Assembly: GCF_040358985.1 (NCBI RefSeq)
Contig: NZ_CP132932.1
Span: 1,054,001-1,118,000, forward strand
Length of the DNA: 64,000 nt
DNA from: Tunturibacter empetritectus
Lineage (GTDB): Bacteria > Acidobacteriota > Terriglobia > Terriglobales > Acidobacteriaceae
Direction of reading: 5' to 3'
A model generated the notes under the pieces. The model was not told the DNA's origin. It saw only the letters and a list, made by a program, of their open reading frames with translations, and searched no databases. Positions within the stretch are counted from its first letter, which is position 1, and every line of letters starts with the position of its first letter. Of the stretch, positions 1 through 64,000 are shown one piece after another. A program made the position numbers and the translations under genes.

Positions 1-4
1 CAAG

Positions 5-1306
5 ATGAAGCGACTGGCCCTGAGACTTATAGCCATCACACTCTCTGCTGCAAGCCAACTCCACGCTCAAAATCCTGTCGGCTCCTGGCAAGCCACACTA
101 CCTGACGAGTCGCAGGGACTCCGCATCATGCTGAAGATCGAAAAGGGCGAGACAAACAGCACCATCGACTCCTGGAAAGGGACTCTTTACACGATCAACC
201 AGGCGGACAAAACCTACCCCACGACGACCCTCACCATCACAGGCGCTCTTATCAAATTCACCGTCGACGACTACCACGTGTCGTATGAAGGAACGATCTC
301 TCCAGACGGAAACTCCATCGCCGGAACCTTCACGCAGGGCAAATCCCAACCCCTCACCTTCAACCGTGCCACCGAAGCCACCGCATGGCCGCTCGACTCC
401 ACGCCGCACAAGGTCCAGTTCGTTCCCGTTGAAGCAGACGTCAAACTCGAAGTCCTCGACTGGGGAGGCACCGGCCGCCCACTCGTCCTCCTCAGCGGTC
501 TGGGCAACGACGCCCACGTATTCGACAACTTCGCGCTCAAGCTAACTCCGAACTACCACGTCTACGGTATTACCCGCCGCGGCTTCGGTGCCTCCAGCGT
601 ACCGCCCGCCACCGTAGCCAACTACAACGCCGACCGCCTCGGAGACGATGTCCTGGCTGTCATCAGCGCCCTCAAACTAAACCAACCCATCGTCGTCGGC
701 CACTCGATCGCCGGCGAAGAGTTAAGCTCCATCGGAAGCCGGCACCCGGAAAAAGTCGCCGCACTCATCTATCTCGATGCAGCCTTCCCCTACGCCTTCT
801 ACAACCACGCCAACACCGACTTATTTCTGGATATGGTCGACGTCAGAACACAGATCGATGCGCTCCAGGCAGGCGCTGTGCTGGAGCCGAAGTTTGTGGA
901 CAACATGCTGACCAGTGTCGCCCAACTCGAAAAGGATCTGCAGAAAACAAAAAATGACCTGGCGAAGATGCTCCCTCCATACCCGCCGCCGCCTCCGCCG
1001 CTTGGTTTAGCGATCATGTTCGGGCAGCAAAAATACACGCAGATCCCCGCTCCCATCCTCTCCATCGTGGCGTGCCCGCATGCCTTCGGCGATAACTTCC
1101 ACTTCCACACCACTCCGGAAGGGAAGGCAGCGATTATTAAAGAAGACGAGGCTCGCTGCACGGCTCAGGCGGACGCATTCCAGTCTGGCGTACCATCAGC
1201 TCACATTGTTCGCCTGCCAAACGCCGACCACTACGTCTTCAAATCGAATGAAGCCGACACCCTCCGTGAGATGAACGCATTCATCGCGACTCTCCCAGGA
1301 AATTGA
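5..1306 (+). CDS. Exported alpha/beta hydrolase
   Basis: Predicted exported alpha/beta-hydrolase of 433 residues. A Sec signal peptide covers about residues 1-21 (cleavage after LHA). Residues 25-125 form a beta-rich N-terminal domain of unknown role. The hydrolase fold follows, with the nucleophile elbow GHSIAG near residue 234 and a C-terminal NADHYVF segment whose His (near 408) fits the catalytic triad. A proline run (PPYPPPPPP) near residue 330 probably lies in the lid. The ATG is only four bases from the window edge, so upstream context is not visible. The substrate cannot be told; related enzymes are esterases or epoxide-hydrolase-like proteins. The next gene on the strand begins about 190 bases later and need not be co-transcribed. 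Confidence 0.85.
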   Translation: MKRLALRLIAITLSAASQLHAQNPVGSWQATLPDESQGLRIMLKIEKGETNSTIDSWKGTLYTINQADKTYPTTTLTITGALIKFTVDDYHVSYEGTISPDGNSIAGTFTQGKSQPLTFNRATEATAWPLDSTPHKVQFVPVEADVKLEVLDWGGTGRPLVLLSGLGNDAHVFDNFALKLTPNYHVYGITRRGFGASSVPPATVANYNADRLGDDVLAVISALKLNQPIVVGHSIAGEELSSIGSRHPEKVAALIYLDAAFPYAFYNHANTDLFLDMVDVRTQIDALQAGAVLEPKFVDNMLTSVAQLEKDLQKTKNDLAKMLPPYPPPPPPLGLAIMFGQQKYTQIPAPILSIVACPHAFGDNFHFHTTPEGKAAIIKEDEARCTAQADAFQSGVPSAHIVRLPNADHYVFKSNEADTLREMNAFIATLPGN

Positions 1307-1499
1307 GGCGGTCGTAGACTTCCTCTGGTAGGGAACGTGTGCAGCATAGCCAAAAACCAGGGTGACAAATGCGCATTTACGAGGCCTGATCAGCCTCAGT
1401 GAACTGCGGATTGGTGCATCTGCGTTTTTGAAGAGTACGAGCATGGCATGCACGTGTGTGTCGCTCGCCTGCAAAGGTCTGTGAGTTACAGTCTCAGGT

Positions 1500-2822
1500 A
1501 TGAGAGTTCTCAACCTTGTTCTATGCCTTGGGTTGATAGCGGGGCAATGCGATCCGGAAAAAGTCTTGCAGGCAGACCTCTTACCTGCGCCGGTGCGGGT
1601 GTGCCAAAGACAGACGCTGGAACTCCGGAATGCGAACTGGTTTGATGGAAATAAGTTTGAACGGGGAACATGGTTTGTTGATGAAGCTGGCCGCTTTACC
1701 CGGAACCGCCCTGCGCACATCGAGCGTGTCTTATCGCTTCAGCATCGCTTTCTAGTGCCAGCGTACGGCGACGCCCACTGTCACAACTTTTCTCACTTAG
1801 CGGACTTGGACAAGCAAACATCACTGTATATCCATGACGGGGTACTCTCCGCTAAGTCGATGACGGACCCCCGGCGAACCGCCGTCGAGGCCGCCGGGCA
1901 ACTGCACCGTTGGGGCGATCCGCTCAACATAGCGTATGCGCACGGTGGTCTTACCGGAACGCGCAGTCATCCTGCCGGCATCTACGAGAGCATCGCGCTT
2001 GGCTACCACGGCGAAACCAAGCCGGAGCACGCCCAGCAGATCGACGCCAGCCGTCTCGAAGAAAACGATGCGTACTTTGTCATCGACACGCGGGCTGACT
2101 TGGAGCGGAAGTGGCCCCTGATTCTTGCGGGTAAGCCCGACTTCATCAAGGTCTATTTACTTGACACCGAAAACTATCGCGAACATGTGCAGCAAGGTTA
2201 TGGACTTGGACTCAATCCCGAACTGCTACCGCTGGTCGTGCAGAAGGCCCATGCTGCGGGGTTGCGGGTCAGCGCGCACATCAACACAGCGCACGACTTT
2301 CATGTCGGGGTCATCTCCGGCATCGATGAGTTCGCTCACGCACCGTTGGTCTTTGCCAAAGGCGACATGCTCGAACGCATGTACAAGATCCATTCCGAAG
2401 ATGCCCGCCAAGCAGCGGCACAGCATATCTCGCTTACTCTGACCTTATTCGCCTCCGACTATCAGACCGGAGATCCGAACTTGGACGAGTTACACCGCAG
2501 GCTCACGAAATACAACGTCGAGCTCCTGCGCTCCTCCGGTGTACACCTGGCCCTCGGCTTTGATGGCTACAACACGGATTCTGTCGGTGAAGTTCAGGTC
2601 ATCAGAAATTTGCACCTGTTCAGCGACACGGAACTCCTTCGCCTCTGGAGCACCGATACCGTTCACGCCATCTTTCCCGGCCGAAAGATCGGCTCCATCG
2701 CCGAAGGTGATGAAGCAACCTTCCTAATCCTCGCCGGGAATCCTCTTCGTGATTTCAGCAACACACAACGAATTGAACACCGTTTCATTACCGGGCAGGA
2801 ATTGCTGCTGCGCGGACGGTGA
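1500..2822 (+). CDS. Exported metal-dependent amidohydrolase
   Basis: Amidohydrolase-superfamily protein of 440 residues. A hydrophobic N-terminus (MRVLNLVLCLGLIAG, then Cys) indicates export; the Cys is preceded by AGQ, which is a poor lipobox, so lipidation is doubtful. The metal-binding HxH motif is seen as DAHCHNF near residue 92. Later metal or active-site segments are SAHINTAHD (near 260), DEFAHAP and LGFDGYNTD (near 353). The C-terminal segment IGSIAEGDEATFLILAGNPL is the usual small beta-domain end of this superfamily, so the gene is full length. The substrate is unknown; cyclic amide, imidazolone and dipeptide hydrolases share this architecture. Confidence 0.82.
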   Translation: MRVLNLVLCLGLIAGQCDPEKVLQADLLPAPVRVCQRQTLELRNANWFDGNKFERGTWFVDEAGRFTRNRPAHIERVLSLQHRFLVPAYGDAHCHNFSHLADLDKQTSLYIHDGVLSAKSMTDPRRTAVEAAGQLHRWGDPLNIAYAHGGLTGTRSHPAGIYESIALGYHGETKPEHAQQIDASRLEENDAYFVIDTRADLERKWPLILAGKPDFIKVYLLDTENYREHVQQGYGLGLNPELLPLVVQKAHAAGLRVSAHINTAHDFHVGVISGIDEFAHAPLVFAKGDMLERMYKIHSEDARQAAAQHISLTLTLFASDYQTGDPNLDELHRRLTKYNVELLRSSGVHLALGFDGYNTDSVGEVQVIRNLHLFSDTELLRLWSTDTVHAIFPGRKIGSIAEGDEATFLILAGNPLRDFSNTQRIEHRFITGQELLLRGR

Positions 2823-2848
2823 AGGTGTGCAACTTTTTCATCGAGATG

Positions 2849-2941
2849 CCAGCAAAACACCGTGTCAAGTCCACAAAACGCAAACACCCGCGCCAGCCTT
2901 GAACAATAGTGTGGCGTATGCGTTACAGCAAGTCTCTTGTA
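2849..2941. repeat. Direct repeat, copy 1, upstream of the AAA ATPase
   Basis: A stretch of about 90 bases (beginning CCAGCAAAACACCGTGTC and ending near GGCGTATGCGTTACAGCAA) recurs in the same orientation at 3836-3930 with a few substitutions. The two copies bracket the ATPase gene. Copy 1 begins about 25 bases after the amidohydrolase stop. Confidence 0.75.
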
Positions 2942-3009
2942 TTGCCGCGCACCTCTCAAAAGCATAAATTCGCAGGTTATGCTGAAGAAACCAAGTTCCG
3001 TTCCATCCC

Positions 3010-3789
3010 ATGCTCAAAAAGATCACCCTCCTGCGCGAACGAGTGGAAGACTGGACCGTCTACCCCTTCTCCGTCCCCACTATCGCCTCCCTGCCCGAGA
3101 TCTTCATCCACTCCCGCATCGCCTTCTTCGCGGGAGAAAACGGCACCGGGAAATCCACCCTCCTCGAAGCCATCGCCGCCCACTACGGCTTCGGCCCCGA
3201 AGGCGGCAACCGAAATCTTCAGTTCGAAACCAGCGACAGCTCGCGATCGGTTGAACGACTTACGCGAGCTCTGCGGCTTTCATTCGATATACGCACTGGA
3301 AAGGGATTCTACTTTCGTGCAGAAAGTCTATTCAGCCTTGCGACGCAGATCGACGAATGGGATAAGGACCCAGGCTCGGGTGGAAGGATCATTGATAGCT
3401 ATGGCGGGGTCTCACTCCATAACCATTCTCATGGCGAGACATTCTTTACCGTTCTTGACAACAAGTTCCGTAACTCTGGCCTCTTCCTCCTCGACGAACC
3501 CGAAGCCGCCCTCTCCCCGCAGCGCCAGCTGTCTTTCCTTATCCTCATCCGGGACACTCTCCGCCACTACAAAGACGCCCAGTTTCTCATCTCCACCCAC
3601 TCCCCCCTCCTTCTCGGCTACCCGGGCGCGCAGATCTTCTCCTTCGACGACGGCCACCTCCACGAGATCTCCTACGAAGACACTGCACCCCTTCAGATCG
3701 TCCGCCGTTTCACCAACGACCGCGACAGCTTCTTGGAAGAGCTCTTCGCGGAGCCCCCTTCCCTCTTCGGAGAACCCGACAAGCCGTAG
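3010..3789 (+). CDS. Stand-alone AAA (ABC/SMC-like) ATPase
   Basis: ATPase of 259 residues of the AAA_23/AAA_21 type seen in RecF/SMC/OLD-like proteins. Walker A is GENGTGKST near residues 44-52. Walker B is FLLDEPEAALS near 160-170, with the signature-like SPQRQLSF just after it and a His switch in ISTHSP near 197. No transmembrane segment or permease neighbour is present, so it is not an ABC importer. It stands alone between two copies of a 90-base direct repeat, which suggests a mobile or duplicated cassette. Similar short ATPases are sometimes partners of defence nucleases, but no nuclease gene is adjacent here. Function not assigned. Confidence 0.82.
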   Translation: MLKKITLLRERVEDWTVYPFSVPTIASLPEIFIHSRIAFFAGENGTGKSTLLEAIAAHYGFGPEGGNRNLQFETSDSSRSVERLTRALRLSFDIRTGKGFYFRAESLFSLATQIDEWDKDPGSGGRIIDSYGGVSLHNHSHGETFFTVLDNKFRNSGLFLLDEPEAALSPQRQLSFLILIRDTLRHYKDAQFLISTHSPLLLGYPGAQIFSFDDGHLHEISYEDTAPLQIVRRFTNDRDSFLEELFAEPPSLFGEPDKP

Positions 3790-3835
3790 CTCCTGGCCCA
3801 AGGCAAAAAAACCACCACGCAACACCACCGAAACA

Positions 3836-3930
3836 CCAGCAAAACACCATGTCAAGTCCACAAAACGTAAACACCCGCGCCAGCACTGAACAATCACGTG
3901 GCGTATGAGTTATGCAGCAATCTCTATAAT
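3836..3930. repeat. Direct repeat, copy 2, downstream of the AAA ATPase
   Basis: Second copy of the repeat at 2849-2941, same orientation. Shared landmarks are AGCAAAACACC, GTCAAGTCCACAAAACG, AACACCCGCGCCAGC and GTGGCGTATG. It starts about 45 bases after the ATPase stop. Confidence 0.75.
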
Positions 3931-3989
3931 GGATACAGGGGAATATGGGCACGGAACACAGGTGGATAAGTTCTACGCCCTTTTCATCG

Positions 3990-4133
3990 CTCTAACCCGT
4001 TTAGAAACAATATTTTGCAAGTAAGTCTTTTCGGTGGAATACTTTACAGCCGCATACCCTCTGCAAACCACTCCATCCAAACACTTTACGCCCAAAATAC
4101 CCCTCAAGGGGGAGGGGGGAGGTGTCAGGGGAC
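3990..4133. repeat. Dispersed intergenic repeat (uninterrupted copy)
   Basis: About 145 bases containing CTAACCCGTTTAGAAAC, CCCTCTGCAAA, ACTTTACGCCC and AATACCCCTC followed by a G-rich tract. A diverged copy in the opposite orientation lies at 20845-20920, continues at 22965-23036, and is split by the IS1595-type element. The 3790-4217 interval holds only this repeat and the repeat at 3836-3930. Confidence 0.6.
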
Positions 4134-4217
4134 GTCTAGAACTTGTGAAACATGAAAAACGCGCCGGTGATCAGGCAGCCGAAGGCTGCAAGTGCTAAAC
4201 GATAAGATGCAAAGAGC

Positions 4218-4916
4218 ATGTCCATCGCCGGAAACCTCGAACACCTTCACCAACAGATCCACGAAGCCTGCCGACGAGCCAACCGCTCCGACAGCGAAGT
4301 AGCCCTGATGGCAGTCAGCAAAGTCCACCCGGTCGAGGTCATCCTCGAAGCCTACACCGCCGGCCAGCGCCTCTTCGGCGAGAACCGGGTACAGGAGTTT
4401 CAGGAAAAGTCCCAGCACCTCACCGCATTGAACGACGCCGAGTTCCACCTCATCGGCCCGCTCCAATCCAACAAAACCGCCCGCGCAGCCGAGCTGTTCC
4501 ACGCCATCGACGCCGTCGACTCGCTGAAGATCGCACAACGGCTCGACGCGGCCGCCAAAGCACTGGGAAAGAAGCTGCCGATCTTGATCGAGGTGAAGCT
4601 GAGCCACGAGGAGTCCAAACATGGCCTCGACCCAGCCGAACTACCCGCTCTGCTCGCCGCGATAGAGCCGCTGGAGTCGGTAGAAGCCGTAGGCCTGATG
4701 ACGGTTCCACCGTGGTCCGAGGACGCAGAGCTGGCAAGGCCCTCCTTCCGCGACCTCCGCAAGCTGAGAGACCAGTCAGTCGCCAGCTTCCCGAAGCTGA
4801 CCCAGTTGTCCATAGGCATGTCGAACGACTTCGAGGTAGCGATCGAAGAGGGCAGCACCTGCGTCCGCGTTGGAACCGCCCTCTTCGGCAAACGGATCGT
4901 GGCCAGCGCAGGATGA
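4218..4916 (+). CDS. yggS: YggS family PLP homeostasis protein
   Basis: Member of the YggS/PROSC (PLPHP) family, 232 residues, the usual length. It binds pyridoxal phosphate and balances free PLP and amino-acid pools rather than catalysing a defined reaction. Visible family marks are AVSKVHP with the PLP lysine near residue 35, FGENRVQE, FHLIGPLQSNK, GLMTVPP, LSIGMSNDFEVAIEEGST and the C-terminal VRVGTALFG. The stop overlaps the start of the permease gene by the ATGA arrangement, so the two are translationally coupled. A TIM-barrel fold is expected from the family. Confidence 0.95.
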   Translation: MSIAGNLEHLHQQIHEACRRANRSDSEVALMAVSKVHPVEVILEAYTAGQRLFGENRVQEFQEKSQHLTALNDAEFHLIGPLQSNKTARAAELFHAIDAVDSLKIAQRLDAAAKALGKKLPILIEVKLSHEESKHGLDPAELPALLAAIEPLESVEAVGLMTVPPWSEDAELARPSFRDLRKLRDQSVASFPKLTQLSIGMSNDFEVAIEEGSTCVRVGTALFGKRIVASAG

Positions 4917-6328
4917 ACTCCGAGCCCAGAGCAGGTGAGCTCCATCGCGGCCTCTCCACCAGCGCTGCGCTGGGCCTCAACATCATCGACATGGTCGGAG
5001 TCGGCCCATTCGTCACGCTGCCCCTGATCGTCGGGGTCATGGGTGGACCGCAGGCGATGCTCGGCTGGCTGATGGGGGCCCTCCTCTCCCTCTGCGACGG
5101 CCTGATCTGGAGCGAACTCGGCACCGCCTATCCGGAGGCCGGCGGCTCTTACGCCTACCTGAAGCACCTCTATGGAGAGAAGACCTGGGGGCGGGCATTT
5201 TCTTTTCTCTACGCCTGGCAGGTCCTGATCAGCGCCCCCCTCTCGATCGCCTCCGGGTGTATAGGATTCGCACAATACCTCTCTTTCTTTCTTCCGAACA
5301 CGAGCCGTCCATTCGCCTCCACCTCGCTGCTCGGTGTTCCGGTGGTGTTGAGCGGACAGACGCTAATTGCAATGAGCGCGTGCGTAGCCGCCATGATCAT
5401 TCTGCACCGCAGTATCTTCGCCATCGGCCGAATCGCACGCTGGCTCGGAGTTGCCGTAGGTCTCACACTTATCTTGCTGATTGTGGTTGGATTTACCCAC
5501 TTCAACCCGCATCTGGCCTTCGACTTCCCAGCCGGTGCCTTTCATATCAACTCGGCATTCTTCGCCGGCCTCGGCGCTGGGATGCTGATCTCTGCCTACG
5601 ACTATTGGGGCTATTACGGGATATGCTTTCTGGGCGCTGAGGTCCGCGATCCCGAAAAGACTATTCCCCGAGCCGTACTGGGCTCAATCGGCGTTGTCGC
5701 GACACTCTATCTGCTGATGAACATAAGCGTTCTTGGCGTACTCCCATGGCGTGAGATGGCACAGAATACCGACAGCCACGCCCGCATGTTCACGATGGCA
5801 GTCTTCATGGAGAAGCTGTACGGGCATGCCGCCGCCGGAGTAATTGTTCTGCTAATCGCTTTTGCAGCGCTTGCATCCGTGTTTGCGCTATTGCTTGGAT
5901 ATTCGCGAATTCCGTTTGCCGCTGCTCGGGACGGTAACTTCCCCTCATGGTTTGGAGTTGTACATCCAAAATATCGAGTCCCAACGCACTCCCTGTTGAC
6001 CCTGGGCGGCATAACCCTGATGTGTTGCATCTTCAGGCTTCAGGAGGTCATTACGACTCTTGTAGTAATTCGCATCTTGTTTCAATTTCTTTTGCAGGGA
6101 ACGGCCGTGCTGCTGCCGAAGCATCGTCTCGCGCGTAAGACGCAAGGGTTTCGGATGCCGCTGTACCCACTGCCAGTATTGCTGGCGCTAAGTGGATTTG
6201 TCTTTATTCTCTTTTCGAGACCGAACTTCTTGCGGGAGATGAGGACAGCCGAACTAATCCTGGTAGCAGGCTCCATTGTCTATGCGCTGCGCTACATCAG
6301 CATCCGAAGGCGGACAGAAAAGAACTAG
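4913..6328 (+). CDS. APC superfamily amino acid permease
   Basis: Inner-membrane amino acid/polyamine-type permease of 471 residues with about 12 hydrophobic segments. The N-terminal stretch LGLNIIDMVGVGPFVTLP is the glycine-rich first helix typical of the APC family, and GGSYAYLKHLYG follows. The start ATG overlaps the yggS stop (ATGA); a longer open frame runs back into yggS but is its shadow. Coupling to a PLP homeostasis gene fits a role in amino acid uptake, though no substrate can be read from the sequence. No strong terminator follows; the downstream 115 bases include only a weak ACAGGC/GCCTGT hairpin. Confidence 0.9.
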   Translation: MNSEPRAGELHRGLSTSAALGLNIIDMVGVGPFVTLPLIVGVMGGPQAMLGWLMGALLSLCDGLIWSELGTAYPEAGGSYAYLKHLYGEKTWGRAFSFLYAWQVLISAPLSIASGCIGFAQYLSFFLPNTSRPFASTSLLGVPVVLSGQTLIAMSACVAAMIILHRSIFAIGRIARWLGVAVGLTLILLIVVGFTHFNPHLAFDFPAGAFHINSAFFAGLGAGMLISAYDYWGYYGICFLGAEVRDPEKTIPRAVLGSIGVVATLYLLMNISVLGVLPWREMAQNTDSHARMFTMAVFMEKLYGHAAAGVIVLLIAFAALASVFALLLGYSRIPFAAARDGNFPSWFGVVHPKYRVPTHSLLTLGGITLMCCIFRLQEVITTLVVIRILFQFLLQGTAVLLPKHRLARKTQGFRMPLYPLPVLLALSGFVFILFSRPNFLREMRTAELILVAGSIVYALRYISIRRRTEKN

Positions 6329-6444
6329 CGCAGAAGCCAATTGGAATAGATTTGATAACTCATTAGGTTTCGCCAGTTGAGACCCTTGGGTTTGAGAAAA
6401 AAATCATTTTAGACAGGCAATTATGGCCTGTTCGTCAACTCATG

Positions 6445-7026
6445 CTACCGAAAGTTATATGTGAGACCTGTACTAATTCTAATATTGTTTTGACGGTCGT
6501 TCGCGGCGTTGGGGATCTGCGTGTAGACATAGTCAAATTGAGCGATGGTCATGCCCAGCTTTCGCTTTAGTCGAGTGCTTACGCCTCCTCCTGCAGCTAA
6601 ACCAAACGAGTTGCGATTGATCGTGAATTGAAAATTGACATCCTCTTTCGCTCCGCCAAACAGTACTTCGCCATAAGGTACGAAACGACTTGAATTTCGG
6701 CGAGAGTACCGCACGCCAAAGAGATAGTTAATAATAGTGATGTTCTGCGAAGTGTTATCCACATTGTTAGCGTGGGCTACTGCGATATCGGCCACTGCGG
6801 CCCACACGGGCGTCACGTTCATTAATATAGTTCCACTGCCTCCATTGAGCGAGAAGCAACCACACTGACCCGGGGGTGCGTTCGCATGGAAGTAGTTATA
6901 GTTGGCACCCACCTCGAACCGCGGGATTTCGTAGTTGTTTCCACTCGTCGATATGGCCTGGGCATGCAGAACCCCGGACAAAGCGGATAGAAGTGTCAGC
7001 AGCAGGACGCTTCGAAGATGCATCAT
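6445..7026 (-). CDS. Small outer-membrane beta-barrel protein
   Basis: Predicted OmpA/OmpW-like barrel of about 193 residues. It has a Sec signal peptide ending LSGVLHAQA, alternating beta strands and a terminal aromatic strand (ISTGLTYNFR). Segments such as FEVGANYNYFHA and RYSRRNSSRFVPYGEVLFGG resemble the opacity-like barrels common in acidobacteria. The open frame can be extended to a TTG at 7044, but AGGAGAGG lies immediately before the tandem ATGs at 7026 and 7023, so one of these is the start (7023 has the better spacing). It begins 8 bases after the stop of the giant Ig-like gene, so the two form one transcription unit. Confidence 0.85.
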   Translation of the reverse strand: MMHLRSVLLLTLLSALSGVLHAQAISTSGNNYEIPRFEVGANYNYFHANAPPGQCGCFSLNGGSGTILMNVTPVWAAVADIAVAHANNVDNTSQNITIINYLFGVRYSRRNSSRFVPYGEVLFGGAKEDVNFQFTINRNSFGLAAGGGVSTRLKRKLGMTIAQFDYVYTQIPNAANDRQNNIRISTGLTYNFR

Positions 7027-7033
7027 TCCTCTC

Positions 7034-10000
7034 CTACTGAACAATCAAAGTGGCGGTTGCGGCATGTTGGACGGGACCTTCGACACCGGTTACCGTGACG
7101 GTGTAGGTTGTGGGGGTGAGAGTAAAGTACCCACCTGCGCAGCCGCTAAGTGCAGCGATTGGTAAAAGAGAGCCGAGTGCCAGCAAGGCAAGCATCAAAG
7201 TGCGAGGCAGCTTCTTGCGCAACTTTCGGATTGTTCCGAGCCCTAGAATTCCCAGCATTCCAGCAACGATTGGCAGCTCGTTTCTTGTGTCAGGCGTGCC
7301 TTGGAGTGGATGGTTTTCTGCACGGAGGGAGCTACTGGTTTGAATATTAAGAACAACTCCAGTGACTCCGCTGCCAGCAGCTACCGTGGATGGAGTAAGA
7401 GTATAGGTTGAACCTGGCGGTAGGCCTGCGACCGTTAGTGTCACATCATTGAGGAAGGTCGTAGCACTAATGGGGGCAAGACTAAAGTTATAGCTGGTCG
7501 TCGATCCCGGGAAGACGTTCTGGCTGGTGGGGCCACTGTTTGTGTTTGTAAAATCTTCCACGACGTCATTCGCAGGTGCCGACGTACTAGGAGCAAAGGA
7601 ACTATCTCCCGAATAAATTGCTATGATCTGATGCGAGCCCGTGGCGAGCTTGGAAGTAAGGAGAGCCGCATTAGCATTAGTGCTAAGCGACACAGCAACA
7701 CCTCCGTTCGATGAGAGAGTAGCTGTTCCCAGTATGGTCGTGCCATCCATAAACGTTACCATTCCTGTAGCATCTGGGCTCGAAGCGGTGACGTTGGCCG
7801 TGAAGGTAATTCCGGTTTGGATTAGTTGGGCAGGCGTACTTTCAGTGATAGTGATGACGGTTGGGATCTTACTGATGACCTGAACTAACACCGAAGAGAT
7901 CGATGAGCTATAGCTCGAGTTGCCCCCATAGGATGCGGTGATGGGATGAGAGCCGATCGTCAATGCAGATGTGGAAAAGATCGCGACTCCTGAGGTATTG
8001 ACTACTCCAGTTCCCAGGGTGGTTGAGCCATCGAGAAAGGCCACCAAACCAGTTGCACCAGGATGTACGGTTGCAGAGAAAGTTATAAGCTGACTAACTG
8101 CCGATGGATTAGCCGATGACGTCAGGGTCACAACAGTTGCTGTCTTTCCTACCGTGACGAGAGTAGGTGGCGACACAGCCGGGTTATTATTCGCGTCTCC
8201 TGAGGTGGCTGCAGTAATGGAATCAACTCCTAGCGGAAGCGATGGGACCGTAAGAGTGGCAACGCCATTAACAATGGTTGCCGAACCTAATGGAGTCGTA
8301 CCGTTGGAGAAAGTAACTGTACCCGTAACGCCTGCCGGAACTGTCTCGCTAATAGTCTCAGGTGTATCGATGGGTAGGTTAGACGACGACACAACGGGCG
8401 GGGGCAGAATCGGCGTATTTTTCCCGACGGATTGAGTGAGGCTTGCGGTTGCGGAGTTGTTATTGGTATCTCCATTGTAGGTCGCAGTGATTATGTCGTT
8501 GCCTGTCGACAAGGTGGAGGTTGAGATGGTTGCAGCTCCACTCGATATCGTTGAGGTGCCGAGGAGAGTTGAACCACTGGTAAAGGTCACCGTGCCAGTT
8601 ACACCAGATGGAAGCGAGGCGGTGAAAGTCACAGACTGATTCACCGCAGATGGGTTGGCGGAGGAGGTTAGAGTTACGGCCGGACTAGCCTTGGTCACGT
8701 TCTGTGTGGTAGTGCCAGTGGCCGGGTTGTCATTTGTGTCGCCGCCGTAGGAGGCTGTGATCGGATCACTGCCCACCGGGAGCACCGTTGTGGTGATTGT
8801 CACGGTTCCAGTCGTAGGATTTACTGTGCCAGACCCCAACGTCGTACCGCCACTAGTAACCGTTATTGTGCCCGTTGTGCCAGGAGGCACGGTCGTCGTG
8901 ATGGTAACCGGGTTTCCATAGCTGCTCGAACCAGAGGTAGTGACGATAACGGTTGGCGTAGCTTTGTTAACTGTCTGGGTCAGAGTTGCGACTGCAGAGT
9001 TGTTGTTCGTGTCGCCGTTGTACGTAGCTGTGATCGGGTCAGAGCCAATTGGGAGCGTCGAAGTACTTACACTAGTTACACCGTTTACTAATGTGAATGT
9101 ACCTAGAACAGTCGACCCACTAGAGAAGATTACTGTTCCGGTCGCGCTCGGTGGAAGGGATGCTGTAAAGACAACTGCTTGATTAGCGGCCGATGGGTTG
9201 ATCGACGAAGAGAGGATCTCTTGAGGAGAGGCCTTGGTGACAGTCTGGGTTGTGGTGCCTGTTGCTGGGTTGTTGTTTGTATCGCCCCCATAAGAGGCCG
9301 TGATCGGATCGCTGCCTACTGGAAGTGTGGTCGTAGTGACCGTCACCGTTCCAGTTGTGGGATTCACTGTTCCTGAACCAAGAGTTACGCTGCCGCTAGT
9401 GACCGTGATCGTGCCGGTTGTACCAGGAGGAACAGTCGTCGTTATTGTGACTGACCCGCCATAGGTGCTGGATCCAGAGGTGGTCACCGTCACAGGTGGC
9501 GTATTTTTTCCGACAGACTGGGTGAGGCTTGCGGTTGCGGAGTTGTTATTGGTATCTCCATTGTAGGTCGCAATGATTATGTCGTTGCCTGTCGGCAGGG
9601 TAGAGGTGGAGATGGTTGCAGTTCCACTCGATATCGTTGAGGTGCCGAGGAGAGTTGAACCACTGGTAAAGGTCACCGTGCCACTTACGCCAGATGGAAG
9701 CGAGGCGGTAAAAGTCACAGACTGATTCACCGCAGATGGGTTTGTGGAGGAGGCCAGCGTTACGGCCGGAGTGGCCTTGGTCACGTTCTGTGTGGTAGTG
9801 CCAGTGGCTGGGTTGTCATTCGTATCCCCGCCATAGGAAGCAGTGATTGGATCGCTGCCAACAGACAGGGTCGACGTAGTGACGGTTACAGTTCCGGTTG
9901 TCAGATTTACTGTTCCAGAACCCAAGCTCGTTCCTCCACTGGTGATCGTTATCGTGCCTGTGGTACCAGGGGGGACCGTTGCCGTGATCGTGACGGGATT

Positions 10001-13000
10001 TCCATATGTGCTCGGACCAGAGGTAGTAACTACCACCGTCGGAGTCGCCTTATTCACGGTCTGGGTCAGAGTCGCTGTCGCGGTGTTATTGTTGGCATCC
10101 CCGTTGTAGGTCGCTGTGATCGTGTCGGGACCTATTGGCAGCGTTGTGCTGCTTATCGTTGCCACACCATTGGCCAAGGGCGATGTTCCCAGAGTGGTTG
10201 AACCGCTCACGAAGGTCACGGTTCCGTTTGCATTGGTCGGGACAGACGCGGTAAAGACCACAGACTGATTCGCCGCGGACGGATTGATCGACGACAAGAG
10301 CGTCTCAGTAGGAGATGCCTTTGTTACCGTCTGGGTCGTTGAACCCGTCGCCTGGTTATTGACATTGTCTCCACTGTAGTTTGCCGTAATCAGATCGCTA
10401 CCTACCGGCAATACGGTAGTCGATATCGTGACTGTTCCGGAAGTTGACGTGACAGAGCCCGATCCCAGCGTTACACCACCACTCGTGATCGTGATCGTGC
10501 CAGTTGGGCCGGCCGGTAGAGACGCGGTAATTGTGACGGAATGGCCGTAGATGCTCGAGCCGGAGGTTGTAACTGTCACCGATGGATTTAACTTTGCAAC
10601 GACTTGAGTCAAGGTAGAGCTGGAAGCATTGTTGTTCCCATCTCCGCCATATGTCGCAGTGATGAGATTATTGCCAAGCGGAAGCGTCGAAATAGTGAGT
10701 GTGGTGACCCCATTCGTCAACGTTGAACTCCCCAGAAGGGTCGAGCCGCTTGTGAATGACACTGTACCAGTCACATTTGCCGACAACGTATCTGTGAAAG
10801 TGACCGTTCCCCCGGGCAGCGAGGGATTTACTGACGATGTCAAGGTCGAGGTGGGGCTGTTTTTAGCTACAGTCTGGGTAGTAGTCCCCACGGCCGAGTT
10901 GTAGTTGCCATCTCCGCTATAAGTGGCGGTGATGAGATCGCTTGGCGGCGACAGCAGCGTCGTAGTTATTGATACTGTACCGCCAGCGACGGTTCCCGAG
11001 CCAAGAGAGAGGCTGCCACTCGTAAAGACAACTGTGCCCGTCGCATTAGTCGGGATCGAAGCTGTGATCGTAACAGTGGCGCCGTAATTGCTAGGCCCAG
11101 AGGTTACAACATTTACAGTCGGTGTCGCTTTATTGACGACCTGAACGAGGACGGGGGACTTATTAGAACCATATTGTGCGGTGATATTATGGCTGCCCAC
11201 CGAGAGACTAGAAGTTGCGAGTGTTGCGTTGGCATTGGATATGACACCGCTTCCGATGCTCGTCGTGCCATCGAAGAAGGTTATTGTTCCGGTTTTTCCA
11301 GTAGCTACGGTCCCAGTGAAGGTAACAGATTGCGAATAAATTGAGGGATTGGGTGAAGAACTTAGCAGGACATTAGAAACTGTGGCCGTAACCGTATTCG
11401 AATTACTGGGGTTGTAGTTTGAGTCTCCAGCAAATGCGGCCGAGAGGACGTCGGCTCCCACTGGCAGCGCGGTTGTCGTTAGTGTGGCGACTCCGTTCAC
11501 CAAGCTTCCAGAGCCAAGAAGGGTAGTCCCGGTAAAGAATTGAATGGGCTCATTGTTGGTCGTCGTAGTCGGCGGTCCAACCGTGTAGGGGGACAGTACA
11601 GAAGTCAACACTATTGATTGCCCGGGCAAGATTGCTGAAGTTGAAGATGCCGTCAAAGTGAGTGCGGTATTTACTGGTGCGGCAGTTAGCGGCACTGTGG
11701 CAGACAGGCTACCTATGTAGATAGAGTCACCAGAGTAACTCGCATCCACTTGATGAACGCCACTGCCAAGTGGAAAGACAGCTACATGAGTGAGGGCGGA
11801 GGCAACGGATGTCTGCTGGACCTGACTCAACGAAACCGCTGCACGAGGCGTGTCCGCATCGGTTCCGATGAGATCTGCATTGCCGTCGTTGTTATAGTCT
11901 CCGGCATTTACGGCGTATGTCAGTGCGAAGCCACCTATGCCAGGCTCCTGATAGTTCTGAAAAGTTCCATCACCATTGCCCTGATAAACGAGCGCGCCAG
12001 TACTACCTCCTGCAATGATGTCAGGAATTCCATCTCCGTTCACGTCAGCAAGGTGAGGATCAGACGGGATGTCGGATACGTAAGTTGTTGTCTGAAAGTT
12101 ACCTTTTCCATCTCCGAGGAGAACGAAAAGACTGTTGCCGACGTTGTTATTTCCGCTACCCGGTCGAGTGATGGAACTAGCTACAACATCCGGGAAGTCG
12201 TCTGCGTTTGTATCACCGGCGGTAAGAAATTCACCTATTTTGGTTGCCACAGGTGACGTTGGCACCTGAAATGTGCCGTCACCATTACCAAACGCGAGGT
12301 ATAGGTCTGACAATGAACTGTTGGGCGATGCGGTATCGACTGCATAGGCCACATCGTCTTTGCCGTCCATGTTGAAGTCTGCAACAACCACCCCATGTGC
12401 GAGAGCGGGAGTGAGAAGAGGTACTGTCTCGGGAACAAACTTGCCGCTTCCATCGCCAATAAAAATTGTGACATTCTGCTGTGACTTATTGGAGAGTGCT
12501 ATATCCAGGAGACCATCGCCGTTGAAATCTCCAATGGCAATACTCGCGACATCGCCCGTTGGATAATAAACTGGTGTTTTAAATTTGCCGTCCCCGCTGC
12601 CGAGGATGATCACGAGACCACCATTCGTTCCGTCGGAGCAACCAAGGGCGATATCAGTGACACCGTCCCGATTGAAATCAGCAAGGAGAATCTGAAGCGC
12701 TTTTCCTACGATGCAGCCAGAGTAATTTACCTTCGGCTTGAAAGTTCCGTCCCCATTTCCAAGAAGTACAGAGATTGTCTGCGCAGCGTCTCCGGTTACG
12801 ACATCCAGGTTGTTGTCGGTATCGAGATAGGCCGACGCAATTGCCACAGACCGCAGGGTTGTTCCATTTCCCCCTATTGCAAATGGCTGATTTTGAAGAA
12901 AGGTTGTCGAGAGCGTAGATACCGTTAGGTTCTCAGTACCGAGCAGACTGTTACTTGTGCTGGTGTCTAGAAACGAGATAGTACCGGTGGGACCTGTATT

Positions 13001-13534
13001 AAGCGAGCCAAAACCTGCCACCGTTCCTGTGAGGCTGTAGTTTCCGACTGTACCTGTAGAAGCCAAAGTTAGGGTCGAACCATAAGTTCCCGTAACTGCA
13101 TAGCTGACTGTATTCGACTCACTAGCGGCATAAATATTATTCGCTTTAAATACCGCTTTATAGCTGTGATTTCCAATCGGTCCACTACCGATCTTTACGG
13201 ATGCGGTTGCAGCCGGAAAGGTCAGTTGGGCAATACCCAAAGCAGAGTTATTTTCGCAAAACTTTGCTGTCGCCTCACAAAAAAGCACCAAGCCGGCATT
13301 GATTGGCGAGTTTCCCGCTGTAACGGTTGCCGTCAAAGTAATGGGCGTTTGATAAGCAACCGAAGTAGCTGAGATTGCCAACGTCGTGACAGTTGGCGTT
13401 GGATTGGGCGTTATTCCAAAGGCCGCGGAGGAAAGAATTGACATCAACACGAGGGAAAGAAAAACTCGTGTGCGGCAAGTGCTTATAAATACCGAGACAG
13501 GAAAACAAGGCGAACGGTGAAACAAGCGCTTCAT
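7034..13534 (-). CDS. Giant secreted FG-GAP / Ig-like repeat protein
   Basis: A 2166-residue exported protein. After a signal peptide (hydrophobic stretch VFLSLVLMSILSSAAFG) come one or two Ig-like modules, then about seven FG-GAP/VCBS-type calcium-binding repeats (DFNRDGVTDIALG, DFNGDGLLDIALS, DVNGDGIPDIIAG and relatives, each followed by a GNGDGTF-like motif). About 15 Big_3-type Ig domains of roughly 90 residues follow, with SGDxNYN and GTVTFTSGSTLLG motifs. The C-terminus has GMLGILGLG, a basic KLRKKLPR stretch, a hydrophobic helix and a lipoprotein-like SGCAGG. The start is the ATG at 13534, preceded by AAGGGGA; a TTG at 13564 is less likely. Ig modules 6-8 recur as 10-12 with a 1086-base period. 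Probably surface adhesion or matrix; ligand unknown. Confidence 0.88.
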   Translation of the reverse strand: MKRLFHRSPCFPVSVFISTCRTRVFLSLVLMSILSSAAFGITPNPTPTVTTLAISATSVAYQTPITLTATVTAGNSPINAGLVLFCEATAKFCENNSALGIAQLTFPAATASVKIGSGPIGNHSYKAVFKANNIYAASESNTVSYAVTGTYGSTLTLASTGTVGNYSLTGTVAGFGSLNTGPTGTISFLDTSTSNSLLGTENLTVSTLSTTFLQNQPFAIGGNGTTLRSVAIASAYLDTDNNLDVVTGDAAQTISVLLGNGDGTFKPKVNYSGCIVGKALQILLADFNRDGVTDIALGCSDGTNGGLVIILGSGDGKFKTPVYYPTGDVASIAIGDFNGDGLLDIALSNKSQQNVTIFIGDGSGKFVPETVPLLTPALAHGVVVADFNMDGKDDVAYAVDTASPNSSLSDLYLAFGNGDGTFQVPTSPVATKIGEFLTAGDTNADDFPDVVASSITRPGSGNNNVGNSLFVLLGDGKGNFQTTTYVSDIPSDPHLADVNGDGIPDIIAGGSTGALVYQGNGDGTFQNYQEPGIGGFALTYAVNAGDYNNDGNADLIGTDADTPRAAVSLSQVQQTSVASALTHVAVFPLGSGVHQVDASYSGDSIYIGSLSATVPLTAAPVNTALTLTASSTSAILPGQSIVLTSVLSPYTVGPPTTTTNNEPIQFFTGTTLLGSGSLVNGVATLTTTALPVGADVLSAAFAGDSNYNPSNSNTVTATVSNVLLSSSPNPSIYSQSVTFTGTVATGKTGTITFFDGTTSIGSGVISNANATLATSSLSVGSHNITAQYGSNKSPVLVQVVNKATPTVNVVTSGPSNYGATVTITASIPTNATGTVVFTSGSLSLGSGTVAGGTVSITTTLLSPPSDLITATYSGDGNYNSAVGTTTQTVAKNSPTSTLTSSVNPSLPGGTVTFTDTLSANVTGTVSFTSGSTLLGSSTLTNGVTTLTISTLPLGNNLITATYGGDGNNNASSSTLTQVVAKLNPSVTVTTSGSSIYGHSVTITASLPAGPTGTITITSGGVTLGSGSVTSTSGTVTISTTVLPVGSDLITANYSGDNVNNQATGSTTQTVTKASPTETLLSSINPSAANQSVVFTASVPTNANGTVTFVSGSTTLGTSPLANGVATISSTTLPIGPDTITATYNGDANNNTATATLTQTVNKATPTVVVTTSGPSTYGNPVTITATVPPGTTGTITITSGGTSLGSGTVNLTTGTVTVTTSTLSVGSDPITASYGGDTNDNPATGTTTQNVTKATPAVTLASSTNPSAVNQSVTFTASLPSGVSGTVTFTSGSTLLGTSTISSGTATISTSTLPTGNDIIIATYNGDTNNNSATASLTQSVGKNTPPVTVTTSGSSTYGGSVTITTTVPPGTTGTITVTSGSVTLGSGTVNPTTGTVTVTTTTLPVGSDPITASYGGDTNNNPATGTTTQTVTKASPQEILSSSINPSAANQAVVFTASLPPSATGTVIFSSGSTVLGTFTLVNGVTSVSTSTLPIGSDPITATYNGDTNNNSAVATLTQTVNKATPTVIVTTSGSSSYGNPVTITTTVPPGTTGTITVTSGGTTLGSGTVNPTTGTVTITTTVLPVGSDPITASYGGDTNDNPATGTTTQNVTKASPAVTLTSSANPSAVNQSVTFTASLPSGVTGTVTFTSGSTLLGTSTISSGAATISTSTLSTGNDIITATYNGDTNNNSATASLTQSVGKNTPILPPPVVSSSNLPIDTPETISETVPAGVTGTVTFSNGTTPLGSATIVNGVATLTVPSLPLGVDSITAATSGDANNNPAVSPPTLVTVGKTATVVTLTSSANPSAVSQLITFSATVHPGATGLVAFLDGSTTLGTGVVNTSGVAIFSTSALTIGSHPITASYGGNSSYSSSISSVLVQVISKIPTVITITESTPAQLIQTGITFTANVTASSPDATGMVTFMDGTTILGTATLSSNGGVAVSLSTNANAALLTSKLATGSHQIIAIYSGDSSFAPSTSAPANDVVEDFTNTNSGPTSQNVFPGSTTSYNFSLAPISATTFLNDVTLTVAGLPPGSTYTLTPSTVAAGSGVTGVVLNIQTSSSLRAENHPLQGTPDTRNELPIVAGMLGILGLGTIRKLRKKLPRTLMLALLALGSLLPIAALSGCAGGYFTLTPTTYTVTVTGVEGPVQHAATATLIVQ
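8420..10070. repeat. Higher-order tandem repeat inside the Ig-like gene
   Basis: Near-identical blocks, for example those starting GCTTGCGGTTGCGGAG at 8441 and at 9527, are offset by 1086 bases, which is 362 codons or four Ig modules. Identity between the blocks is much higher than between adjacent modules, which points to recent in-frame unit duplication or gene conversion. Confidence 0.8.
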
Positions 13535-13873
13535 AGGGTCCCCTTGGCTCGTTACTTCAACCAAACTTTAGTACCCACCGTAACCTTCTGACTGAGCAGT
13601 ACCTATTACACGAAAGTTGCACCATAGCGATGTCTCGTTTGGCCCGAGTCACGCTAGGTGCAGTTTGAGAAGTCCAAATAAAGTGGAATGGCAAAGGATT
13701 TGCTTGCGGCCAGCTAAATCACTGCTATGCAGTAGTTGGGAGGAGTTTTCAAAATGAAGGAGCACGACGATACGGCGCCTAGATATGGCGAAGGTCGGAA
13801 TTATTAGAGCGAGAGCTATTTCCGATGCACGTCGGAGTGCCAGGTGGATTGGAGCGGAAGCGCTGCCCGAGAA

Positions 13874-15031
13874 TTACTCCTCTATGACCGCCTTGACCAG
13901 ATTTCTGGGCCGATCAACATCGATGCCGCGGCTGATCGCCAGTGAGTAGGCAAGCAGCTGAAATGGAACGACCTCTAGAATGGTTGAGAGTAAATCGTTG
14001 CTCGCGGGAATAAAGAGGCAGGAGTCGCTGCACTGAGGGACCTCCTGATCACCCTCGGTCGCCAAAGCGATAATTCTTGCACCTTGTGTCCGCATGTCCT
14101 TCATCAACTGAAGGACCTTGGAGTAGCGCAACAAGGAGTCGGGATCGCCAGAGTCAGCAGTAGCAATCATGATTAGCGGAGAGTCCTTGCTCACAAGAGC
14201 GTTGGGGCCATGCTTCAACTCGCCCGAGGGATATCCTTCTGCATTTAAATAGGCGGACTCCTTAAGCTTGAGCGCGCCTTCCCGGGCGATCGCATAGTGA
14301 GCACCGCGACCGAGGTAAAGCAGCGTCCGAGAACTTGCCAGCTGAGGCGTCAACGCCTCAATCTGTCTCTGCCATTCCGGCAATGCGGCTTGAAGGAGGC
14401 TCGGGATCTCCTGAAGCTGGCGGCCGTGCGCTTCGGCAGCCTGGAGCGTCATGCGCCCGCGAACGCGAGCCAAGTGAAGGGCGAGAGAATAGAGTACTGC
14501 GAGCTGCGTGGTAAAGCTTTTCGTTGCCGGAATGGCATTCTCGACGCCGGCGAAAGTTGGCATTGAAGCGCTCGCTTCGGTTGCCATACTGGAACGAGCA
14601 TTGTTGGTGATTGCGACGGTGGCAAGTCCCCGGGCCTGGGCTTCTCGGAGAGCGGTTAGTGTATCGGCCGTTTCCCCGGACTGGGAGATCACGACAACAC
14701 CGGGGTTATGTAGCGTATGCGTTGAGCGATAGCTATATTCACTTGCGTATTCGACATCGACAGAGATTCCAGCCAGATCTTCAAGCATGATTTCACCGGC
14801 GAGACCTGCGTGTCGGCTAGAACCACTGGCGGCAATAACAAGCCGTTCTCGCCCTCCGAGTGCATCAAGAACCGGTTGAAACATCTCTGCTGTCGAGACG
14901 CCGCCTGGAACATATCGCTCGATCGTCGCGGCAAGGGCCTGGGGCTGCTCATAGATCTCGCGCAGCATGGAGTGAGGAAATGTCACAAGTTCCTGAGGAA
15001 TGGGCGTCGGTTCTGTCATTTGCTTTGGCAT
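13874..15031 (-). CDS. SIS-domain aminosugar isomerase/deaminase (NagB-II-like)
   Basis: Protein of 385 residues with two SIS (sugar isomerase) domains, as in the C-terminal half of GlmS but without the glutaminase domain. Marks include ASGSSRHAGLAGE (first SIS, near 68), SQSGETADTLTALREA, LGRGAHYAIAREGALKLKESAYLNAEGYPSGELKHGP (second SIS) and the C-terminal DVDRPRNLVKAV. Glutaminase-less GlmS relatives next to nagA are NagB-II-type glucosamine-6-phosphate deaminases that make fructose-6-phosphate. It is transcribed divergently from nagA across a 308-base promoter region. An ATG four codons in is an alternative start; neither has a clear ribosome site. AgaS-type galactosamine enzymes are the main alternative reading. 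Confidence 0.88.
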   Translation of the reverse strand: MPKQMTEPTPIPQELVTFPHSMLREIYEQPQALAATIERYVPGGVSTAEMFQPVLDALGGRERLVIAASGSSRHAGLAGEIMLEDLAGISVDVEYASEYSYRSTHTLHNPGVVVISQSGETADTLTALREAQARGLATVAITNNARSSMATEASASMPTFAGVENAIPATKSFTTQLAVLYSLALHLARVRGRMTLQAAEAHGRQLQEIPSLLQAALPEWQRQIEALTPQLASSRTLLYLGRGAHYAIAREGALKLKESAYLNAEGYPSGELKHGPNALVSKDSPLIMIATADSGDPDSLLRYSKVLQLMKDMRTQGARIIALATEGDQEVPQCSDSCLFIPASNDLLSTILEVVPFQLLAYSLAISRGIDVDRPRNLVKAVIEE

Positions 15032-15185
15032 CCCAATGGTTTAGCTGCGGTTACGAATGGCTGGAGTAACTGACCGTTGAAGACGATATGTGCATTTCTC
15101 GAGAGCGGCAGCTTGAATTACGCTGGACGCCGAATTTGACGGTGGATTACTTCGCCTGGAGAACAAATCTTATATCCATATACTT

Positions 15186-15203
15186 GTATGTACGACTATA
15201 CTG
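15186..15203. promoter_or_regulatory. Candidate HutC/NagR-type operator upstream of nagA
   Basis: GTATGTAC followed by GACTATACTG, about 140 bases before the nagA start. The first part matches the HutC-subfamily pattern GT-N-TA-N-AC with one mismatch. GACTATACTG is repeated exactly at 18814-18823, ahead of the transporter gene. Confidence 0.3.
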
Positions 15204-15339
15204 GACTTGCGATGTAGATGATAGAGCTTGTTTACAAAAAGTAGTACCGCTGGCTTATCGCCTTCACGGGGTTCCGCGAAGGTTTAGAACATGGTTAACT
15301 AGAGTTTGCGTTCAGCGTGGAGTCGATGAAAGGGCAGCA

Positions 15340-16506
15340 ATGGTTAGTACGATAGCGGCACGAAGACTCATAAATTCAGGCCTGGTGATCGAGTATCCGT
15401 TGGTAACAGTGGAAGATGGTCGCATCAGCCAGATAGCCAGTCTGAATGCCGCTGATCATGAACGGGTGCAGGCAACACATAGCTTTCGTGAGGCCACCCT
15501 GGTACCAACGTATGTCGACATACATATTCATGGTTGCGCTGGACACGACGTTATGGAAGCCGACTCGAAGGCGCTAAACGCGATTGGATCCTACCTTTCC
15601 AGCCGTGGCGTCGGAGCATACTTTCCAACTACAGTGACGTCTCCGACGGACGAGACTCTACGCTCTTTGACGGGACTCGCGATTGAGATCAGGCGGTGGG
15701 CTGAGTCTGCCGGCCATGGTGCTACTCCGTTAGGGATACATCTGGAAGGGCCGTTTCTCTCGCATTTGAAGCGTGGTGTACATACGGATGCCTTGTTGGA
15801 AGCGCCATCTATCTCACTCTTCGATCGTTTCTGGCAGGCAGCAGAGGGCCAAATTCGCCTTATGACGATTGCTCCCGAGTTGCCCGGAGCGATTGAATTG
15901 ATCGCGCACGCAACTGCACTGGGGGTTCGTTGCAGCATGGGACATAGTGACGCCAAGGTCTGCGAGGCAGAGGCGGCCTTTATAGCTGGAGCGCGTTCCG
16001 CGACCCATACATTCAATGCAATGCGGGCTATCGACCATCGAGAGCCCGGACTAGCGGCCTATGTGCTGGACAAGCATTCTCTGTTTGCCGAGATTATCTG
16101 TGACGGCATTCATGTAGACCCCTTAATGGTTCGGCTGTTCTTCAAAGCCAAAGAGAGAGACCGCATCATTCTGGTGACTGATGGCATGAGTGCTACTGGA
16201 ATGCCAGACGGAACTTATATGTTGGGCGATATGAATGTGGAGGTGCGTGATGGGCGTTGCACCTCCGATGGTGTTCTTGCAGGCAGCGTATTGACTCTCG
16301 ACCGCGGAGTACAAAACCTCATGAACTTTACCGGAGCAAACCTGGGGACAGCTGTCGCTGCCGCATCACGAAACCCTTCTCGACTGATGGGCATTGATGA
16401 CAGCTGGGGTAGCCTGGAAGAGGGCCGCACGGCCAACATCGCCGTACTATCATCGTCAGCCGAGGTCATACAAACCTTCTTGTCGGGAAGATCGATGATT
16501 GCTTGA
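15340..16506 (+). CDS. nagA: N-acetylglucosamine-6-phosphate deacetylase
   Basis: NagA removes the acetyl group from GlcNAc-6-phosphate to give glucosamine-6-phosphate. Family signatures are YVDIHIHGCAGHDV (HxH near residue 60), GIHLEGPFLS, MGHSDAKVCEAEAAF, ATHTFNAMR and LVTDGMSATGMPDG, ending with the usual LEEGRTANIAVL. The open frame extends back to 15088, but the upstream 84 codons do not resemble the family. The ATG at 15340 has AAAGGG six bases before it and gives 388 residues, the normal size. It works with the divergent SIS-domain deaminase and the transporter downstream, under the probable control of the GntR gene that follows. Confidence 0.93.
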   Translation: MVSTIAARRLINSGLVIEYPLVTVEDGRISQIASLNAADHERVQATHSFREATLVPTYVDIHIHGCAGHDVMEADSKALNAIGSYLSSRGVGAYFPTTVTSPTDETLRSLTGLAIEIRRWAESAGHGATPLGIHLEGPFLSHLKRGVHTDALLEAPSISLFDRFWQAAEGQIRLMTIAPELPGAIELIAHATALGVRCSMGHSDAKVCEAEAAFIAGARSATHTFNAMRAIDHREPGLAAYVLDKHSLFAEIICDGIHVDPLMVRLFFKAKERDRIILVTDGMSATGMPDGTYMLGDMNVEVRDGRCTSDGVLAGSVLTLDRGVQNLMNFTGANLGTAVAAASRNPSRLMGIDDSWGSLEEGRTANIAVLSSSAEVIQTFLSGRSMIA

Positions 16507-16575
16507 GGAGAATCACTAACTCTTGCGACAGACGAACCGAATCTGTGACTACTACCACTCGTTTTGACGAAATGT

Positions 16576-16583
16576 GTATAGAC
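16576..16583. promoter_or_regulatory. Candidate HutC-type half-palindrome upstream of gntR
   Basis: GTATAGAC matches the HutC-subfamily consensus GT-N-TA-N-AC exactly. It lies about 140 bases before the regulator start and could serve autoregulation. The motif is short, so chance occurrence is possible. Confidence 0.28.
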
Positions 16584-16720
16584 AACCGAAGCGGGATAGG
16601 ACTACAAAGACTAGGACGCGAATTAGTTCAACATCGTATATCGCAAGATGCTGGCTGAAACTGCCATCTTCCATCAGTGTGAGTATGTAGACACGATGTC
16701 GGAACGTCTCAGGAGATCGA

Positions 16721-17497
16721 GTGCCGAAGCCTCAAAATCAATCTGTTTCAACAATTCGTCCTTTGGATAAGAGCGGTTTCATACCGTTGTATTACCAGAT
16801 TCAGCGAGCATTAATGGAAAAAATTCACTCGGGAGAACTTTCGACCGGGGACCCCTTAGCCTCCGAGGAGGAGCTGGCGCGAATCTACCAGGTTAGCCGA
16901 ATGACAGCGCGGCAAGCGCTGCACGGGTTAAAGACCAGCGGCTTCGCCGTCAGTCAGAAGGGGCGCGGCACATTTGTTACACGGCCTAAACTTGAGAAGA
17001 ACATCATGCATCTGCGTGGCTTTACCGAAGATATGAAACATCTCGGTATGGTCCCGAGTTCAAAGTTGATCGAGCAAACCGTCATAAAGGCTACTGCGGA
17101 ACTCGCGGAGCAGTTGAAGGTCGAAACGGGCGAGGTCGTAATGCGGCTGCGGCGATTACGTCTGGCCGACGGAATTCCGATGGCGCTTGAAGTGTCGCAT
17201 ATCCCATTAAAGCAATTTCCAGGCCTTGAAAAGATCAACTTTGCCAAGCAATCTCTTTACTTCGTACTTCGCGAAACCTTTGGCGTGCGCGTCGCTTGGG
17301 CCGATGAGGTAATCGAGGCGCTCCCCGCGACTCGCGAAGAATCTGACTTACTTACAATTCCCAAGAAGGCGAGCATCCTTTCCGTCTCGCGGACAATCAT
17401 GACGACCGAAGAGACGCCAATCGAAGTAGCATGCTCTCGATACCGCGGTGACCGCTATCGGGCTTCCATCCGTGTCCCAACCACAACTATTGAGTAA
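16721..17497 (+). CDS. GntR/HutC-family regulator of amino-sugar genes
   Basis: Transcription regulator of 258 residues. A winged helix-turn-helix spans about residues 18-88 (PLYYQIQRALMEKIHSGEL, then EEELARIYQVSRMTARQALHGL and KGRGTFV). A UTRA ligand domain covers about 105-250 (LEVSHIPLKQFPGL, SILSVSRTIMTTEETPIEVACSRYRGDRY). HutC-subfamily regulators next to nagA are usually NagR/DasR/YvoA-type repressors that sense GlcN-6-P or GlcNAc-6-P. The start is GTG with AGGAG five bases upstream. Its 3' end overlaps the convergent transporter gene by 11 bases. Confidence 0.93.
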   Translation: MPKPQNQSVSTIRPLDKSGFIPLYYQIQRALMEKIHSGELSTGDPLASEEELARIYQVSRMTARQALHGLKTSGFAVSQKGRGTFVTRPKLEKNIMHLRGFTEDMKHLGMVPSSKLIEQTVIKATAELAEQLKVETGEVVMRLRRLRLADGIPMALEVSHIPLKQFPGLEKINFAKQSLYFVLRETFGVRVAWADEVIEALPATREESDLLTIPKKASILSVSRTIMTTEETPIEVACSRYRGDRYRASIRVPTTTIE

Positions 17498-18773
17498 GAG
17501 CGGCGCTCTGAGAATGCAACGCCTCGGCTAAGTCCAGGTTGCGATGCCCTCTGATCGCGAAGAAGAAAATATACGCGTAGCAGAGTAGAACAATCGCGAA
17601 GCTGTGCTGATAGCCGAGCGTATCGGCGAGAAAGCCCTGAATCTCAGGGATAACGGCTCCACCGACGACCATAGTAATTAGAATTCCAGAGCCCTGGCTC
17701 GTGAATCTTCCCAAACCCTTTACCGCCAGCGGAAAGATGCAAGGCCACATGACCGAGTTACACAGGCCGCAAAAGACTACGGCCCACATTGCAATGTGTC
17801 CATGTGCTGCGACCGTGAGAGTGATGAGGACAGCAGCAATCAGCGAGACGACGGTAAGTGCCCTTTGAGCTCGAATCCAGCGCATCGCGAAATAGCCGAC
17901 AAAGCGGCCTATCAGGGATAGTCCCCAATAGTAGGAGACGTATCGCGCGGCGACCTCGTGGCTCAAGCTTCCCATCGATGGCTGGCCAAGATAGGTGATC
18001 ATGATGCTTCCAATGGCAACCTCGGCTCCTACGTAGAAGAAGATAGCAAGCGCACCCAGCCTTAGATGGCTGAAGCTCCACGCGCTGCCATCAGTCCCGG
18101 ATTTGGAGCCGCCCTTTTCAATGACGTCGGGTAACTGCACGAAGGCTGTGATGACTGCCATAGCAAAGGCGCAGATTGCGAGAATGAGATAGGGCTTACG
18201 CACAGAGTGGGCGAGCTGCACTGTAGAGGCACCGGCGGCTATGAAGATAAATGCGGCGCCAACTCGAGGAGCGGAAGTTGTAGCAATCGAGTTGAAGAAG
18301 CCCGCCAGATTTAGTCGGGAAGCCGCAGTCTCCGGAGGTCCCAATGCGCCCACGTAGGGATTAATGGCTACCTGGAGGAGCGCAAGTCCGCTGCCGACGA
18401 CAAACAGAGCGAAGAGGAAGAGTGGATAAAAGATGATGATGGACGCGGGCAGGAAGAGAAGCAGGCCACAACCCATAACTGACAGCGCGACCACAATGCC
18501 CCGCTTGTAGCCGATCCGTCCAACGATCCATCCTGACGGAAGCGACATAACGAAATATGCTCCGAAGAAGCAGAACTGAACCAGCAGCGCAGTGACGTTG
18601 GTGAGATGAAAGAGATCTTTGAAGTGTGGAACCAGGATGTCGTTCAGCGCGGTGATGAAGCCGATGCCAAAGTACAAAGAGACCATCAGCATGAGTGGAA
18701 CGGTGTAATTCTTGCTGCTGGTCTCGACCGTGGTGATCGAGCGTTCTCCCGCGACTCCAAGCGCCATTTCCAT
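17487..18773 (-). CDS. MFS sugar transporter (FucP/NagP-like)
   Basis: Inner-membrane transporter of about 428 residues with 12 predicted helices. PLMLMVSLYFGIGFITALNDILVPHFKDLF at the N-terminus is typical of the FucP/NagP/GluP H+-sugar symporter branch. IGRFVGYFAM and the GLCNSVMWPCIFPLAVKGLG segment further support it. In a cluster with nagA and nanE it probably imports N-acetylglucosamine or a related amino sugar. The open frame starts at a GTG (18788), but GGGGA lies before the ATGs at 18773 and 18767, so these are preferred. nanE ends 45-60 bases upstream on the same strand, so the two are likely co-transcribed. Confidence 0.9.
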   Translation of the reverse strand: MEMALGVAGERSITTVETSSKNYTVPLMLMVSLYFGIGFITALNDILVPHFKDLFHLTNVTALLVQFCFFGAYFVMSLPSGWIVGRIGYKRGIVVALSVMGCGLLLFLPASIIIFYPLFLFALFVVGSGLALLQVAINPYVGALGPPETAASRLNLAGFFNSIATTSAPRVGAAFIFIAAGASTVQLAHSVRKPYLILAICAFAMAVITAFVQLPDVIEKGGSKSGTDGSAWSFSHLRLGALAIFFYVGAEVAIGSIMITYLGQPSMGSLSHEVAARYVSYYWGLSLIGRFVGYFAMRWIRAQRALTVVSLIAAVLITLTVAAHGHIAMWAVVFCGLCNSVMWPCIFPLAVKGLGRFTSQGSGILITMVVGGAVIPEIQGFLADTLGYQHSFAIVLLCYAYIFFFAIRGHRNLDLAEALHSQSAALTQ

Positions 18774-18805
18774 CCCCTGTTTGTGCACGAACTGTCTTTT
18801 TATAT

Positions 18806-18823
18806 GTCTAGATGACTATACTG
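18806..18823. promoter_or_regulatory. Candidate operator before the transporter gene
   Basis: GTCTAGATGACTATACTG. The outer parts form an imperfect palindrome (GTCTAG and CTATAC around ATGA), and GACTATACTG is identical to a sequence upstream of nagA. It lies in the short gap between nanE and the transporter, so it would act on an internal promoter or be coincidental. Confidence 0.3.
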
Positions 18824-18833
18824 TTTCGACGGA

Positions 18834-19610
18834 TTACTTGCTTGAAGATTGAATCCCCGTTTGCCTGGTCACTTGCACAAACCGATTCGTAATGGTCTCG
18901 GGGCGGGTGATGGCGGAGCCGATAACAACGGCGGTGGCCCCCAGGTCCAGTGCGTGGCGGGCCTCTTGGGGGTGGGTGATGTGGCCTTCGAGGAGTATGG
19001 GGATAGTCAAGCGGGCCACCAGGGATTGGAGCAAGAGCCAGGAGGGAGAGCGGATGCCGGCGGTCTCAGCGGTGTAGCCGTACAGAGTAGTCGCGACGGC
19101 GTCGGCTCCGGCGCGCTCGGCGGCAAGGGCATCTTCCAAGGAGGCGATGTCGGCGAGAACAGGACGGCGCAGCTCGGTGTGGATGCGGGTGATGAGTTCT
19201 GGCCACGGTTCGGGGGCGGTGAGGCGGCGGCCGGTGCAGTCGAGCGCGACGATGTCGGCTCCGGCGTCAACGATGACCCTGGCGGAGTGGAAGTCGGGGG
19301 TTATGTAGACGTCTCCGTTGGCGTCGTATGTCTTGATGATGCCTATGATGGGGAGCTGCGTGAGGGTGCGGAAGGCGGCAATACGAGTTGTGCCTTCGGC
19401 GCGGAGACCGCCAGCTCCGCCGCGCAGGACCGAGGTTGCGATTCGGGTGAGTGTTTCGAGATCGTCCAGCGGATCGCCTTCTGCAGCCTGACAGGAGACG
19501 ATGATGCGGCCGCGGAGGAGATGGAAGGGCGAGTTGAATGAGGGGTTCGAGCCTTGAGACACTTGATGCTTCCTTGAATGCGGCTGTCTGGCTATTGATG
19601 GGGAAGACAC
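18834..19610 (-). CDS. nanE: N-acetylmannosamine-6-phosphate 2-epimerase
   Basis: TIM-barrel epimerase that converts ManNAc-6-P to GlcNAc-6-P, feeding NagA. Family marks are RGRIIVSCQAAEGDPL, LPIIGIIK, DVYITPDF, GADIVALDCTGR, LADIASLEDALAAERAGAD, TLYGYT and ILLEGHITHPQEARHALDLGATAVVIGSAITRP. The total is 258 residues; most homologues begin just before the IVSCQA strand, so the first 25-30 residues may not be translated. A GTG at 19562 is a possible true start and would also leave room for divergent promoters between it and the lactonase gene. Its presence suggests that ManNAc or sialic-acid-derived sugars enter the same pathway, although no NanA aldolase or NanK kinase is in view. Confidence 0.9.
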   Translation of the reverse strand: MSSPSIARQPHSRKHQVSQGSNPSFNSPFHLLRGRIIVSCQAAEGDPLDDLETLTRIATSVLRGGAGGLRAEGTTRIAAFRTLTQLPIIGIIKTYDANGDVYITPDFHSARVIVDAGADIVALDCTGRRLTAPEPWPELITRIHTELRRPVLADIASLEDALAAERAGADAVATTLYGYTAETAGIRSPSWLLLQSLVARLTIPILLEGHITHPQEARHALDLGATAVVIGSAITRPETITNRFVQVTRQTGIQSSSK

Positions 19611-19676
19611 GACGCCGTAGGAAACAGACTATCTGCAAATCGCGTTATTGTGGATGAGGGAAAAAAGGAGCGAGAT

Positions 19677-20828
19677 TTGAGACAGATTGATCGGCGTGGA
19701 TTTATCTTCGGTTCGGCGGCTTTGACGGTGGCGGGGAGGGCTGGGTTTGCGGCCGGAAAGGATGGGGGGCGGCTGCTGGTCGGGACTCAGACCTCCGGCT
19801 CGAGCAAGGGGATCTATTCGTACTCCTTTGCGTCGTCGACGGGAGATTTGACGGCGCTCAGCCTTGCGGCTGAGGCGGAGAATCCTACGTTTCTGGCGCT
19901 GGCTCCTGACGGGAAGACCGTCGTCGTGGCGAATGAACTGGATAAGTTCGAGGGCAAGGACGGCGGGGCGGTATCGACTTTTACGCTGGATCGAACTAAG
20001 ACGCGGTTGTCCAAGGTCAGTCAGGTTGCCTCCGGGGGAGGGGGGACCTGTCACGTCGCGTTCGACCGGACTGGCAAGGCTGCGTTTGCTGCGAACTATG
20101 GCGGGGGCAGCGCGGCTTCGTTTGCGGTGGGAGCGGGCGGTGCATTGAGTCCCGCAGTTTCGTTCTTTCAGTACAGTGGACATGGACCGAATGCGGAGAG
20201 GCAGACGGCTCCTCATGCCCATCGCGTGACGGTGTCTCCTGATAACCGGTTTTTGCTGGTCAACGATCTGGGACTGGACACGGTCCACATCTATCGGCTG
20301 GATGCGGCTACGGCGAAGCTGGTGCCGAATGAGCCGGCGGCCTGGAAGTCTGCTCCGGGGGCTGGGCCTCGGGCGCTGCGGTTTCATCCGAACGGCAGGG
20401 TTGCGTACTGCGTCACCGAGATGACGTCTTCGGTGGTGGTGCTGCGATGGGACTCTGCGCGCGGGGCGCTTGAGACGGTGCAGGAGGTGGTGATGAGGCC
20501 TGCCGACTTTTCGGGTGTGAGCTCAGGGAACGATATCGTCATCGATCGGGAGGCAAAGTTTGCCTATGCGACCGACCGGTTTGACGACATTGTGGTCATC
20601 TTTGCAATCTCGCCGACCGATGGGAGGCTCAGCGTGGTGGACCGGATACCGTGCGGAGGCAAAGTTCCACGTCATCTGGCGCTTGATCCGAGTGGCCGGT
20701 GGCTGCTGATTGCCAATCAGGAGTCGGACAATATCTCGGTGCTGGCGCGTGATGAAAAGACGGGAAAGCTGACGGATGCGGGGAAGAGTTTTCCTTTGTC
20801 GCGGCCGCAGTGCCTGGTGTTTGTCTAG
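19677..20828 (+). CDS. Tat-exported lactonase-family beta-propeller
   Basis: Seven-bladed propeller of the 6-phosphogluconolactonase (YbhE/Pgl) family, about 383 residues. Typical segments are LALAPDGKTVVVANE, CHVAFDRTGKAAFAANYGGGSAASF, APHAHRVTVSPDNRFLLVNDLGLD, GPRALRFHPNGRVAY and VPRHLALDPSGRWLLIANQESDNI. An open frame from a GTG at 19650 exists, but AAGGAG followed by six bases precedes a TTG at 19677. Starting there gives MRQIDRRGFIFGSAAL, a clean twin-arginine signal. Because it is exported it is unlikely to be the cytoplasmic pentose-phosphate enzyme; related periplasmic proteins act on other lactones or carboxymuconate-type compounds. Confidence 0.85.
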   Translation: MRQIDRRGFIFGSAALTVAGRAGFAAGKDGGRLLVGTQTSGSSKGIYSYSFASSTGDLTALSLAAEAENPTFLALAPDGKTVVVANELDKFEGKDGGAVSTFTLDRTKTRLSKVSQVASGGGGTCHVAFDRTGKAAFAANYGGGSAASFAVGAGGALSPAVSFFQYSGHGPNAERQTAPHAHRVTVSPDNRFLLVNDLGLDTVHIYRLDAATAKLVPNEPAAWKSAPGAGPRALRFHPNGRVAYCVTEMTSSVVVLRWDSARGALETVQEVVMRPADFSGVSSGNDIVIDREAKFAYATDRFDDIVVIFAISPTDGRLSVVDRIPCGGKVPRHLALDPSGRWLLIANQESDNISVLARDEKTGKLTDAGKSFPLSRPQCLVFV

Positions 20829-20844
20829 TTCCTCCCTTTGAATC

Positions 20845-20920
20845 TCCTTTCCCCCTGGTACCCCCTCCCCCCCCGAGGGGTATCTTGGCGGTAAAGTTAT
20901 TCTATTCAGTAATTTGCAGA
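20845..20920. repeat. Dispersed repeat, left part, split by the IS element
   Basis: Reverse-complement relative of 3990-4133: a C-rich tract, GAGGGGTATCTTGGCGGTAAAGT, then TTTGCAGA at the insertion point. The remainder continues past the element at 22957-23036. Confidence 0.55.
20913..20920. repeat. Target-site duplication, left (TTTGCAGA)
   Basis: Eight bases identical to 22957-22964 and directly outside the left inverted repeat. Eight-base duplications are characteristic of IS1595-family insertion. Confidence 0.88.
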
Positions 20921-20969
20921 GGTAATAATATACTTGACTGAATATCGGTTAAGGGTTATGCTTTGATTC

Positions 20970-21920
20970 ATGGAATACCCCAAGACTTTAATCGAAGCGA
21001 TTCAATACTTTAGCAACCCAGACAACTGCCGGCAGTTCATGGTTGCCGTTCGCTGGGCCGACGGCGTTGTGCTCTGCCCAACTTGCGGCTCCGAGAAAGT
21101 CTCCTACCTCGAAAACGCCAAGCTTTACTTCTGCAAAGTGAAACATCCGAAACAGAAGTTCTCTCTCAAAGTCGGCACGATCTTCGAGGATTCCCCTATT
21201 GCCCTAGACAAGTGGCTTCCGGCTTTCTGGCTTCTATCGAATTGCAAAAATGGTATCAGCTCCTACGAGCTTGCCCGGGCTATCGGCGTCACCCAGAAAA
21301 GCGCTTGGTTCATGCTGCATCGCATCCGTGAGGTCATGAAGGATGCCAATACCTTTCAGATCGGCAACAGCCCCAAGAACCAAGTAGAGATTGATGAGAC
21401 TTACATCTCTGGCCTTCCCAAAAATCGCCACATCGGTCAGCGCGGCGTAGATGGCCGCAAGTCGATTGTGATGGGAATGAAGACCCGCACCACTCGCGAG
21501 GTTCGCGCTATGGTCATTCCTGATGCAAAGCGCACAACCCTACAGGACAAGATACTTGAGCATGTGGGCTGGGGATCGCACATCTACACCGATCAATGGG
21601 TTGGATACGACAAGCTGAGCGCAACGAATCACTTCGTTCACAAGACCGTAAATCACATGGTGGAGCACGTTAAGGGTGAAGTCCACACGAACGGCATCGA
21701 AAACTTCTGGGCACTTCTGAAGCGGACCCTAAAAGGAACATACGTTGCCGTTGAACCTTTCCACCTTGACGCCTATGTGACTGAGCAGGTTTGGCGGTTC
21801 AACAACAGCGGCAAGAAGATGAATGATGGCGCACGGTTCAAGAAGGCTCTATCGCAGGTAGTAGGAAAACGGTTGACCCTTGCCGAGGTCACGGGCAAGA
21901 CAGCAGAAAGACCGTTCTAG
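20970..21920 (+). CDS. IS1595 family (ISXO2-like) transposase
   Basis: Transposase of 316 residues, apparently intact. The N-terminal zinc-ribbon-like region has CPTCGSEKVSY, then YFCKVKHPKQKFSLKVGTIFEDS. A helix-turn-helix-like segment (SYELARAIGVTQKSAWFMLHRIREVM) follows. The catalytic domain has EIDETYISG (first Asp near residue 142), HIYTDQWVGYD (second Asp) and NGIENFWALLKRTLKGTY with the N-x-E-x-x-W motif that supplies the acidic third residue. It begins 26 bases inside the left inverted repeat. Its 3' end overlaps the convergent small ORF by 4 bases. Confidence 0.96.
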   Translation: MEYPKTLIEAIQYFSNPDNCRQFMVAVRWADGVVLCPTCGSEKVSYLENAKLYFCKVKHPKQKFSLKVGTIFEDSPIALDKWLPAFWLLSNCKNGISSYELARAIGVTQKSAWFMLHRIREVMKDANTFQIGNSPKNQVEIDETYISGLPKNRHIGQRGVDGRKSIVMGMKTRTTREVRAMVIPDAKRTTLQDKILEHVGWGSHIYTDQWVGYDKLSATNHFVHKTVNHMVEHVKGEVHTNGIENFWALLKRTLKGTYVAVEPFHLDAYVTEQVWRFNNSGKKMNDGARFKKALSQVVGKRLTLAEVTGKTAERPF

Positions 21921-22069
21921 GAGGCGACAGGGTCGGGGGAAGCGGAAGGTTTAGGCTTCTTGGCTACGACTCTTCTCATCAGCTCGGTGAACCTCCCAAA
22001 ATCTCCGGGAGTGTTCATCGTTTCTGGTTTTGGAGGTCTTTTCGCGGGGTCTACCCATTGCTTCTTCAT
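21917..22069 (-). CDS. Small hypothetical protein of the IS element
   Basis: A 50-residue basic protein (MKKQWVDPAKRPPKPE..., then DFGRFTELMRRVVAKKPKP). I know of no function for it, though small proteins of this sort accompany some IS1595 transposases. The ATG at 22069 is preferred because the extension to a GTG at 22153 reads through unrelated sequence. It has no clear ribosome site at normal spacing (AAGGTGGG lies about 13 bases upstream). Convergent with the transposase gene, with a 4-base overlap. Confidence 0.5.
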   Translation of the reverse strand: MKKQWVDPAKRPPKPETMNTPGDFGRFTELMRRVVAKKPKPSASPDPVAS

Positions 22070-22156
22070 GGATTGAATTATCCCACCTTTAAAAAAGATT
22101 TCCACAGGGTAAGATTGGAAAAAATAGCCCGTTTTAAGGCGTAGACCGCCCACTTC

Positions 22157-22189
22157 AATCGGTTACGCCGGCCCTGAGCGTAACCGATT
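22157..22189. promoter_or_regulatory. Perfect 12-base hairpin inside the IS element
   Basis: AATCGGTTACGC and its exact reverse complement GCGTAACCGATT are separated by 9 bases. It lies between the small minus-strand ORF and the Cas2-like gene. No U-run follows in either direction, so it is not a typical terminator; it may be an operator, an RNA structure or an element-specific recognition site. Confidence 0.55.
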
Positions 22190-22514
22190 ACTGGGGGAGA
22201 TTCAAGTTAAATCGTCTGGAATTAAGTACTTGCACGGCGAGTTTTCGTATTTCATTCACTTTTTGGATGTATATTACGGTATGCATGATGCTTGATATGA
22301 GATCCGACAGTTTCCGCTAGATCACCGCTAGCGGCGGCGCACAATGACGGAACCCTCGATTCGCGATCTCCCCTTGACAAGGAAAGCGAATCGAGGGCCA
22401 GGTGATCGAAGTCACACCCGCACCCGGATTGCTACGGGTGCGGCCATTTGGATCGGCTTGCGCCTTTCCGCTTCCAACCACTGTACCTCAACCGAAGAGC
22501 AAATAGGGGACGTG

Positions 22515-22799
22515 ATGGCACTTTATCTAGTTAGTTATGACATCAACGAAAAGAACAAGGATGAATACGAAGGCCTGTGGGCAGAATTGAAAAGCTTAGG
22601 GGCCACTAAAGTACTCTATTCAGAATACCTTGTTGTCCGGCCCGTCGGAGAATCCGAGAAGCTTTACGATTCCCTTACTTACGAAATAAAAACGAATGAT
22701 CGCTTGCTAGTTCAAGAGGTCCTAGCCGACGCACATTGGGACAAGCTACTCATTTCCGATGACGAAATGAGAAATCTCCTCAAGAGCGCCAGAAGGTAA
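22515..22799 (+). CDS. Cas2/SinR-like ferredoxin-fold protein (IS passenger)
   Basis: Protein of 94 residues. The first strand MALYLVSYDI, with an Asp near residue 9, then a helix, a second strand ATKVLYSEYLVV, a helix (GESEKLYDSLTYEI) and a strand DRLLVQEVL, reads as the ferredoxin-like fold shared by Cas2, VapD and stand-alone SinR-like proteins. Cas2 itself is a nuclease-fold subunit of the CRISPR integrase, but stand-alone relatives have no settled role. No cas1 or CRISPR array is in the window. The ATG at 22515 is preceded by AGGGGACGTG; a longer frame back to 22344 is unlike the family. It lies wholly inside the IS1595-type element, so it moves with it. The fold assignment is from sequence pattern only. 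Confidence 0.68.
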   Translation: MALYLVSYDINEKNKDEYEGLWAELKSLGATKVLYSEYLVVRPVGESEKLYDSLTYEIKTNDRLLVQEVLADAHWDKLLISDDEMRNLLKSARR

Positions 22800-22919
22800 C
22801 GGGGTGTATGGCGGGATAGGACCCGAACCAGTAGTCTTCGGAAACTGCCCGCCTAAACCTTCTTGATATTCCTCTATCAATACTTCCTCCTGCTGCCCTG
22901 TCACGGTATGTTCAATCAT
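22746..22919 (-). CDS. Possible small acidic protein at the right end of the IS element
   Basis: A 57-residue frame beginning MIEHTVTGQQEEVLIEEYQEG. AGGGAG lies 8 bases before the ATG, which is good evidence for translation. It overlaps the 3' end of the Cas2-like gene by 54 bases on the opposite strand and starts 15 bases inside the right inverted repeat. No family recognised; the unusual overlap makes this a tentative call. Confidence 0.35.
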   Translation of the reverse strand: MIEHTVTGQQEEVLIEEYQEGLGGQFPKTTGSGPIPPYTPLPSGALEEISHFVIGNE

Positions 22920-22956
22920 CTTCTTTCTCCCTAATTCAGTCAAGTATATTATTACC

Positions 22957-22964
22957 TTTGCAGA
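22957..22964. repeat. Target-site duplication, right (TTTGCAGA)
   Basis: Identical to 20913-20920. On this side it is followed by GGGGTGATG and then TCTGCAAA, so the original target was one arm of an inverted repeat. Confidence 0.88.
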
Positions 22965-23041
22965 GGGGTGATGTCTGCAAAATGTAGAAACCAGAAGGCT
23001 TGTGCCTAAAATACTTGTTATCAATTAGTTAGCACGGCAAC

Positions 23042-23073
23042 AAAAAGCCCCGGGCTTAGAGCCGGGGCTTTTT
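23042..23073. terminator. Bidirectional intrinsic terminator
   Basis: AAAAAGCCCCGG, an 8-base loop region and CCGGGGCTTTTT form a strong GC-rich stem flanked by A and T runs, so it can terminate on either strand. It lies at the far end of the dispersed repeat split by the IS element; before insertion it would have followed the lactonase gene. Confidence 0.8.
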
Positions 23074-23235
23074 ATCTATGTATCAATTATAGCGTCTGGC
23101 ATGTAACTTATACGCCACGCGTAATGTACTGAATTGAATTGGGTTATGCGATTTGGAGGCTTGACAGAGTTTTGGTCTTCGCGACTAGCCGAGCTCCTTT
23201 GAAAGATCGTTTTGATCGGGCTTTCTTTAAGCTTT

Positions 23236-23310
23236 AAGTACGCCCTGCGCGGGCGGCGGTCACTTCGTGACTTGTATACCCTCTGGTTGGCGCTCCCGTT
23301 GTTCGCGAAG
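23236..23310. repeat. Dispersed intergenic repeat family, copy A
   Basis: Contains CGCCCTGCGCGGGCGGC, the short palindrome GTCACTTCGTGAC, TTGTATACCCTC and GGTTGGCGCTCCCGTTG. Copies lie at 25211-25377, 31771-31875, 43019-43187 and 53354-53440. The 23074-23430 interval has no other recognisable feature. Confidence 0.75.
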
Positions 23311-23430
23311 AAAGATGACTTGCGACTTTGAGAGCGTAATTTTTGTTATTGCGACTTGGCTGTCTAACCGGTTAGGTGGTATAAAGATCTCGCATCCAGG
23401 AAGACGGGCAATAGAGAGCGGGATACGCCG

Positions 23431-24048
23431 ATGAAGGATCGACAGAGCGATGTTGCTGTCAGGGCTGCACTTGCGAAGCCTGTCGCTTCCCTCATTGGTG
23501 GCCACCTGGCGCTCGACTTTTGCAATACGGCGGCCGAGCATCTGGCCGAACAGCCTGACGAGCTGCTTCCGGACTGGGAGTCGTTTGTCCGATGGACGGT
23601 TCAGGTTGGGTTGATCGAGCCTGAGTTGTACTGCGAACTGGTGGAATCTTCGTCGCCTATCGATGAGGTTTGGGAGCTTCGAGAGGAGATCTACCATGTT
23701 GGGCTAACGCTTGCCCTGGGAGATCCGGTTGCGGAAGACGACTTGGTGGCGATTCGCGAAGAGGCGAACGCGCCGAAACCGATAGTTGTGAGTCTCGGAG
23801 GAGGGCTCCATTGGCGGCCTGATCCGCAGTTCGCATCGATGCAGCTGAGGGCGATCCTGGCGGGGGAGGCGCTGTCTTTGTTCTGTTCCCGGAGGTCGGC
23901 TCGGATCGGTATCTGTGGAGGCGGCCTTTGCGGATGGCTCTTTCTCGACGAGAGCCGAGGGAGACGCAGACGCTGGTGCGACATGAAGGACTGCGGCAAC
24001 CGAGAGAAGGCTCGCCGGTACTACCGGCAACAGCAGAAGAGCAAATAG
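23431..24048 (+). CDS. CGNR zinc-finger / ABATE-domain protein
   Basis: Protein of 205 residues. The N-terminal ABATE-type (stress-induced transcription regulator) region contains LIGGHLALDFCNTAAEH, and a DPVAEDDL helix segment follows. The C-terminal CGNR zinc finger shows CGGGLCGWLFLDESRGRRRRWCDMKDCGNREKA split over residues 165-197, ending KARRYYRQQ. This family is thought to bind DNA or act in stress or antibiotic-associated regulation, but its target is not established. It is preceded by a repeat and followed by 600 bases without genes, so it stands alone. Confidence 0.88.
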   Translation: MKDRQSDVAVRAALAKPVASLIGGHLALDFCNTAAEHLAEQPDELLPDWESFVRWTVQVGLIEPELYCELVESSSPIDEVWELREEIYHVGLTLALGDPVAEDDLVAIREEANAPKPIVVSLGGGLHWRPDPQFASMQLRAILAGEALSLFCSRRSARIGICGGGLCGWLFLDESRGRRRRWCDMKDCGNREKARRYYRQQQKSK

Positions 24049-24658
24049 GGAGACTGACACTATGTCGGTGCTGACCGGCGACGAGAGGGAGCAATAAGCT
24101 AATTGGAATGAGATGTTTATGGCCGAACAGTTTTTGGCAAAAAGGTTCGGAAGGTTGTGAATGGCGGAGACCTTCGGGATCCTTCGCGGCGCTCAGGATG
24201 ACGGCAAGGGCAAGGGTGATGACAAGACAACAGCAGATCCCCTTCGGGCATGACAACAAGAAAGCAGGGGCAACAGCGACGATAAGGTGGCATTACTGAC
24301 GAGGTAGGCCCTCCCTCGGGCGGGAGCGCGGAAGGCTGGTTTTTGGTTGCTGAGGCCGTCTTCGGGTGGATTGTTATTCCCTCCTGTTCGGGCAGATTCG
24401 TTGTACTAGGCTGTTTGGGGCGTGGGACCAAAAAAAATGCACAGGAGAGTGTACGCGGAGGAGCTATCACTCTCTTGAAGGCTAAGGTTAACCCCTTTGT
24501 AACGTTGAGTTGCCAAAACGGGACTGTTTTTGGCACTTTTTTGGTGCGGCCAGGCAACCCCGAAAAGGGTTGACAAGGTGGTTTAGGTATGGTGAACCGG
24601 AGCTCATTTTAGTGTATTAAAAATACCCTTTAATGGTTGTTTTTCTTATACTTAAGGG
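24049..24658. other. Gene-free interval with a short dispersed repeat
   Basis: Open frames here are short, lack ribosome sites and resemble no family. The only structure I see is the 26-base repeat GGATCCTTC...CAGGATGAC at 24177-24202, which recurs near 35514. A promoter for the RlpA gene is expected near the 3' end, where the sequence turns AT-rich. Confidence 0.5.
24177..24202. repeat. Short dispersed repeat GGATCCTTC-N8-CAGGATGAC, copy 1
   Basis: GGATCCTTCGCGGCGCTCAG, then GATGAC; the second copy at 35514-35539 has the same ends with a varied centre. Confidence 0.5.
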
Positions 24659-25174
24659 ATGAAACAGAGACCCGGAAACGACCGTACGGCAATCCTGACA
24701 GGAAGGGCTCGAACCGCTGTTACTCTGGCGGCGATGGTCGTTCTGTCTGCCTTTGCGACGGATAACGCTAATCCGGCATCGGCTCGACCTACCGACCCCG
24801 TGCCGGTGATGCACGATGTCACCACATCGGAGATTGTGAATACGGTATCGGTCCCCAGGCGCACGGTTTTGACCCGAATTAAGAGTGGGCTGGCAAGCTG
24901 GTATGGTGAAGTATGGCAGGGACGCCGGACTGCCAGTGGACGGATCTTCGACATGAATGAGATGACGGCGGCGCACAAGACGCTTCCGTTCGGCAGCAAG
25001 GTGAAGGTGACCGATCTGCGGAATCAGCGGTCGGTGATTGTGACGATTACTGACCGGGGGGCGCTGTATCCGGGCAGGGTGATCGATCTTTCTCTTGGAG
25101 CCGCGAGACAGCTGCGGATGGTCAACACGGGGCTCGATCCGGTGAAACTGGAGCTTTTGAGCTTTCAAAACTAA
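24659..25174 (+). CDS. rlpA: RlpA-like septal ring lytic transglycosylase
   Basis: Exported double-psi beta-barrel protein of 171 residues. RlpA proteins cleave or bind glycan strands lacking stem peptides during cell separation. An uncleaved or Sec signal covers about residues 17-35 (AVTLAAMVVLSAFA). The RlpA core is GLASWYGEVWQGRRTASG near residue 80, then MTAAHKTLPFGSKVKVTDL, VIVTITDRG and GRVIDLSLGAARQL. It lacks the C-terminal SPOR domain found in E. coli RlpA, as is common for short homologues. The ATG follows an AT-rich promoter-like stretch; AAGGG lies directly before the start. Confidence 0.9.
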   Translation: MKQRPGNDRTAILTGRARTAVTLAAMVVLSAFATDNANPASARPTDPVPVMHDVTTSEIVNTVSVPRRTVLTRIKSGLASWYGEVWQGRRTASGRIFDMNEMTAAHKTLPFGSKVKVTDLRNQRSVIVTITDRGALYPGRVIDLSLGAARQLRMVNTGLDPVKLELLSFQN

Positions 25175-25210
25175 GCCTTGCCAGGCTCTATCGGTGGGTT
25201 CTTTAACTCT

Positions 25211-25377
25211 TTAAAGTGCGCCCTGCGCGGGCGGCGGTCACTTCGTGACTCGTATACCCCTTCGGTTGGCGCTCCCGTTGGTCGCGAATAAGATCTTGTG
25301 CCGACCGTCGGAAGGCCCGGGCGAAACCGGTAGACACGTCACGGCGTGACCGCCGCCCCACAGAGGGCGCTTTAATC
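25211..25377. repeat. Dispersed intergenic repeat family, copy B (paired inverted arms)
   Basis: The left arm (TTAAAGTGCGCCCTGCGCGG, then GTCACTTCGTGAC) is mirrored by a right arm ending GTCACGGCGTGACCGCCGCCCC...GGGCGCTTTAA. The whole unit is an imperfect 167-base palindrome. It lies between the convergent rlpA and membrane-protein genes and could form a large hairpin in either transcript. Confidence 0.75.
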
Positions 25378-25380
25378 AGA

Positions 25381-25935
25381 TCAGGTTCTGGCTCTCGGAC
25401 GGCCGATCCAGCGGAAGACCGGTGCCCCCCAGGCACTGATGGAGAGTAAAGCGCCAAAGAGAACAATTGCGTCGATGCTTTCGCGGCCCTCGCGAGACCA
25501 GTAGGCAGCGGCGTCAAGGTTCAGCCAAAGGGCGAACTCATCGAGGGTAAGGGCAGCGCCGATTCCGTAGGTGAGAGCGAGGAGCCGGCTGAGGAGGATG
25601 GACATGGAGGTGTCTCCGGTCCCCACGCCCGCGATTTCAGCATAGCCGGAGATGAGAAGCAGGAGGATTCCCCAGACAAGATGGTGGATGTGGCGGCCGC
25701 CCATCTCGACGTACCCGAAGGGGCCGATGTGATGGGTGATGGAGGCGACCAGGAGACGCACGGCGAGAAAGGTGATGAAGAAGCTGACCGAGGCGAGGAA
25801 GTGGCGCCGCTGGGGGCGGTCGGGAATCTGCTGGCGGATAATCTCCCCGGCACTGGTGAGATGGAGGACGAACAGGATGAGCGCGGTGACGACCGCCAGG
25901 AAGATGAGAAGGATCCAGGATCCGGCGAGGTGCAT
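25381..25935 (-). CDS. Conserved integral membrane protein
   Basis: Protein of 184 residues with about five hydrophobic helices: WILLIFLAVVTALILFVLHL, FLASVSFFITFLAVRLLVASI, LVWGILLLLISGYAEIAGV, LLALTYGIGAALTLDEFALWL and AIVLFGALLSISAWG. GGRHIHHLVWG and TLDEFALWLNL are notable polar motifs near the membrane: two adjacent His residues, and an Asp-Glu pair in a helix. I do not know a function. It is divergent from the esterase gene with 40 bases between starts, and it ends in repeat copy B. Confidence 0.78.
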   Translation of the reverse strand: MHLAGSWILLIFLAVVTALILFVLHLTSAGEIIRQQIPDRPQRRHFLASVSFFITFLAVRLLVASITHHIGPFGYVEMGGRHIHHLVWGILLLLISGYAEIAGVGTGDTSMSILLSRLLALTYGIGAALTLDEFALWLNLDAAAYWSREGRESIDAIVLFGALLSISAWGAPVFRWIGRPRART

Positions 25936-25975
25936 GGATAAGGATTATCACGCAGGGCGGCGATAAGATGGCTTC

Positions 25976-26953
25976 ATGACACTGGATGCGAAGATAAGGG
26001 CGATTTTGGATGCGGGGAAGGCGCTGGGTCGGCCGCCTGTGGAGCAGCAGACGCCGGAGGAGGCTCGGGCGGAGAGAGCCGAGATGATGGCGCGGTTTGT
26101 GCCGATGCCGGAGTATGCCGATGTGAGGGTTGCGGATCGGGCGATCGCTGCTCTTGGAATCGATGCTCGGACGATTGCTGCGGCAGCGGGGCGAGAGATT
26201 GGCGTGCGGGTTTTTACGCCGGCGAGGGTTGGCCTGTTGCCGGTGGTGGTGTTCTTCCATGGAGGAGGTTGGGTGGCGGGGACGCTTGAGACGCATGATC
26301 CCTACTGCCGGGCGCTGGCGAAAGAGGCTGGAGTGGTGGTGGTCGCGGTGGACTTCAGACTGGCTCCTGAGCATAAGTTTCCGGCGGGGCTGGAGGATTG
26401 CGTGGCGGTTACGGAGTGGGTGTTGGAGCATGCCGGGGAGTTGGGTGGAGATGGCTCGCGGGTGATGGTGGGGGGCGATAGCGCCGGGGGAACGCTGGCT
26501 ACAGTGGTGGCTCTGCTGCTCCGGGATAAGGGTGTGGGTGGGCTGGCGGGGCAGATTCTGCTCTACCCGGCTGCGGCATACTATGATCCGCCGACGGCTT
26601 CTTATCTGGAGAATGCTGAGGGGTATGGGCTGACGCGGAGGGGGATGATCTGGTTCTGGGATCACTATTTGAAGGACAGGAGTGAGGCGGCGGACTTTCG
26701 GGTGGCGCCGCTGCTGGCAGGTTCGCTGGCGGGGCTGCCGAGGGCGTTCGTGGTGACGGCGGAGTATGACGTGCTACGGGATGAGGGGCAGGCTTACGCT
26801 CGGCGGATGGAGGCGGATGGGGTGGAGGTGACCCATTTGTTTGCGGAGGGGATGAACCACGGGTTTGCGGCTTCGGCGAATGAATTTCCGTTGTTGCCGC
26901 AGGCGAAGGAGATGCTGCGGAGGGTGGCGGAGTGGGTGAAGGCTGGGGGGTAG
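25976..26953 (+). CDS. HSL-family (type IV) alpha/beta hydrolase
   Basis: Cytoplasmic esterase/lipase-type protein of 325 residues. The oxyanion-hole motif HGGGW is seen in VVFFHGGGWVAGT near residue 94. The nucleophile elbow GGDSAGG lies near 165, the acid segment TAEYDVLRDEG near 262 and the catalytic His in GMNHGFAA near 295. These are diagnostic of the hormone-sensitive-lipase branch. No signal peptide is present. Natural substrates are probably short-chain esters. Its stop is 1 base from the convergent Fe-S protein stop. Confidence 0.92.
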   Translation: MTLDAKIRAILDAGKALGRPPVEQQTPEEARAERAEMMARFVPMPEYADVRVADRAIAALGIDARTIAAAAGREIGVRVFTPARVGLLPVVVFFHGGGWVAGTLETHDPYCRALAKEAGVVVVAVDFRLAPEHKFPAGLEDCVAVTEWVLEHAGELGGDGSRVMVGGDSAGGTLATVVALLLRDKGVGGLAGQILLYPAAAYYDPPTASYLENAEGYGLTRRGMIWFWDHYLKDRSEAADFRVAPLLAGSLAGLPRAFVVTAEYDVLRDEGQAYARRMEADGVEVTHLFAEGMNHGFAASANEFPLLPQAKEMLRRVAEWVKAGG

Positions 26954-26954
26954 G

Positions 26955-29663
<2,709 letters not shown>

Positions 29664-29922
29664 TGGGCTTGAGCCGCTAGTCTAGTGCTTGTTATGACGA
29701 ACTGTGCGTCGTTTTCTATGAACCGTTGGATCTTGCCATGCATTGATACGAATCGCGGGATGAGAAAGACATACCCCAGGGGCTAAAGCCCCGCGTTAAA
29801 GGCAGATTGAGAGACCCAAGGCTAAAGCCTTGGGGTACCTAGATGCAAAAACGTCGATTTCTGAGATAACTCCTCGCGTTTGATGGATCGCCATCTCGCG
29901 CGCTGATGGTCTCTTGAACAAG
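29664..29922. other. Intergenic interval between the Fe-S protein and etfA
   Basis: Contains an inverted repeat pair at 29771-29839: TACCCCAGGGGCTAAAGCCCC and, opposed, GGCTAAAGCCTTGGGGTA. Each half is itself a small hairpin (GGGGCTAAAGCCCC and AAGGCTAAAGCCTT). It may attenuate transcription between etfA and the downstream gene, or be a dispersed element. Confidence 0.6.
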
Positions 29923-30873
29923 TTATTTTTTTAGCTCGGCGAGGATGGCTGGGACTAACTGGGTTACGTCGCCGATGATGCCGTAGTCGGCGATTTTGAA
30001 GATGGGGGCCTCGGCGTCGCGGTTGATGGCGACGATGGTTTTGCTTTTGTTCATGCCGGAGAGGTGTTGGACCGCGCCGGAGATGCCGATGGCAATGTAG
30101 GTCTTGGGCTGCACGGTCTTGCCGGTCTGGCCGACTTGCTCGGAGTAGGGGCGCCAGCCTGCGTCGACGATGGCGCGGGTGGCTCCTACTGCGGCGCCGA
30201 GCTGGTCGGCGAGGGCTTCGACGTACTGGGTGAAGCCTTCGGCACTGCCTACGCCGCGGCCTCCGGAGATGACGATCTCGGCTTCGGCGAGCGAGATGCG
30301 GGAGCTTCGTTCGGCGGTCTTGCCGGTGATCTTGAGGCGCGGCGTGGGGAGGTTGAGGTCTACGTCGAACTGCTCTGCAGCTTCGGCCTTCGGCGCTGCG
30401 GGATTGAAGACGCCGGGTTTGATGGTGACTACGGCGATGGGCGCGGTGGTTTCGATGGTCTCGGTGACGCGCGCGAGGAAGGTGTAGCGCTGGGCTTGAA
30501 GAGTTTCGCCGGTAGCTTTGAGTGTAATGACGTCTTCGAGCAGGGGCGCGTCGAGTTTGATGGCTACGCGTGGGCTGTACTCGCGACCGCTGCGGCTACC
30601 ACCGATGAGAATGAGGGAGGCTTCGCCTTCGGTGGCGATCTGTGCGACCGCCGTGGACCAGAGTTCGGGGTCGTACTGGGCGAGAGCAGGGAGATCGGCG
30701 ACGAGAACCTGGTCGACGGCTTTGGCTGCTTCAGCGGCGATGGCTGCTATGTTGCTGCCGAGAACCAGGGCGGTGACGGGGGCTTCGCGGCCTGACTCGC
30801 GTGCGGCGGTGATCATCTCCCAGGTGCTCTTGCTTACTTTGCCGTTGGCATACTCCACGACGACGAGAATCAT
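29923..30873 (-). CDS. etfA: Electron transfer flavoprotein alpha subunit
   Basis: FAD-binding subunit of ETF, 316 residues. The C-terminal FAD domain shows [11 protein letters not shown], then [35 protein letters not shown] and [20 protein letters not shown], all family hallmarks. The N-terminal domain starts [25 protein letters not shown]. Its ATG overlaps the etfB stop (ATGA), so expression is coupled. ETF takes electrons from acyl-CoA dehydrogenases; the downstream membrane Fe-S protein is the likely acceptor. Confidence 0.96.
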
Positions 30874-31628
30874 GCAATCACCCTGGCTTCGTTGCGGAGA
30901 AGATCTACAAGTTGCACGGCGGCGGCTGGGGCGTCTTTGCCATCGAGGATTTTGTTGAGGCGATTTTTTACCTGGATCTCGGCGCTGACGAACTTGAGCT
31001 TGGGCGCTGCATCGAATTGGTCGAAAGCCTCTTTGCGCAGCTCTTTTTTCTTCGACTTCATGATGTTGGGGAGCGTGGGATAGCGCGGCTCGTTGAGTCC
31101 CTGCTGGGTGGTGACGACGGCGGGGAGCTCGAGCGTAAAGGATTCGCTACCTTCGTCGGCGTCGTGCTTGCCGGTAAGGGTGGTGCCTGCAAGTTCGAGG
31201 GCGCTGGTCCAGGTGACCTGCGGCCAGTTGAGGCGCTCGGCGGTGGCGGCGGCGAGAGCGTGCGAGTCCCAGTCGGCCTGCTGACCGCCCGAGAGGATAA
31301 GCGTTGCTTCTTCCTGCGTGGCGAGCTGGGCGAGGACTTTGCTGAGCGCGATGGCGTCGAGGCGGGTGTCGGTTTCGACGTGGATGGCGCGGTCGGCACC
31401 CATGGCGAGGGCGGTGCGGAGGGCGTCCTGCACGCGGGCGGGACCTACGGCGACGGCGACGATCTCGGCTTCGATACCGCTCTCGCGGAGGCGCAGCGCC
31501 TCTTCGACGCCGTACTCGTCCATGGTGTCCATGACGAGCTTGCTGTTTTCGAGCGCGACGGCGTTGTTCGCGATGTGTACGCTCTCTTCGGCGTCGAGGA
31601 CCTGCCGAATGTAGGTCAGTATGCGCAT
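30870..31628 (-). CDS. etfB: Electron transfer flavoprotein beta subunit
   Basis: AMP-binding ETF subunit of 252 residues. Motifs include [58 protein letters not shown], and [30 protein letters not shown], the ETF-beta signature region. First gene of the minus-strand etfB-etfA-FeS unit. No acyl-CoA dehydrogenase is adjacent, so the electron donor is encoded elsewhere. Confidence 0.96.
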
Positions 31629-31770
31629 GTCATCTCTACCTTATCCTGTGTGTCGTTGTTTGACTGTTTGGCTTGACTCTTTATGGGATTAGTTCGGGAA
31701 AAGAGCTTTGGTCCAACGCGAGAAGGATACTGAATGGGCGTTCAGTTCGTCAACGCTCCCCAAAAACTCT

Positions 31771-31875
31771 GTCCTGCCGGACGGCCCCACTGCGCGTGGG
31801 GCGGTCACTTCGTGACTCGCATACCTTTTCTGGATGGATCTGACGGCTTTGGTCCTCCCTTCGGTCGGTGGAAGT
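31771..31875. repeat. Dispersed intergenic repeat family, copy C
   Basis: GTCCTGCCGGACGGCCCCAC, TGCGCGTGGGGCGGTCACTT and CGTGACTCGCATACC, then a degenerate end with TCCTCCCTTCGGTCGG. It lies between etfB and the MutS-like gene. Confidence 0.7.
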
Positions 31876-31881
31876 TGCGAA

Positions 31882-33729
31882 TCAAACCTTTAGGCCTATG
31901 AGGCGCATGAGTTCGATACCGTTGCTTTTGGTGACGACTCCCTCGTGCAACTTGAAGTCGAAGCTCATCGTTCCATTTTTGATTTCGTCCTGAAGATGAA
32001 CGTTGTGAAGACGAGAATCGCGTTGTTCGCCGATGTTGGTGAGGGCGAGATCGTGGGTGCTGATGAGGCCGATGGCACCGCTGTCGAGCAGAGCGCGGAC
32101 TACGCCTTCAGCTCCTATGAGACGATCCTTCGAGTTTGTGCCTTGCAGGAGTTCGTCGAGGAGGAAGAGGACGGGGGGATTTTGTTCGGCGAGGTCGCAG
32201 ATCTGGCGGAGTCGGGTGATCTCGGCGTAGAAGCGGGAGCTACCTTCCTGGAGCGAGTCGTTGATGAGGATGCTTGCGCCTATTTGTAGCGGTGTGAGTT
32301 GCAATCTTTGGGCACGGACGGGAGCGCCAGCCATGGCGAGGACGGTGTTGATGCCGACGGCGCGCATAAGGGTGCTCTTGCCGGACATGTTAGAGCCGCT
32401 GATGAGCAGGACGCGGGTTTCGCCGCAGATGCTGACGTTGTTGCGAACGCACTTTGCGGCGGGGATGAGGGGATGACCGAGTTGTTCGGCGATGAAGCAG
32501 GGCGGAGCTGGGATGTGGTCGAGGCCTTCGACAAACTCGGGGAAGGGATCGGCGGGATGCTCGTAGGTGTAGGCGGAGAGGGAGAGGAGAGCTTCGGCTT
32601 CGCCGATTGCTGTGAGCCAGGAACGGACTGCGATTCCGTGGGCGTTGCGCCAGGCCTCGGCTGCATAGGCGACCTGGACGCCGTAGAGGAGTGGCACGTT
32701 GAGGGCGCGCAGGATGGGGTTTTCGAGGGCGTTGATGTACTCCACAATGGTGCGCAGGCGGGCGATGGCTTGAGAGCCGGCGAGGTGATGCGAGGAGAGT
32801 TGCTGCTTGAGGGTCTGCAGACGTTGGGATTCGAAATCTTCGCGTTCGAGACGGGCAAGGAGGGAGGAGAGGAGTTGGAGATCTTTGAGGGCGTGCTCGG
32901 TGGATTGAAGGACTTCGGCGGTTTGTTTGCGAAGAGAGGCGGTGAGGATGCAAGCGAGGATGAGGACTATAAAGAAGGGAGTTTTTTCTCCGCGCTCGGC
33001 CCAGAAGACGGCTGAAGCTATCGATGAGAGGGAGAGGAGGAGAGAGATCCAACGGAGAGCTTGATGCTTGAGCTGATTGGAGGCTTCCGCCCAGTGTGTG
33101 AGGGCTTCGGCGTGGATGCCGACCTTGAGATCTTCGCCGAGGATGGCGATGTCTTCGCGGAGGTCGAGGCGGGTGCGAAGTTCGGTGAGGGCGGCGTGGC
33201 GTTGCTTGAGGTCGGCGACGGGGGATGGAGAGAGGAGCCACGCGGCGAGGGTGTCTTCGCCCATGCGGGAGCGGGCGAGGGATAGGAGTTCGAAGAGACT
33301 GCCGGGGCCGAAGAGGTCGAGGTCGGTGGCGTAGAGGCTGGCGTGGGTGTCGATGCGTTCGCCGGTTTGGCTGGGGACGGTCTGGCTCCAGCGGTCTTCG
33401 GTGCGGGCGAGGCCCTTGCGGTAGAAGTCTACGGCGCGTTCGGCGCAGGCGCGACTGCGGAGCACTCTGGCATGGAGGATGGCCAGGGCGAGGAAGGTTG
33501 CGGGGCCGGCCAGCAGCCACCACGGAGAGAAGACGTCGTTGTGGAGAGAGAGCCAGGCGGCGATGAGGGTTGCGAGGACTACGAGGAGGCGGAGATTTCC
33601 GAAGCGGCGGTGCAGTTTTTCGAAGTGCGCGACCTGCTGCTCGCGGGCTTGCTGGCGCTGCCTGTACTCTTCGGAGGGAGAAAGATCGGACGGAGAGTAA
33701 TCGGGCATTGAAAGATCGGGCGGAGGCAC
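31882..33729 (-). CDS. Membrane-anchored MutS-like ATPase
   Basis: Protein of 615 residues with the MutS core and ATPase domains but no mismatch-recognition domain. Walker A is GSNMSGKSTL near residue 445. Walker B is VLFLLDELLQGTNSKDR near 537, and ISTHDLAL closes the P-loop core. Two hydrophobic pairs (near 48-95 and 225-265) suggest membrane attachment, which is not a property of MutS proper. It belongs to a poorly characterised MutS-related family common in acidobacteria and Bacteroidetes; a repair role is unproven. It starts 42 bases after the GH1 stop and may be co-transcribed with it. An ATG at codon 8 is an alternative start. Confidence 0.85.
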   Translation of the reverse strand: MPPPDLSMPDYSPSDLSPSEEYRQRQQAREQQVAHFEKLHRRFGNLRLLVVLATLIAAWLSLHNDVFSPWWLLAGPATFLALAILHARVLRSRACAERAVDFYRKGLARTEDRWSQTVPSQTGERIDTHASLYATDLDLFGPGSLFELLSLARSRMGEDTLAAWLLSPSPVADLKQRHAALTELRTRLDLREDIAILGEDLKVGIHAEALTHWAEASNQLKHQALRWISLLLSLSSIASAVFWAERGEKTPFFIVLILACILTASLRKQTAEVLQSTEHALKDLQLLSSLLARLEREDFESQRLQTLKQQLSSHHLAGSQAIARLRTIVEYINALENPILRALNVPLLYGVQVAYAAEAWRNAHGIAVRSWLTAIGEAEALLSLSAYTYEHPADPFPEFVEGLDHIPAPPCFIAEQLGHPLIPAAKCVRNNVSICGETRVLLISGSNMSGKSTLMRAVGINTVLAMAGAPVRAQRLQLTPLQIGASILINDSLQEGSSRFYAEITRLRQICDLAEQNPPVLFLLDELLQGTNSKDRLIGAEGVVRALLDSGAIGLISTHDLALTNIGEQRDSRLHNVHLQDEIKNGTMSFDFKLHEGVVTKSNGIELMRLIGLKV

Positions 33730-33771
33730 AGAGGTATTATCGCTTACCCCTGTGCCTCTGTTTTGAGGCGG

Positions 33772-35268
33772 TTATGTAGTGGCTGGGGTGGCTTCGATGG
33801 TGTTGGTGGCGGCGACTCGGGTGTACCACTTTGCTGAGTCCTTCATGAAGCGGCGCTGTGTGGGGAAGTCTACGAAGACCATGCCGAAGCGTTGGGTGTA
33901 GCCCTCGGACCACTCGAAGTTGTCGAGGATGGACCAGGAGTGGTAGGCGCGGACGTCGGCTCCGTCGTGGATGGCACGGGCGAGTTCGCGAAGATGCTCG
34001 CGGTAGTAGTGAATGCGGCGAACGTCGGCGACGCGACCGGTGGCGTCGGGATAGTCGCCGTAGGAGCAGCCGTTTTCTGTGATCTCGATGGGGAGCTTGT
34101 AGTCCTGCGAGACGCGCTGCACGATCTCGTACATGCCGCGCGGGTAGACCTCCCAGCCGATCTCAGTGAGGGGGCCTTCCTTTCCGTTGAAGTGGTCGAA
34201 GCCCATGGCGTCGTAGGAGGGCTTGGTGGGGGCTGGGGTTTTGAGATTGGCGACGATCTGGCGGAAGTAGTAGTTGACGCCGATGTAGTCGAGGGGCGCG
34301 GTCATGCGCTTGTCGTCGCCGCTTTGGAAGCCCATGGTTTCGAGGGGGACGCCGTGGACGAAGGCTTCGGGATAGCGGCCGCGGAGTGCGGTTTCGAGAA
34401 ACCAGACGTTGTTGAAGGCGTCGAAGCGTTTGGCCGCGGCTGCGTCTTCCGGCGAGGAGGTTGCGGGAGTCGTGGAGGACATGCTGAAGGCGCTGCCGAC
34501 TTTTGATTTTGGGGCGATGGCTTTGATGGCGCGGAAGGCGTCTCCCTGCGCGAGGTTCACGGTGTGGGAGGCTTTGAGGAAGAGGTCGAAATCTTGCTTT
34601 CCGGGGGCGTGGACGCCGCTGCCATAGCCGAGGTAGGTGAAGACCCATGGTTCGTTGAAGATGGCCCAGGTGTTGATGCGATCGCCGAGGGCTTTGACGG
34701 CGATCTCGGTGTAGTCGGCGAAACGGGCGGCGGTGTCGCGGTTGGGCCAGCCGCCTTTGTCTTCAAGGGGTTGGGGGAGATCCCAGTGGTAGAGGGTAAC
34801 GAGAGGGCGCATTCCGGCGGCCAGGACGGCGTCGGTGAGGCGCTTATAGTAGTCGATTCCCTTCTGATTCACGGCTCCTTCGCCGGTGGGCTGGATGCGC
34901 GACCATGCGATGGAGTAGCGGTAGCTGCGCATGTTCATTTGCTTCATGAGGGCGATGTCGCCGGGGTAGCGGTGGTAGTCGTCGCAGGCGGTGTCGCCGG
35001 TGTAGGCGCCTTTGACGTTGCCGGGGGAGTGGCTGAAGCGGTCCCAAACGGTCTCGCCTCTACCGTCAACATTCCAGGCACCTTCGACCTGGTAGGCAGC
35101 GGTGGCGGTGCCCCAGAGGAAGTCCTTGGGGAACTTGACCTCGGCAGCGGCTGGGCCCTGGTCGGCCAAGGCGTCGAGGGAGGGGAGGATGGAGGCTGCG
35201 CCGAGGTTGGGGAGCGCGGCGGCTGCGGCCCATGCGGAGGTTTGGGCGAGAAAACTTCGGCGATTCAT
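33772..35268 (-). CDS. Tat-exported GH1 beta-glucosidase
   Basis: Glycoside hydrolase family 1 enzyme of 498 residues that hydrolyses beta-glucosides such as cellobiose. A twin-arginine signal (NRRSFLAQTSAWAAAAALP) precedes FPKDFLWGTATAAYQVEGA. TLYHWDLPQPL, the acid/base Glu in TWAIFNEPWVF (near 204) and the nucleophile Glu in ITENGCSYGD (near 398) are all intact. The C-terminal HSWSILDNFEWSEGYTQRFGMVFVDF is canonical. Most GH1 enzymes are cytoplasmic; Tat export suggests that it folds before transport and acts in the periplasm. The adjacent TonB-dependent receptor could supply oligosaccharides, but the link is positional only. Confidence 0.95.
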   Translation of the reverse strand: MNRRSFLAQTSAWAAAAALPNLGAASILPSLDALADQGPAAAEVKFPKDFLWGTATAAYQVEGAWNVDGRGETVWDRFSHSPGNVKGAYTGDTACDDYHRYPGDIALMKQMNMRSYRYSIAWSRIQPTGEGAVNQKGIDYYKRLTDAVLAAGMRPLVTLYHWDLPQPLEDKGGWPNRDTAARFADYTEIAVKALGDRINTWAIFNEPWVFTYLGYGSGVHAPGKQDFDLFLKASHTVNLAQGDAFRAIKAIAPKSKVGSAFSMSSTTPATSSPEDAAAAKRFDAFNNVWFLETALRGRYPEAFVHGVPLETMGFQSGDDKRMTAPLDYIGVNYYFRQIVANLKTPAPTKPSYDAMGFDHFNGKEGPLTEIGWEVYPRGMYEIVQRVSQDYKLPIEITENGCSYGDYPDATGRVADVRRIHYYREHLRELARAIHDGADVRAYHSWSILDNFEWSEGYTQRFGMVFVDFPTQRRFMKDSAKWYTRVAATNTIEATPATT

Positions 35269-35513
35269 GTCAGGTGGTCTCCGTGCGGATTGTTTTTGAA
35301 CGAAGTTCGCGGAAAAAAATCTGGATGGGTGGAACTCGGATTTAGAAGGGGGCTTTGGGAAAAACGTGGTTTTCGACGGTGGTTTTTGGTGGTGTGGTTG
35401 CGGTGGTCTGTGTGGTGGATGTGGTGTTTTGGATGGTGAGTTTTGTGGTCTGAAAAATGTGACAGGTTTTGAAATTTATTTTTGGGGCGAGTTCTGAGCA
35501 AAGCGAAATCCGG

Positions 35514-35539
35514 GGATCCTTCACTCCGTTCAGGATGAC
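35514..35539. repeat. Short dispersed repeat GGATCCTTC-N8-CAGGATGAC, copy 2
   Basis: GGATCCTTCACTCCGTTCAG, then GATGAC; compare 24177-24202. Confidence 0.5.
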
Positions 35540-35595
35540 GACGTTGAAAGGACAGGATGACGACTTCCGGGGGAGTTGAGGATAGGGCAAAAATT

Positions 35596-35632
35596 GCCCG
35601 TCGGCGAAGAAGGCTTCACTTCGCCGACGGGC
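35596..35632 (-). terminator. Intrinsic terminator of the TonB-dependent receptor gene
   Basis: GCCCGTCGGCGAAG pairs perfectly with CTTCGCCGACGGGC across a 9-base loop, 16 bases past the receptor stop. On the minus strand the stem is followed by AATTTTTG, which supports termination in that direction. Confidence 0.85.
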
Positions 35633-35648
35633 TGGATATTGCTTTGGG

Positions 35649-38600
35649 TTAGAACTGCGCTTTGAGTGCGAACTGATACAGCCGGGGGGTGTAGTTCGGG
35701 TCAACCTGCGAGACAGTGCCGAAGCCGCTGCTGCCGAATTGAGCCGTTGAGCTGCCGTTCCCGATGTAGAAGTTTGGCGTGTTTGAGATGTTGTAGCTCT
35801 CCGCCCGGAACTGAACCTTTACCCGTTCGGTAACAGGAAAGTCCTTGAAGATGGAGAGATCTACGTGACGGAAGTTGGGGCCAAAGAGCGAGTTACGCTG
35901 CGTGGTTCCGACGGTTCCGAGGGGTTGAGGGGCGAAGGCTGCGGTGTTGAAGAAGTTGTGATTGGACTTCGAACCGCGGGCATCGGCGACGATCTGGTTG
36001 GGACGATCCTGACCGCCGTTGTTTTGGGGGGTCGCACGGTTGTTGTATCCGAATTGGACCAGCTTACCAGCGGCGTTGAGTTCGAATGGATTGTCGGCAC
36101 CGCTGCCAGTTTCGGTAATGGTGAAGGGCTTGCCACTCTGCCAGACGGTGATCGTGTTGGCCTGCCATCCGGAGAGAACGGCCTTCTTGATTCCCGTAAA
36201 GCTCTTGCCATATTGCAGTTCGTAGTTGAGCGAGAGAGCGAAGCGGTTTTGTATGTCATTTTCCGCGATGCCGTACTCGATCTGGCGAATTGCAAACGGA
36301 TTGGCGTTGCTCCAACCCTGGTTGCCGCCCTGTTGGGAGAAGCCAGTGATGTCGCTGAGCCCCTTGCCCCAAGTGTAGTTTGCGTCGAATGCCAGACCTT
36401 TGGTAAAGCGACGCTGGAAGGACGCCTGGAGTGCGTTGTAGTTGGAGACACCGCCGCTGTTGATGTAGCTGATGCCGTTGATATTGCCAGCGATGTTTGC
36501 CAAAGGACGCGCTGAACCGCCCGGATTGGTGACGGGGTTGAACGGCAACGGCTGGTTGATGTTATTGATTGATTCCGGCAGATGCTGGCCGATGTTGCCG
36601 ACATAACCGAGGGTGAACACGTTGGCACCGATCTGCTGTTCAACCTGCAGGTTGAACTGCTGAATAAGAGCCGACTTGAACTTCGGAGCTTCGGCCGTTA
36701 GTCCCAGAGCGGGAATGGCTGTGATGTTTGTCACATCCGGTGCGGAAGGAACCGGCAAGCCAGTCGGGACGAGAGCTGTGGGCGCTCCACCTACGGCTGC
36801 GCAGTCCTGATTTTGGCCGGATGGGAGCGTACCACCGTTGGTGTTCTTTTCCAGATTGATCGCGAGACTCGATTGGCAGTTCGGAGCAAAGTTGGAGACG
36901 AACGGTGCGTTCTTCAGGTCGGCATTAGAGGTGTAGTTACCGGGGAAGAAGCTGAGTCCATAGCCGCCACGAAGAACAATCGTGGGAGTCAAGGACGCTG
37001 AGAAACCAACACGAGGAGCCACATTCGAGTAGTCGGTTGGGATATTTACCTGCGAGTCGACGCCATTGACACCAGCTATTTTGAGTGCAGAGGTTACGTT
37101 CGCCGGGGTGGACGTGAGCGCCTGCAGGAAGTCAAAGTTTGCGATTCTGTTGTGCGCTTCGGTGAAGGGGGTGAAGACATCGTAACGCAGGCCGTAGATG
37201 AGAGTTAACTTCGGGTTGACCCTCCAGCTATCCTGCACGAAGCCGTTGGGCTCATAGCTGCGGTAGTCGGGCGGGGTGAGGTCGAACTGCCGACCGTTGT
37301 TCTGGAAGGCGCCAAGCAGGGTAGACGCAAGTTGATTGTCCTGTTGGGTATTCAGATTGGCGTTGCTGTCGCTGACAAGACCGAAGCCGTAGTTTCCGAC
37401 GGCAGAGGCGCTTTGCACGTTACGAGCCTGGCGGCGAAGGAAGCTGGCGCCCGCCTTGATGTTGTGGTTGCCCTTGGTCCAGCTGATGGTGGCGCTGTAC
37501 TGAAAGGTGTTGTCGATGTCCTGGAGGGGAACATACGCGCCGTCACCGAGTTCGGAGAGACCACCAATTGCAAACGGCGTCAGTGAATCGGCAAAGGGGC
37601 TGAAGGACGTCATAATCGGGTCAAAGCCTACTGCCTGATCAGCACCCTTACCGTAGTTGAGCGGAAGCGATAGGTTATTGATGCGTGTGAATGCGGCCCG
37701 GAGGTCGAGCAGGAGAGCTGGGCTGAAGATGTGGGTGTATCCCAGAGCATATTGCTGAGCTACGTCCGTCGCAGGACCGTCGAAGTCGTAACGACCGCCG
37801 CTGAGTTCGATGCCGTTTGGAGCGGTTCCGAGACCCGGAGGCGTGAAGGTGGTGACTGTGTTGTAAGCGAAGCGGGCAAAGACAATGTTCTTATCATTGA
37901 ACCTGTGGTCTATACGGGCATCGTACGTATTGCTGGTCTGTGTCTTGTTCGGGCTGATGATGTAGTTATTGGTCAACTGGCCCGATGTGCCGGCGTTCGG
38001 CGCGGGGAACAATTTGAGGTAATTGAGCGCGATCTGATTGATTTGAACTGGACCAACCTGGCCTGGAAGTGTTCCGGCGGCGGCCTGGGATGTGCTGTTG
38101 CCGGTGGAGAAGAGCGCTTGAGGCGAACCCCCGTTCAAGCTGTTGATGTTGTTGTACTCACTAAGGGTTGGAACGTTCTTGGAGTAAGTGACGCCGGAGA
38201 CCTGACGCAGTCCCTCGTAGTCGAAGTAGAAGAAGGTTCGATCGCGGAAGATGGGTCCGCCGATGCTGCCGCCGAACTGGTTCTGACGGAGCTCAGGCTT
38301 GTTGCCGGTGGTCTGGAGGACGTTGCGACCATCGAAGATGTCGTTGCGGAAGAACTCGTAGACCGAGCCATGGAATGCGTTCGTTCCAGAGCGGGTGACG
38401 ATGTTGATGACGCCGCCAGCGGTACGGCCAGCCTCTGGGGCATAGCTGTTGGTCTGGACTGTGATCTCCTGAATGCCTTCGACGTTCGGCTTGACACCGA
38501 TGGAGCCAATGATGCGCTCGTTGTCGTCGATACCGTCGACTACCCAGTTGTTGAGGGTGTCGTCCTGTCCGTTGACGGAGATACCGGCTGCGTTGGTACG

Positions 38601-39209
38601 ACGATCGTCGGGACGGCCGCCGCTGCTGAGACCGTTGCCAGGGCCTTCGTTGGCGCCGGGGACGAGTTGAACAAGCTGGACAAAGTTACGACCGTTGAGG
38701 GGAAGGTCCTGCACTGCCTTTGCCGTCACGGTCGAGCTGACGGTTGCGCTGTCGGCCTGGAGGAGCGGGGTGCTGGCGGTGACTTCGACGACGGTGTCGG
38801 TTGAACCGGTGAGCAGGTGGACGTCGTTGCGGGCGCGGTCGCCAGCTTCTACGGAGAGGTCCCTGACGACCTGGGCCTGAAAGCCAGCAGCCTTGACTGA
38901 GACGGAGTAGTGGCCGACCGGGAGGAGGTTGAAGCTGTAGTCGCCGGAGCCGTTGGAGGTGGTGGTGCGCTTCTCGTTGGTTCCGGTGTTGGTGAGGACG
39001 ACGGTGGCGTTGGGAACGACGGCGCCGGTGGCGTCGGTGACGGTGCCGAGGATGTCGGCGGTGGTCAGCTGCGCGAAGGCGGCTGAGGTAAAGAGGACGA
39101 GGAGCGCCAGGAGATATGCCGGCTTGCTCCACCCCTTAGCTATTCTGAGAGATATTCTGCGTCCGCACTGGCCTGAGCGGTCCATCTGGGTAGTTACCTC
39201 GTTGATCAT
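35649..39209 (-). CDS. Oar-like TonB-dependent receptor
   Basis: Outer-membrane receptor of about 1186 residues. A signal peptide (YLLALLVLFTSAAFAQ) is followed by a carboxypeptidase-regulatory-like domain (ADILGTVTDATGAVVPNATVVLTN). The plug contains LPLNGRNFVQLVQLVPGANEG, and the large barrel ends in the aromatic strand YQFALKAQF. This Oar/CarboxypepD_reg architecture is hugely expanded in acidobacteria and is thought to import large or complex substrates with TonB. No TonB box is obvious. The open frame extends to 39308, but AGGA lies five bases before the ATG at 39209, whose product starts MINEVTTQMDRSG. A clear terminator follows the gene. Confidence 0.93.
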   Translation of the reverse strand: MINEVTTQMDRSGQCGRRISLRIAKGWSKPAYLLALLVLFTSAAFAQLTTADILGTVTDATGAVVPNATVVLTNTGTNEKRTTTSNGSGDYSFNLLPVGHYSVSVKAAGFQAQVVRDLSVEAGDRARNDVHLLTGSTDTVVEVTASTPLLQADSATVSSTVTAKAVQDLPLNGRNFVQLVQLVPGANEGPGNGLSSGGRPDDRRTNAAGISVNGQDDTLNNWVVDGIDDNERIIGSIGVKPNVEGIQEITVQTNSYAPEAGRTAGGVINIVTRSGTNAFHGSVYEFFRNDIFDGRNVLQTTGNKPELRQNQFGGSIGGPIFRDRTFFYFDYEGLRQVSGVTYSKNVPTLSEYNNINSLNGGSPQALFSTGNSTSQAAAGTLPGQVGPVQINQIALNYLKLFPAPNAGTSGQLTNNYIISPNKTQTSNTYDARIDHRFNDKNIVFARFAYNTVTTFTPPGLGTAPNGIELSGGRYDFDGPATDVAQQYALGYTHIFSPALLLDLRAAFTRINNLSLPLNYGKGADQAVGFDPIMTSFSPFADSLTPFAIGGLSELGDGAYVPLQDIDNTFQYSATISWTKGNHNIKAGASFLRRQARNVQSASAVGNYGFGLVSDSNANLNTQQDNQLASTLLGAFQNNGRQFDLTPPDYRSYEPNGFVQDSWRVNPKLTLIYGLRYDVFTPFTEAHNRIANFDFLQALTSTPANVTSALKIAGVNGVDSQVNIPTDYSNVAPRVGFSASLTPTIVLRGGYGLSFFPGNYTSNADLKNAPFVSNFAPNCQSSLAINLEKNTNGGTLPSGQNQDCAAVGGAPTALVPTGLPVPSAPDVTNITAIPALGLTAEAPKFKSALIQQFNLQVEQQIGANVFTLGYVGNIGQHLPESINNINQPLPFNPVTNPGGSARPLANIAGNINGISYINSGGVSNYNALQASFQRRFTKGLAFDANYTWGKGLSDITGFSQQGGNQGWSNANPFAIRQIEYGIAENDIQNRFALSLNYELQYGKSFTGIKKAVLSGWQANTITVWQSGKPFTITETGSGADNPFELNAAGKLVQFGYNNRATPQNNGGQDRPNQIVADARGSKSNHNFFNTAAFAPQPLGTVGTTQRNSLFGPNFRHVDLSIFKDFPVTERVKVQFRAESYNISNTPNFYIGNGSSTAQFGSSGFGTVSQVDPNYTPRLYQFALKAQF

Positions 39210-39858
39210 GTTGTCCTGCCCTTCGAGCTTTGGGTTTGTGAAACGTTTAAGTGAATCTGACGCTCTTGTACTTGTGTTGGCAGACTTCTGTTTAGAGCTG
39301 CTCAACACGTTGAATCTACTTACTTGACTACTGTTGTTCGGTGGAAGTCGCCGTATCCGGCAAATGTTGCTCGTCCTGCATTTACTTCAAACGTTTGAGT
39401 AGGGGAAATGTCGTCAATCTTCCCCGGCTGAGGATTCTGCTGGATCGGCCTATTGCTTGTCAAGAAAGTTTTTGGCCGGGGAGTGACTTCGGAGGGTCGG
39501 CCGAGAGGCTTGTCTTGGGTTGGTTCGGGGTTGGTTCGGGGTTGGTTCGGGGTTGGTTCGGGGTTGGTCATACCAGTTTGCGGGAATGGAAGGCTGCTTT
39601 TTCAGAGATGCTGGATCACGTTATCCCTGTGTGAGTTAATTCCGCTTTTGGGCGATATTCCGACAACAAGTGTGTAGAGGGGCGGGGTGCCCTTGGGGCA
39701 GTGGTCGGACGATTTTTGAGGGGTGCGGGACTCTGGCTGGTTACTGCTTGAAGTGCTTACTACCTTTGATTCGTCCCTAAAAATGGACAAGAGCGTGGAG
39801 GTTTTTGGGCGAGGTTGGGGCTGGCGGGGCTCGTGGTGAGTTACGGAATTTGCGAGGC
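39210..39858. other. Intergenic region with an 11-base minisatellite
   Basis: Promoter region of the receptor plus the 3' flank of the FadR-type regulator. Contains the tandem repeat at 39522-39565. Open frames here (for example around 39320-39790) lack ribosome sites and are judged non-coding. Confidence 0.5.
39522..39565. repeat. Tandem repeat, 11-base unit, four copies
   Basis: GGTTCGGGGTT is repeated head to tail four times without change, followed by a partial copy. The unit is not a multiple of three and the tract is intergenic, so copy-number change would not alter a protein. Confidence 0.9.
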
Positions 39859-40506
39859 TCAGTTTGGGGTTTTGAAGGTGGCGAGGAGGCGCTCGCGAAC
39901 GAAGACGATGTGATCGCGCATGGCGAGGCGGGCTTCGCGTTTGGAGTCTTTTTTGAGGGCCTGGTAGATCCTGGTGTGAGCTACGGGGGCGGTGGTTGCA
40001 GAGAGCTCGTAGGACTTGGAGCGGCAGAGGAGGGCCTTCTGCTGGACGTTCTCGAGGACGCGGCTGAGCTCCTGGTTGCCGGTGGCGGCGGCGATGAGGC
40101 TGTGAAAGCGCATGTCTTCTTCGATGTGCTCGAGCTTGTTGCCGTTTTTGAGGAATTTTTTGGTGCGGGTGATGCTGGCGGCAAGATCGGTGAGAAGTTT
40201 AGGGGTGATGGTCGCGGCCTCGATGGCGTGGACCTCGAGGAGCTCGCGGAGTTCGTAGAGGTCGCGGATCTCTTTGGCGGAGAACTGACGAACGTAGGCT
40301 CCGCGACGGGCTTCGATGCGAACGAGACCTTCGGCTTCGAGTCGGTTGAGGGCTTCGCGGACGGGAGATTTGCTGATGCCGAGCTGGGTGGCGAGGGACT
40401 CTTCGGTGAGGCGGGATAGCTCGCCCAGGGTCCCGTTCAGCACGCTCTGCTTAATGCTCCGGTAGGTGAGCTCGGTGAGGTTTGGGATTTTCGCCAGCTT
40501 AATCAT
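39859..40506 (-). CDS. FadR/FCD-type GntR regulator
   Basis: Regulator of 215 residues with an N-terminal winged helix-turn-helix (TEESLATQLGISKSPVREALNRLEAEGLV, then RRGAYVRQF) and an all-helical FCD ligand domain (RDLYELRELLEVHAIEAA, then EDMRFHSLIAAATGNQELSRVLENV). FCD regulators sense carboxylates or similar small molecules, often with a bound metal held by Asp/His residues. Its target is not evident; it precedes neither the receptor nor the pyrimidine genes directly. The gene is monocistronic, and the next gene upstream ends about 80 bases away. Confidence 0.92.
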   Translation of the reverse strand: MIKLAKIPNLTELTYRSIKQSVLNGTLGELSRLTEESLATQLGISKSPVREALNRLEAEGLVRIEARRGAYVRQFSAKEIRDLYELRELLEVHAIEAATITPKLLTDLAASITRTKKFLKNGNKLEHIEEDMRFHSLIAAATGNQELSRVLENVQQKALLCRSKSYELSATTAPVAHTRIYQALKKDSKREARLAMRDHIVFVRERLLATFKTPN

Positions 40507-40587
40507 GATGGTGGTCTGGAGGATTCTACACGACTGGACAGAGGCCGCTTATGGCGGTGGCTTGTGGGGATTTACTTGAGGGATTTC

Positions 40588-42924
40588 TTAGTTGCCGGGC
40601 TCCTGACTTCCGGGATGGTACTGGCGGGCGATGTGGTCCTTGAGGTCGGAGGGATAGAAGTAGACGTCACGGAGATTGCCGGTGCTGTAGCGGGTGGCCT
40701 GGTCGTTGAAGTGTGGGGAAGTGGGGTCACCGCTCTCGCCTCCGGCGGTGACGGCTTTGGCGTGGACTTTGTCTCCGAACTCGACTACGGCTACGAAGCT
40801 GTTGCCGCTGGTGCCGTACCACTTCTTTGTTCCGGGGTAGGGGCGGGCGCCGAAGGAGGCGAGGGAGCCCCAGAGGGAGGAGGTGAAGGGGACGGGGATG
40901 CTGGGCTGGGTGTCGTCGAAGGGTTGGGCGATTTTCCCAGTCGCGACGCCATTACCGGCTAGACGCTGGAAGCGGTTGATGTCGCCCCAAGGGGTCTTCC
41001 AGGTTCCGAAGTCGGCGGTGAGTCTGTCGGTGGCGTTGGAGAGCGATTGCAGGAGCTGGGCGGATGAAACTCTTGTTGCGATGAAGTCTTCGACGGAGAT
41101 GCCGGCGGCTTTGGCGTCGGCGAGGGTGTGTCGGCGGATGTCTTCGCCCCAGAAGACGGCGAGCGAGGTGGGAATGGAGTCGACGGCCCAGCGGTGGTTC
41201 CAAGGGCGGAGGGTTGCGATCTGCTCGGTCAGCTTCGCTCTGAGGAGATTGGAGCGCGGGGCTTCGTCCCAGGCTTTGAGGAGGGCGGGGAGTGGCTTGT
41301 CGAACCAGGGGAGGTAGCTGTCGTAGGCGGCGGCGATGAGTGAGTCGAGAGTGAAGTCTTTTTTGTTCTCGAGGACGCGGATGGCGTGGAGGCCGCGGGC
41401 GGTTTCGGTGCCGGTTTCGACGTAGGCGGGGTAGTCCTGCTTGCGGAGGCTGCTGGCGCCTGCTCCGGACCAGGGCGAGTTGTTGCTGTTGTAGAGCCAG
41501 CCGCTGCCTGGGTTGAGGAGTTGGGGGATCTCGTCGACGGTGAGGAGACCCTTCCAGTCGGTGGCGGGGTTGCTGCCGTCGACTGGTTTGGTGAAGTCGA
41601 AGGCGGGGTCGCGGCGGGGGATGAAGTTGCCGTGGAAGTAGGCGATATCGCCGTCGGCGTCGGCGAAGATGGTGTTGTTGGAGGAGTTGGCTTTGAGTTC
41701 GAGGGTCTGGCGGAAGGCTTTGTAGCTGGTGGCTTTGGTGCGGAGATAGGACTGGGTGAGAGCTTTGATGGGCTCCTGCATGAGGCGGATGCTGACCCAC
41801 TTTCCGCTCTCTTCGCGGATGACGGGGCCGTGATGGGTGCGGTAGATGGTGAACTTCATTTCGGCCATGCCGTGGTCGGTCTTGTAGGGGATGGTGATCT
41901 GCTCGGCGGTGATGGGGCGTTGCTGGTTGCCGTACCGATAGGTGAAGTGGTCGCCCTTCTTCTCGACGGTTTCGAGATACTCGTCGACCGCGTCGACACC
42001 GCTCGAGGTGTGCATCCAGCCGGCACGCTGGTTGAAGCCCTGATAGATGAAGAACTGGCCCCAGGTGACGGCTCCGTAGGCGTCGAGATCTTCGTCGCTG
42101 GTCATTTGAAGTTCGGAGCGGAAGAAGAGAGAGGTGTGGGGGTTGATGAGCAAGAGGGCGTGGTGGTTGGCGGTGTTCGATGGGGCGATGGCCATGCCGT
42201 TGGAGCCGGTGGGCTCGGGTGGGTCGCTGTCGTGGATGTATGGAAGATTTGCCGTGAAAATGAAGTGCGGGTGTCTCTCCACTACGGCGGCAAGATGCGC
42301 CGCATCCGGTCGAGATGACTGTATTTGAGGCTCGCTAGAAAGATGAGAGCCAACGGCAGGAGCGACGGGCGGTGGGTGAGAGTAGAAGGCTTCGAGCTGC
42401 GGGAGGTCGATGCGTTCGATGTCGCCGCCTATGCTGCCTTCGGTGAAGGAGAGGGCCATCCAGGGTTCGAAGTGGTGGATGACTCGCGGCTTTACCTCGG
42501 GGTGTTGGTAGAGATAGAAGTTAAGGCCGTCGGCGAAGGCGTCCATGAGGGCGTGGAGCCATGCGGGGCTGTCGGCGTACTGCTTCTTCAGTGCTATGGG
42601 GTTGATGAAGAGCTTCATGCGGAGGTCCTGGTAGATGCGGGATTCTCCTTCTGTTTCGGCGAGGCGGCCCATGGCGTTGATGTAGTTGATCTCAATGCGA
42701 TTGAAGTCGTCTTCGGCCTGGGCGTACTCCATTCCGAAGACGGTGTCAGCGTCGGTCTTGCCGTGGATGTGCGCGATTCCCCAGTAGTCGCGGGTGATGG
42801 TGACGTTGGCTGCTTCTTGCTTCCAGCGTGTCTGCTCTTCGTTTTGTATTGCGCGGAGTGCGGTTGAAGAGAACAGGATTGCTATGAGGATGACAAGCGG
42901 ATTGAAACAGCTTCTGTTCTGCAT
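40588..42924 (-). CDS. Penicillin acylase family N-terminal-nucleophile hydrolase
   Basis: Exported precursor of 778 residues. The signal peptide is LVILIAILFSSTALRA. The alpha-chain contains VTITRDYWGIAHIHGKTDADTVFGMEYAQAEDD, here split as residues 38-70. The autocatalytic site is at GSNGMAIAP near residue 242, where the Ser would become the beta-chain N-terminus and nucleophile. Later motifs are YQGFNQRAGWMHTSSGVD, TIFADADGDIAYFHG and GYxNxxxSPWSG-like LYNSNNSPW. Substrates in the family include penicillins, cephalosporins and acyl-homoserine lactones, so quorum quenching is possible but unproven. The length matches the family and no frameshift is seen. Confidence 0.92.
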   Translation of the reverse strand: MQNRSCFNPLVILIAILFSSTALRAIQNEEQTRWKQEAANVTITRDYWGIAHIHGKTDADTVFGMEYAQAEDDFNRIEINYINAMGRLAETEGESRIYQDLRMKLFINPIALKKQYADSPAWLHALMDAFADGLNFYLYQHPEVKPRVIHHFEPWMALSFTEGSIGGDIERIDLPQLEAFYSHPPPVAPAVGSHLSSEPQIQSSRPDAAHLAAVVERHPHFIFTANLPYIHDSDPPEPTGSNGMAIAPSNTANHHALLLINPHTSLFFRSELQMTSDEDLDAYGAVTWGQFFIYQGFNQRAGWMHTSSGVDAVDEYLETVEKKGDHFTYRYGNQQRPITAEQITIPYKTDHGMAEMKFTIYRTHHGPVIREESGKWVSIRLMQEPIKALTQSYLRTKATSYKAFRQTLELKANSSNNTIFADADGDIAYFHGNFIPRRDPAFDFTKPVDGSNPATDWKGLLTVDEIPQLLNPGSGWLYNSNNSPWSGAGASSLRKQDYPAYVETGTETARGLHAIRVLENKKDFTLDSLIAAAYDSYLPWFDKPLPALLKAWDEAPRSNLLRAKLTEQIATLRPWNHRWAVDSIPTSLAVFWGEDIRRHTLADAKAAGISVEDFIATRVSSAQLLQSLSNATDRLTADFGTWKTPWGDINRFQRLAGNGVATGKIAQPFDDTQPSIPVPFTSSLWGSLASFGARPYPGTKKWYGTSGNSFVAVVEFGDKVHAKAVTAGGESGDPTSPHFNDQATRYSTGNLRDVYFYPSDLKDHIARQYHPGSQEPGN

Positions 42925-43018
42925 GAACGGCGCATCTCCGTGAGCGGGGTAAGTTCGACTGGCGCGGCGGTGCGAACAGTTTACCTGCTGGGAGAATTCC
43001 GTTGGTTAGAAGCTGTGC

Positions 43019-43187
43019 TGCCGGACAGGCCCACTGCGCGTGGGGCGGGCGTTCACACGCCTTTTTTAGTGCTTCGCGCTGTCCTCCCGTTGGTCGGAAT
43101 CGACCTTCTCTTCCGACCAACGGGAGGACCTGTGCAACTCATCCTACCGCGACCGGTATACACGTCACGACGTGACCGCACGGGGCC
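43019..43187. repeat. Dispersed intergenic repeat family, copy D, with a perfect 19-base hairpin
   Basis: Begins TGCCGGACAGGCCCACTGCG and ends near CACGTCACGACGTGACCGCA. At its centre 43081-43099 and 43111-43129 are exact inverted copies (GTCCTCCCGTTGGTCGGAA and its complement) around an 11-base loop. The 42925-43314 interval holds this element and no gene. Confidence 0.8.
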
Positions 43188-43314
43188 GTAGAACTGGGTG
43201 TGGTTGAAGGTGGCGTTGGGATGCTCATTGACCTGGTCGATGTGGTATGGACGCCGAGCTTGAGGGTGTGTGTGCCAATTGATCGCGAGACGCCTGGGAA
43301 CGCAGCCCCCTGCG

Positions 43315-44592
43315 TTACTTGAGAGCTGGGCGCAGCGGTTTAAGTTCTCCGTCGTTGGGTGCGGGTTTGAGCCGGAGGAGTTTTGCGATGAAGTCGTAGA
43401 CGTCTACGTTTTGAAAGCTTGGGAGTTTTGTTCCTGGGCGGATGTCCGGGCCATTCGCGACGAAGAGGGCTTTCATCTCGGGCATGCGGGTTGCGTCGTA
43501 GCCGTGGTCGCCTGCGGGCGGCTTGCGGGAGCTTTCATGGGCGCGAAAGACGTAGGGTCCGTTGGGCACAATGACAGGATCGCCTTCGCGTGGGTTTTCG
43601 TTGAAGTGCAGATAGGCGGGGACGTCGGCTCGGCGGTACGCAGTGAAACGTGGGTCGGTGTGAGCGCGAAAGCTCTCGTAGGCCTTCTGCGCATCGGCTT
43701 CGGTGTCCGCGTAGAGGAGCGCGCCATCGGTTTTGAAGTGCGAGAGATCGGCGTATTGGTCGAGGGTGATCCAGTCGCCTTCGACCTTCGTCATGCCGTG
43801 ATCGGCGAGGATGATGAGGTCGATGGGGAGATGCGTGGCGTCGAGCTTGGACTTCAGGTCGCCCATGAGTTGATCGACGTGATGGACCTGCTGCTGCTCT
43901 TCGAGTGAGTTGGGGCCGTAGTTGTGGCCGGCGTGATCGGTGTTGCTGTAGTAGAGAGTGATGAAGTGAGGGCGTTGCGGTGGCGGCAGCTGGAGCCACG
44001 CGATGACCTGGTCGATGCGCTTTTCGTCGTCGAAGGCGTCGTCGAAGTGGACGTACTCGTCGGGCCGTTCGCCGGCGATCTGGGCCTCGGAGCCGGGCCA
44101 GAAGAAGGAGGCGGCGCGCATTCCGTGTTGCTCGGCCAGCGACCAGAGAGGAGTGCCGCTGTACCAGCTTCCGTCGCGATTTGTCTTGTTGTCTTTGTAG
44201 GAATAACCCTCGCCTCGGGCGGGGTCGTAGAAGGTGTTGCCCACGATGCCGTGGTGCTCGGGATAGCGGCCGGTGATGAGGGTGAAGTGATTGGGAAAGG
44301 TGATGGAGGGGTATGCGGGAAGCATTCCTTCCGGCGCTGTTGCTCCGGTGCTTGCTAACGCGGCGATGTGGGGTGCGCCCCACTTTTGTGGATAGTCGTA
44401 GCGGAAGCCGTCGAGCGAGACCAGAACGACGTAGTGTTTTTTCTGCTGCCTGGGCGAATTGAGAGGCCCGGCGGTCTCGACAACCTTGCCGTTATCAGCG
44501 CTCTGGGGAGAGATCGCTCGAACGCCTTGCGCTGCAGAGGCAAACAGAGCTGCGATGAGGCACGCTTTGAGGATGAGATGGCGAGCGAACAA
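43315..44592 (-). CDS. NPP-type alkaline phosphatase superfamily phosphodiesterase
   Basis: Exported enzyme of 425 residues (signal LILKACLIAALFASAAQGVRA). The metal-binding start VVLVSLDGFRYDY, the catalytic Thr in PSITFPNHFTLITGRYPEHHGIVGN (near residue 95), then YYSNTDHAGHNYGP, DLIILADHGMTKV and GDHGYDATRMPEMKALFVANGP give the full metal-ligand set of nucleotide pyrophosphatase/phosphodiesterases. It probably hydrolyses nucleotide or phosphodiester substrates in the periplasm. It is divergent from the pyrimidine degradation operon, an arrangement that could serve nucleotide scavenging. Confidence 0.93.
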   Translation of the reverse strand: MFARHLILKACLIAALFASAAQGVRAISPQSADNGKVVETAGPLNSPRQQKKHYVVLVSLDGFRYDYPQKWGAPHIAALASTGATAPEGMLPAYPSITFPNHFTLITGRYPEHHGIVGNTFYDPARGEGYSYKDNKTNRDGSWYSGTPLWSLAEQHGMRAASFFWPGSEAQIAGERPDEYVHFDDAFDDEKRIDQVIAWLQLPPPQRPHFITLYYSNTDHAGHNYGPNSLEEQQQVHHVDQLMGDLKSKLDATHLPIDLIILADHGMTKVEGDWITLDQYADLSHFKTDGALLYADTEADAQKAYESFRAHTDPRFTAYRRADVPAYLHFNENPREGDPVIVPNGPYVFRAHESSRKPPAGDHGYDATRMPEMKALFVANGPDIRPGTKLPSFQNVDVYDFIAKLLRLKPAPNDGELKPLRPALK

Positions 44593-44785
44593 ACAGTGCT
44601 CCCTGGTTGCTTGGCTATGAGCCTGGTTGATGGACGAGTGGGCTGATACAGAGAGGTCTGGATTGATGTTAGTGATTCTCTGGCAGACTGACGTCCGTGT
44701 TTTGATGAAAGTTGCAGCTGCGGATTTGGGTATAACCTTATTTTTTCAGGATTTGTTTTTAGGACTACTTTTCAGGAGACGATGC

Positions 44786-46033
44786 GTGCCCGTTGATCCG
44801 TTGCGAGTGATCTCCGACCTTCAAGAACTTCGTGCCCTAACGGCAGATGCCAATGGTGCCCAGCGGGTGGCGTGGAGTTCCGTGTGGCAGGAGGCGCGGG
44901 CGTGGTTTCAGAGCAAGCTGGAGGGGCTGCCGTTCGAGCATCATTATGATGCTGCGGGAAATTCGTGGACGACGCTGCGGGGGGGCTCCGAGCGAGCACT
45001 TATTCTGGGGAGTCATCTCGATTCGGTTCCGAACGGCGGTTGGCTGGATGGGTGTCTGGGTGTTTTGGCTGGATTTGAGGTGTTGCGCAGTCTGGCGGAG
45101 GATTTCGAGGGCGAACCGCCAATCACGATTCGGCTGGTGGATTGGGCGGATGAAGAGGGAGCGCGCTTTGGACGGAGTCTCTTCGGCTCGTCTGCGTTTG
45201 CCGGGACCCATACGATTGAGGCTGATCGCGGACGTACGGATCGCGATGGAGTTCGGCTGGAGGATGCACTTCGGAGTTGCGGCGTCGCCATGGATCAGAT
45301 AGGAGACGCGGCAAAAGAACGAGGCGGTGCGGCTGCTTACCTGGAGTTGCATATCGAGCAGGGGCCGGTGCTTGAAGGGATGGGGCTGCCGCTGGGAGTT
45401 GTGCTTGGAACCAAAGGCGTGGAGCGGCATGCGATTACGTTCCTTGGGCAGGAGGCTCATTCGGGGTCCACTCCGATGGGTGCGAGACGAGATGCGCTGG
45501 CCGCTGCGGCGAAGCTGGCGCTTGAGATTCGTCCGATCGCACGACGGCATCCGGACGCGGTTGCGACGATGGGAAGCGTGAAGACTTTTCCTGGGATTGT
45601 GACGGCTGTGGTTGGACGCTGCGAGGCGACACTTGATATGCGGGATCTGGACGCGGGGGTGCTTGCCTCGATGTTAGCCGAGGCTCGCGCTGCGAGTGAA
45701 CGCTTTGCGAAGGAAGAGGGATGCACGGTCGATTGGTCGAGGATCTGGAGTATCGAACCGATACCGTTTGATGCGCAGCTTATTGCGTTTTCCGAGGAAG
45801 CTGTCCGCGAGACGGCGGGCGTGTCCCATCGACTGCCCTCGGGTCCGTTGCATGATGCTGCGGAGGTGGCGCGCGCGGGGATTCCGACGGTGATGATGTT
45901 TACGCAGTCGCTTGCCGGACTGAGTCATAACAAGGCGGAAGATACGAGGGTCGAAGATTTGACGCTGGCTGTGCAGGCCTTTGACCGGCTTGCGAGGAAG
46001 ACGTTGGAGTGGTTGAGCGAACGGGGAGGATAA
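44786..46033 (+). CDS. M20 amidohydrolase (beta-ureidopropionase / N-carbamoyl amino acid hydrolase type)
   Basis: Zn-dependent hydrolase of the hydantoinase/carbamoylase family, 415 residues. Motifs are LGSHLDSVPNGGWLDGCLGVLAG, VDWADEEGARFG, YLELHIEQGPVLE, GQEAHSGSTPMGARRDAL and SGPLHDAAEVARAGIPTVMMF. In this cluster it should remove the carbamoyl group from N-carbamoyl-beta-alanine or N-carbamoyl-beta-aminoisobutyrate, the third step of reductive pyrimidine breakdown. The open frame extends to 44627, but AGGAG is seven bases before a GTG at 44786, giving the normal length. First gene of the operon. Confidence 0.9.
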   Translation: MPVDPLRVISDLQELRALTADANGAQRVAWSSVWQEARAWFQSKLEGLPFEHHYDAAGNSWTTLRGGSERALILGSHLDSVPNGGWLDGCLGVLAGFEVLRSLAEDFEGEPPITIRLVDWADEEGARFGRSLFGSSAFAGTHTIEADRGRTDRDGVRLEDALRSCGVAMDQIGDAAKERGGAAAYLELHIEQGPVLEGMGLPLGVVLGTKGVERHAITFLGQEAHSGSTPMGARRDALAAAAKLALEIRPIARRHPDAVATMGSVKTFPGIVTAVVGRCEATLDMRDLDAGVLASMLAEARAASERFAKEEGCTVDWSRIWSIEPIPFDAQLIAFSEEAVRETAGVSHRLPSGPLHDAAEVARAGIPTVMMFTQSLAGLSHNKAEDTRVEDLTLAVQAFDRLARKTLEWLSERGG

Positions 46034-46143
46034 CGGCGTGTGTTGTGATTTCACGGTGGATTTCGCTCTCGACTGACGAGGAGTTTGTTGTGATGGTGCA
46101 TAATAGTCACTCCTGAGAAAAGATATGCGGGGCAAGGAGGGTC

Positions 46144-46215
46144 ATGTTGTCTTCTTCCATGATGCAACTGCTTCCATTGGATGGGCGTTTCGAAGAGGCG
46201 ACCGGACTCCGATGA
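46144..46215 (+). CDS. Possible 23-residue leader ORF coupled to preT
   Basis: A short frame (MLSSSMMQLLPLDGRFEEATG, then LR) with a strong ribosome site AAGGAGGG three bases before its ATG. It ends in CGATGA, so its stop overlaps the preT ATG at 46212. The preT start itself has no good ribosome site, so translation of this ORF could deliver ribosomes to preT. Not a known family; it could also be an N-terminal remnant. Confidence 0.4.
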   Translation: MLSSSMMQLLPLDGRFEEATGLR

Positions 46216-47585
46216 ACGAGCGCGTTCCCTTTCCTGAGCAGGTTGTAGCCACTCCAGAGGTGGTAGAGCGTTTTGGCGATCTGCATCCACCCTTCGACAG
46301 ACAGGCCGCTGTGCCCGAGGCGAATCGCTGTCTGTATTGCTTTGATGCTCCGTGTACGACCGCCTGCCCGACGCATATTGATGTGCCTAGCTTTATTAAG
46401 AAGATTGCCAGCGGAAATCTTTCTGGGTCGGCGCGAACGATTCTGGATGCGAATATTCTGGGTGCGAGCTGCTCTCGCGCGTGCCCGGTTGAGGTGCTGT
46501 GCGAAGGTGCATGCGTGATGCACCGGTATAACAAACAACCGATTCAGATTGCACGGCTTCAGCGCTTCGCAATGGACGCGCTCCACGAGAGTGGAGCTCC
46601 GCTGCCGTTTGAGCCTGGGCCGGAGACTGGGTTGGCGGTCGCGCTGATCGGTGCGGGACCTGCTTCGCTGGCTTGTGCTGCTGAGCTGCGACGGCGTGGC
46701 ATTCGTGCCGATCTTTATGACGCGCGTCCTCTGCCTGGGGGTTTGAATACCTATGGGGTGGCGGAATATAAACTTCCGCTGGTGGAGAGTCTGCGGGAGA
46801 TTGAGATGCTTTCGCAGCTGGGAGTGGAATTTCACTTCGAGACGAAGGTGGATGCGGCGGGGCTTGCGGAGTTGGAACGGACGCATGATGCGGTTTTTCT
46901 GGGGATTGGGCTTGGCGCGATTCATCAGCTCGGAGTTGCTGGCGAGGAACTTGCGGGGGTGACGAATGCTCTGGATCTAATCGCCGGGTATAAGTCCGGT
47001 GCGCTGACGACGGTGCCGGAGCGCGTGGTGGTGGTGGGAGCGGGAAATACTGCTATCGATGCGGCCATCGCTTCGGTGCGGCTAGGTGCGAGCGAGGTCC
47101 ATATTCTTTACAGGCGAGGGCAGGAGCAGATGTCGGCGTTCACGTTTGAATACCAGCATGCGAAGGACGAGGGCGTGAAGTTCCTGTGGCATGTGCAGCC
47201 GACAGGGATTCGCGGGGATGGAGTCGTGAAGGGACTCGAACTGACGAGAGTTGCGGGGACTGAGGATGGTTCGATTGTGCCTGAAAAAGATTCGGCGTTT
47301 GTTCTCGAGGCGGATTTGATTGTTCTATCGATTGGGCAGGCTACGCATGCGAATTTTCTCTCTGGATCTTCGAGTTCTGGGTCTTCGAGTGCGTTCGGGA
47401 AGATTCAGCTGGAGCGTGGCCGGATTGTGATCGATCGTGCGACGGGGCAGACCTCTCAGCCTAAGTTTTTTGCTGGGGGAGACTGCACGAACGGGGGGCG
47501 CGAGGTCGTGGACGCGGTGGCGGACGGGAAGCGTGCTGGAATCGGAATCGCTGGATGGCTGGGGGTGCAACATGGCAAAGGATAG
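46212..47585 (+). CDS. preT: NAD-dependent dihydropyrimidine dehydrogenase, PreT subunit
   Basis: Flavin/Fe-S subunit, about 457 residues, like the glutamate synthase small chain. It has the Cys-rich N-terminus CLYCFDAPCTTACPTHID and SCSRACPVEVLCEGACV, the FAD dinucleotide fold VALIGAGPASLACAAELRRRG near residue 140, and the NAD fold VVVVGAGNTAIDAAIASVRLG near 275. The C-terminal FFAGGDCTNGGREVVDAVADGKRA is canonical. With PreA it reduces uracil and thymine using NADH. A Ser-rich insert (GSSSSGSSS) near residue 380 is unusual. The open frame begins at 46125, but homologous sequence starts at the ATG at 46212. Overlaps preA by 14 bases. Confidence 0.93.
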   Translation: MNERVPFPEQVVATPEVVERFGDLHPPFDRQAAVPEANRCLYCFDAPCTTACPTHIDVPSFIKKIASGNLSGSARTILDANILGASCSRACPVEVLCEGACVMHRYNKQPIQIARLQRFAMDALHESGAPLPFEPGPETGLAVALIGAGPASLACAAELRRRGIRADLYDARPLPGGLNTYGVAEYKLPLVESLREIEMLSQLGVEFHFETKVDAAGLAELERTHDAVFLGIGLGAIHQLGVAGEELAGVTNALDLIAGYKSGALTTVPERVVVVGAGNTAIDAAIASVRLGASEVHILYRRGQEQMSAFTFEYQHAKDEGVKFLWHVQPTGIRGDGVVKGLELTRVAGTEDGSIVPEKDSAFVLEADLIVLSIGQATHANFLSGSSSSGSSSAFGKIQLERGRIVIDRATGQTSQPKFFAGGDCTNGGREVVDAVADGKRAGIGIAGWLGVQHGKG

Positions 47586-48996
47586 ACCGACGCTTGCGAG
47601 TACCTTTTGCGGCATCGAGTGCATGAATCCGTTCTGGCTGGCGTCTGCACCGCCGACCAACTGCGGCGAGCAGATTATGCGGGCCTTCGATGCGGGTTGG
47701 GGAGGAGCGGTGTGGAAGACGATTGGCGAGCCGATTACGAATGTGAGCTCGCGCTACTCGTCGATCGATTGGGAGGGGCGGCGGATGATGGGCTTCAATA
47801 ATATTGAGCTCATCTCGGATCGCCCGATTGAGGTGAACCTGCAGGAGATCGCGGAGGTGAAGCGGCGGTATCCGAAGCATGTGGTGATCGCTTCGCTGAT
47901 GGTTGAGAGTAAGCGCGAGAGCTGGCATGAGATTGTGCAGCGTGCGGAGGATGCGGGGGCGGATGGGCTGGAGTTGAACTTTGGATGTCCGCATGGGATG
48001 AGCGAACGGGGGATGGGGTCTGCGGTGGGGCAGGTGCCAGAGTATTGCGAACAGATTACGGGGTGGGTTAAGGAGAAGGCTCGCACGCCTGTGATTGTTA
48101 AGCTGACTCCGAATATCTCTGATATCCGTGTGGCTGCGCGGGCTGCAAAGCAGGGCGGGGCGGATGCGCTCTCGGCGATCAATACAATCAACTCGATTAC
48201 GGGCATCGATCTGGATACGTTTCAGCCTAATCCGAATGTGGATGGCAAGAGTTCGCATGGCGGTTACTGTGGGCCTGCGGTGAAGCCGATTGCGCTCAAC
48301 ATGGTTCAGCAGATACAGGCTGATGCTACGAGTGCGCTTCCTCTGTCAGGTATTGGCGGCATTGGAAGCTGGCGCGATGCGGCGGAGTTTATTCTGCTGG
48401 GATGCAGCACGGTGCAGGTGTGTACGGCTGCGATGCACTACGGCTACAGGATCGTCGAGGATATGCAGGACGGGTTGTTGAACTGGATGGCGGAGAAGGG
48501 CTTCGCTACGATCGAAGACTTTCGCGGGTTGTCGCTTCCGAATGTTCACGAATGGAAGCAGCTTAATCTCAACTACCAGATTGTTGCTCGTATTCATGAG
48601 GATCTATGCATTGGATGCCAGCTTTGCTATACGGCGTGCTGGGATGGCGCGCATCAGTGCATTCATCTTGATCGCACATCGCCTGCGCCGGATACGACAC
48701 GGACGCCGAAGATGGTTGAGGCTGAATCTGCGCGACGAATTTCGACTACGCCTATTCCGAAGCTTGACTCGGGAACTTCGGGCAGGACGAACGCGATTAC
48801 TCCGCTTGAGCGCATTCCGCGGGTAGATGAGCACCATTGCGTGGGCTGTAATCTTTGCTCGCTGGTTTGCCCGGTTGAGAACTGCATCACGATGGAGCGC
48901 ATCGACAAGGATCTTCCGTTCGAGAGCTGGGAGGAGCGAGTTGCCAAGGGGCTGGTCGCGACGGGGACGGGTGAAGTGATGAGTACGAATACTTGA
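47572..48996 (+). CDS. preA: NAD-dependent dihydropyrimidine dehydrogenase, PreA subunit
   Basis: Catalytic subunit of 474 residues. The FMN barrel (dihydroorotate-dehydrogenase fold) shows FCGIECMNPFWLASAPPTN, GADGLELNFGCPHGM, PVIVKLTPNISDI, LSAINTINSITGIDLDTF, GYCGPAVKPIALNMV and SGIGGIGSWRDAAEFILLGCSTVQVCTAAM over residues 12-295. Two C-terminal 4Fe-4S motifs follow: CIGCQLCYTACWDGAHQC and CVGCNLCSLVCPVENC. The spacer between the two clusters is longer than usual. The start is the ATG at 47572, inside the end of preT; the earlier frame start at 47437 is a preT shadow. Confidence 0.95.
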   Translation: MAKDRPTLASTFCGIECMNPFWLASAPPTNCGEQIMRAFDAGWGGAVWKTIGEPITNVSSRYSSIDWEGRRMMGFNNIELISDRPIEVNLQEIAEVKRRYPKHVVIASLMVESKRESWHEIVQRAEDAGADGLELNFGCPHGMSERGMGSAVGQVPEYCEQITGWVKEKARTPVIVKLTPNISDIRVAARAAKQGGADALSAINTINSITGIDLDTFQPNPNVDGKSSHGGYCGPAVKPIALNMVQQIQADATSALPLSGIGGIGSWRDAAEFILLGCSTVQVCTAAMHYGYRIVEDMQDGLLNWMAEKGFATIEDFRGLSLPNVHEWKQLNLNYQIVARIHEDLCIGCQLCYTACWDGAHQCIHLDRTSPAPDTTRTPKMVEAESARRISTTPIPKLDSGTSGRTNAITPLERIPRVDEHHCVGCNLCSLVCPVENCITMERIDKDLPFESWEERVAKGLVATGTGEVMSTNT

Positions 48997-49068
48997 TGCG
49001 GTGTGTTTTAGAGATGGAGCATCCTCTCGTGTTGAACTACAGCGTGGAAATAGTTTGGAGCAATGTGT

Positions 49069-50472
49069 ATGGGGACTCTGATTCAGAACGGCACCGTTGT
49101 CACGGCCGAGCGCTTCGAAAAAGCGGATGTGTTGATTGATGGCAGCACGGTGTTGGAGGTCCGGGCCGGAATTGATCCTGCGGGGCATACGGTTGTGGAC
49201 GCGGCTGGACTCTTTGTTTTGCCGGGCGGCATCGACGCGCATACGCATATGGATATGCCGTTTGGAGGGACTGTCTCTGCGGATGATTTTCTGACGGGCA
49301 CACGTGCGGCGGCGATCGGCGGGACGACTACGATTGTCGACTTTGCGATTCAGGCGAAGGGAACGCGGATGCGGGACGCGCTGGATCTCTGGATGGGGAA
49401 GGCCGACGGCAAGGCCTGTATCGACTACGGGCTGCATATGATTGTGACCGATCTTGGCTCCGATAATGGCAAACAGGGGCTGCACGATATGGACGATATG
49501 GTGCGGGAGGGTGTCGCCAGCTTCAAGCTCTTTATGGCTTACCCGAATGTGCTGATGGTAGATGACGGGACGATCTTTAAGGCGCTGCAGCAGACGGCGA
49601 AGAATGGTGCGCTGGTTTGTATGCATGCGGAGAATGGAAGTGCGATCGATGTGATCGTGCAGCAGGCGCTGGCGGAGGGGAAGACTGCTCCGGTCTATCA
49701 CGCGCTGACGCGGCCTACGAAGGCGGAGGCGGAGGCGGTGCACCGCTCGATTGCGCTGGCGGAGATGGCTGGAGTGCCTGTCTATATTGTTCATCTCTCG
49801 AGTGAGGATGCTCTGAATCAGGTTCGTGAGGCCCGGGATCGCGGAGTGCCGGCGTTTGCGGAGACTTGTCCGCAGTATCTGCTGCTGTCGATCGAAGATC
49901 AGATGCCGGGGAAGAGTTTTGAAGAGGCGAAGTATGTTTTTACTCCTCCACTGCGGGAGAAGAAGAATCAACCGAAGCTTTGGGATGGGCTGGCGACGGA
50001 CAATCTGCAGGTGGTTTCGACCGACCATTGCCCGTTCTGCTTTGCGGATCAGAAGCAGCTGGGGAAGGATGATTTCACCAAGATCCCTAACGGGGGGCCG
50101 GGCGTGGAGAATCGCATGCAGTTGCTGTATCACTTCGGCGTGAATGCGGGAAAGATTTCGCTGCAGCGGTTTGTCGAGATTACGTCGACTGCGCCGGCGC
50201 GCATCTTCGGGATGTATCCGAAGAAGGGGACGATTGCTGCTGGATCGGATGCGGATATTGTGCTGTGGGATCCTGAGGCGGAACACGTGATCTCTGCGGC
50301 TACCCACAGTATGCGCTGCGATTTTTCTATGTTTGAAGGGTGGAAGGTGAAGGGAAATGCCCGGCAGGTTTATTCGCGTGGGGAGCTTGTTGCGGATGGA
50401 GGACGCTATGTGGCGGCGGTGGGCCGTGGCCAGTATCTGCGGCGTGAGGCGAGAGGAGGGGCGTGGCAGTAA
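49069..50472 (+). CDS. hydA: Dihydropyrimidinase (D-hydantoinase)
   Basis: Cyclic amidohydrolase that opens dihydrouracil or dihydrothymine to the N-carbamoyl beta-amino acid. Family marks are LPGGIDAHTHMDMPFGG (HxH), the carboxylated Lys in SFKLFMAYPN near residue 150, VCMHAENGS, VYIVHLSSEDAL, FAETCPQYL, STDHCPF and the C-terminal KGTIAAGSDADIVLWDPE. Full length at about 467 residues. The frame can start at the ATG at 49063, but GGAG is only 2 bases from it and 8 bases from the ATG at 49069, so the latter is preferred. Overlaps the transporter start by 10 bases. Confidence 0.95.
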   Translation: MGTLIQNGTVVTAERFEKADVLIDGSTVLEVRAGIDPAGHTVVDAAGLFVLPGGIDAHTHMDMPFGGTVSADDFLTGTRAAAIGGTTTIVDFAIQAKGTRMRDALDLWMGKADGKACIDYGLHMIVTDLGSDNGKQGLHDMDDMVREGVASFKLFMAYPNVLMVDDGTIFKALQQTAKNGALVCMHAENGSAIDVIVQQALAEGKTAPVYHALTRPTKAEAEAVHRSIALAEMAGVPVYIVHLSSEDALNQVREARDRGVPAFAETCPQYLLLSIEDQMPGKSFEEAKYVFTPPLREKKNQPKLWDGLATDNLQVVSTDHCPFCFADQKQLGKDDFTKIPNGGPGVENRMQLLYHFGVNAGKISLQRFVEITSTAPARIFGMYPKKGTIAAGSDADIVLWDPEAEHVISAATHSMRCDFSMFEGWKVKGNARQVYSRGELVADGGRYVAAVGRGQYLRREARGGAWQ

Positions 50473-51947
50473 GTTCGATTTCGACACGAGTTGTTGATCA
50501 GTCTGCCGCTGATCTTGCAGCGGAACATGACTCGCGCCTCTATAACGCCGATCTTGCACCTACGGTCGCGGCTCAACGTACGTGGGGGACCTATAACTAC
50601 ATTGCGCTGTGGTTCTCGATGTCGATGGAGGTGACGACGTATATGCTGGCGTCGTCGCTGATCGCGGGTGGCATGAACTGGAAGCAGGCGATTCTGACGA
50701 TTCTTCTGGGAAACCTGATCGTGCTGGTGCCAATGCTTCTGAATGCACATGCTGGCGCGAAGTACGGGATTCCCTTTCCTGTGTTTGTTCGCGCGAGCTT
50801 TGGGACGCGGGGAGCTAATCTTCCGGCGATGCTGCGGGCGTTTGTGGCTTGCGGATGGTTTGGTATTCAGTCGTGGCTTGGAGGGCAGGCGATTGCCGCG
50901 ATGATTGGAGTGCTTTGGCCACAGACTGCCCAGATGCCTTTGGTGCTGTGGGCGAGCTTTCTTGGATTCTGGTTGCTGAATATGTATGTGGTGTGGCGGG
51001 GCGTCGAATCGATTCGATTTCTACAGAGCTTCTCTGCGCCTTTCATGCTGGTGATGTCGCTGACGCTGCTCTTCTGGATGCTGCATAAGGCGGGTGGATT
51101 TGGACCGATGCTTTCGGCACCGAGCCACTTCCATACGACTGGCAGCTTTCTTCGTTTCTTTTTCCCTTCGTTGACGGCGATGGTGGGGTACTGGGCGACG
51201 CTGTCGCTGAATATTCCGGACTTTACACGTTATGCGAAGTCTCAGGATTCGCAGATTGTGGGACAGGCGTTCGGTTTGCCGGTTGCGATGGTGCTTTACT
51301 CGTTTATCGGCATCGCTTGCACTTCAGCATCTGAGATTATCTTTGGAGAGCCGGTCTGGTCGCCTATCACTTTGCTGGGGCGATTTCATCAGCCCTTTGC
51401 GGCTTTGCTGGCGCTGGTTGCTCTTTTGATCGCGACACTGAATGTAAATATCGGCGCGAATGTGGTTTCGCCGTCAAACGACTTTTCCAACCTGGCTCCG
51501 GGGCTGATCAGCTTTCGCACCGGCGGATTGATCACTGGCTTTCTGGGACTGGCGATGATGCCGTGGAAGCTGATGAGCAGCTTTGGCAACTACATCTTTG
51601 GCTGGCTGATCGGGTACTCGGGGTTGCTCGGGCCTGTTGCCGGCATTATGGTCGCGGATTATTTCCTGATACGTGGGACGCGGCTGGATACGGTGTCGCT
51701 GTATCGCAGAGGCGGGCCTTATGAGTACACACGCGGGATCAATCCAAGAGCGATTGTTGCGCTGGTCGGTGGGGTAACCGTCGCGTTGATTGGGCTTGCT
51801 GTTCCCTCTTTGCGGTTCCTCTATGACTACGCGTGGTTCGTTGGCTTTTTTGTTGCGGCGGCCAGCTACTATCTGCTTATGCAGGGATACCGCACGGCGG
51901 CTTCGGGTGTGTCCGGCGTCGTGACACAGATAACGTCTCAGGAATAG
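50463..51947 (+). CDS. NCS1 nucleobase:cation symporter
   Basis: Inner-membrane transporter of 494 residues with about 12 helices. NADLAPTVAAQRTWGTYNYIALWFSMSME at the N-terminus and CGWFGIQSWLGGQAI near residue 135 are diagnostic of NCS1 uracil/allantoin/hydantoin permeases; FPVFVRASFGTRGAN and NVNIGANVVSPSNDF also fit. In this operon it most likely imports uracil, thymine or dihydropyrimidines. The GTG start is preceded by AGGAGG at short spacing, inside the end of the dihydropyrimidinase gene. Confidence 0.94.
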   Translation: MAVSSISTRVVDQSAADLAAEHDSRLYNADLAPTVAAQRTWGTYNYIALWFSMSMEVTTYMLASSLIAGGMNWKQAILTILLGNLIVLVPMLLNAHAGAKYGIPFPVFVRASFGTRGANLPAMLRAFVACGWFGIQSWLGGQAIAAMIGVLWPQTAQMPLVLWASFLGFWLLNMYVVWRGVESIRFLQSFSAPFMLVMSLTLLFWMLHKAGGFGPMLSAPSHFHTTGSFLRFFFPSLTAMVGYWATLSLNIPDFTRYAKSQDSQIVGQAFGLPVAMVLYSFIGIACTSASEIIFGEPVWSPITLLGRFHQPFAALLALVALLIATLNVNIGANVVSPSNDFSNLAPGLISFRTGGLITGFLGLAMMPWKLMSSFGNYIFGWLIGYSGLLGPVAGIMVADYFLIRGTRLDTVSLYRRGGPYEYTRGINPRAIVALVGGVTVALIGLAVPSLRFLYDYAWFVGFFVAAASYYLLMQGYRTAASGVSGVVTQITSQE

Positions 51948-51948
51948 G

Positions 51949-53343
51949 ATGGCACTCATGAGTCCGATTGATGTCGTCGAGCCTAAGAGCTCTAATAAAT
52001 CAGCGTCGCTTACGAGCCAGCAGGTGGTGGATATTACGCGACAGCACAACTACGGCACCTGGCGATTTCAAAAGGGCTGGAACCCGATGCACATCGCGGA
52101 CGCCGAGGGCTGCACCATCGTCGATGGTGCGGGCAAGCGGTATCTGGATTTTTCGTCGCAGTTGATGTGCTCTAATCTTGGGCACAAAAATCAGGCTGTA
52201 ATTGATGCGATTGCGCGGCAGGCCCAGGAGTTGAGTTACGCGATGCCTGGCTATGCGACCACGGCGCGCGCTGAGCTGTCTCAACTTCTACTGGAAGTTT
52301 TGCCTAAGGGCATCAGCAAGTTTTTCTTTACTACCTCCGGGACAGAGGCTAACGAGGCGGCGTTCAAGATCGCGCGCATGTATACGGGAAAGACGAAGAT
52401 CATTGCGCGCTATCGCTCTTATCATGGGTCTACCGCCGGTTCTATCGCGGCGACTGGAGATCCGCGGCGATGGGCGATGGAGCCTGGCGGCAAGGGGCCG
52501 GGTGTTCTCTTTGCGCCGGAGGTTCACTGTTACAAATGTCCGATCAAGCACACCTATCCGGGATGCGGGATCGCGTGCGCGGATTATATCGAACACATGA
52601 TCCGGAATGAGTCGGATGTGGCTGCGGTTCTGGTGGAGCCTATTGTTGGGACGAATGGTGTGATCGTTCCTCCAGAGGAGTACATGCCGAAGCTTCGCCG
52701 GATCTGCGACGAATATGGCGTTTTGTTGATTGCGGATGAGGTGATGACGGGGTGGGGGCGTACTGGCGAGTGGTTCGCCATGAATCACTGGGGTGTCGTT
52801 CCGGACATTTTGGTTACGGCGAAAGGGATTACTTCGGCTTATGTGCCGTTGGGACTTTGCGCGACAAGTGAGAAGATCGCTGATTTCTTTCAGGATCATT
52901 ATTTCGCTCATGGTCATACGTATGAGGCGCATCCGCTTACGCTTGCTCCTGCGGTGGCTACGATTCGTGAGATGCAGCGTCTTGGGCTGGTGGAGAGGGC
53001 TCGTGAGCTTGGTCCTTATGTTGAAGGCAAGCTCAAGGAGTTGAAGGCGAAACATCCCAGCATTGGGGATGTTCGCGGGAAGGGACTCTTCTGGGCAGTT
53101 GACCTGGTGAAAGATCAAACTACGAAGGAGCCTTTCAATACTTACTCGGACAAGGTCTCGGGAAAGCCGTTGCTCGTGGATCAGATTGCCGCGAAGATAC
53201 TTGCGGATGGTGTCACGATCCAGGCTTGGGTCTCGCACTTTGTGATTGCTCCTCCGCTGATTGTTACGAAGGAGCAGATTGATCTTGGGATTTCGGTTCT
53301 GGATAAGCATCTTGTGATTGCAGATGCTGCTGTTGGTGCGTGA
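51949..53343 (+). CDS. Class III omega-aminotransferase (beta-alanine / beta-aminoisobutyrate type)
   Basis: PLP enzyme of 464 residues. Motifs are NPMHIADAEGCTIVDGAGKRYLDFSSQL, TTSGTEANEAAFKIARMYTG, YRSYHGSTAGS, LLIADEVMTGWGRTGEWFAM with the PLP-phosphate Asp, and the Schiff-base Lys in ILVTAKGITSAYVPLG near residue 288. It would convert beta-alanine to malonate semialdehyde, or beta-aminoisobutyrate to methylmalonate semialdehyde. An internal Cys cluster (HCYKCPIKHTYPGCGIAC) near 190 is a known feature of this branch. It begins 1 base after the transporter stop and is the last gene of the operon. Confidence 0.93.
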   Translation: MALMSPIDVVEPKSSNKSASLTSQQVVDITRQHNYGTWRFQKGWNPMHIADAEGCTIVDGAGKRYLDFSSQLMCSNLGHKNQAVIDAIARQAQELSYAMPGYATTARAELSQLLLEVLPKGISKFFFTTSGTEANEAAFKIARMYTGKTKIIARYRSYHGSTAGSIAATGDPRRWAMEPGGKGPGVLFAPEVHCYKCPIKHTYPGCGIACADYIEHMIRNESDVAAVLVEPIVGTNGVIVPPEEYMPKLRRICDEYGVLLIADEVMTGWGRTGEWFAMNHWGVVPDILVTAKGITSAYVPLGLCATSEKIADFFQDHYFAHGHTYEAHPLTLAPAVATIREMQRLGLVERARELGPYVEGKLKELKAKHPSIGDVRGKGLFWAVDLVKDQTTKEPFNTYSDKVSGKPLLVDQIAAKILADGVTIQAWVSHFVIAPPLIVTKEQIDLGISVLDKHLVIADAAVGA

Positions 53344-53353
53344 CCGTGTCCTG

Positions 53354-53440
53354 CGTCCTGCCGGACGGGCCCACTGCGCGTGGCGCGGTCACTTCGTGAC
53401 TTGTATACCCCTTCGGTTGGCCCTCCCGTTGGTCGGGATA
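53354..53440. repeat. Dispersed intergenic repeat family, copy E
   Basis: GTCCTGCCGGACGGGCCCAC, GGTCACTTCGTGACTTGTAT, then ACCCCTTCGGTTGGCCCTCC. It lies in the gap between the convergent aminotransferase and mmsA genes. Confidence 0.75.
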
Positions 53441-53446
53441 CAGCTT

Positions 53447-54988
<1,542 letters not shown>

Positions 54989-55362
54989 AGGCGGACCTCC
55001 TCTGGAGAGATTTATCCTACCAGCCGCGGTCGAGGGGGCGTAATCGTGCAGACTTCCAGCGGAGAGCAATTGTGCGGGTTTGCGCTCGTCTTTTTTTTGG
55101 ATCTCTTCTGAAACGATTGTCACCTGTCGGTCACTATCCAAATGTCACGCCTTGTAAGCGAAACTCTTGTTTTCTTTTTTTTGCGTTACTCTCTGCCTTG
55201 ATTCCCTTCTGGGGCGTACCAGAAGATCCTGTAAGAACGACCAATTGAGCGAGGCGACAGGGTGCCGAAAGATCAGAACTCACGATTACCCTGGAGGTTC
55301 GTAACAAGTTCGTCCCACGGTGTAAACTTGGGCGCAAGTACAGCCGCCTGGGGGGATAGAGC
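54989..55362. other. Divergent promoter region between mmsA and the sigma-factor gene
   Basis: No gene. GGTCACTATCCAAATGTCACG near 55131 and the polypurine GGGGGGATAGAGC before the sigma-factor start are the only features noticed; I could not assign a promoter with confidence. Confidence 0.4.
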
Positions 55363-55941
55363 TTGCAATTTTTTGCGTTCGACGCGGCGTATCTTGAGAG
55401 ACTCCGATCTGGAGACGCCCGCACCGAGGAGCACTTTGTCAGCTATTTCGGGGAATTAATCCAGCTGAAGCTGCGTTCGCGACTGAACTCCAGAGAAGCA
55501 ATCGAAGACGTCCGGCAGGAGACTTTTGTGCGGGTGCTGGGGCTGGTTCGCTCGGCCAATGGCCTGAGGGAGCCTGATCGCCTAGGGGCGTTTGTCAATT
55601 CGGTTTGTAACCATGTTTTGATGGAGCATTACCGTTCCAGGAGTAAGACAGAGTCCTATCTCGACAGCGACATGGAAGCCACCCTGGCGAATCACGAACC
55701 GAGCGCTCTGAGTCTTCTGGAGACAAAGGATGCGCAGCGAGTCGTTCGTCAGATTTTGACGGAGTTGACCGACCGGGATCGGCAGTTGCTGCAATTGGTT
55801 CTGCTGGAAGAGCGCGATAAAGATGAAGTGTGCGCTGAGCTTGGCATAACCCGGGACTATCTGAGGGTGCTAGTACACCGCGCGAAGCAGTCTTTCAAGT
55901 CTTTTTATATAAGCCACTTAGGCGATAGCAGGGTGAACTGA
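55363..55941 (+). CDS. ECF-type RNA polymerase sigma factor
   Basis: Sigma-70 family protein of 192 residues containing only regions 2 and 4. Region 2 is seen in SREAIEDVRQETFVRVLGLVRS and FVNSVCNHVLMEHYRSRSK. Region 4 is LTDRDRQLLQLVLLEERDKDEVCAELGITRDYLRVLVHRAKQSF, positions 130-178. The start is a TTG with GGGGGAT five bases upstream. The anti-sigma gene follows within 60 bases, then an unknown gene and the CHAT protein, so this is probably a self-contained signalling operon. Confidence 0.92.
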   Translation: MQFFAFDAAYLERLRSGDARTEEHFVSYFGELIQLKLRSRLNSREAIEDVRQETFVRVLGLVRSANGLREPDRLGAFVNSVCNHVLMEHYRSRSKTESYLDSDMEATLANHEPSALSLLETKDAQRVVRQILTELTDRDRQLLQLVLLEERDKDEVCAELGITRDYLRVLVHRAKQSFKSFYISHLGDSRVN

Positions 55942-56000
55942 AGAAGTCCGTGACACGATTTCGCGGGTTGAAACACTATAGAGTTGAGGCATCTTTGTTA

Positions 56001-56690
56001 ATGAATCATTTCGAATCCACAGAGAGCAGAGCGGTAGAGAAGTATCTGCTGGGAGAGATGTCTCCGGTAGAGCGCGATGCGTTCGAAGAACACTTCTTTG
56101 ACTGCCCGGAGTGCGCTGCCGATCTTCGCGCAACGGCTGCATTCCTTGATACAGCGAAACAGGAGCTGAAGTCTTTTCCTCGTTCGAAGCCGACGGCTGA
56201 GCCTGCGAAGAGATCCCGTTTCGTTCTACAGTGGCCGGTGTTTGCCTGGGCGGCGCTGGCAGCATCTTTGCTGGTGACTGCGTATCAGAATGTCATGGTG
56301 TACCCACACCTGACTCGGGAGATTGCTCAGTTGAGCGCACCCGAGGTTCTACCATCGCTATCTTTAGTAAACGGAAACAGCCGCGGCGGCGGTGAGGCAG
56401 CTACTGTAACGGTGTCAAAGGCTAAGCCCTTTCTTTTGCTTGTCGATGTTCCTACACAAGATCGCTTTATGGGCTACACTTGCTCTCTGTATTCTCCTTC
56501 CGGCACGCTTGCGTGGCACGTCGAGGTGTCTGCACAGGAAGCGAAGGATACTGTTTCGATACGCGTCCCCGGCGTGGACAAGGTGAGCGGCACTTACACC
56601 TTGACCGTGCGAGGAGATGCAGATCAAGCTTCAACCGGGCCCGCTGTCGAACTAGCTCACTATCGCTTTACTTTGAATATTCAGGATTAG
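56001..56690 (+). CDS. Membrane zinc-finger anti-sigma factor
   Basis: Protein of about 229 residues. An N-terminal anti-sigma zinc domain has VEKYLLGEMSPVERDAFEEHFFDCPECAADLRA, carrying the H-x3-C-x2-C motif at EHFFDCPEC (residues 30-38). One transmembrane helix lies near 78-100 (FAWAALAASLLVTAYQNVMVYP). The rest is a periplasmic beta-rich domain with FLLLVDVPTQDRFMGYTCSLYSP and ending YRFTLNIQD. This matches factors that hold an ECF sigma at the membrane until a signal acts on the periplasmic side. The ATG at 56001 is preferred since homologues start just before the zinc domain; a GTG at 55950 is possible and would place the gene 8 bases after the sigma factor. Confidence 0.88.
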   Translation: MNHFESTESRAVEKYLLGEMSPVERDAFEEHFFDCPECAADLRATAAFLDTAKQELKSFPRSKPTAEPAKRSRFVLQWPVFAWAALAASLLVTAYQNVMVYPHLTREIAQLSAPEVLPSLSLVNGNSRGGGEAATVTVSKAKPFLLLVDVPTQDRFMGYTCSLYSPSGTLAWHVEVSAQEAKDTVSIRVPGVDKVSGTYTLTVRGDADQASTGPAVELAHYRFTLNIQD

Positions 56691-56713
56691 ACTACTGAAC
56701 TTGAAGGGCTGAT

Positions 56714-57532
56714 ATGCGACCCACTTCAACGAAGACATTTTACTTTCAATCCGATGCTCACTCGCTGGGCGGATTCGTTCAACATCCTTCGCAAAAAGTG
56801 ATCCCGTCACAGGCACATTCTTCGCTGCCGGCCGTAGGAGGCCATGTGACGACAACGACCGGAGCGTTCGATCACGACTCGGTCGTCTCATGCCGAACGG
56901 CTTACACACGCGTTTCGGGCAGAGAGCAAGGTGAGGAGGGGCCGTGGTCGATGGTGACTACCTCTGTCATCGAGGGGCTGAACATTATGGAGGTCGTGAC
57001 GGCCGATCGAATTGTGGGTCAGGTCTCCCTTCAGTACGCCAAGGGCGTTCGCTTCCCTCGCATTTCGTTTGCCGGTTCCCGGTTTGATGGGCTGCGAGTG
57101 GCAGGCCGCGATGTTGTGCCGGTGATGAACAAAAAGTTTATGACGCTGCAGTGCGAGGATGAAGACTGCCTTCCGCTCAAGGAGTTTCAGAAGGCAAGCC
57201 GCGAGCAGGGTCGCACTATAATCAAGAGCGCCAATGCTAAGAAAGTTAAATGGGTGCACGACAGATTTAGCTGGATGGATTCGGAACCGAAGCCAGGAGA
57301 AGATCGATGTGTTCTATGTTCCTTGGTGGATGGCGTGGATCAAGACGTTCCGGGTCGATCGTTCGGTCACGTTCTGGAGATTCCGGAGTTTGGCAGGATC
57401 TTTCTAGGGGAGTTTACTCCGAGTTGCGGGTCGGTCCGGCTCTCCATGATTCGGGCCGAGTTGGGTTGCAGTATCCAGGGGAATATCAGCGCGGGAGTTG
57501 TGGGGGGCGGGGGCTCAACTTTTCCACCATAG
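56714..57532 (+). CDS. Unknown protein of the sigma/CHAT operon
   Basis: Protein of 272 residues that I do not recognise. There is no signal peptide or membrane helix. Central segments SMVTTSVIEGLNIMEVVTADRIVGQVSLQY and FPRISFAGSRFDGLRVAGRDVVPVMN look like a beta-rich domain. Cys pairs occur in LQCEDEDCLP and EDRCVLCSLVDG. A segment near 210-235 (RSFGHVLEIPEFGRIFLGEFTPSCGS) precedes a Gly-rich C-terminus (GVVGGGGSTFPP). It lies between the anti-sigma and CHAT genes, and its stop shares one base with the CHAT start (TAGTG), so it is very probably part of the same system. Confidence 0.75.
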   Translation: MRPTSTKTFYFQSDAHSLGGFVQHPSQKVIPSQAHSSLPAVGGHVTTTTGAFDHDSVVSCRTAYTRVSGREQGEEGPWSMVTTSVIEGLNIMEVVTADRIVGQVSLQYAKGVRFPRISFAGSRFDGLRVAGRDVVPVMNKKFMTLQCEDEDCLPLKEFQKASREQGRTIIKSANAKKVKWVHDRFSWMDSEPKPGEDRCVLCSLVDGVDQDVPGRSFGHVLEIPEFGRIFLGEFTPSCGSVRLSMIRAELGCSIQGNISAGVVGGGGSTFPP

Positions 57533-60009
57533 TGCTCTTTGCGGCGACTGTGCTGGCCGCAACTTCATCAGGTTGCCGCTCCTCTCCTGTGAGCCGGGAT
57601 CCTGAGCAGACTTATCAAAGCATTCGCAGCGATGCCTTGCAGGGCAATCTCGATGTTGCCCAGCAGAGGGCGAAGAGGGCACGAGAAGACTTCTCTCAAA
57701 TGGGCTCGGATTGGCCCATGAAGTTTCGCATGCTTGAGGCTGAGATCCGCACATATCAAGGACAGCGCCAAGATGTTCTTGCCCTATTGACGGAGAAGGG
57801 TGTTTCTTATCCAACCGATGGTGATCTGGCGATCAAGAGAGATTTGCTGTGCGGTCAAGCGTACTCCGGGCTGAATAAGCCGGAGTTGGCTGATCAGGAT
57901 TTGCGCGAGGCCCGGCGTCTCACCGATTTGAGTCACTCAAAGCTAAACGGTGAGGTTCTTCGGGCCGAGGCCAAGATTCAGCTCTCCAACGACCATCCGG
58001 CAGAAGCTACAGCTCTCTATAAGAAGAGCCTGGGGGCTGCTCGAGAGCAGCGGGATACGTTCCTTGAAGCCAGTGACCTTTTGAATCTTGGGTTCGTCGA
58101 GTTGCAACAGGAACATTATGATGAAGCGGTGGCGTCGCTGGATGCGGCAACTGATTTTGCCAAGACGATTCAATCGCGGCAGCTCCTTCAAGTAGCACTG
58201 GGGAATCTTGGAGTCGCTTATTTTCATCTCGGTGACTTTGAGAAGGCTTTATATAACTTCAAACTGGCTGAAAAAGAAGCGAGAGAGACCGGCTCTACGT
58301 ACCTTGAGGTTAAGTGGCTTTGGAACGCCGGCTCGTCGAACTACGAACTTGGAAGACTTGATGATGCAAAGCTGGACTATGAACAGTCGCTGAAGGTGGC
58401 AACCGCGATCAACGCGCGGGAAGAGATTGCGGGGACCAATACTGAACTGGCGATGGTGCTATTTAAGAAAGGACAGCTCGATTCGGCCAAGAGTCACTGC
58501 GATGAGGCGATCCGGGCGGCAGCAGAGTCTGCAGACAAGTCGGCGAAGTTAGAACCTTTGTACGTCCAGGCACTTCTGGCGGTGCGGACGCCAAATGGAC
58601 AGAACCCAGAGCAGATGCTGCTGCAGGTCCATGAGGAGTCGATCGGAGCTCCCTATTTGAGATGGGATATCGAAGATTCCCTGGGCAATTATTACAACGA
58701 CAGGCATAGGACAGTTCAAGCGGAGCACTGGTATCGTGAATCGATTCACACCTTCGAAGCGAAACGAGACTCCGTTAAGAACGAAGAGCTTAAGTTGCCT
58801 TTTTTTGGCCACGGGGATGCGCTCTATAGAGACTATGCGGATTTTCTGATCTCTTCGCGTCGGCAGAGGGAGGCTTTGAAGCTTCTTGACCTCGGCCGCG
58901 CGCGAACGCTGGAGGAGGGTCTGGGAGCCGCGAAACAGATTTTGGTGACCCTAAAGGAAGACGTTGATCCGCAGGCGATCGCTCGCAGACATAACGCTGC
59001 AATTCTCTTCTATTCTCTGGGAGCAGAGAAGTCTTACTTGTGGGCTGTGACAGCTACTCATACTAGTCTGTTTGTGCTTCCGAAGAAGCAGGAGATCGAA
59101 TCTCATGTTCAGAGTTACCAGAGAGCGATTTTGAAGTCGAGTGATGCGCTGCGCGAGGGGAATGTTGACGGGAGATACCTCTATGACACGATCGTCGCTC
59201 CAGCTGCGTCGATGATTCCGGATGGGACAAAGGTGTTTATCATTCCTGATGGCGGCCTCAATGGGTTGAACTTCGAGACTCTGTTGAAGCCGGGTGGCGA
59301 AAGACTGCATTACTGGATCGAAGATGTGACGCTGACGAACGCGAACTCAATTCGGCTTCTGTCGCGGCTCGATTCGGTGTCTTCCAAAGATGCGAATGAT
59401 CTACTGTTGATCGGCAATCCGGTCTCTTCGGGCTCGGAGTATGAAAGCCTGCCTAACGCGCCGGCTGAAGTCGATAGGATCAAGAGACATTTTCCAGTGG
59501 ACCGAGAGACGGTGTTGACGCAGGCAGAGGCTGTGCCTTCGGCGTATGGAACAGTCAGGCCGGATCGTTTTGCGTACATCCACTTCGTCGCTCATGGAAC
59601 TGCGAGTCGGCTTAGTCCGCTGGATTCGGCGGTGGTGCTTTCGGCGCCTGCCGCACACGCGGATGACTATAAGCTGTATGCGAGAGAGATTGTGCGTCAT
59701 CCGTTGCACGCCCGGCTTGTGACTATCTCGTCCTGTTATGGATCTGGGCTTCGTGCTTACGCGGGAGAGGAGCTGGTGGGTCTGTCCTGGGCGTTCCTGC
59801 GCGCGGGTGCGCACAACGTCATTGGAGCGTTGTGGGAGGTAAACGACGCTTCGACACCGCAACTGATGGATCGCTTATATGGCGGACTTGAAGGCGGAAG
59901 CAATCCGGACGAGGCGCTTCGAGCGGCTAAGTTAGAGATGATGCGCTCCAACGGTGTCATGCGCAAGCCTATGTATTGGGCAGCTTTTCAGCTTTACGCC
60001 GGTTCGTGA
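57532..60009 (+). CDS. TPR-CHAT predicted cysteine protease, probable lipoprotein
   Basis: About 825 residues. The N-terminus is hydrophobic and ends at a Cys (LFAATVLAATSSGC), suggesting export as a lipoprotein. About 430 residues of TPR-like helical repeats follow (for example LLNLGFVELQQEHYDEAVASLDAA and ALGNLGVAYFHLGDFEKALYNFKLAEKEA). The C-terminal CHAT peptidase domain has IHFVAHGTASRLSPL with the catalytic His and LVTISSCYGSGLRAYAGEELVGLSWAFLRAGA with the catalytic Cys, both intact. The GTG at 57532 overlaps the previous stop; a TTG at 57466 would add a basic n-region and is a real alternative. The open frame reaches 57307. CHAT proteases cleave specific protein partners; here the likely partners are encoded in the same operon. 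Confidence 0.9.
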   Translation: MLFAATVLAATSSGCRSSPVSRDPEQTYQSIRSDALQGNLDVAQQRAKRAREDFSQMGSDWPMKFRMLEAEIRTYQGQRQDVLALLTEKGVSYPTDGDLAIKRDLLCGQAYSGLNKPELADQDLREARRLTDLSHSKLNGEVLRAEAKIQLSNDHPAEATALYKKSLGAAREQRDTFLEASDLLNLGFVELQQEHYDEAVASLDAATDFAKTIQSRQLLQVALGNLGVAYFHLGDFEKALYNFKLAEKEARETGSTYLEVKWLWNAGSSNYELGRLDDAKLDYEQSLKVATAINAREEIAGTNTELAMVLFKKGQLDSAKSHCDEAIRAAAESADKSAKLEPLYVQALLAVRTPNGQNPEQMLLQVHEESIGAPYLRWDIEDSLGNYYNDRHRTVQAEHWYRESIHTFEAKRDSVKNEELKLPFFGHGDALYRDYADFLISSRRQREALKLLDLGRARTLEEGLGAAKQILVTLKEDVDPQAIARRHNAAILFYSLGAEKSYLWAVTATHTSLFVLPKKQEIESHVQSYQRAILKSSDALREGNVDGRYLYDTIVAPAASMIPDGTKVFIIPDGGLNGLNFETLLKPGGERLHYWIEDVTLTNANSIRLLSRLDSVSSKDANDLLLIGNPVSSGSEYESLPNAPAEVDRIKRHFPVDRETVLTQAEAVPSAYGTVRPDRFAYIHFVAHGTASRLSPLDSAVVLSAPAAHADDYKLYAREIVRHPLHARLVTISSCYGSGLRAYAGEELVGLSWAFLRAGAHNVIGALWEVNDASTPQLMDRLYGGLEGGSNPDEALRAAKLEMMRSNGVMRKPMYWAAFQLYAGS

Positions 60010-60415
60010 GAGATTTGCAGCTGTCTTGGCAGGCTTAGATCGATTTGGCCATCTTTAGAATGGTTCAGGCAAGTAGTCGGAGATGTTGAAACGATCTTGT
60101 GGTAGCCATCACTATTGTGTGCAGGGACAAATTGATCTTGAGTTCCAGCCAGTTGAGTTGTTCGGGCTGGTGATGCCTGCGAGAGGTGACGGGAGACATC
60201 ACCTCCGCAGGTTTCTACTTTTTCAGGACGATCTCTCAGACGGATCTCGTAGACCAATGAGTTTGCGACACCTTGGTCGTGAAGCATCTCCTCAAGATGG
60301 ACTTACCAGGGTGCAGCCGCGGAACGTTAGTGAAGGCTCGGGCGCGACATCGAAAGCCACAGACTTAGAAGGTATGATGTTTGCGTCTACGAGGTTGAGG
60401 ACGAGGAGATATTTT
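60010..60415. other. Gene-free interval before the MliC-like gene
   Basis: An open frame from 60083 runs in phase into the MliC-like gene, but the upstream part lacks family resemblance and a ribosome site. No repeat or hairpin noticed. A promoter for the next gene is expected in 60300-60400. Confidence 0.4.
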
Positions 60416-60802
60416 ATGCGGGCATCATTGAAGAAGACTCTGGCCGGTTTGACTGTTCTTGCTTGTTGCGCTTTTGCGAGAGCCACTGACGTAACGATCC
60501 ACCTGAATAGTACAGAGCCGATCTCACGGAACACGATGAAGTACCAATGTGACGGCCAGGGAAGCAAGATGGGACTGCCTGCAGGAATATTTTCGGTGGA
60601 GTATATAAACGGAGCGGGTAACAGTCTTGCGATTGTTCCCGTTGCCGGACATTCTCTGATCTTTGCAAATGTAACTTCGGGGTCGGGAGCGCGATATGCG
60701 GCTGGGAGCTATATCTGGTGGGAGGCTGGAGGCCGGGGAGTTACCTTTTCGTCGGATTCAATTGCAGGCACGATGACCTCTGAATGTCATCGTGCGGAGT
60801 AA
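60416..60802 (+). CDS. MliC-like C-type lysozyme inhibitor
   Basis: Exported protein of 128 residues. The signal peptide MRASLKKTLAGLTVLACCAFARA precedes a small beta domain with MKYQCDGQG, FSVEYINGAGNSLAIVPVAGHSLIFANVTSGSGARYAAGSYIWWEAGGRGVTF, residues 40-112. This pattern (YxCdG, VxYxNG, SGARYxxGxYxWWxxG) is the MliC/PliC family, which blocks host or predator c-type lysozyme. It has AGGAG seven bases before the ATG at 60416. Its position after the CHAT operon may be chance, but both would act at the envelope. The family call is from remembered motifs. Confidence 0.78.
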   Translation: MRASLKKTLAGLTVLACCAFARATDVTIHLNSTEPISRNTMKYQCDGQGSKMGLPAGIFSVEYINGAGNSLAIVPVAGHSLIFANVTSGSGARYAAGSYIWWEAGGRGVTFSSDSIAGTMTSECHRAE

Positions 60803-60924
60803 TCCGCATCACGATAGTATTTCTGCAAGGGTCAGATAGGTGTTTATGACTGCCGATTGGCCTGGTCTGGATACGCTACCTATCACCCATCTCCTAGTCT
60901 CGCCGGAAGAGAGACCCTTTTTTT

Positions 60925-62226
60925 ATGCATTTTGAAGAGATCGAAGCAGCCGCTGCAAGCTCGGAGACGGGCGCTCCAGGGTGGAGGTTTGCCGTAGCGG
61001 CCGGCATTCTGGGTTGGATTCTCGATGCATTCGATTTTTTTGTCGTCGTCTTTCTGATATCGGAGCTGATGGGCAAATTTCACGTGGGGAAGGCCGCGAT
61101 TGTGTGGAGCATGACACTGACGCTGGCCATGCGACCGATTGGAGCGTTATTCTTCGGGGCCCTAGCCGATAAGTTCGGACGCAAGAAACCGCTGATTGCT
61201 TGCGTTCTGTACTTCTCGGCGGTGACCGTACTGAGCGGGCTTGCGCCGACGTATTGGATATTTATGGCGATGAGACTGTTGTACGGTCTCGGAATGGGTG
61301 GCTATTGGGGTATTGGCGCTTCCTATGCGATGGAGAGCGCTCCTCGGCACAGGCGTGGCGTTCTCTCTGGTCTTATGCAGGGTGGTTATCCGTTCGGGTA
61401 TCTCATGGCGGCAATCGGAATGCAGACGATAGCGCCGAGGTTCGGCTGGCAGGCGATGTTCTTTGTGGGGGTTGGGGTCACGCTAGTGATTGTTGTGCTG
61501 GCTGCAGTGGCGCCTGAATCGGCGGCCTGGCGGTTGCATCGGACGCCATCTCTCGGAAAGATATTCGGAACGCTGTTTCAACACTTAGGCGTCTTCGGAT
61601 ACCTTTTGCTGTTGATGGCAGCGATCACCTGCCTCTCTCACGGTACCCAGGATCTTTATCCCGACTTTCTGAAGACGCTGCCATGGATGAACGGCGTCAC
61701 CGTGCTGGGAATGAACGCTACGTTTGGAGTTCCGGTGATCTACAACATTGGAGCGATCATCGGGGCTATTGTGGTGGGGGCGATGTCGGAGCGGATTGGG
61801 CGTCGGTATGCCGTGATGGCTGCGCTTGGGGTGTGTCTGCTGGCGATGCCGATGTGGGCATTCGGCGGCTCAGTGCTGGCGATTGTGGTTGGATCTTACT
61901 TGATGCAGAGCGGCGTGCAGGGGGCGTTTGGCGTGATTCCGGCGCACCTGAATGAGTTGGCTCCGGATGCGATTCGCGGGTTGTTTCCTGGGTTTGTGTA
62001 TCAGCTCGGCGTGCTGTTTGCTTCGCCTGTGCTGCCGCTGCAGAATCTGTTGCGAAGCAGATTTGGCTATCCTTGGGCGTTATGTTCCTTTGAGACGCTG
62101 GTGATCGTTTCGCTGCTTCTGATCTTCTGGTTTGGTCCGGAGAAGCGAGGCAGAAGCTTCGTGACAGGCCATCGAGCGGAGGCGACCGAGGAGGTGTCCT
62201 CGAGAGATAACGTTGCGCTGAGATAA
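60925..62226 (+). CDS. MFS transporter, SHS (lactate/sialate-type) family
   Basis: Inner-membrane transporter of 433 residues with 12 helices. WRFAVAAGILGWILDAFDFFVVVFLISEL is the SHS/MHS first helix, GALADKFGRKKPL is the MFS loop 2-3 motif, and CLSHGTQDLYPDFL near residue 235 is diagnostic of the sialate:H+ / lactate:H+ (SHS) group. Substrates are likely monocarboxylates such as lactate or pyruvate, or sialic acid. It has no operon partner. A poor ribosome site (GGAAGAGAGACCC) lies some 12-20 bases upstream of the ATG. Confidence 0.9.
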   Translation: MHFEEIEAAAASSETGAPGWRFAVAAGILGWILDAFDFFVVVFLISELMGKFHVGKAAIVWSMTLTLAMRPIGALFFGALADKFGRKKPLIACVLYFSAVTVLSGLAPTYWIFMAMRLLYGLGMGGYWGIGASYAMESAPRHRRGVLSGLMQGGYPFGYLMAAIGMQTIAPRFGWQAMFFVGVGVTLVIVVLAAVAPESAAWRLHRTPSLGKIFGTLFQHLGVFGYLLLLMAAITCLSHGTQDLYPDFLKTLPWMNGVTVLGMNATFGVPVIYNIGAIIGAIVVGAMSERIGRRYAVMAALGVCLLAMPMWAFGGSVLAIVVGSYLMQSGVQGAFGVIPAHLNELAPDAIRGLFPGFVYQLGVLFASPVLPLQNLLRSRFGYPWALCSFETLVIVSLLLIFWFGPEKRGRSFVTGHRAEATEEVSSRDNVALR

Positions 62227-62259
62227 GTTTTAGAGAATTTGTTGGTGAGCGACCCGGAT

Positions 62260-62460
62260 TCAGGCCAACAGCTGCTGCGGGATAGGGGTCCGTCTGGCTG
62301 AGAAGTAGGGATGACAGATGTGGCGCAAGTCAACGCCAGACTTATCAGCCTCCTGTTCATGCTTTGAAACAACAGTCGCTAGACAGTTCAAACAAATCGA
62401 ATCAGATGATCCATCCATCTTCGGGCGACGGGGATGTGTTGCAGCGGCTTGATCGGCCAT
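62260..62460 (-). CDS. Small CxxC / HxC protein, possible zinc-binding
   Basis: Protein of 66 residues. A central ICLNCLATVVSKHEQEAD then DLRHICHPY gives a C-x2-C and an H-x2-C, together a plausible zinc site. Small proteins with the pattern SICLxC...TV...HxC are frequent in acidobacteria but lack an assigned function. It is convergent with the MFS gene, 33 bases beyond its stop. GGAGACCCT lies directly upstream of the ATG at 62460. Confidence 0.65.
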   Translation of the reverse strand: MADQAAATHPRRPKMDGSSDSICLNCLATVVSKHEQEADKSGVDLRHICHPYFSARRTPIPQQLLA

Positions 62461-62592
62461 AGGGTCTCCTCTACAAGGTTACTATGTTTTGTTGTCCGAT
62501 GAGTAAACTGTCGCAGGAGTTGCCTGGGGCGCCCTGGAACTTACCGTCGGTGTCGAGTTACGGACGCCGCCCAGGGGAGCCGCCGCGATCTC

Positions 62593-62829
62593 CTAGAGGT
62601 CTTTTTGGGTCAGATTCGACTTTCGAGCCTCCACCTTCAACTGATCGTTGATGGTTGCAAGGCGCTCATTAATAACGGCGATTGATTCGGCCCAAGTCTT
62701 GAAGGTTTCGGTGGTGTAGCCGGCATCGAAGGTTCGCGGGTGCGGCTCTTTTGCGGAGTGCCTTCGCTTGGCCTCTTCGAGCCTCTGTTGAAAATATGCA
62801 AGCCGTTGTTTGAGATCTTCTTCGCTCAT
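62593..62829 (-). CDS. Small coiled-coil hypothetical protein
   Basis: Protein of 78 residues, highly charged and helical: SEEDLKQRLAYFQQRLEEAKRRH, a short break, then ETFKTWAESIAVINERLATINDQLKVEARK. The heptad-like spacing suggests a coiled coil. No family recognised. No strong ribosome site is seen before the ATG at 62829, so the call is moderate. Confidence 0.55.
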   Translation of the reverse strand: MSEEDLKQRLAYFQQRLEEAKRRHSAKEPHPRTFDAGYTTETFKTWAESIAVINERLATINDQLKVEARKSNLTQKDL

Positions 62830-63204
62830 GCCAGTAGTTAGTATATTTGATGCAAATCCGCAACTCGCGATTGTGCCTCGAAGTTGCCTGTCGAGTGGAA
62901 AACTTTGAACTGCCTGGATCGCAATGAGTTTTGATGATTTTGCTTATCGTCTAGTGACAAGACGAACGAGGTGATTGGAGCCATCACCGATGGTTCGTGA
63001 ATGTCATATGAATTATTTTCCCGTAAATTATTTAGACTTTGCAATATTTTATTGCTGCCGCCTCTGAGCCGTCTCTAGCATCGATCATAGAGGGAGTCGA
63101 GCATAAGGAGTCGGCACGACACTAGTACTTCCCTGTCGACTGCATAGTTTTAAGTTCTCACCTCTCTCTGCAACAGAAGCAGGCTACTAGAAACGAGGCA
63201 CGCC
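62830..63204. other. Intergenic region upstream of glycogen phosphorylase
   Basis: No gene or repeat noted. AT-rich stretch TGAATTATTTTCCCGTAAAT near 63009 may contain a promoter. Confidence 0.4.
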
Positions 63205-64000
63205 ATGCAGGAACCAACGCCGAAGGGGCATGACCTGATAGTTGATGACGATCGGACCAGCATCACGGTTCCGGCGCTCAAACAAGCGATTCTGGATAAT
63301 CTGTTCTACGTTGTGGGCAAGCGAGCCGAGGTGGCGACGGACATGGATCACTTCATGGCTCTCGCCTATACAGTGCGAGACCGGATTCTGGCCCGCTGGC
63401 TTACGACCAAAGGAGATTACGTAAAGCATCACATGCGTACTGTCCATTATTTGTCGGCTGAGTTTTTGATGGGACCTCATCTGGCAAACAACCTACTCAA
63501 TCTTGGACTCCAGGAGGCTGTTCGCCAGGCAACGTCGGAGCTCGATCTTGACCTCGATCTATTGATCAAGCAGGAGAGTGAGCCTGGATTGGGCAATGGT
63601 GGACTTGGTCGACTTGCAGCGTGCTATCTCGACTCATTGGCAACGCTGGGAGTTCCTGCGATGGGGTACGGGATTCGCTATGAGTACGGCATGTTTCATC
63701 AGACGATCCGTGATGGCTGGCAGGTCGAGCTCACGGACTACTGGCTGCGCTACGGCAATCCCTGGGAGATTCGGCGTCCCCAGGCCGACGTCGAAGTAGC
63801 CTTCGGCGGGCATACTCAGTCTTGGAGAGATCCCTTCGGCGAGTACAAGGTGCAGTGGATTCCCGGGGAAGTGGTCAAGGGAATTCCTTACGACACGCCG
63901 ATCCTGGGGTATCGCTCGGGAGTCGCAAACACTCTCCGCCTGTGGAGGTCCGAAGCGACCGAATCCTTCTACTTTGAACGCTTCAACAGCGGTGACTATG
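63205..64000 (+). CDS. glgP: Glycogen phosphorylase, 5' part (cut by window end)
   Basis: The frame stays open from the ATG at 63205 to the window end (265 residues of an expected 800 or so). GAGG lies six bases before the ATG. Family marks are HYLSAEFLMGPHLANNLLNLG near residue 82, EPGLGNGGLGRLAACYLDSLATLGVPAMGYGIRYEYG near 130-165, then DGWQVELTDYWLRYGNPWE, and FGEYKVQWIPGEVVKGIPYDTPILGYRSG. It phosphorolyses alpha-1,4-glucans to glucose-1-phosphate with a PLP cofactor; the PLP lysine lies beyond the window. Confidence 0.95.
   Translation, partial: MQEPTPKGHDLIVDDDRTSITVPALKQAILDNLFYVVGKRAEVATDMDHFMALAYTVRDRILARWLTTKGDYVKHHMRTVHYLSAEFLMGPHLANNLLNLGLQEAVRQATSELDLDLDLLIKQESEPGLGNGGLGRLAACYLDSLATLGVPAMGYGIRYEYGMFHQTIRDGWQVELTDYWLRYGNPWEIRRPQADVEVAFGGHTQSWRDPFGEYKVQWIPGEVVKGIPYDTPILGYRSGVANTLRLWRSEATESFYFERFNSGDY

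Follow-up and report, generated by a model that had tools for sequence, protein, structure and literature searches.

The window analysed here, a stretch of 64,000 nucleotides from Tunturibacter empetritectus, contains a transposon of modular build with exchangeable cargo. It is a variant of tIS, the IS1595-family elements that carry passenger genes, and its constant part (left repeat, transposase, convergent small gene and right repeat) would move a swappable slot that is filled with other genes in most copies. In the window this slot is filled by a structured RNA with compensatory changes in its stem and a small protein predicted to have a Cas2 fold, and I read this pair, with moderate confidence, as a putative nuclease/RNA cassette. 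The features are collected in Table 1.

Table 1. Features of the element and its insertion site, in window coordinates
Feature	Position	Strand	Basis
Target-site duplication, left copy, TTTGCAGA	20913..20920	none	sequence; one copy in the uninterrupted site of L059
Left inverted repeat, 23 bp	20921..20943	+	repeat comparison and end scan
IS1595-family transposase, 316 aa, intact	20970..21920	+	NF033547 and PF12762 above cut-off
Convergent small ORF of 78 aa (listed frame) or, with the likelier start at 22069, some 50 aa	21917..22153	-	minus-strand ORF in 37/57; dN below dS
Hairpin 1 with conserved flanks, 12-bp stem 22353-22364 / 22386-22397	22330..22415	+	models R1-R3, covariation
Hairpin 2, 9-bp stem, loop GATTGCTA; elsewhere in L050/L090 only	22418..22443	+	2/9 pairs changed on both sides, 0 broken
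Cas2-fold protein (predicted), 94 aa, phrog_1090 family	22515..22799	+	profile match, relatives, model, selection
Right inverted repeat, 23 bp	22934..22956	-	repeat comparison and end scan
Target-site duplication, right copy, TTTGCAGA	22957..22964	none	sequence

A transposon with exchangeable cargo

Inverted repeats starting with GG and an 8-bp target duplication are typical of the IS1595 family, and the window element has both. Its two repeats are identical over 23/23 bp, and the end scan gave an inverted repeat (IR) of 23/24 and a target-site duplication (TSD) of 8/8, in comparison with a control on shuffled downstream DNA where a floor of IR 15/24 with TSD 7/8 was reached in 5/76 loci. The host genome (5.03 Mb, 3 contigs) has one copy, and in G155 (locus L059), which belongs to the same species, the target site is uninterrupted, with one TTTGCAGA and no element. 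Given these ends, the duplications, the single copy and the empty site, the element at 20921-22956 arrived by transposition, probably recently, and the repeat comparison, the end scan and the empty site together confirm the exact ends, with 23-bp perfect repeats and 8-bp duplications, that an earlier sequence-only reading of this DNA had described.

The same reading had assigned the element to the IS1595 group with an intact transposase, and this assignment agrees with the profile matches, the transposase being IS1595-type by the curated cut-off of NF033547 (171 bits, cut-off 75) and also exceeding those of PF12762 (123 bits, cut-off 27) and PF12760 (32.9 bits, cut-off 25.4). A search of 150 family genomes gave transposase matches in 85 at E up to 1e-20, and the window together with the better matches of the family and genus searches made up a set of 76 loci (transposase identity 48-96%), sampled usually at one genome per species and with many MAGs. 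Fifty-seven of the 76 are delimited, that is, both ends were found with IR of at least 18/24 and TSD of at least 7/8, and the other 19 were excluded from counts. The delimited elements are 1727-4584 bp long in total, with 717-3582 bp past the transposase in 57/57, a perfect 8-bp TSD in 54/57 and GG at both ends in 53/57, and no bare (cargo-free) element was found among them by a scan able to report such elements. A second IS1595 clade (20 loci, 32-37% identity) failed as a cargo-free negative control, behaving alike: 14 of its loci have clear ends (IR 19-23/24) with 879-2583 bp past the transposase, 2 have weak ends (14/24) and 4 have none, and no bare element turned up there either. Among 72,556 plasmid records no close relative of the transposase was found, as the 45 that matched were all below 60% identity, with a top match of 37.6% among the best 40 of these 45.

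Exchange of cargo can be followed between neighbours. The sister element L044, whose transposase is 95.6% identical to that of the window, lacks the Cas2-like gene; up to position 1024 the two are 86% identical in DNA, with the transposase ending at 1000; what they share further on is 48 bp within the small ORF and the right end, and the switch of cargo begins about 24 bp past the transposase. In L133 and L142, with transposases 96% identical, the DNA is 84% identical up to position 1176, beyond the small ORF region, and after it only the last 25 bp are alike. The Cas2-like gene is common to the window and L050, whose transposases are 56% identical, and L044, L046, L045 and L047, all without the gene, sit between the two in the tree. 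L050 lies in G525, where it shares a contig with L090; its transposase is interrupted by two stops within the matched stretch, and its Cas2-like frame is intact. Comparison of 106 cargo ORFs (80 aa or longer, a few overlapping or spurious frames included) with one another at E 1e-4 left 72 without any relative. A tIS carries non-transposition genes between its repeats and so does the window element, in which the Cas2-like gene lies within both ends, where the sequence-only reading had rightly placed it as a passenger, and L044 carries other cargo.

The stop codon of the convergent small ORF overlaps that of the transposase, and a minus-strand ORF of up to 110 aa stands at the same offset after the transposase in 37/57 delimited elements. 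The small ORF is under purifying selection: by the NG86 method dN is below dS in all 11 pairs compared, out of 13 selected, with dN/dS of 0.13-0.36 in the 8 pairs with unsaturated dS, the other 3 being saturated. An alignment of 42 rows, in which at least L050 and L130 look false, has by eye the common core F..F...MR..L.VP. The window copy matches no family in Pfam, NCBIfam or PHROG, and two further copies match none in NCBIfam. CTAG as a general overlap of both stop codons was discarded, since only 10/57 transposases end in CTAG. Judged from the sequence, the small ORF is probably a conserved accessory gene of this transposon clade. Neither this ORF nor the structured RNA before the Cas2-like gene had appeared in the sequence-only reading.

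Defence genes are recognizable among the cargo. A set of 77 chosen cargo proteins, rather than all ORFs, was compared with 77 proteins taken at random from 183 flank ORFs, and Pfam at E 0.001 found 28 families overall in the cargo, with DUF3800 ten times, Peptidase_M78, RelA_SpoT and DUF6941 twice each, and single matches to AIPR, a SocA-like antitoxin, an AbiEii-like AAA protein, Schlafen AlbA_2, a D12 methyltransferase and others, and many cargo proteins have no Pfam family at all. PADLOC recognized PD-Lambda-5 A and B in L140 (E 2.4e-114 and 1.1e-110), AbiU in L064 (E 1.5e-139), an AbiLi-like protein in L054 (E 2.7e-43) and a candidate PDC-S33 in L071 (E 2.3e-93). At E up to 1e-20, 31 PADLOC models were matched by the cargo versus 5 by the flank proteins, an excess that is suggestive only, because models and not proteins were counted and many of the 31 are variants of PD-Lambda-5, one system. 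This compact family with one transposase exchanges its cargo next to a left end that stays constant and in this way collects small genes, most of them uncharacterised and some recognised as defence genes, and its unnamed cargo (DUF3800 and others) provides a shortlist for defence screens.

The Cas2-like protein

A 151-aa reading (start 22344), whose frame crosses the hairpin, was set aside for the 94-aa one, since MALYL is where relatives begin; AGGGG lies upstream of the chosen start, and a 60%-identical relative begins at the same place. The protein matches phrog_1090 over residues 1-78 (E 3.9e-10, 40.8 bits), stays below the cut-offs of PF09827 (16.1 bits, cut-off 23.8) and TIGR01573 (16.2 bits, cut-off 24.5), and has Cas2b as its best match among the PADLOC defence models (E 0.0008). 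Relatives were found at at least 13 loci in genome contigs and at least 25 in viral contigs, counts that each come from one degenerate pattern and are therefore incomplete; 7 Enterococcus phage records and one Klebsiella plasmid also gave relatives. In the phylum sample 2/396 genomes match, the window's own included, and it is convincing in 2/62 genus genomes, the window's own and G525, five places at E 0.0025-0.0034 having been dropped (44-residue matches in frames of 654-659 aa, one of them in the window's genome). G525 is assigned to the window's genus with 6% contamination, and the contig of L090 is titled Rhodanobacteraceae.

Residues Y4, Y8, D9, Y18, S36 and D62 are invariant in an alignment of 29 relatives, D9 standing where Cas2 has its catalytic-position Asp. 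AlphaFold on this alignment gave a model with pLDDT 90.5 and pTM 0.82, for which the strongest PDB match in Foldseek had E 1.7e-3, none reaching 1e-3; the top ten entries bear the titles Cas2, CRISPR, RNase SSO8090 or hypothetical protein, and those with the last title I take to be Cas2 as well. VIA Z scores are 9.5 for Cas2 (4es3), 8.1 for BPSL1038, 7.9 for GhoS and 7.3 for VapD (6zi1). The model firmly places the protein in the Cas2-type ferredoxin-like fold class, and the Cas2/VapD-type fold proposed earlier is supported.

Presence of the gene was assessed by tblastn on 40 loci and by blastp (E 1e-4, ORFs of at least 80 aa) on all 57 delimited elements, and only 2/57, the window and L050, have it. 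The sequence-only reading would have given up its case for the gene if related elements regularly lacked it and no purifying selection acted on it: related elements do regularly lack it, but the gene is under purifying selection, with pN 0.25 versus pS 0.77 (one pair, with saturated synonymous sites). No partner antitoxin gene was identified beside the Cas2-like gene. In L050 a winged-helix-looking protein before the unit has an AbiEi-antitoxin-like match (E 0.024, 14 of 150 bits), which is a lead only.

A covarying hairpin with changing neighbours

When the DNA before the Cas2-like gene is compared between the window and L090, the flanks are kept and the stem sequences differ yet still pair, with 8/21 pairs changed on both sides and none broken. 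Model R1 recovered hairpin 1 in L046 (32.6 bits, E 4.6e-6 over 557 kb), where the transposase is 77% identical to the window's and the Cas2-like gene is absent; model R2, made from three sequences, recovered it in G607 from 398 family genomes (per-genome E 1.1e-6), and model R3, made from four, in G296 from 396 phylum genomes (per-genome E 7.5e-6) and in G762 from 270 class genomes (per-genome E 4.1e-4), so that each of these four was recovered by a model built without it. The G607 hairpin lies inside an IS1595 element (2361 bp, TSD CTAAATCG, IR 19/24) and the G296 unit inside one that belongs to IS1, the sister family (3346 bp, TSD GGCAACCG, IR 19/24), the transposase of which has NF033558 as its best match at 52 bits, below the cut-off of 100. 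No element ends were found within 3 kb in G762, which is doubtful by E-value alone and was kept because all 12 pairs are intact, a tRNA stands at its end and a candidate IS1595-type transposase ORF, recognized by eye, adjoins it, starting about 45 bp past the tRNA. Across the six sequences 72/72 stem cells are paired and 12/12 pairs change on both sides (shuffled mean 4.9), in an alignment that was fitted to the model and so favours pairing, unlike the two- and three-sequence alignments, which were not so fitted; hairpin 1 is a covarying structured RNA.

What follows the hairpin varies. In G607, G296 and G762 it is a same-strand tRNA within about 20 nt of the model end, above the Rfam cut-off (46.3, 55.5 and 49.6 bits, respectively); in L046 tRNA-like folds follow, one of them at 22.8 bits, below the cut-off of 40; and in the window and L090 hairpin 2 and then the Cas2-like gene come next instead. 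Hairpin 1 is present without the Cas2-like gene at four loci (L046, G607, G296 and G762), and since the gene is in two elements only, its tie to the hairpin RNA rests on two cases. The covarying hairpin, with a tRNA in half of the cases, is a candidate new RNA family: Rfam 15 has no family for it in the window at 20800-23100 or in L046, L050, L190, L194, L195 and L223, where only tRNA genes reach the cut-off.

In 93 other loci of both clades hairpin 1 gave no convincing score (best 15.4 bits), and the RNA searches of more than 40 genomes used strict filters by which weak members are lost; G525, not listed by R2 or R3, was possibly not drawn in those samples. Weak matches at L196-L202 (21-24 bits) were rejected, having broken, shortened or absent stems and no adjoining tRNA, and at per-genome E of 0.01-0.045 over 396 genomes about 20 such matches are expected by chance; a match in G528 (22.6 bits, R1) was dropped likewise. 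In L202 the nearest tRNA lies about 1.4 kb from the weak match. DUF5343 was considered as a partner of the hairpin-tRNA unit and rejected: it precedes the unit in G296, but of 18 DUF5343 loci from 199 genomes none has an ARAGORN tRNA, an Rfam match or a convincing hairpin (best 11.5 bits); a fold in L168 resembling DUF5343-hairpin-tRNA by eye was unconfirmed by ARAGORN, Rfam and R3. A 103-aa protein near the G296 unit, SinR-like by eye, reached a profile comparison probability of 19% and was set aside, as was a tRNA-like reading of the DNA near the Cas2-like gene, which is unsupported; ARAGORN at very low thresholds gave noise only. A c-di-GMP riboswitch match on the opposite strand (17.7 bits versus a cut-off of 59) was taken as chance.

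Candidate roles and known systems

Three roles can be proposed for the cassette, namely toxin-antitoxin, defence and tRNA supply. The Cas2-like protein would be a nucleic-acid binder or nuclease acting via Asp9 and perhaps Ser36, by analogy with BPSL1038 and VapD, the hairpin RNA would be its regulator, substrate or partner, or else a neighbour with a tRNA-linked role, and the cassette would help or addict the host. An addiction or defence role of the Cas2-like gene is plausible, and it is quite possible, although I hold this tentatively, that the cassette as a whole is maintained as defence- or addiction-like cargo. In type III toxin-antitoxin systems the RNA antitoxin consists of tandem direct repeats, and the absence of direct repeats of at least 10 nt inside 22330-22515 speaks against this type.

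CRISPR Cas2 works with an integrase. This analogy, and the position of the gene within the repeats, would suit a protein that assists or regulates transposition, for instance as a DNA-binding transposase partner, and the sequence-only reading had named a helper role as one option; but the gene is missing from L044 and from 55/56 other delimited elements, which makes such a role barely credible. It is also very unlikely that the cargo consists of host DNA picked up at random and free of selection, a view that could draw on the large share of cargo ORFs without relatives or Pfam families (72/106 for the former), because purifying selection on the Cas2-like gene, a covarying RNA and 0/57 cargo-free delimited elements all argue against it.

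Other explanations concern the RNA. Hairpin 1 might be a mere leader, attenuator or processing signal for the gene or tRNA that follows, with the Cas2-like gene as unrelated cargo; the variable follower, from tRNA through tRNA-like folds to hairpin 2 and the Cas2-like gene, is what this would predict, but the constant 12-bp stem length and the conserved flanks across two transposon families, together with travel on transposons, are unexpected for a plain leader, and I consider it unlikely. Decidedly less probable is a mobile tRNA supply, in which a tRNA gene with a 5' hairpin would aid rare codons and the window and L090 would have lost the tRNA: three tRNAs exceed the Rfam cut-off, but 3/6 units have no such tRNA, and the hairpin 2 that stands in its place is kept with compensatory changes. 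Set beside these, the cassette reading can be extended to a new kind of RNA that transposons carry. It would be common to elements of the IS1595 and IS1 families in Acidobacteriota, its 12-bp stem free to vary between flanks that are kept, with a tRNA, tRNA-like folds or another hairpin attached, and it would act together with changing small proteins, a nuclease of Cas2 fold among them, in defence or addiction centred on tRNA. This is speculative and somewhat unlikely; if true, minimal transposons would be a place other than CRISPR where structured RNAs encounter Cas2-like proteins. The occurrence of a modelled Cas2 fold next to a structured RNA, away from CRISPR, is relevant to the role of stand-alone Cas2-like proteins. 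In the mainly open-access literature on IS1595 cargo and defence, Cas2-like/SinR phage proteins, DUF5343 and tRNA or hairpin RNA, no counterpart of the window unit was recognised, and the hairpin RNA unit may be new in kind.

The examples of IS1595 elements with passenger genes described in PMC5704250 (which cites Siguier et al. 2009), such as tISCpe8 and MTnSag1/tISSag10, resemble the window clade in their DDE transposase of IS1595 type, in inverted repeats some 25 bp long and in the passenger genes between these; as that source portrays them they are mobilizable or resistance elements, whereas the window clade has cargo that differs in most copies and, unlike them, a constant convergent small gene and a covarying RNA. 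Ralstonia IS1595 elements are given as 700-1287 bp in PMC7371123, sizes which imply that bare members exist elsewhere. Tn7-like transposons, as outlined in PMC8649781, mostly carry cargo, defence genes included, and in this they resemble the window clade, which differs in having a single transposase, a length of 1727-4584 bp and no Tn7 machinery that could be seen.

The window protein and CRISPR Cas2 are alike in predicted fold, with the VIA Z score given above, and in an Asp that closes strand 1, and differ in that the former lies under the Pfam and NCBIfam cut-offs and is encoded by a stand-alone gene in a transposon. BPSL1038, with its SST turn, is reported to act on nucleic acid through a conserved Asp (PMC10491678), and VapD, a stand-alone Cas2-like fold, is likewise reported to act on nucleic acid through an Asp (PMC11980593). 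With both, the window protein shares a stand-alone Cas2-like fold, as modelled, and a conserved Asp; unlike VapD it has no VapX-, VapY- or VapW-like partner that was identified, and unlike BPSL1038 it has S36-E-Y in place of the SST turn. Its sequence family is, at 29-33% identity, that of the SinR-like phage proteins of phrog_1090, such as gp05 of Enterococcus phage phiFL1A, and whereas these relatives are found in a phage or plasmid context, the window protein resides in an insertion sequence.

Phage and plasmid relatives and a neighboring repeat

The 94-residue Cas2-like protein carried by the window element has relatives in a phage and a plasmid; the phage relative, phiFL1A gp05, is flanked by genes for the phage CI repressor and an anti-repressor. 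The 4.15-kb plasmid pHNLW22-3 has a run of three hypothetical genes with little space between them, and the third encodes the plasmid relative. Just right of the window element itself lies an interspersed repeat, an 80-90-bp stretch with ~82-94% identity to many places both in its own genome and elsewhere in the genus.

Features in the fetched loci and the window
Feature	Locus	Coordinates	Remark
Cas2-like protein relative, Enterococcus phage phiFL1A gp05	L005	3001-3279	annotated sinR-like
Cas2-like protein relative, Klebsiella plasmid pHNLW22-3	L004	541-810	
IS1-family element with cargo	L221	3561-6906	coordinates on reverse complement
Two tandem tRNA-like folds	L046	4205-4370	inside transposon
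80-90-bp stretch	window	23236-23326	

RNA-linked loci

The cargo of the IS1-family element comprises a DUF5343 protein, the hairpin-tRNA unit (a covarying hairpin followed by a tRNA) and a 103-aa ORF that has a faint SinR-like look. In L046, an IS1595 element with the hairpin, one of the two tRNA-like folds weakly matches the Tymovirus tRNA-like family, at a sub-threshold 22.8 bits.

Cargo of the two IS1595 clades

DUF3800 is the commonest named cargo in the window element's clade (10 of the 77 cargo proteins scanned, in several elements), and related proteins recur in otherwise different elements, such as L053, L065, L066 and L083. The sister element, L044, carries an ImmA/IrrE-type (capP-like) peptidase gene, the insertion of which displaces the small convergent ORF ~950 bp from the transposase. 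Several elements of the second, more distant clade (L170, L171, L172, L174, L177, L178 and L179) encode related-looking proteins of 280-370 aa, with an N-terminus like MTVGVGFLCADGVMLCAD; judged by eye, these may be proteasome/Ntn-hydrolase-like.
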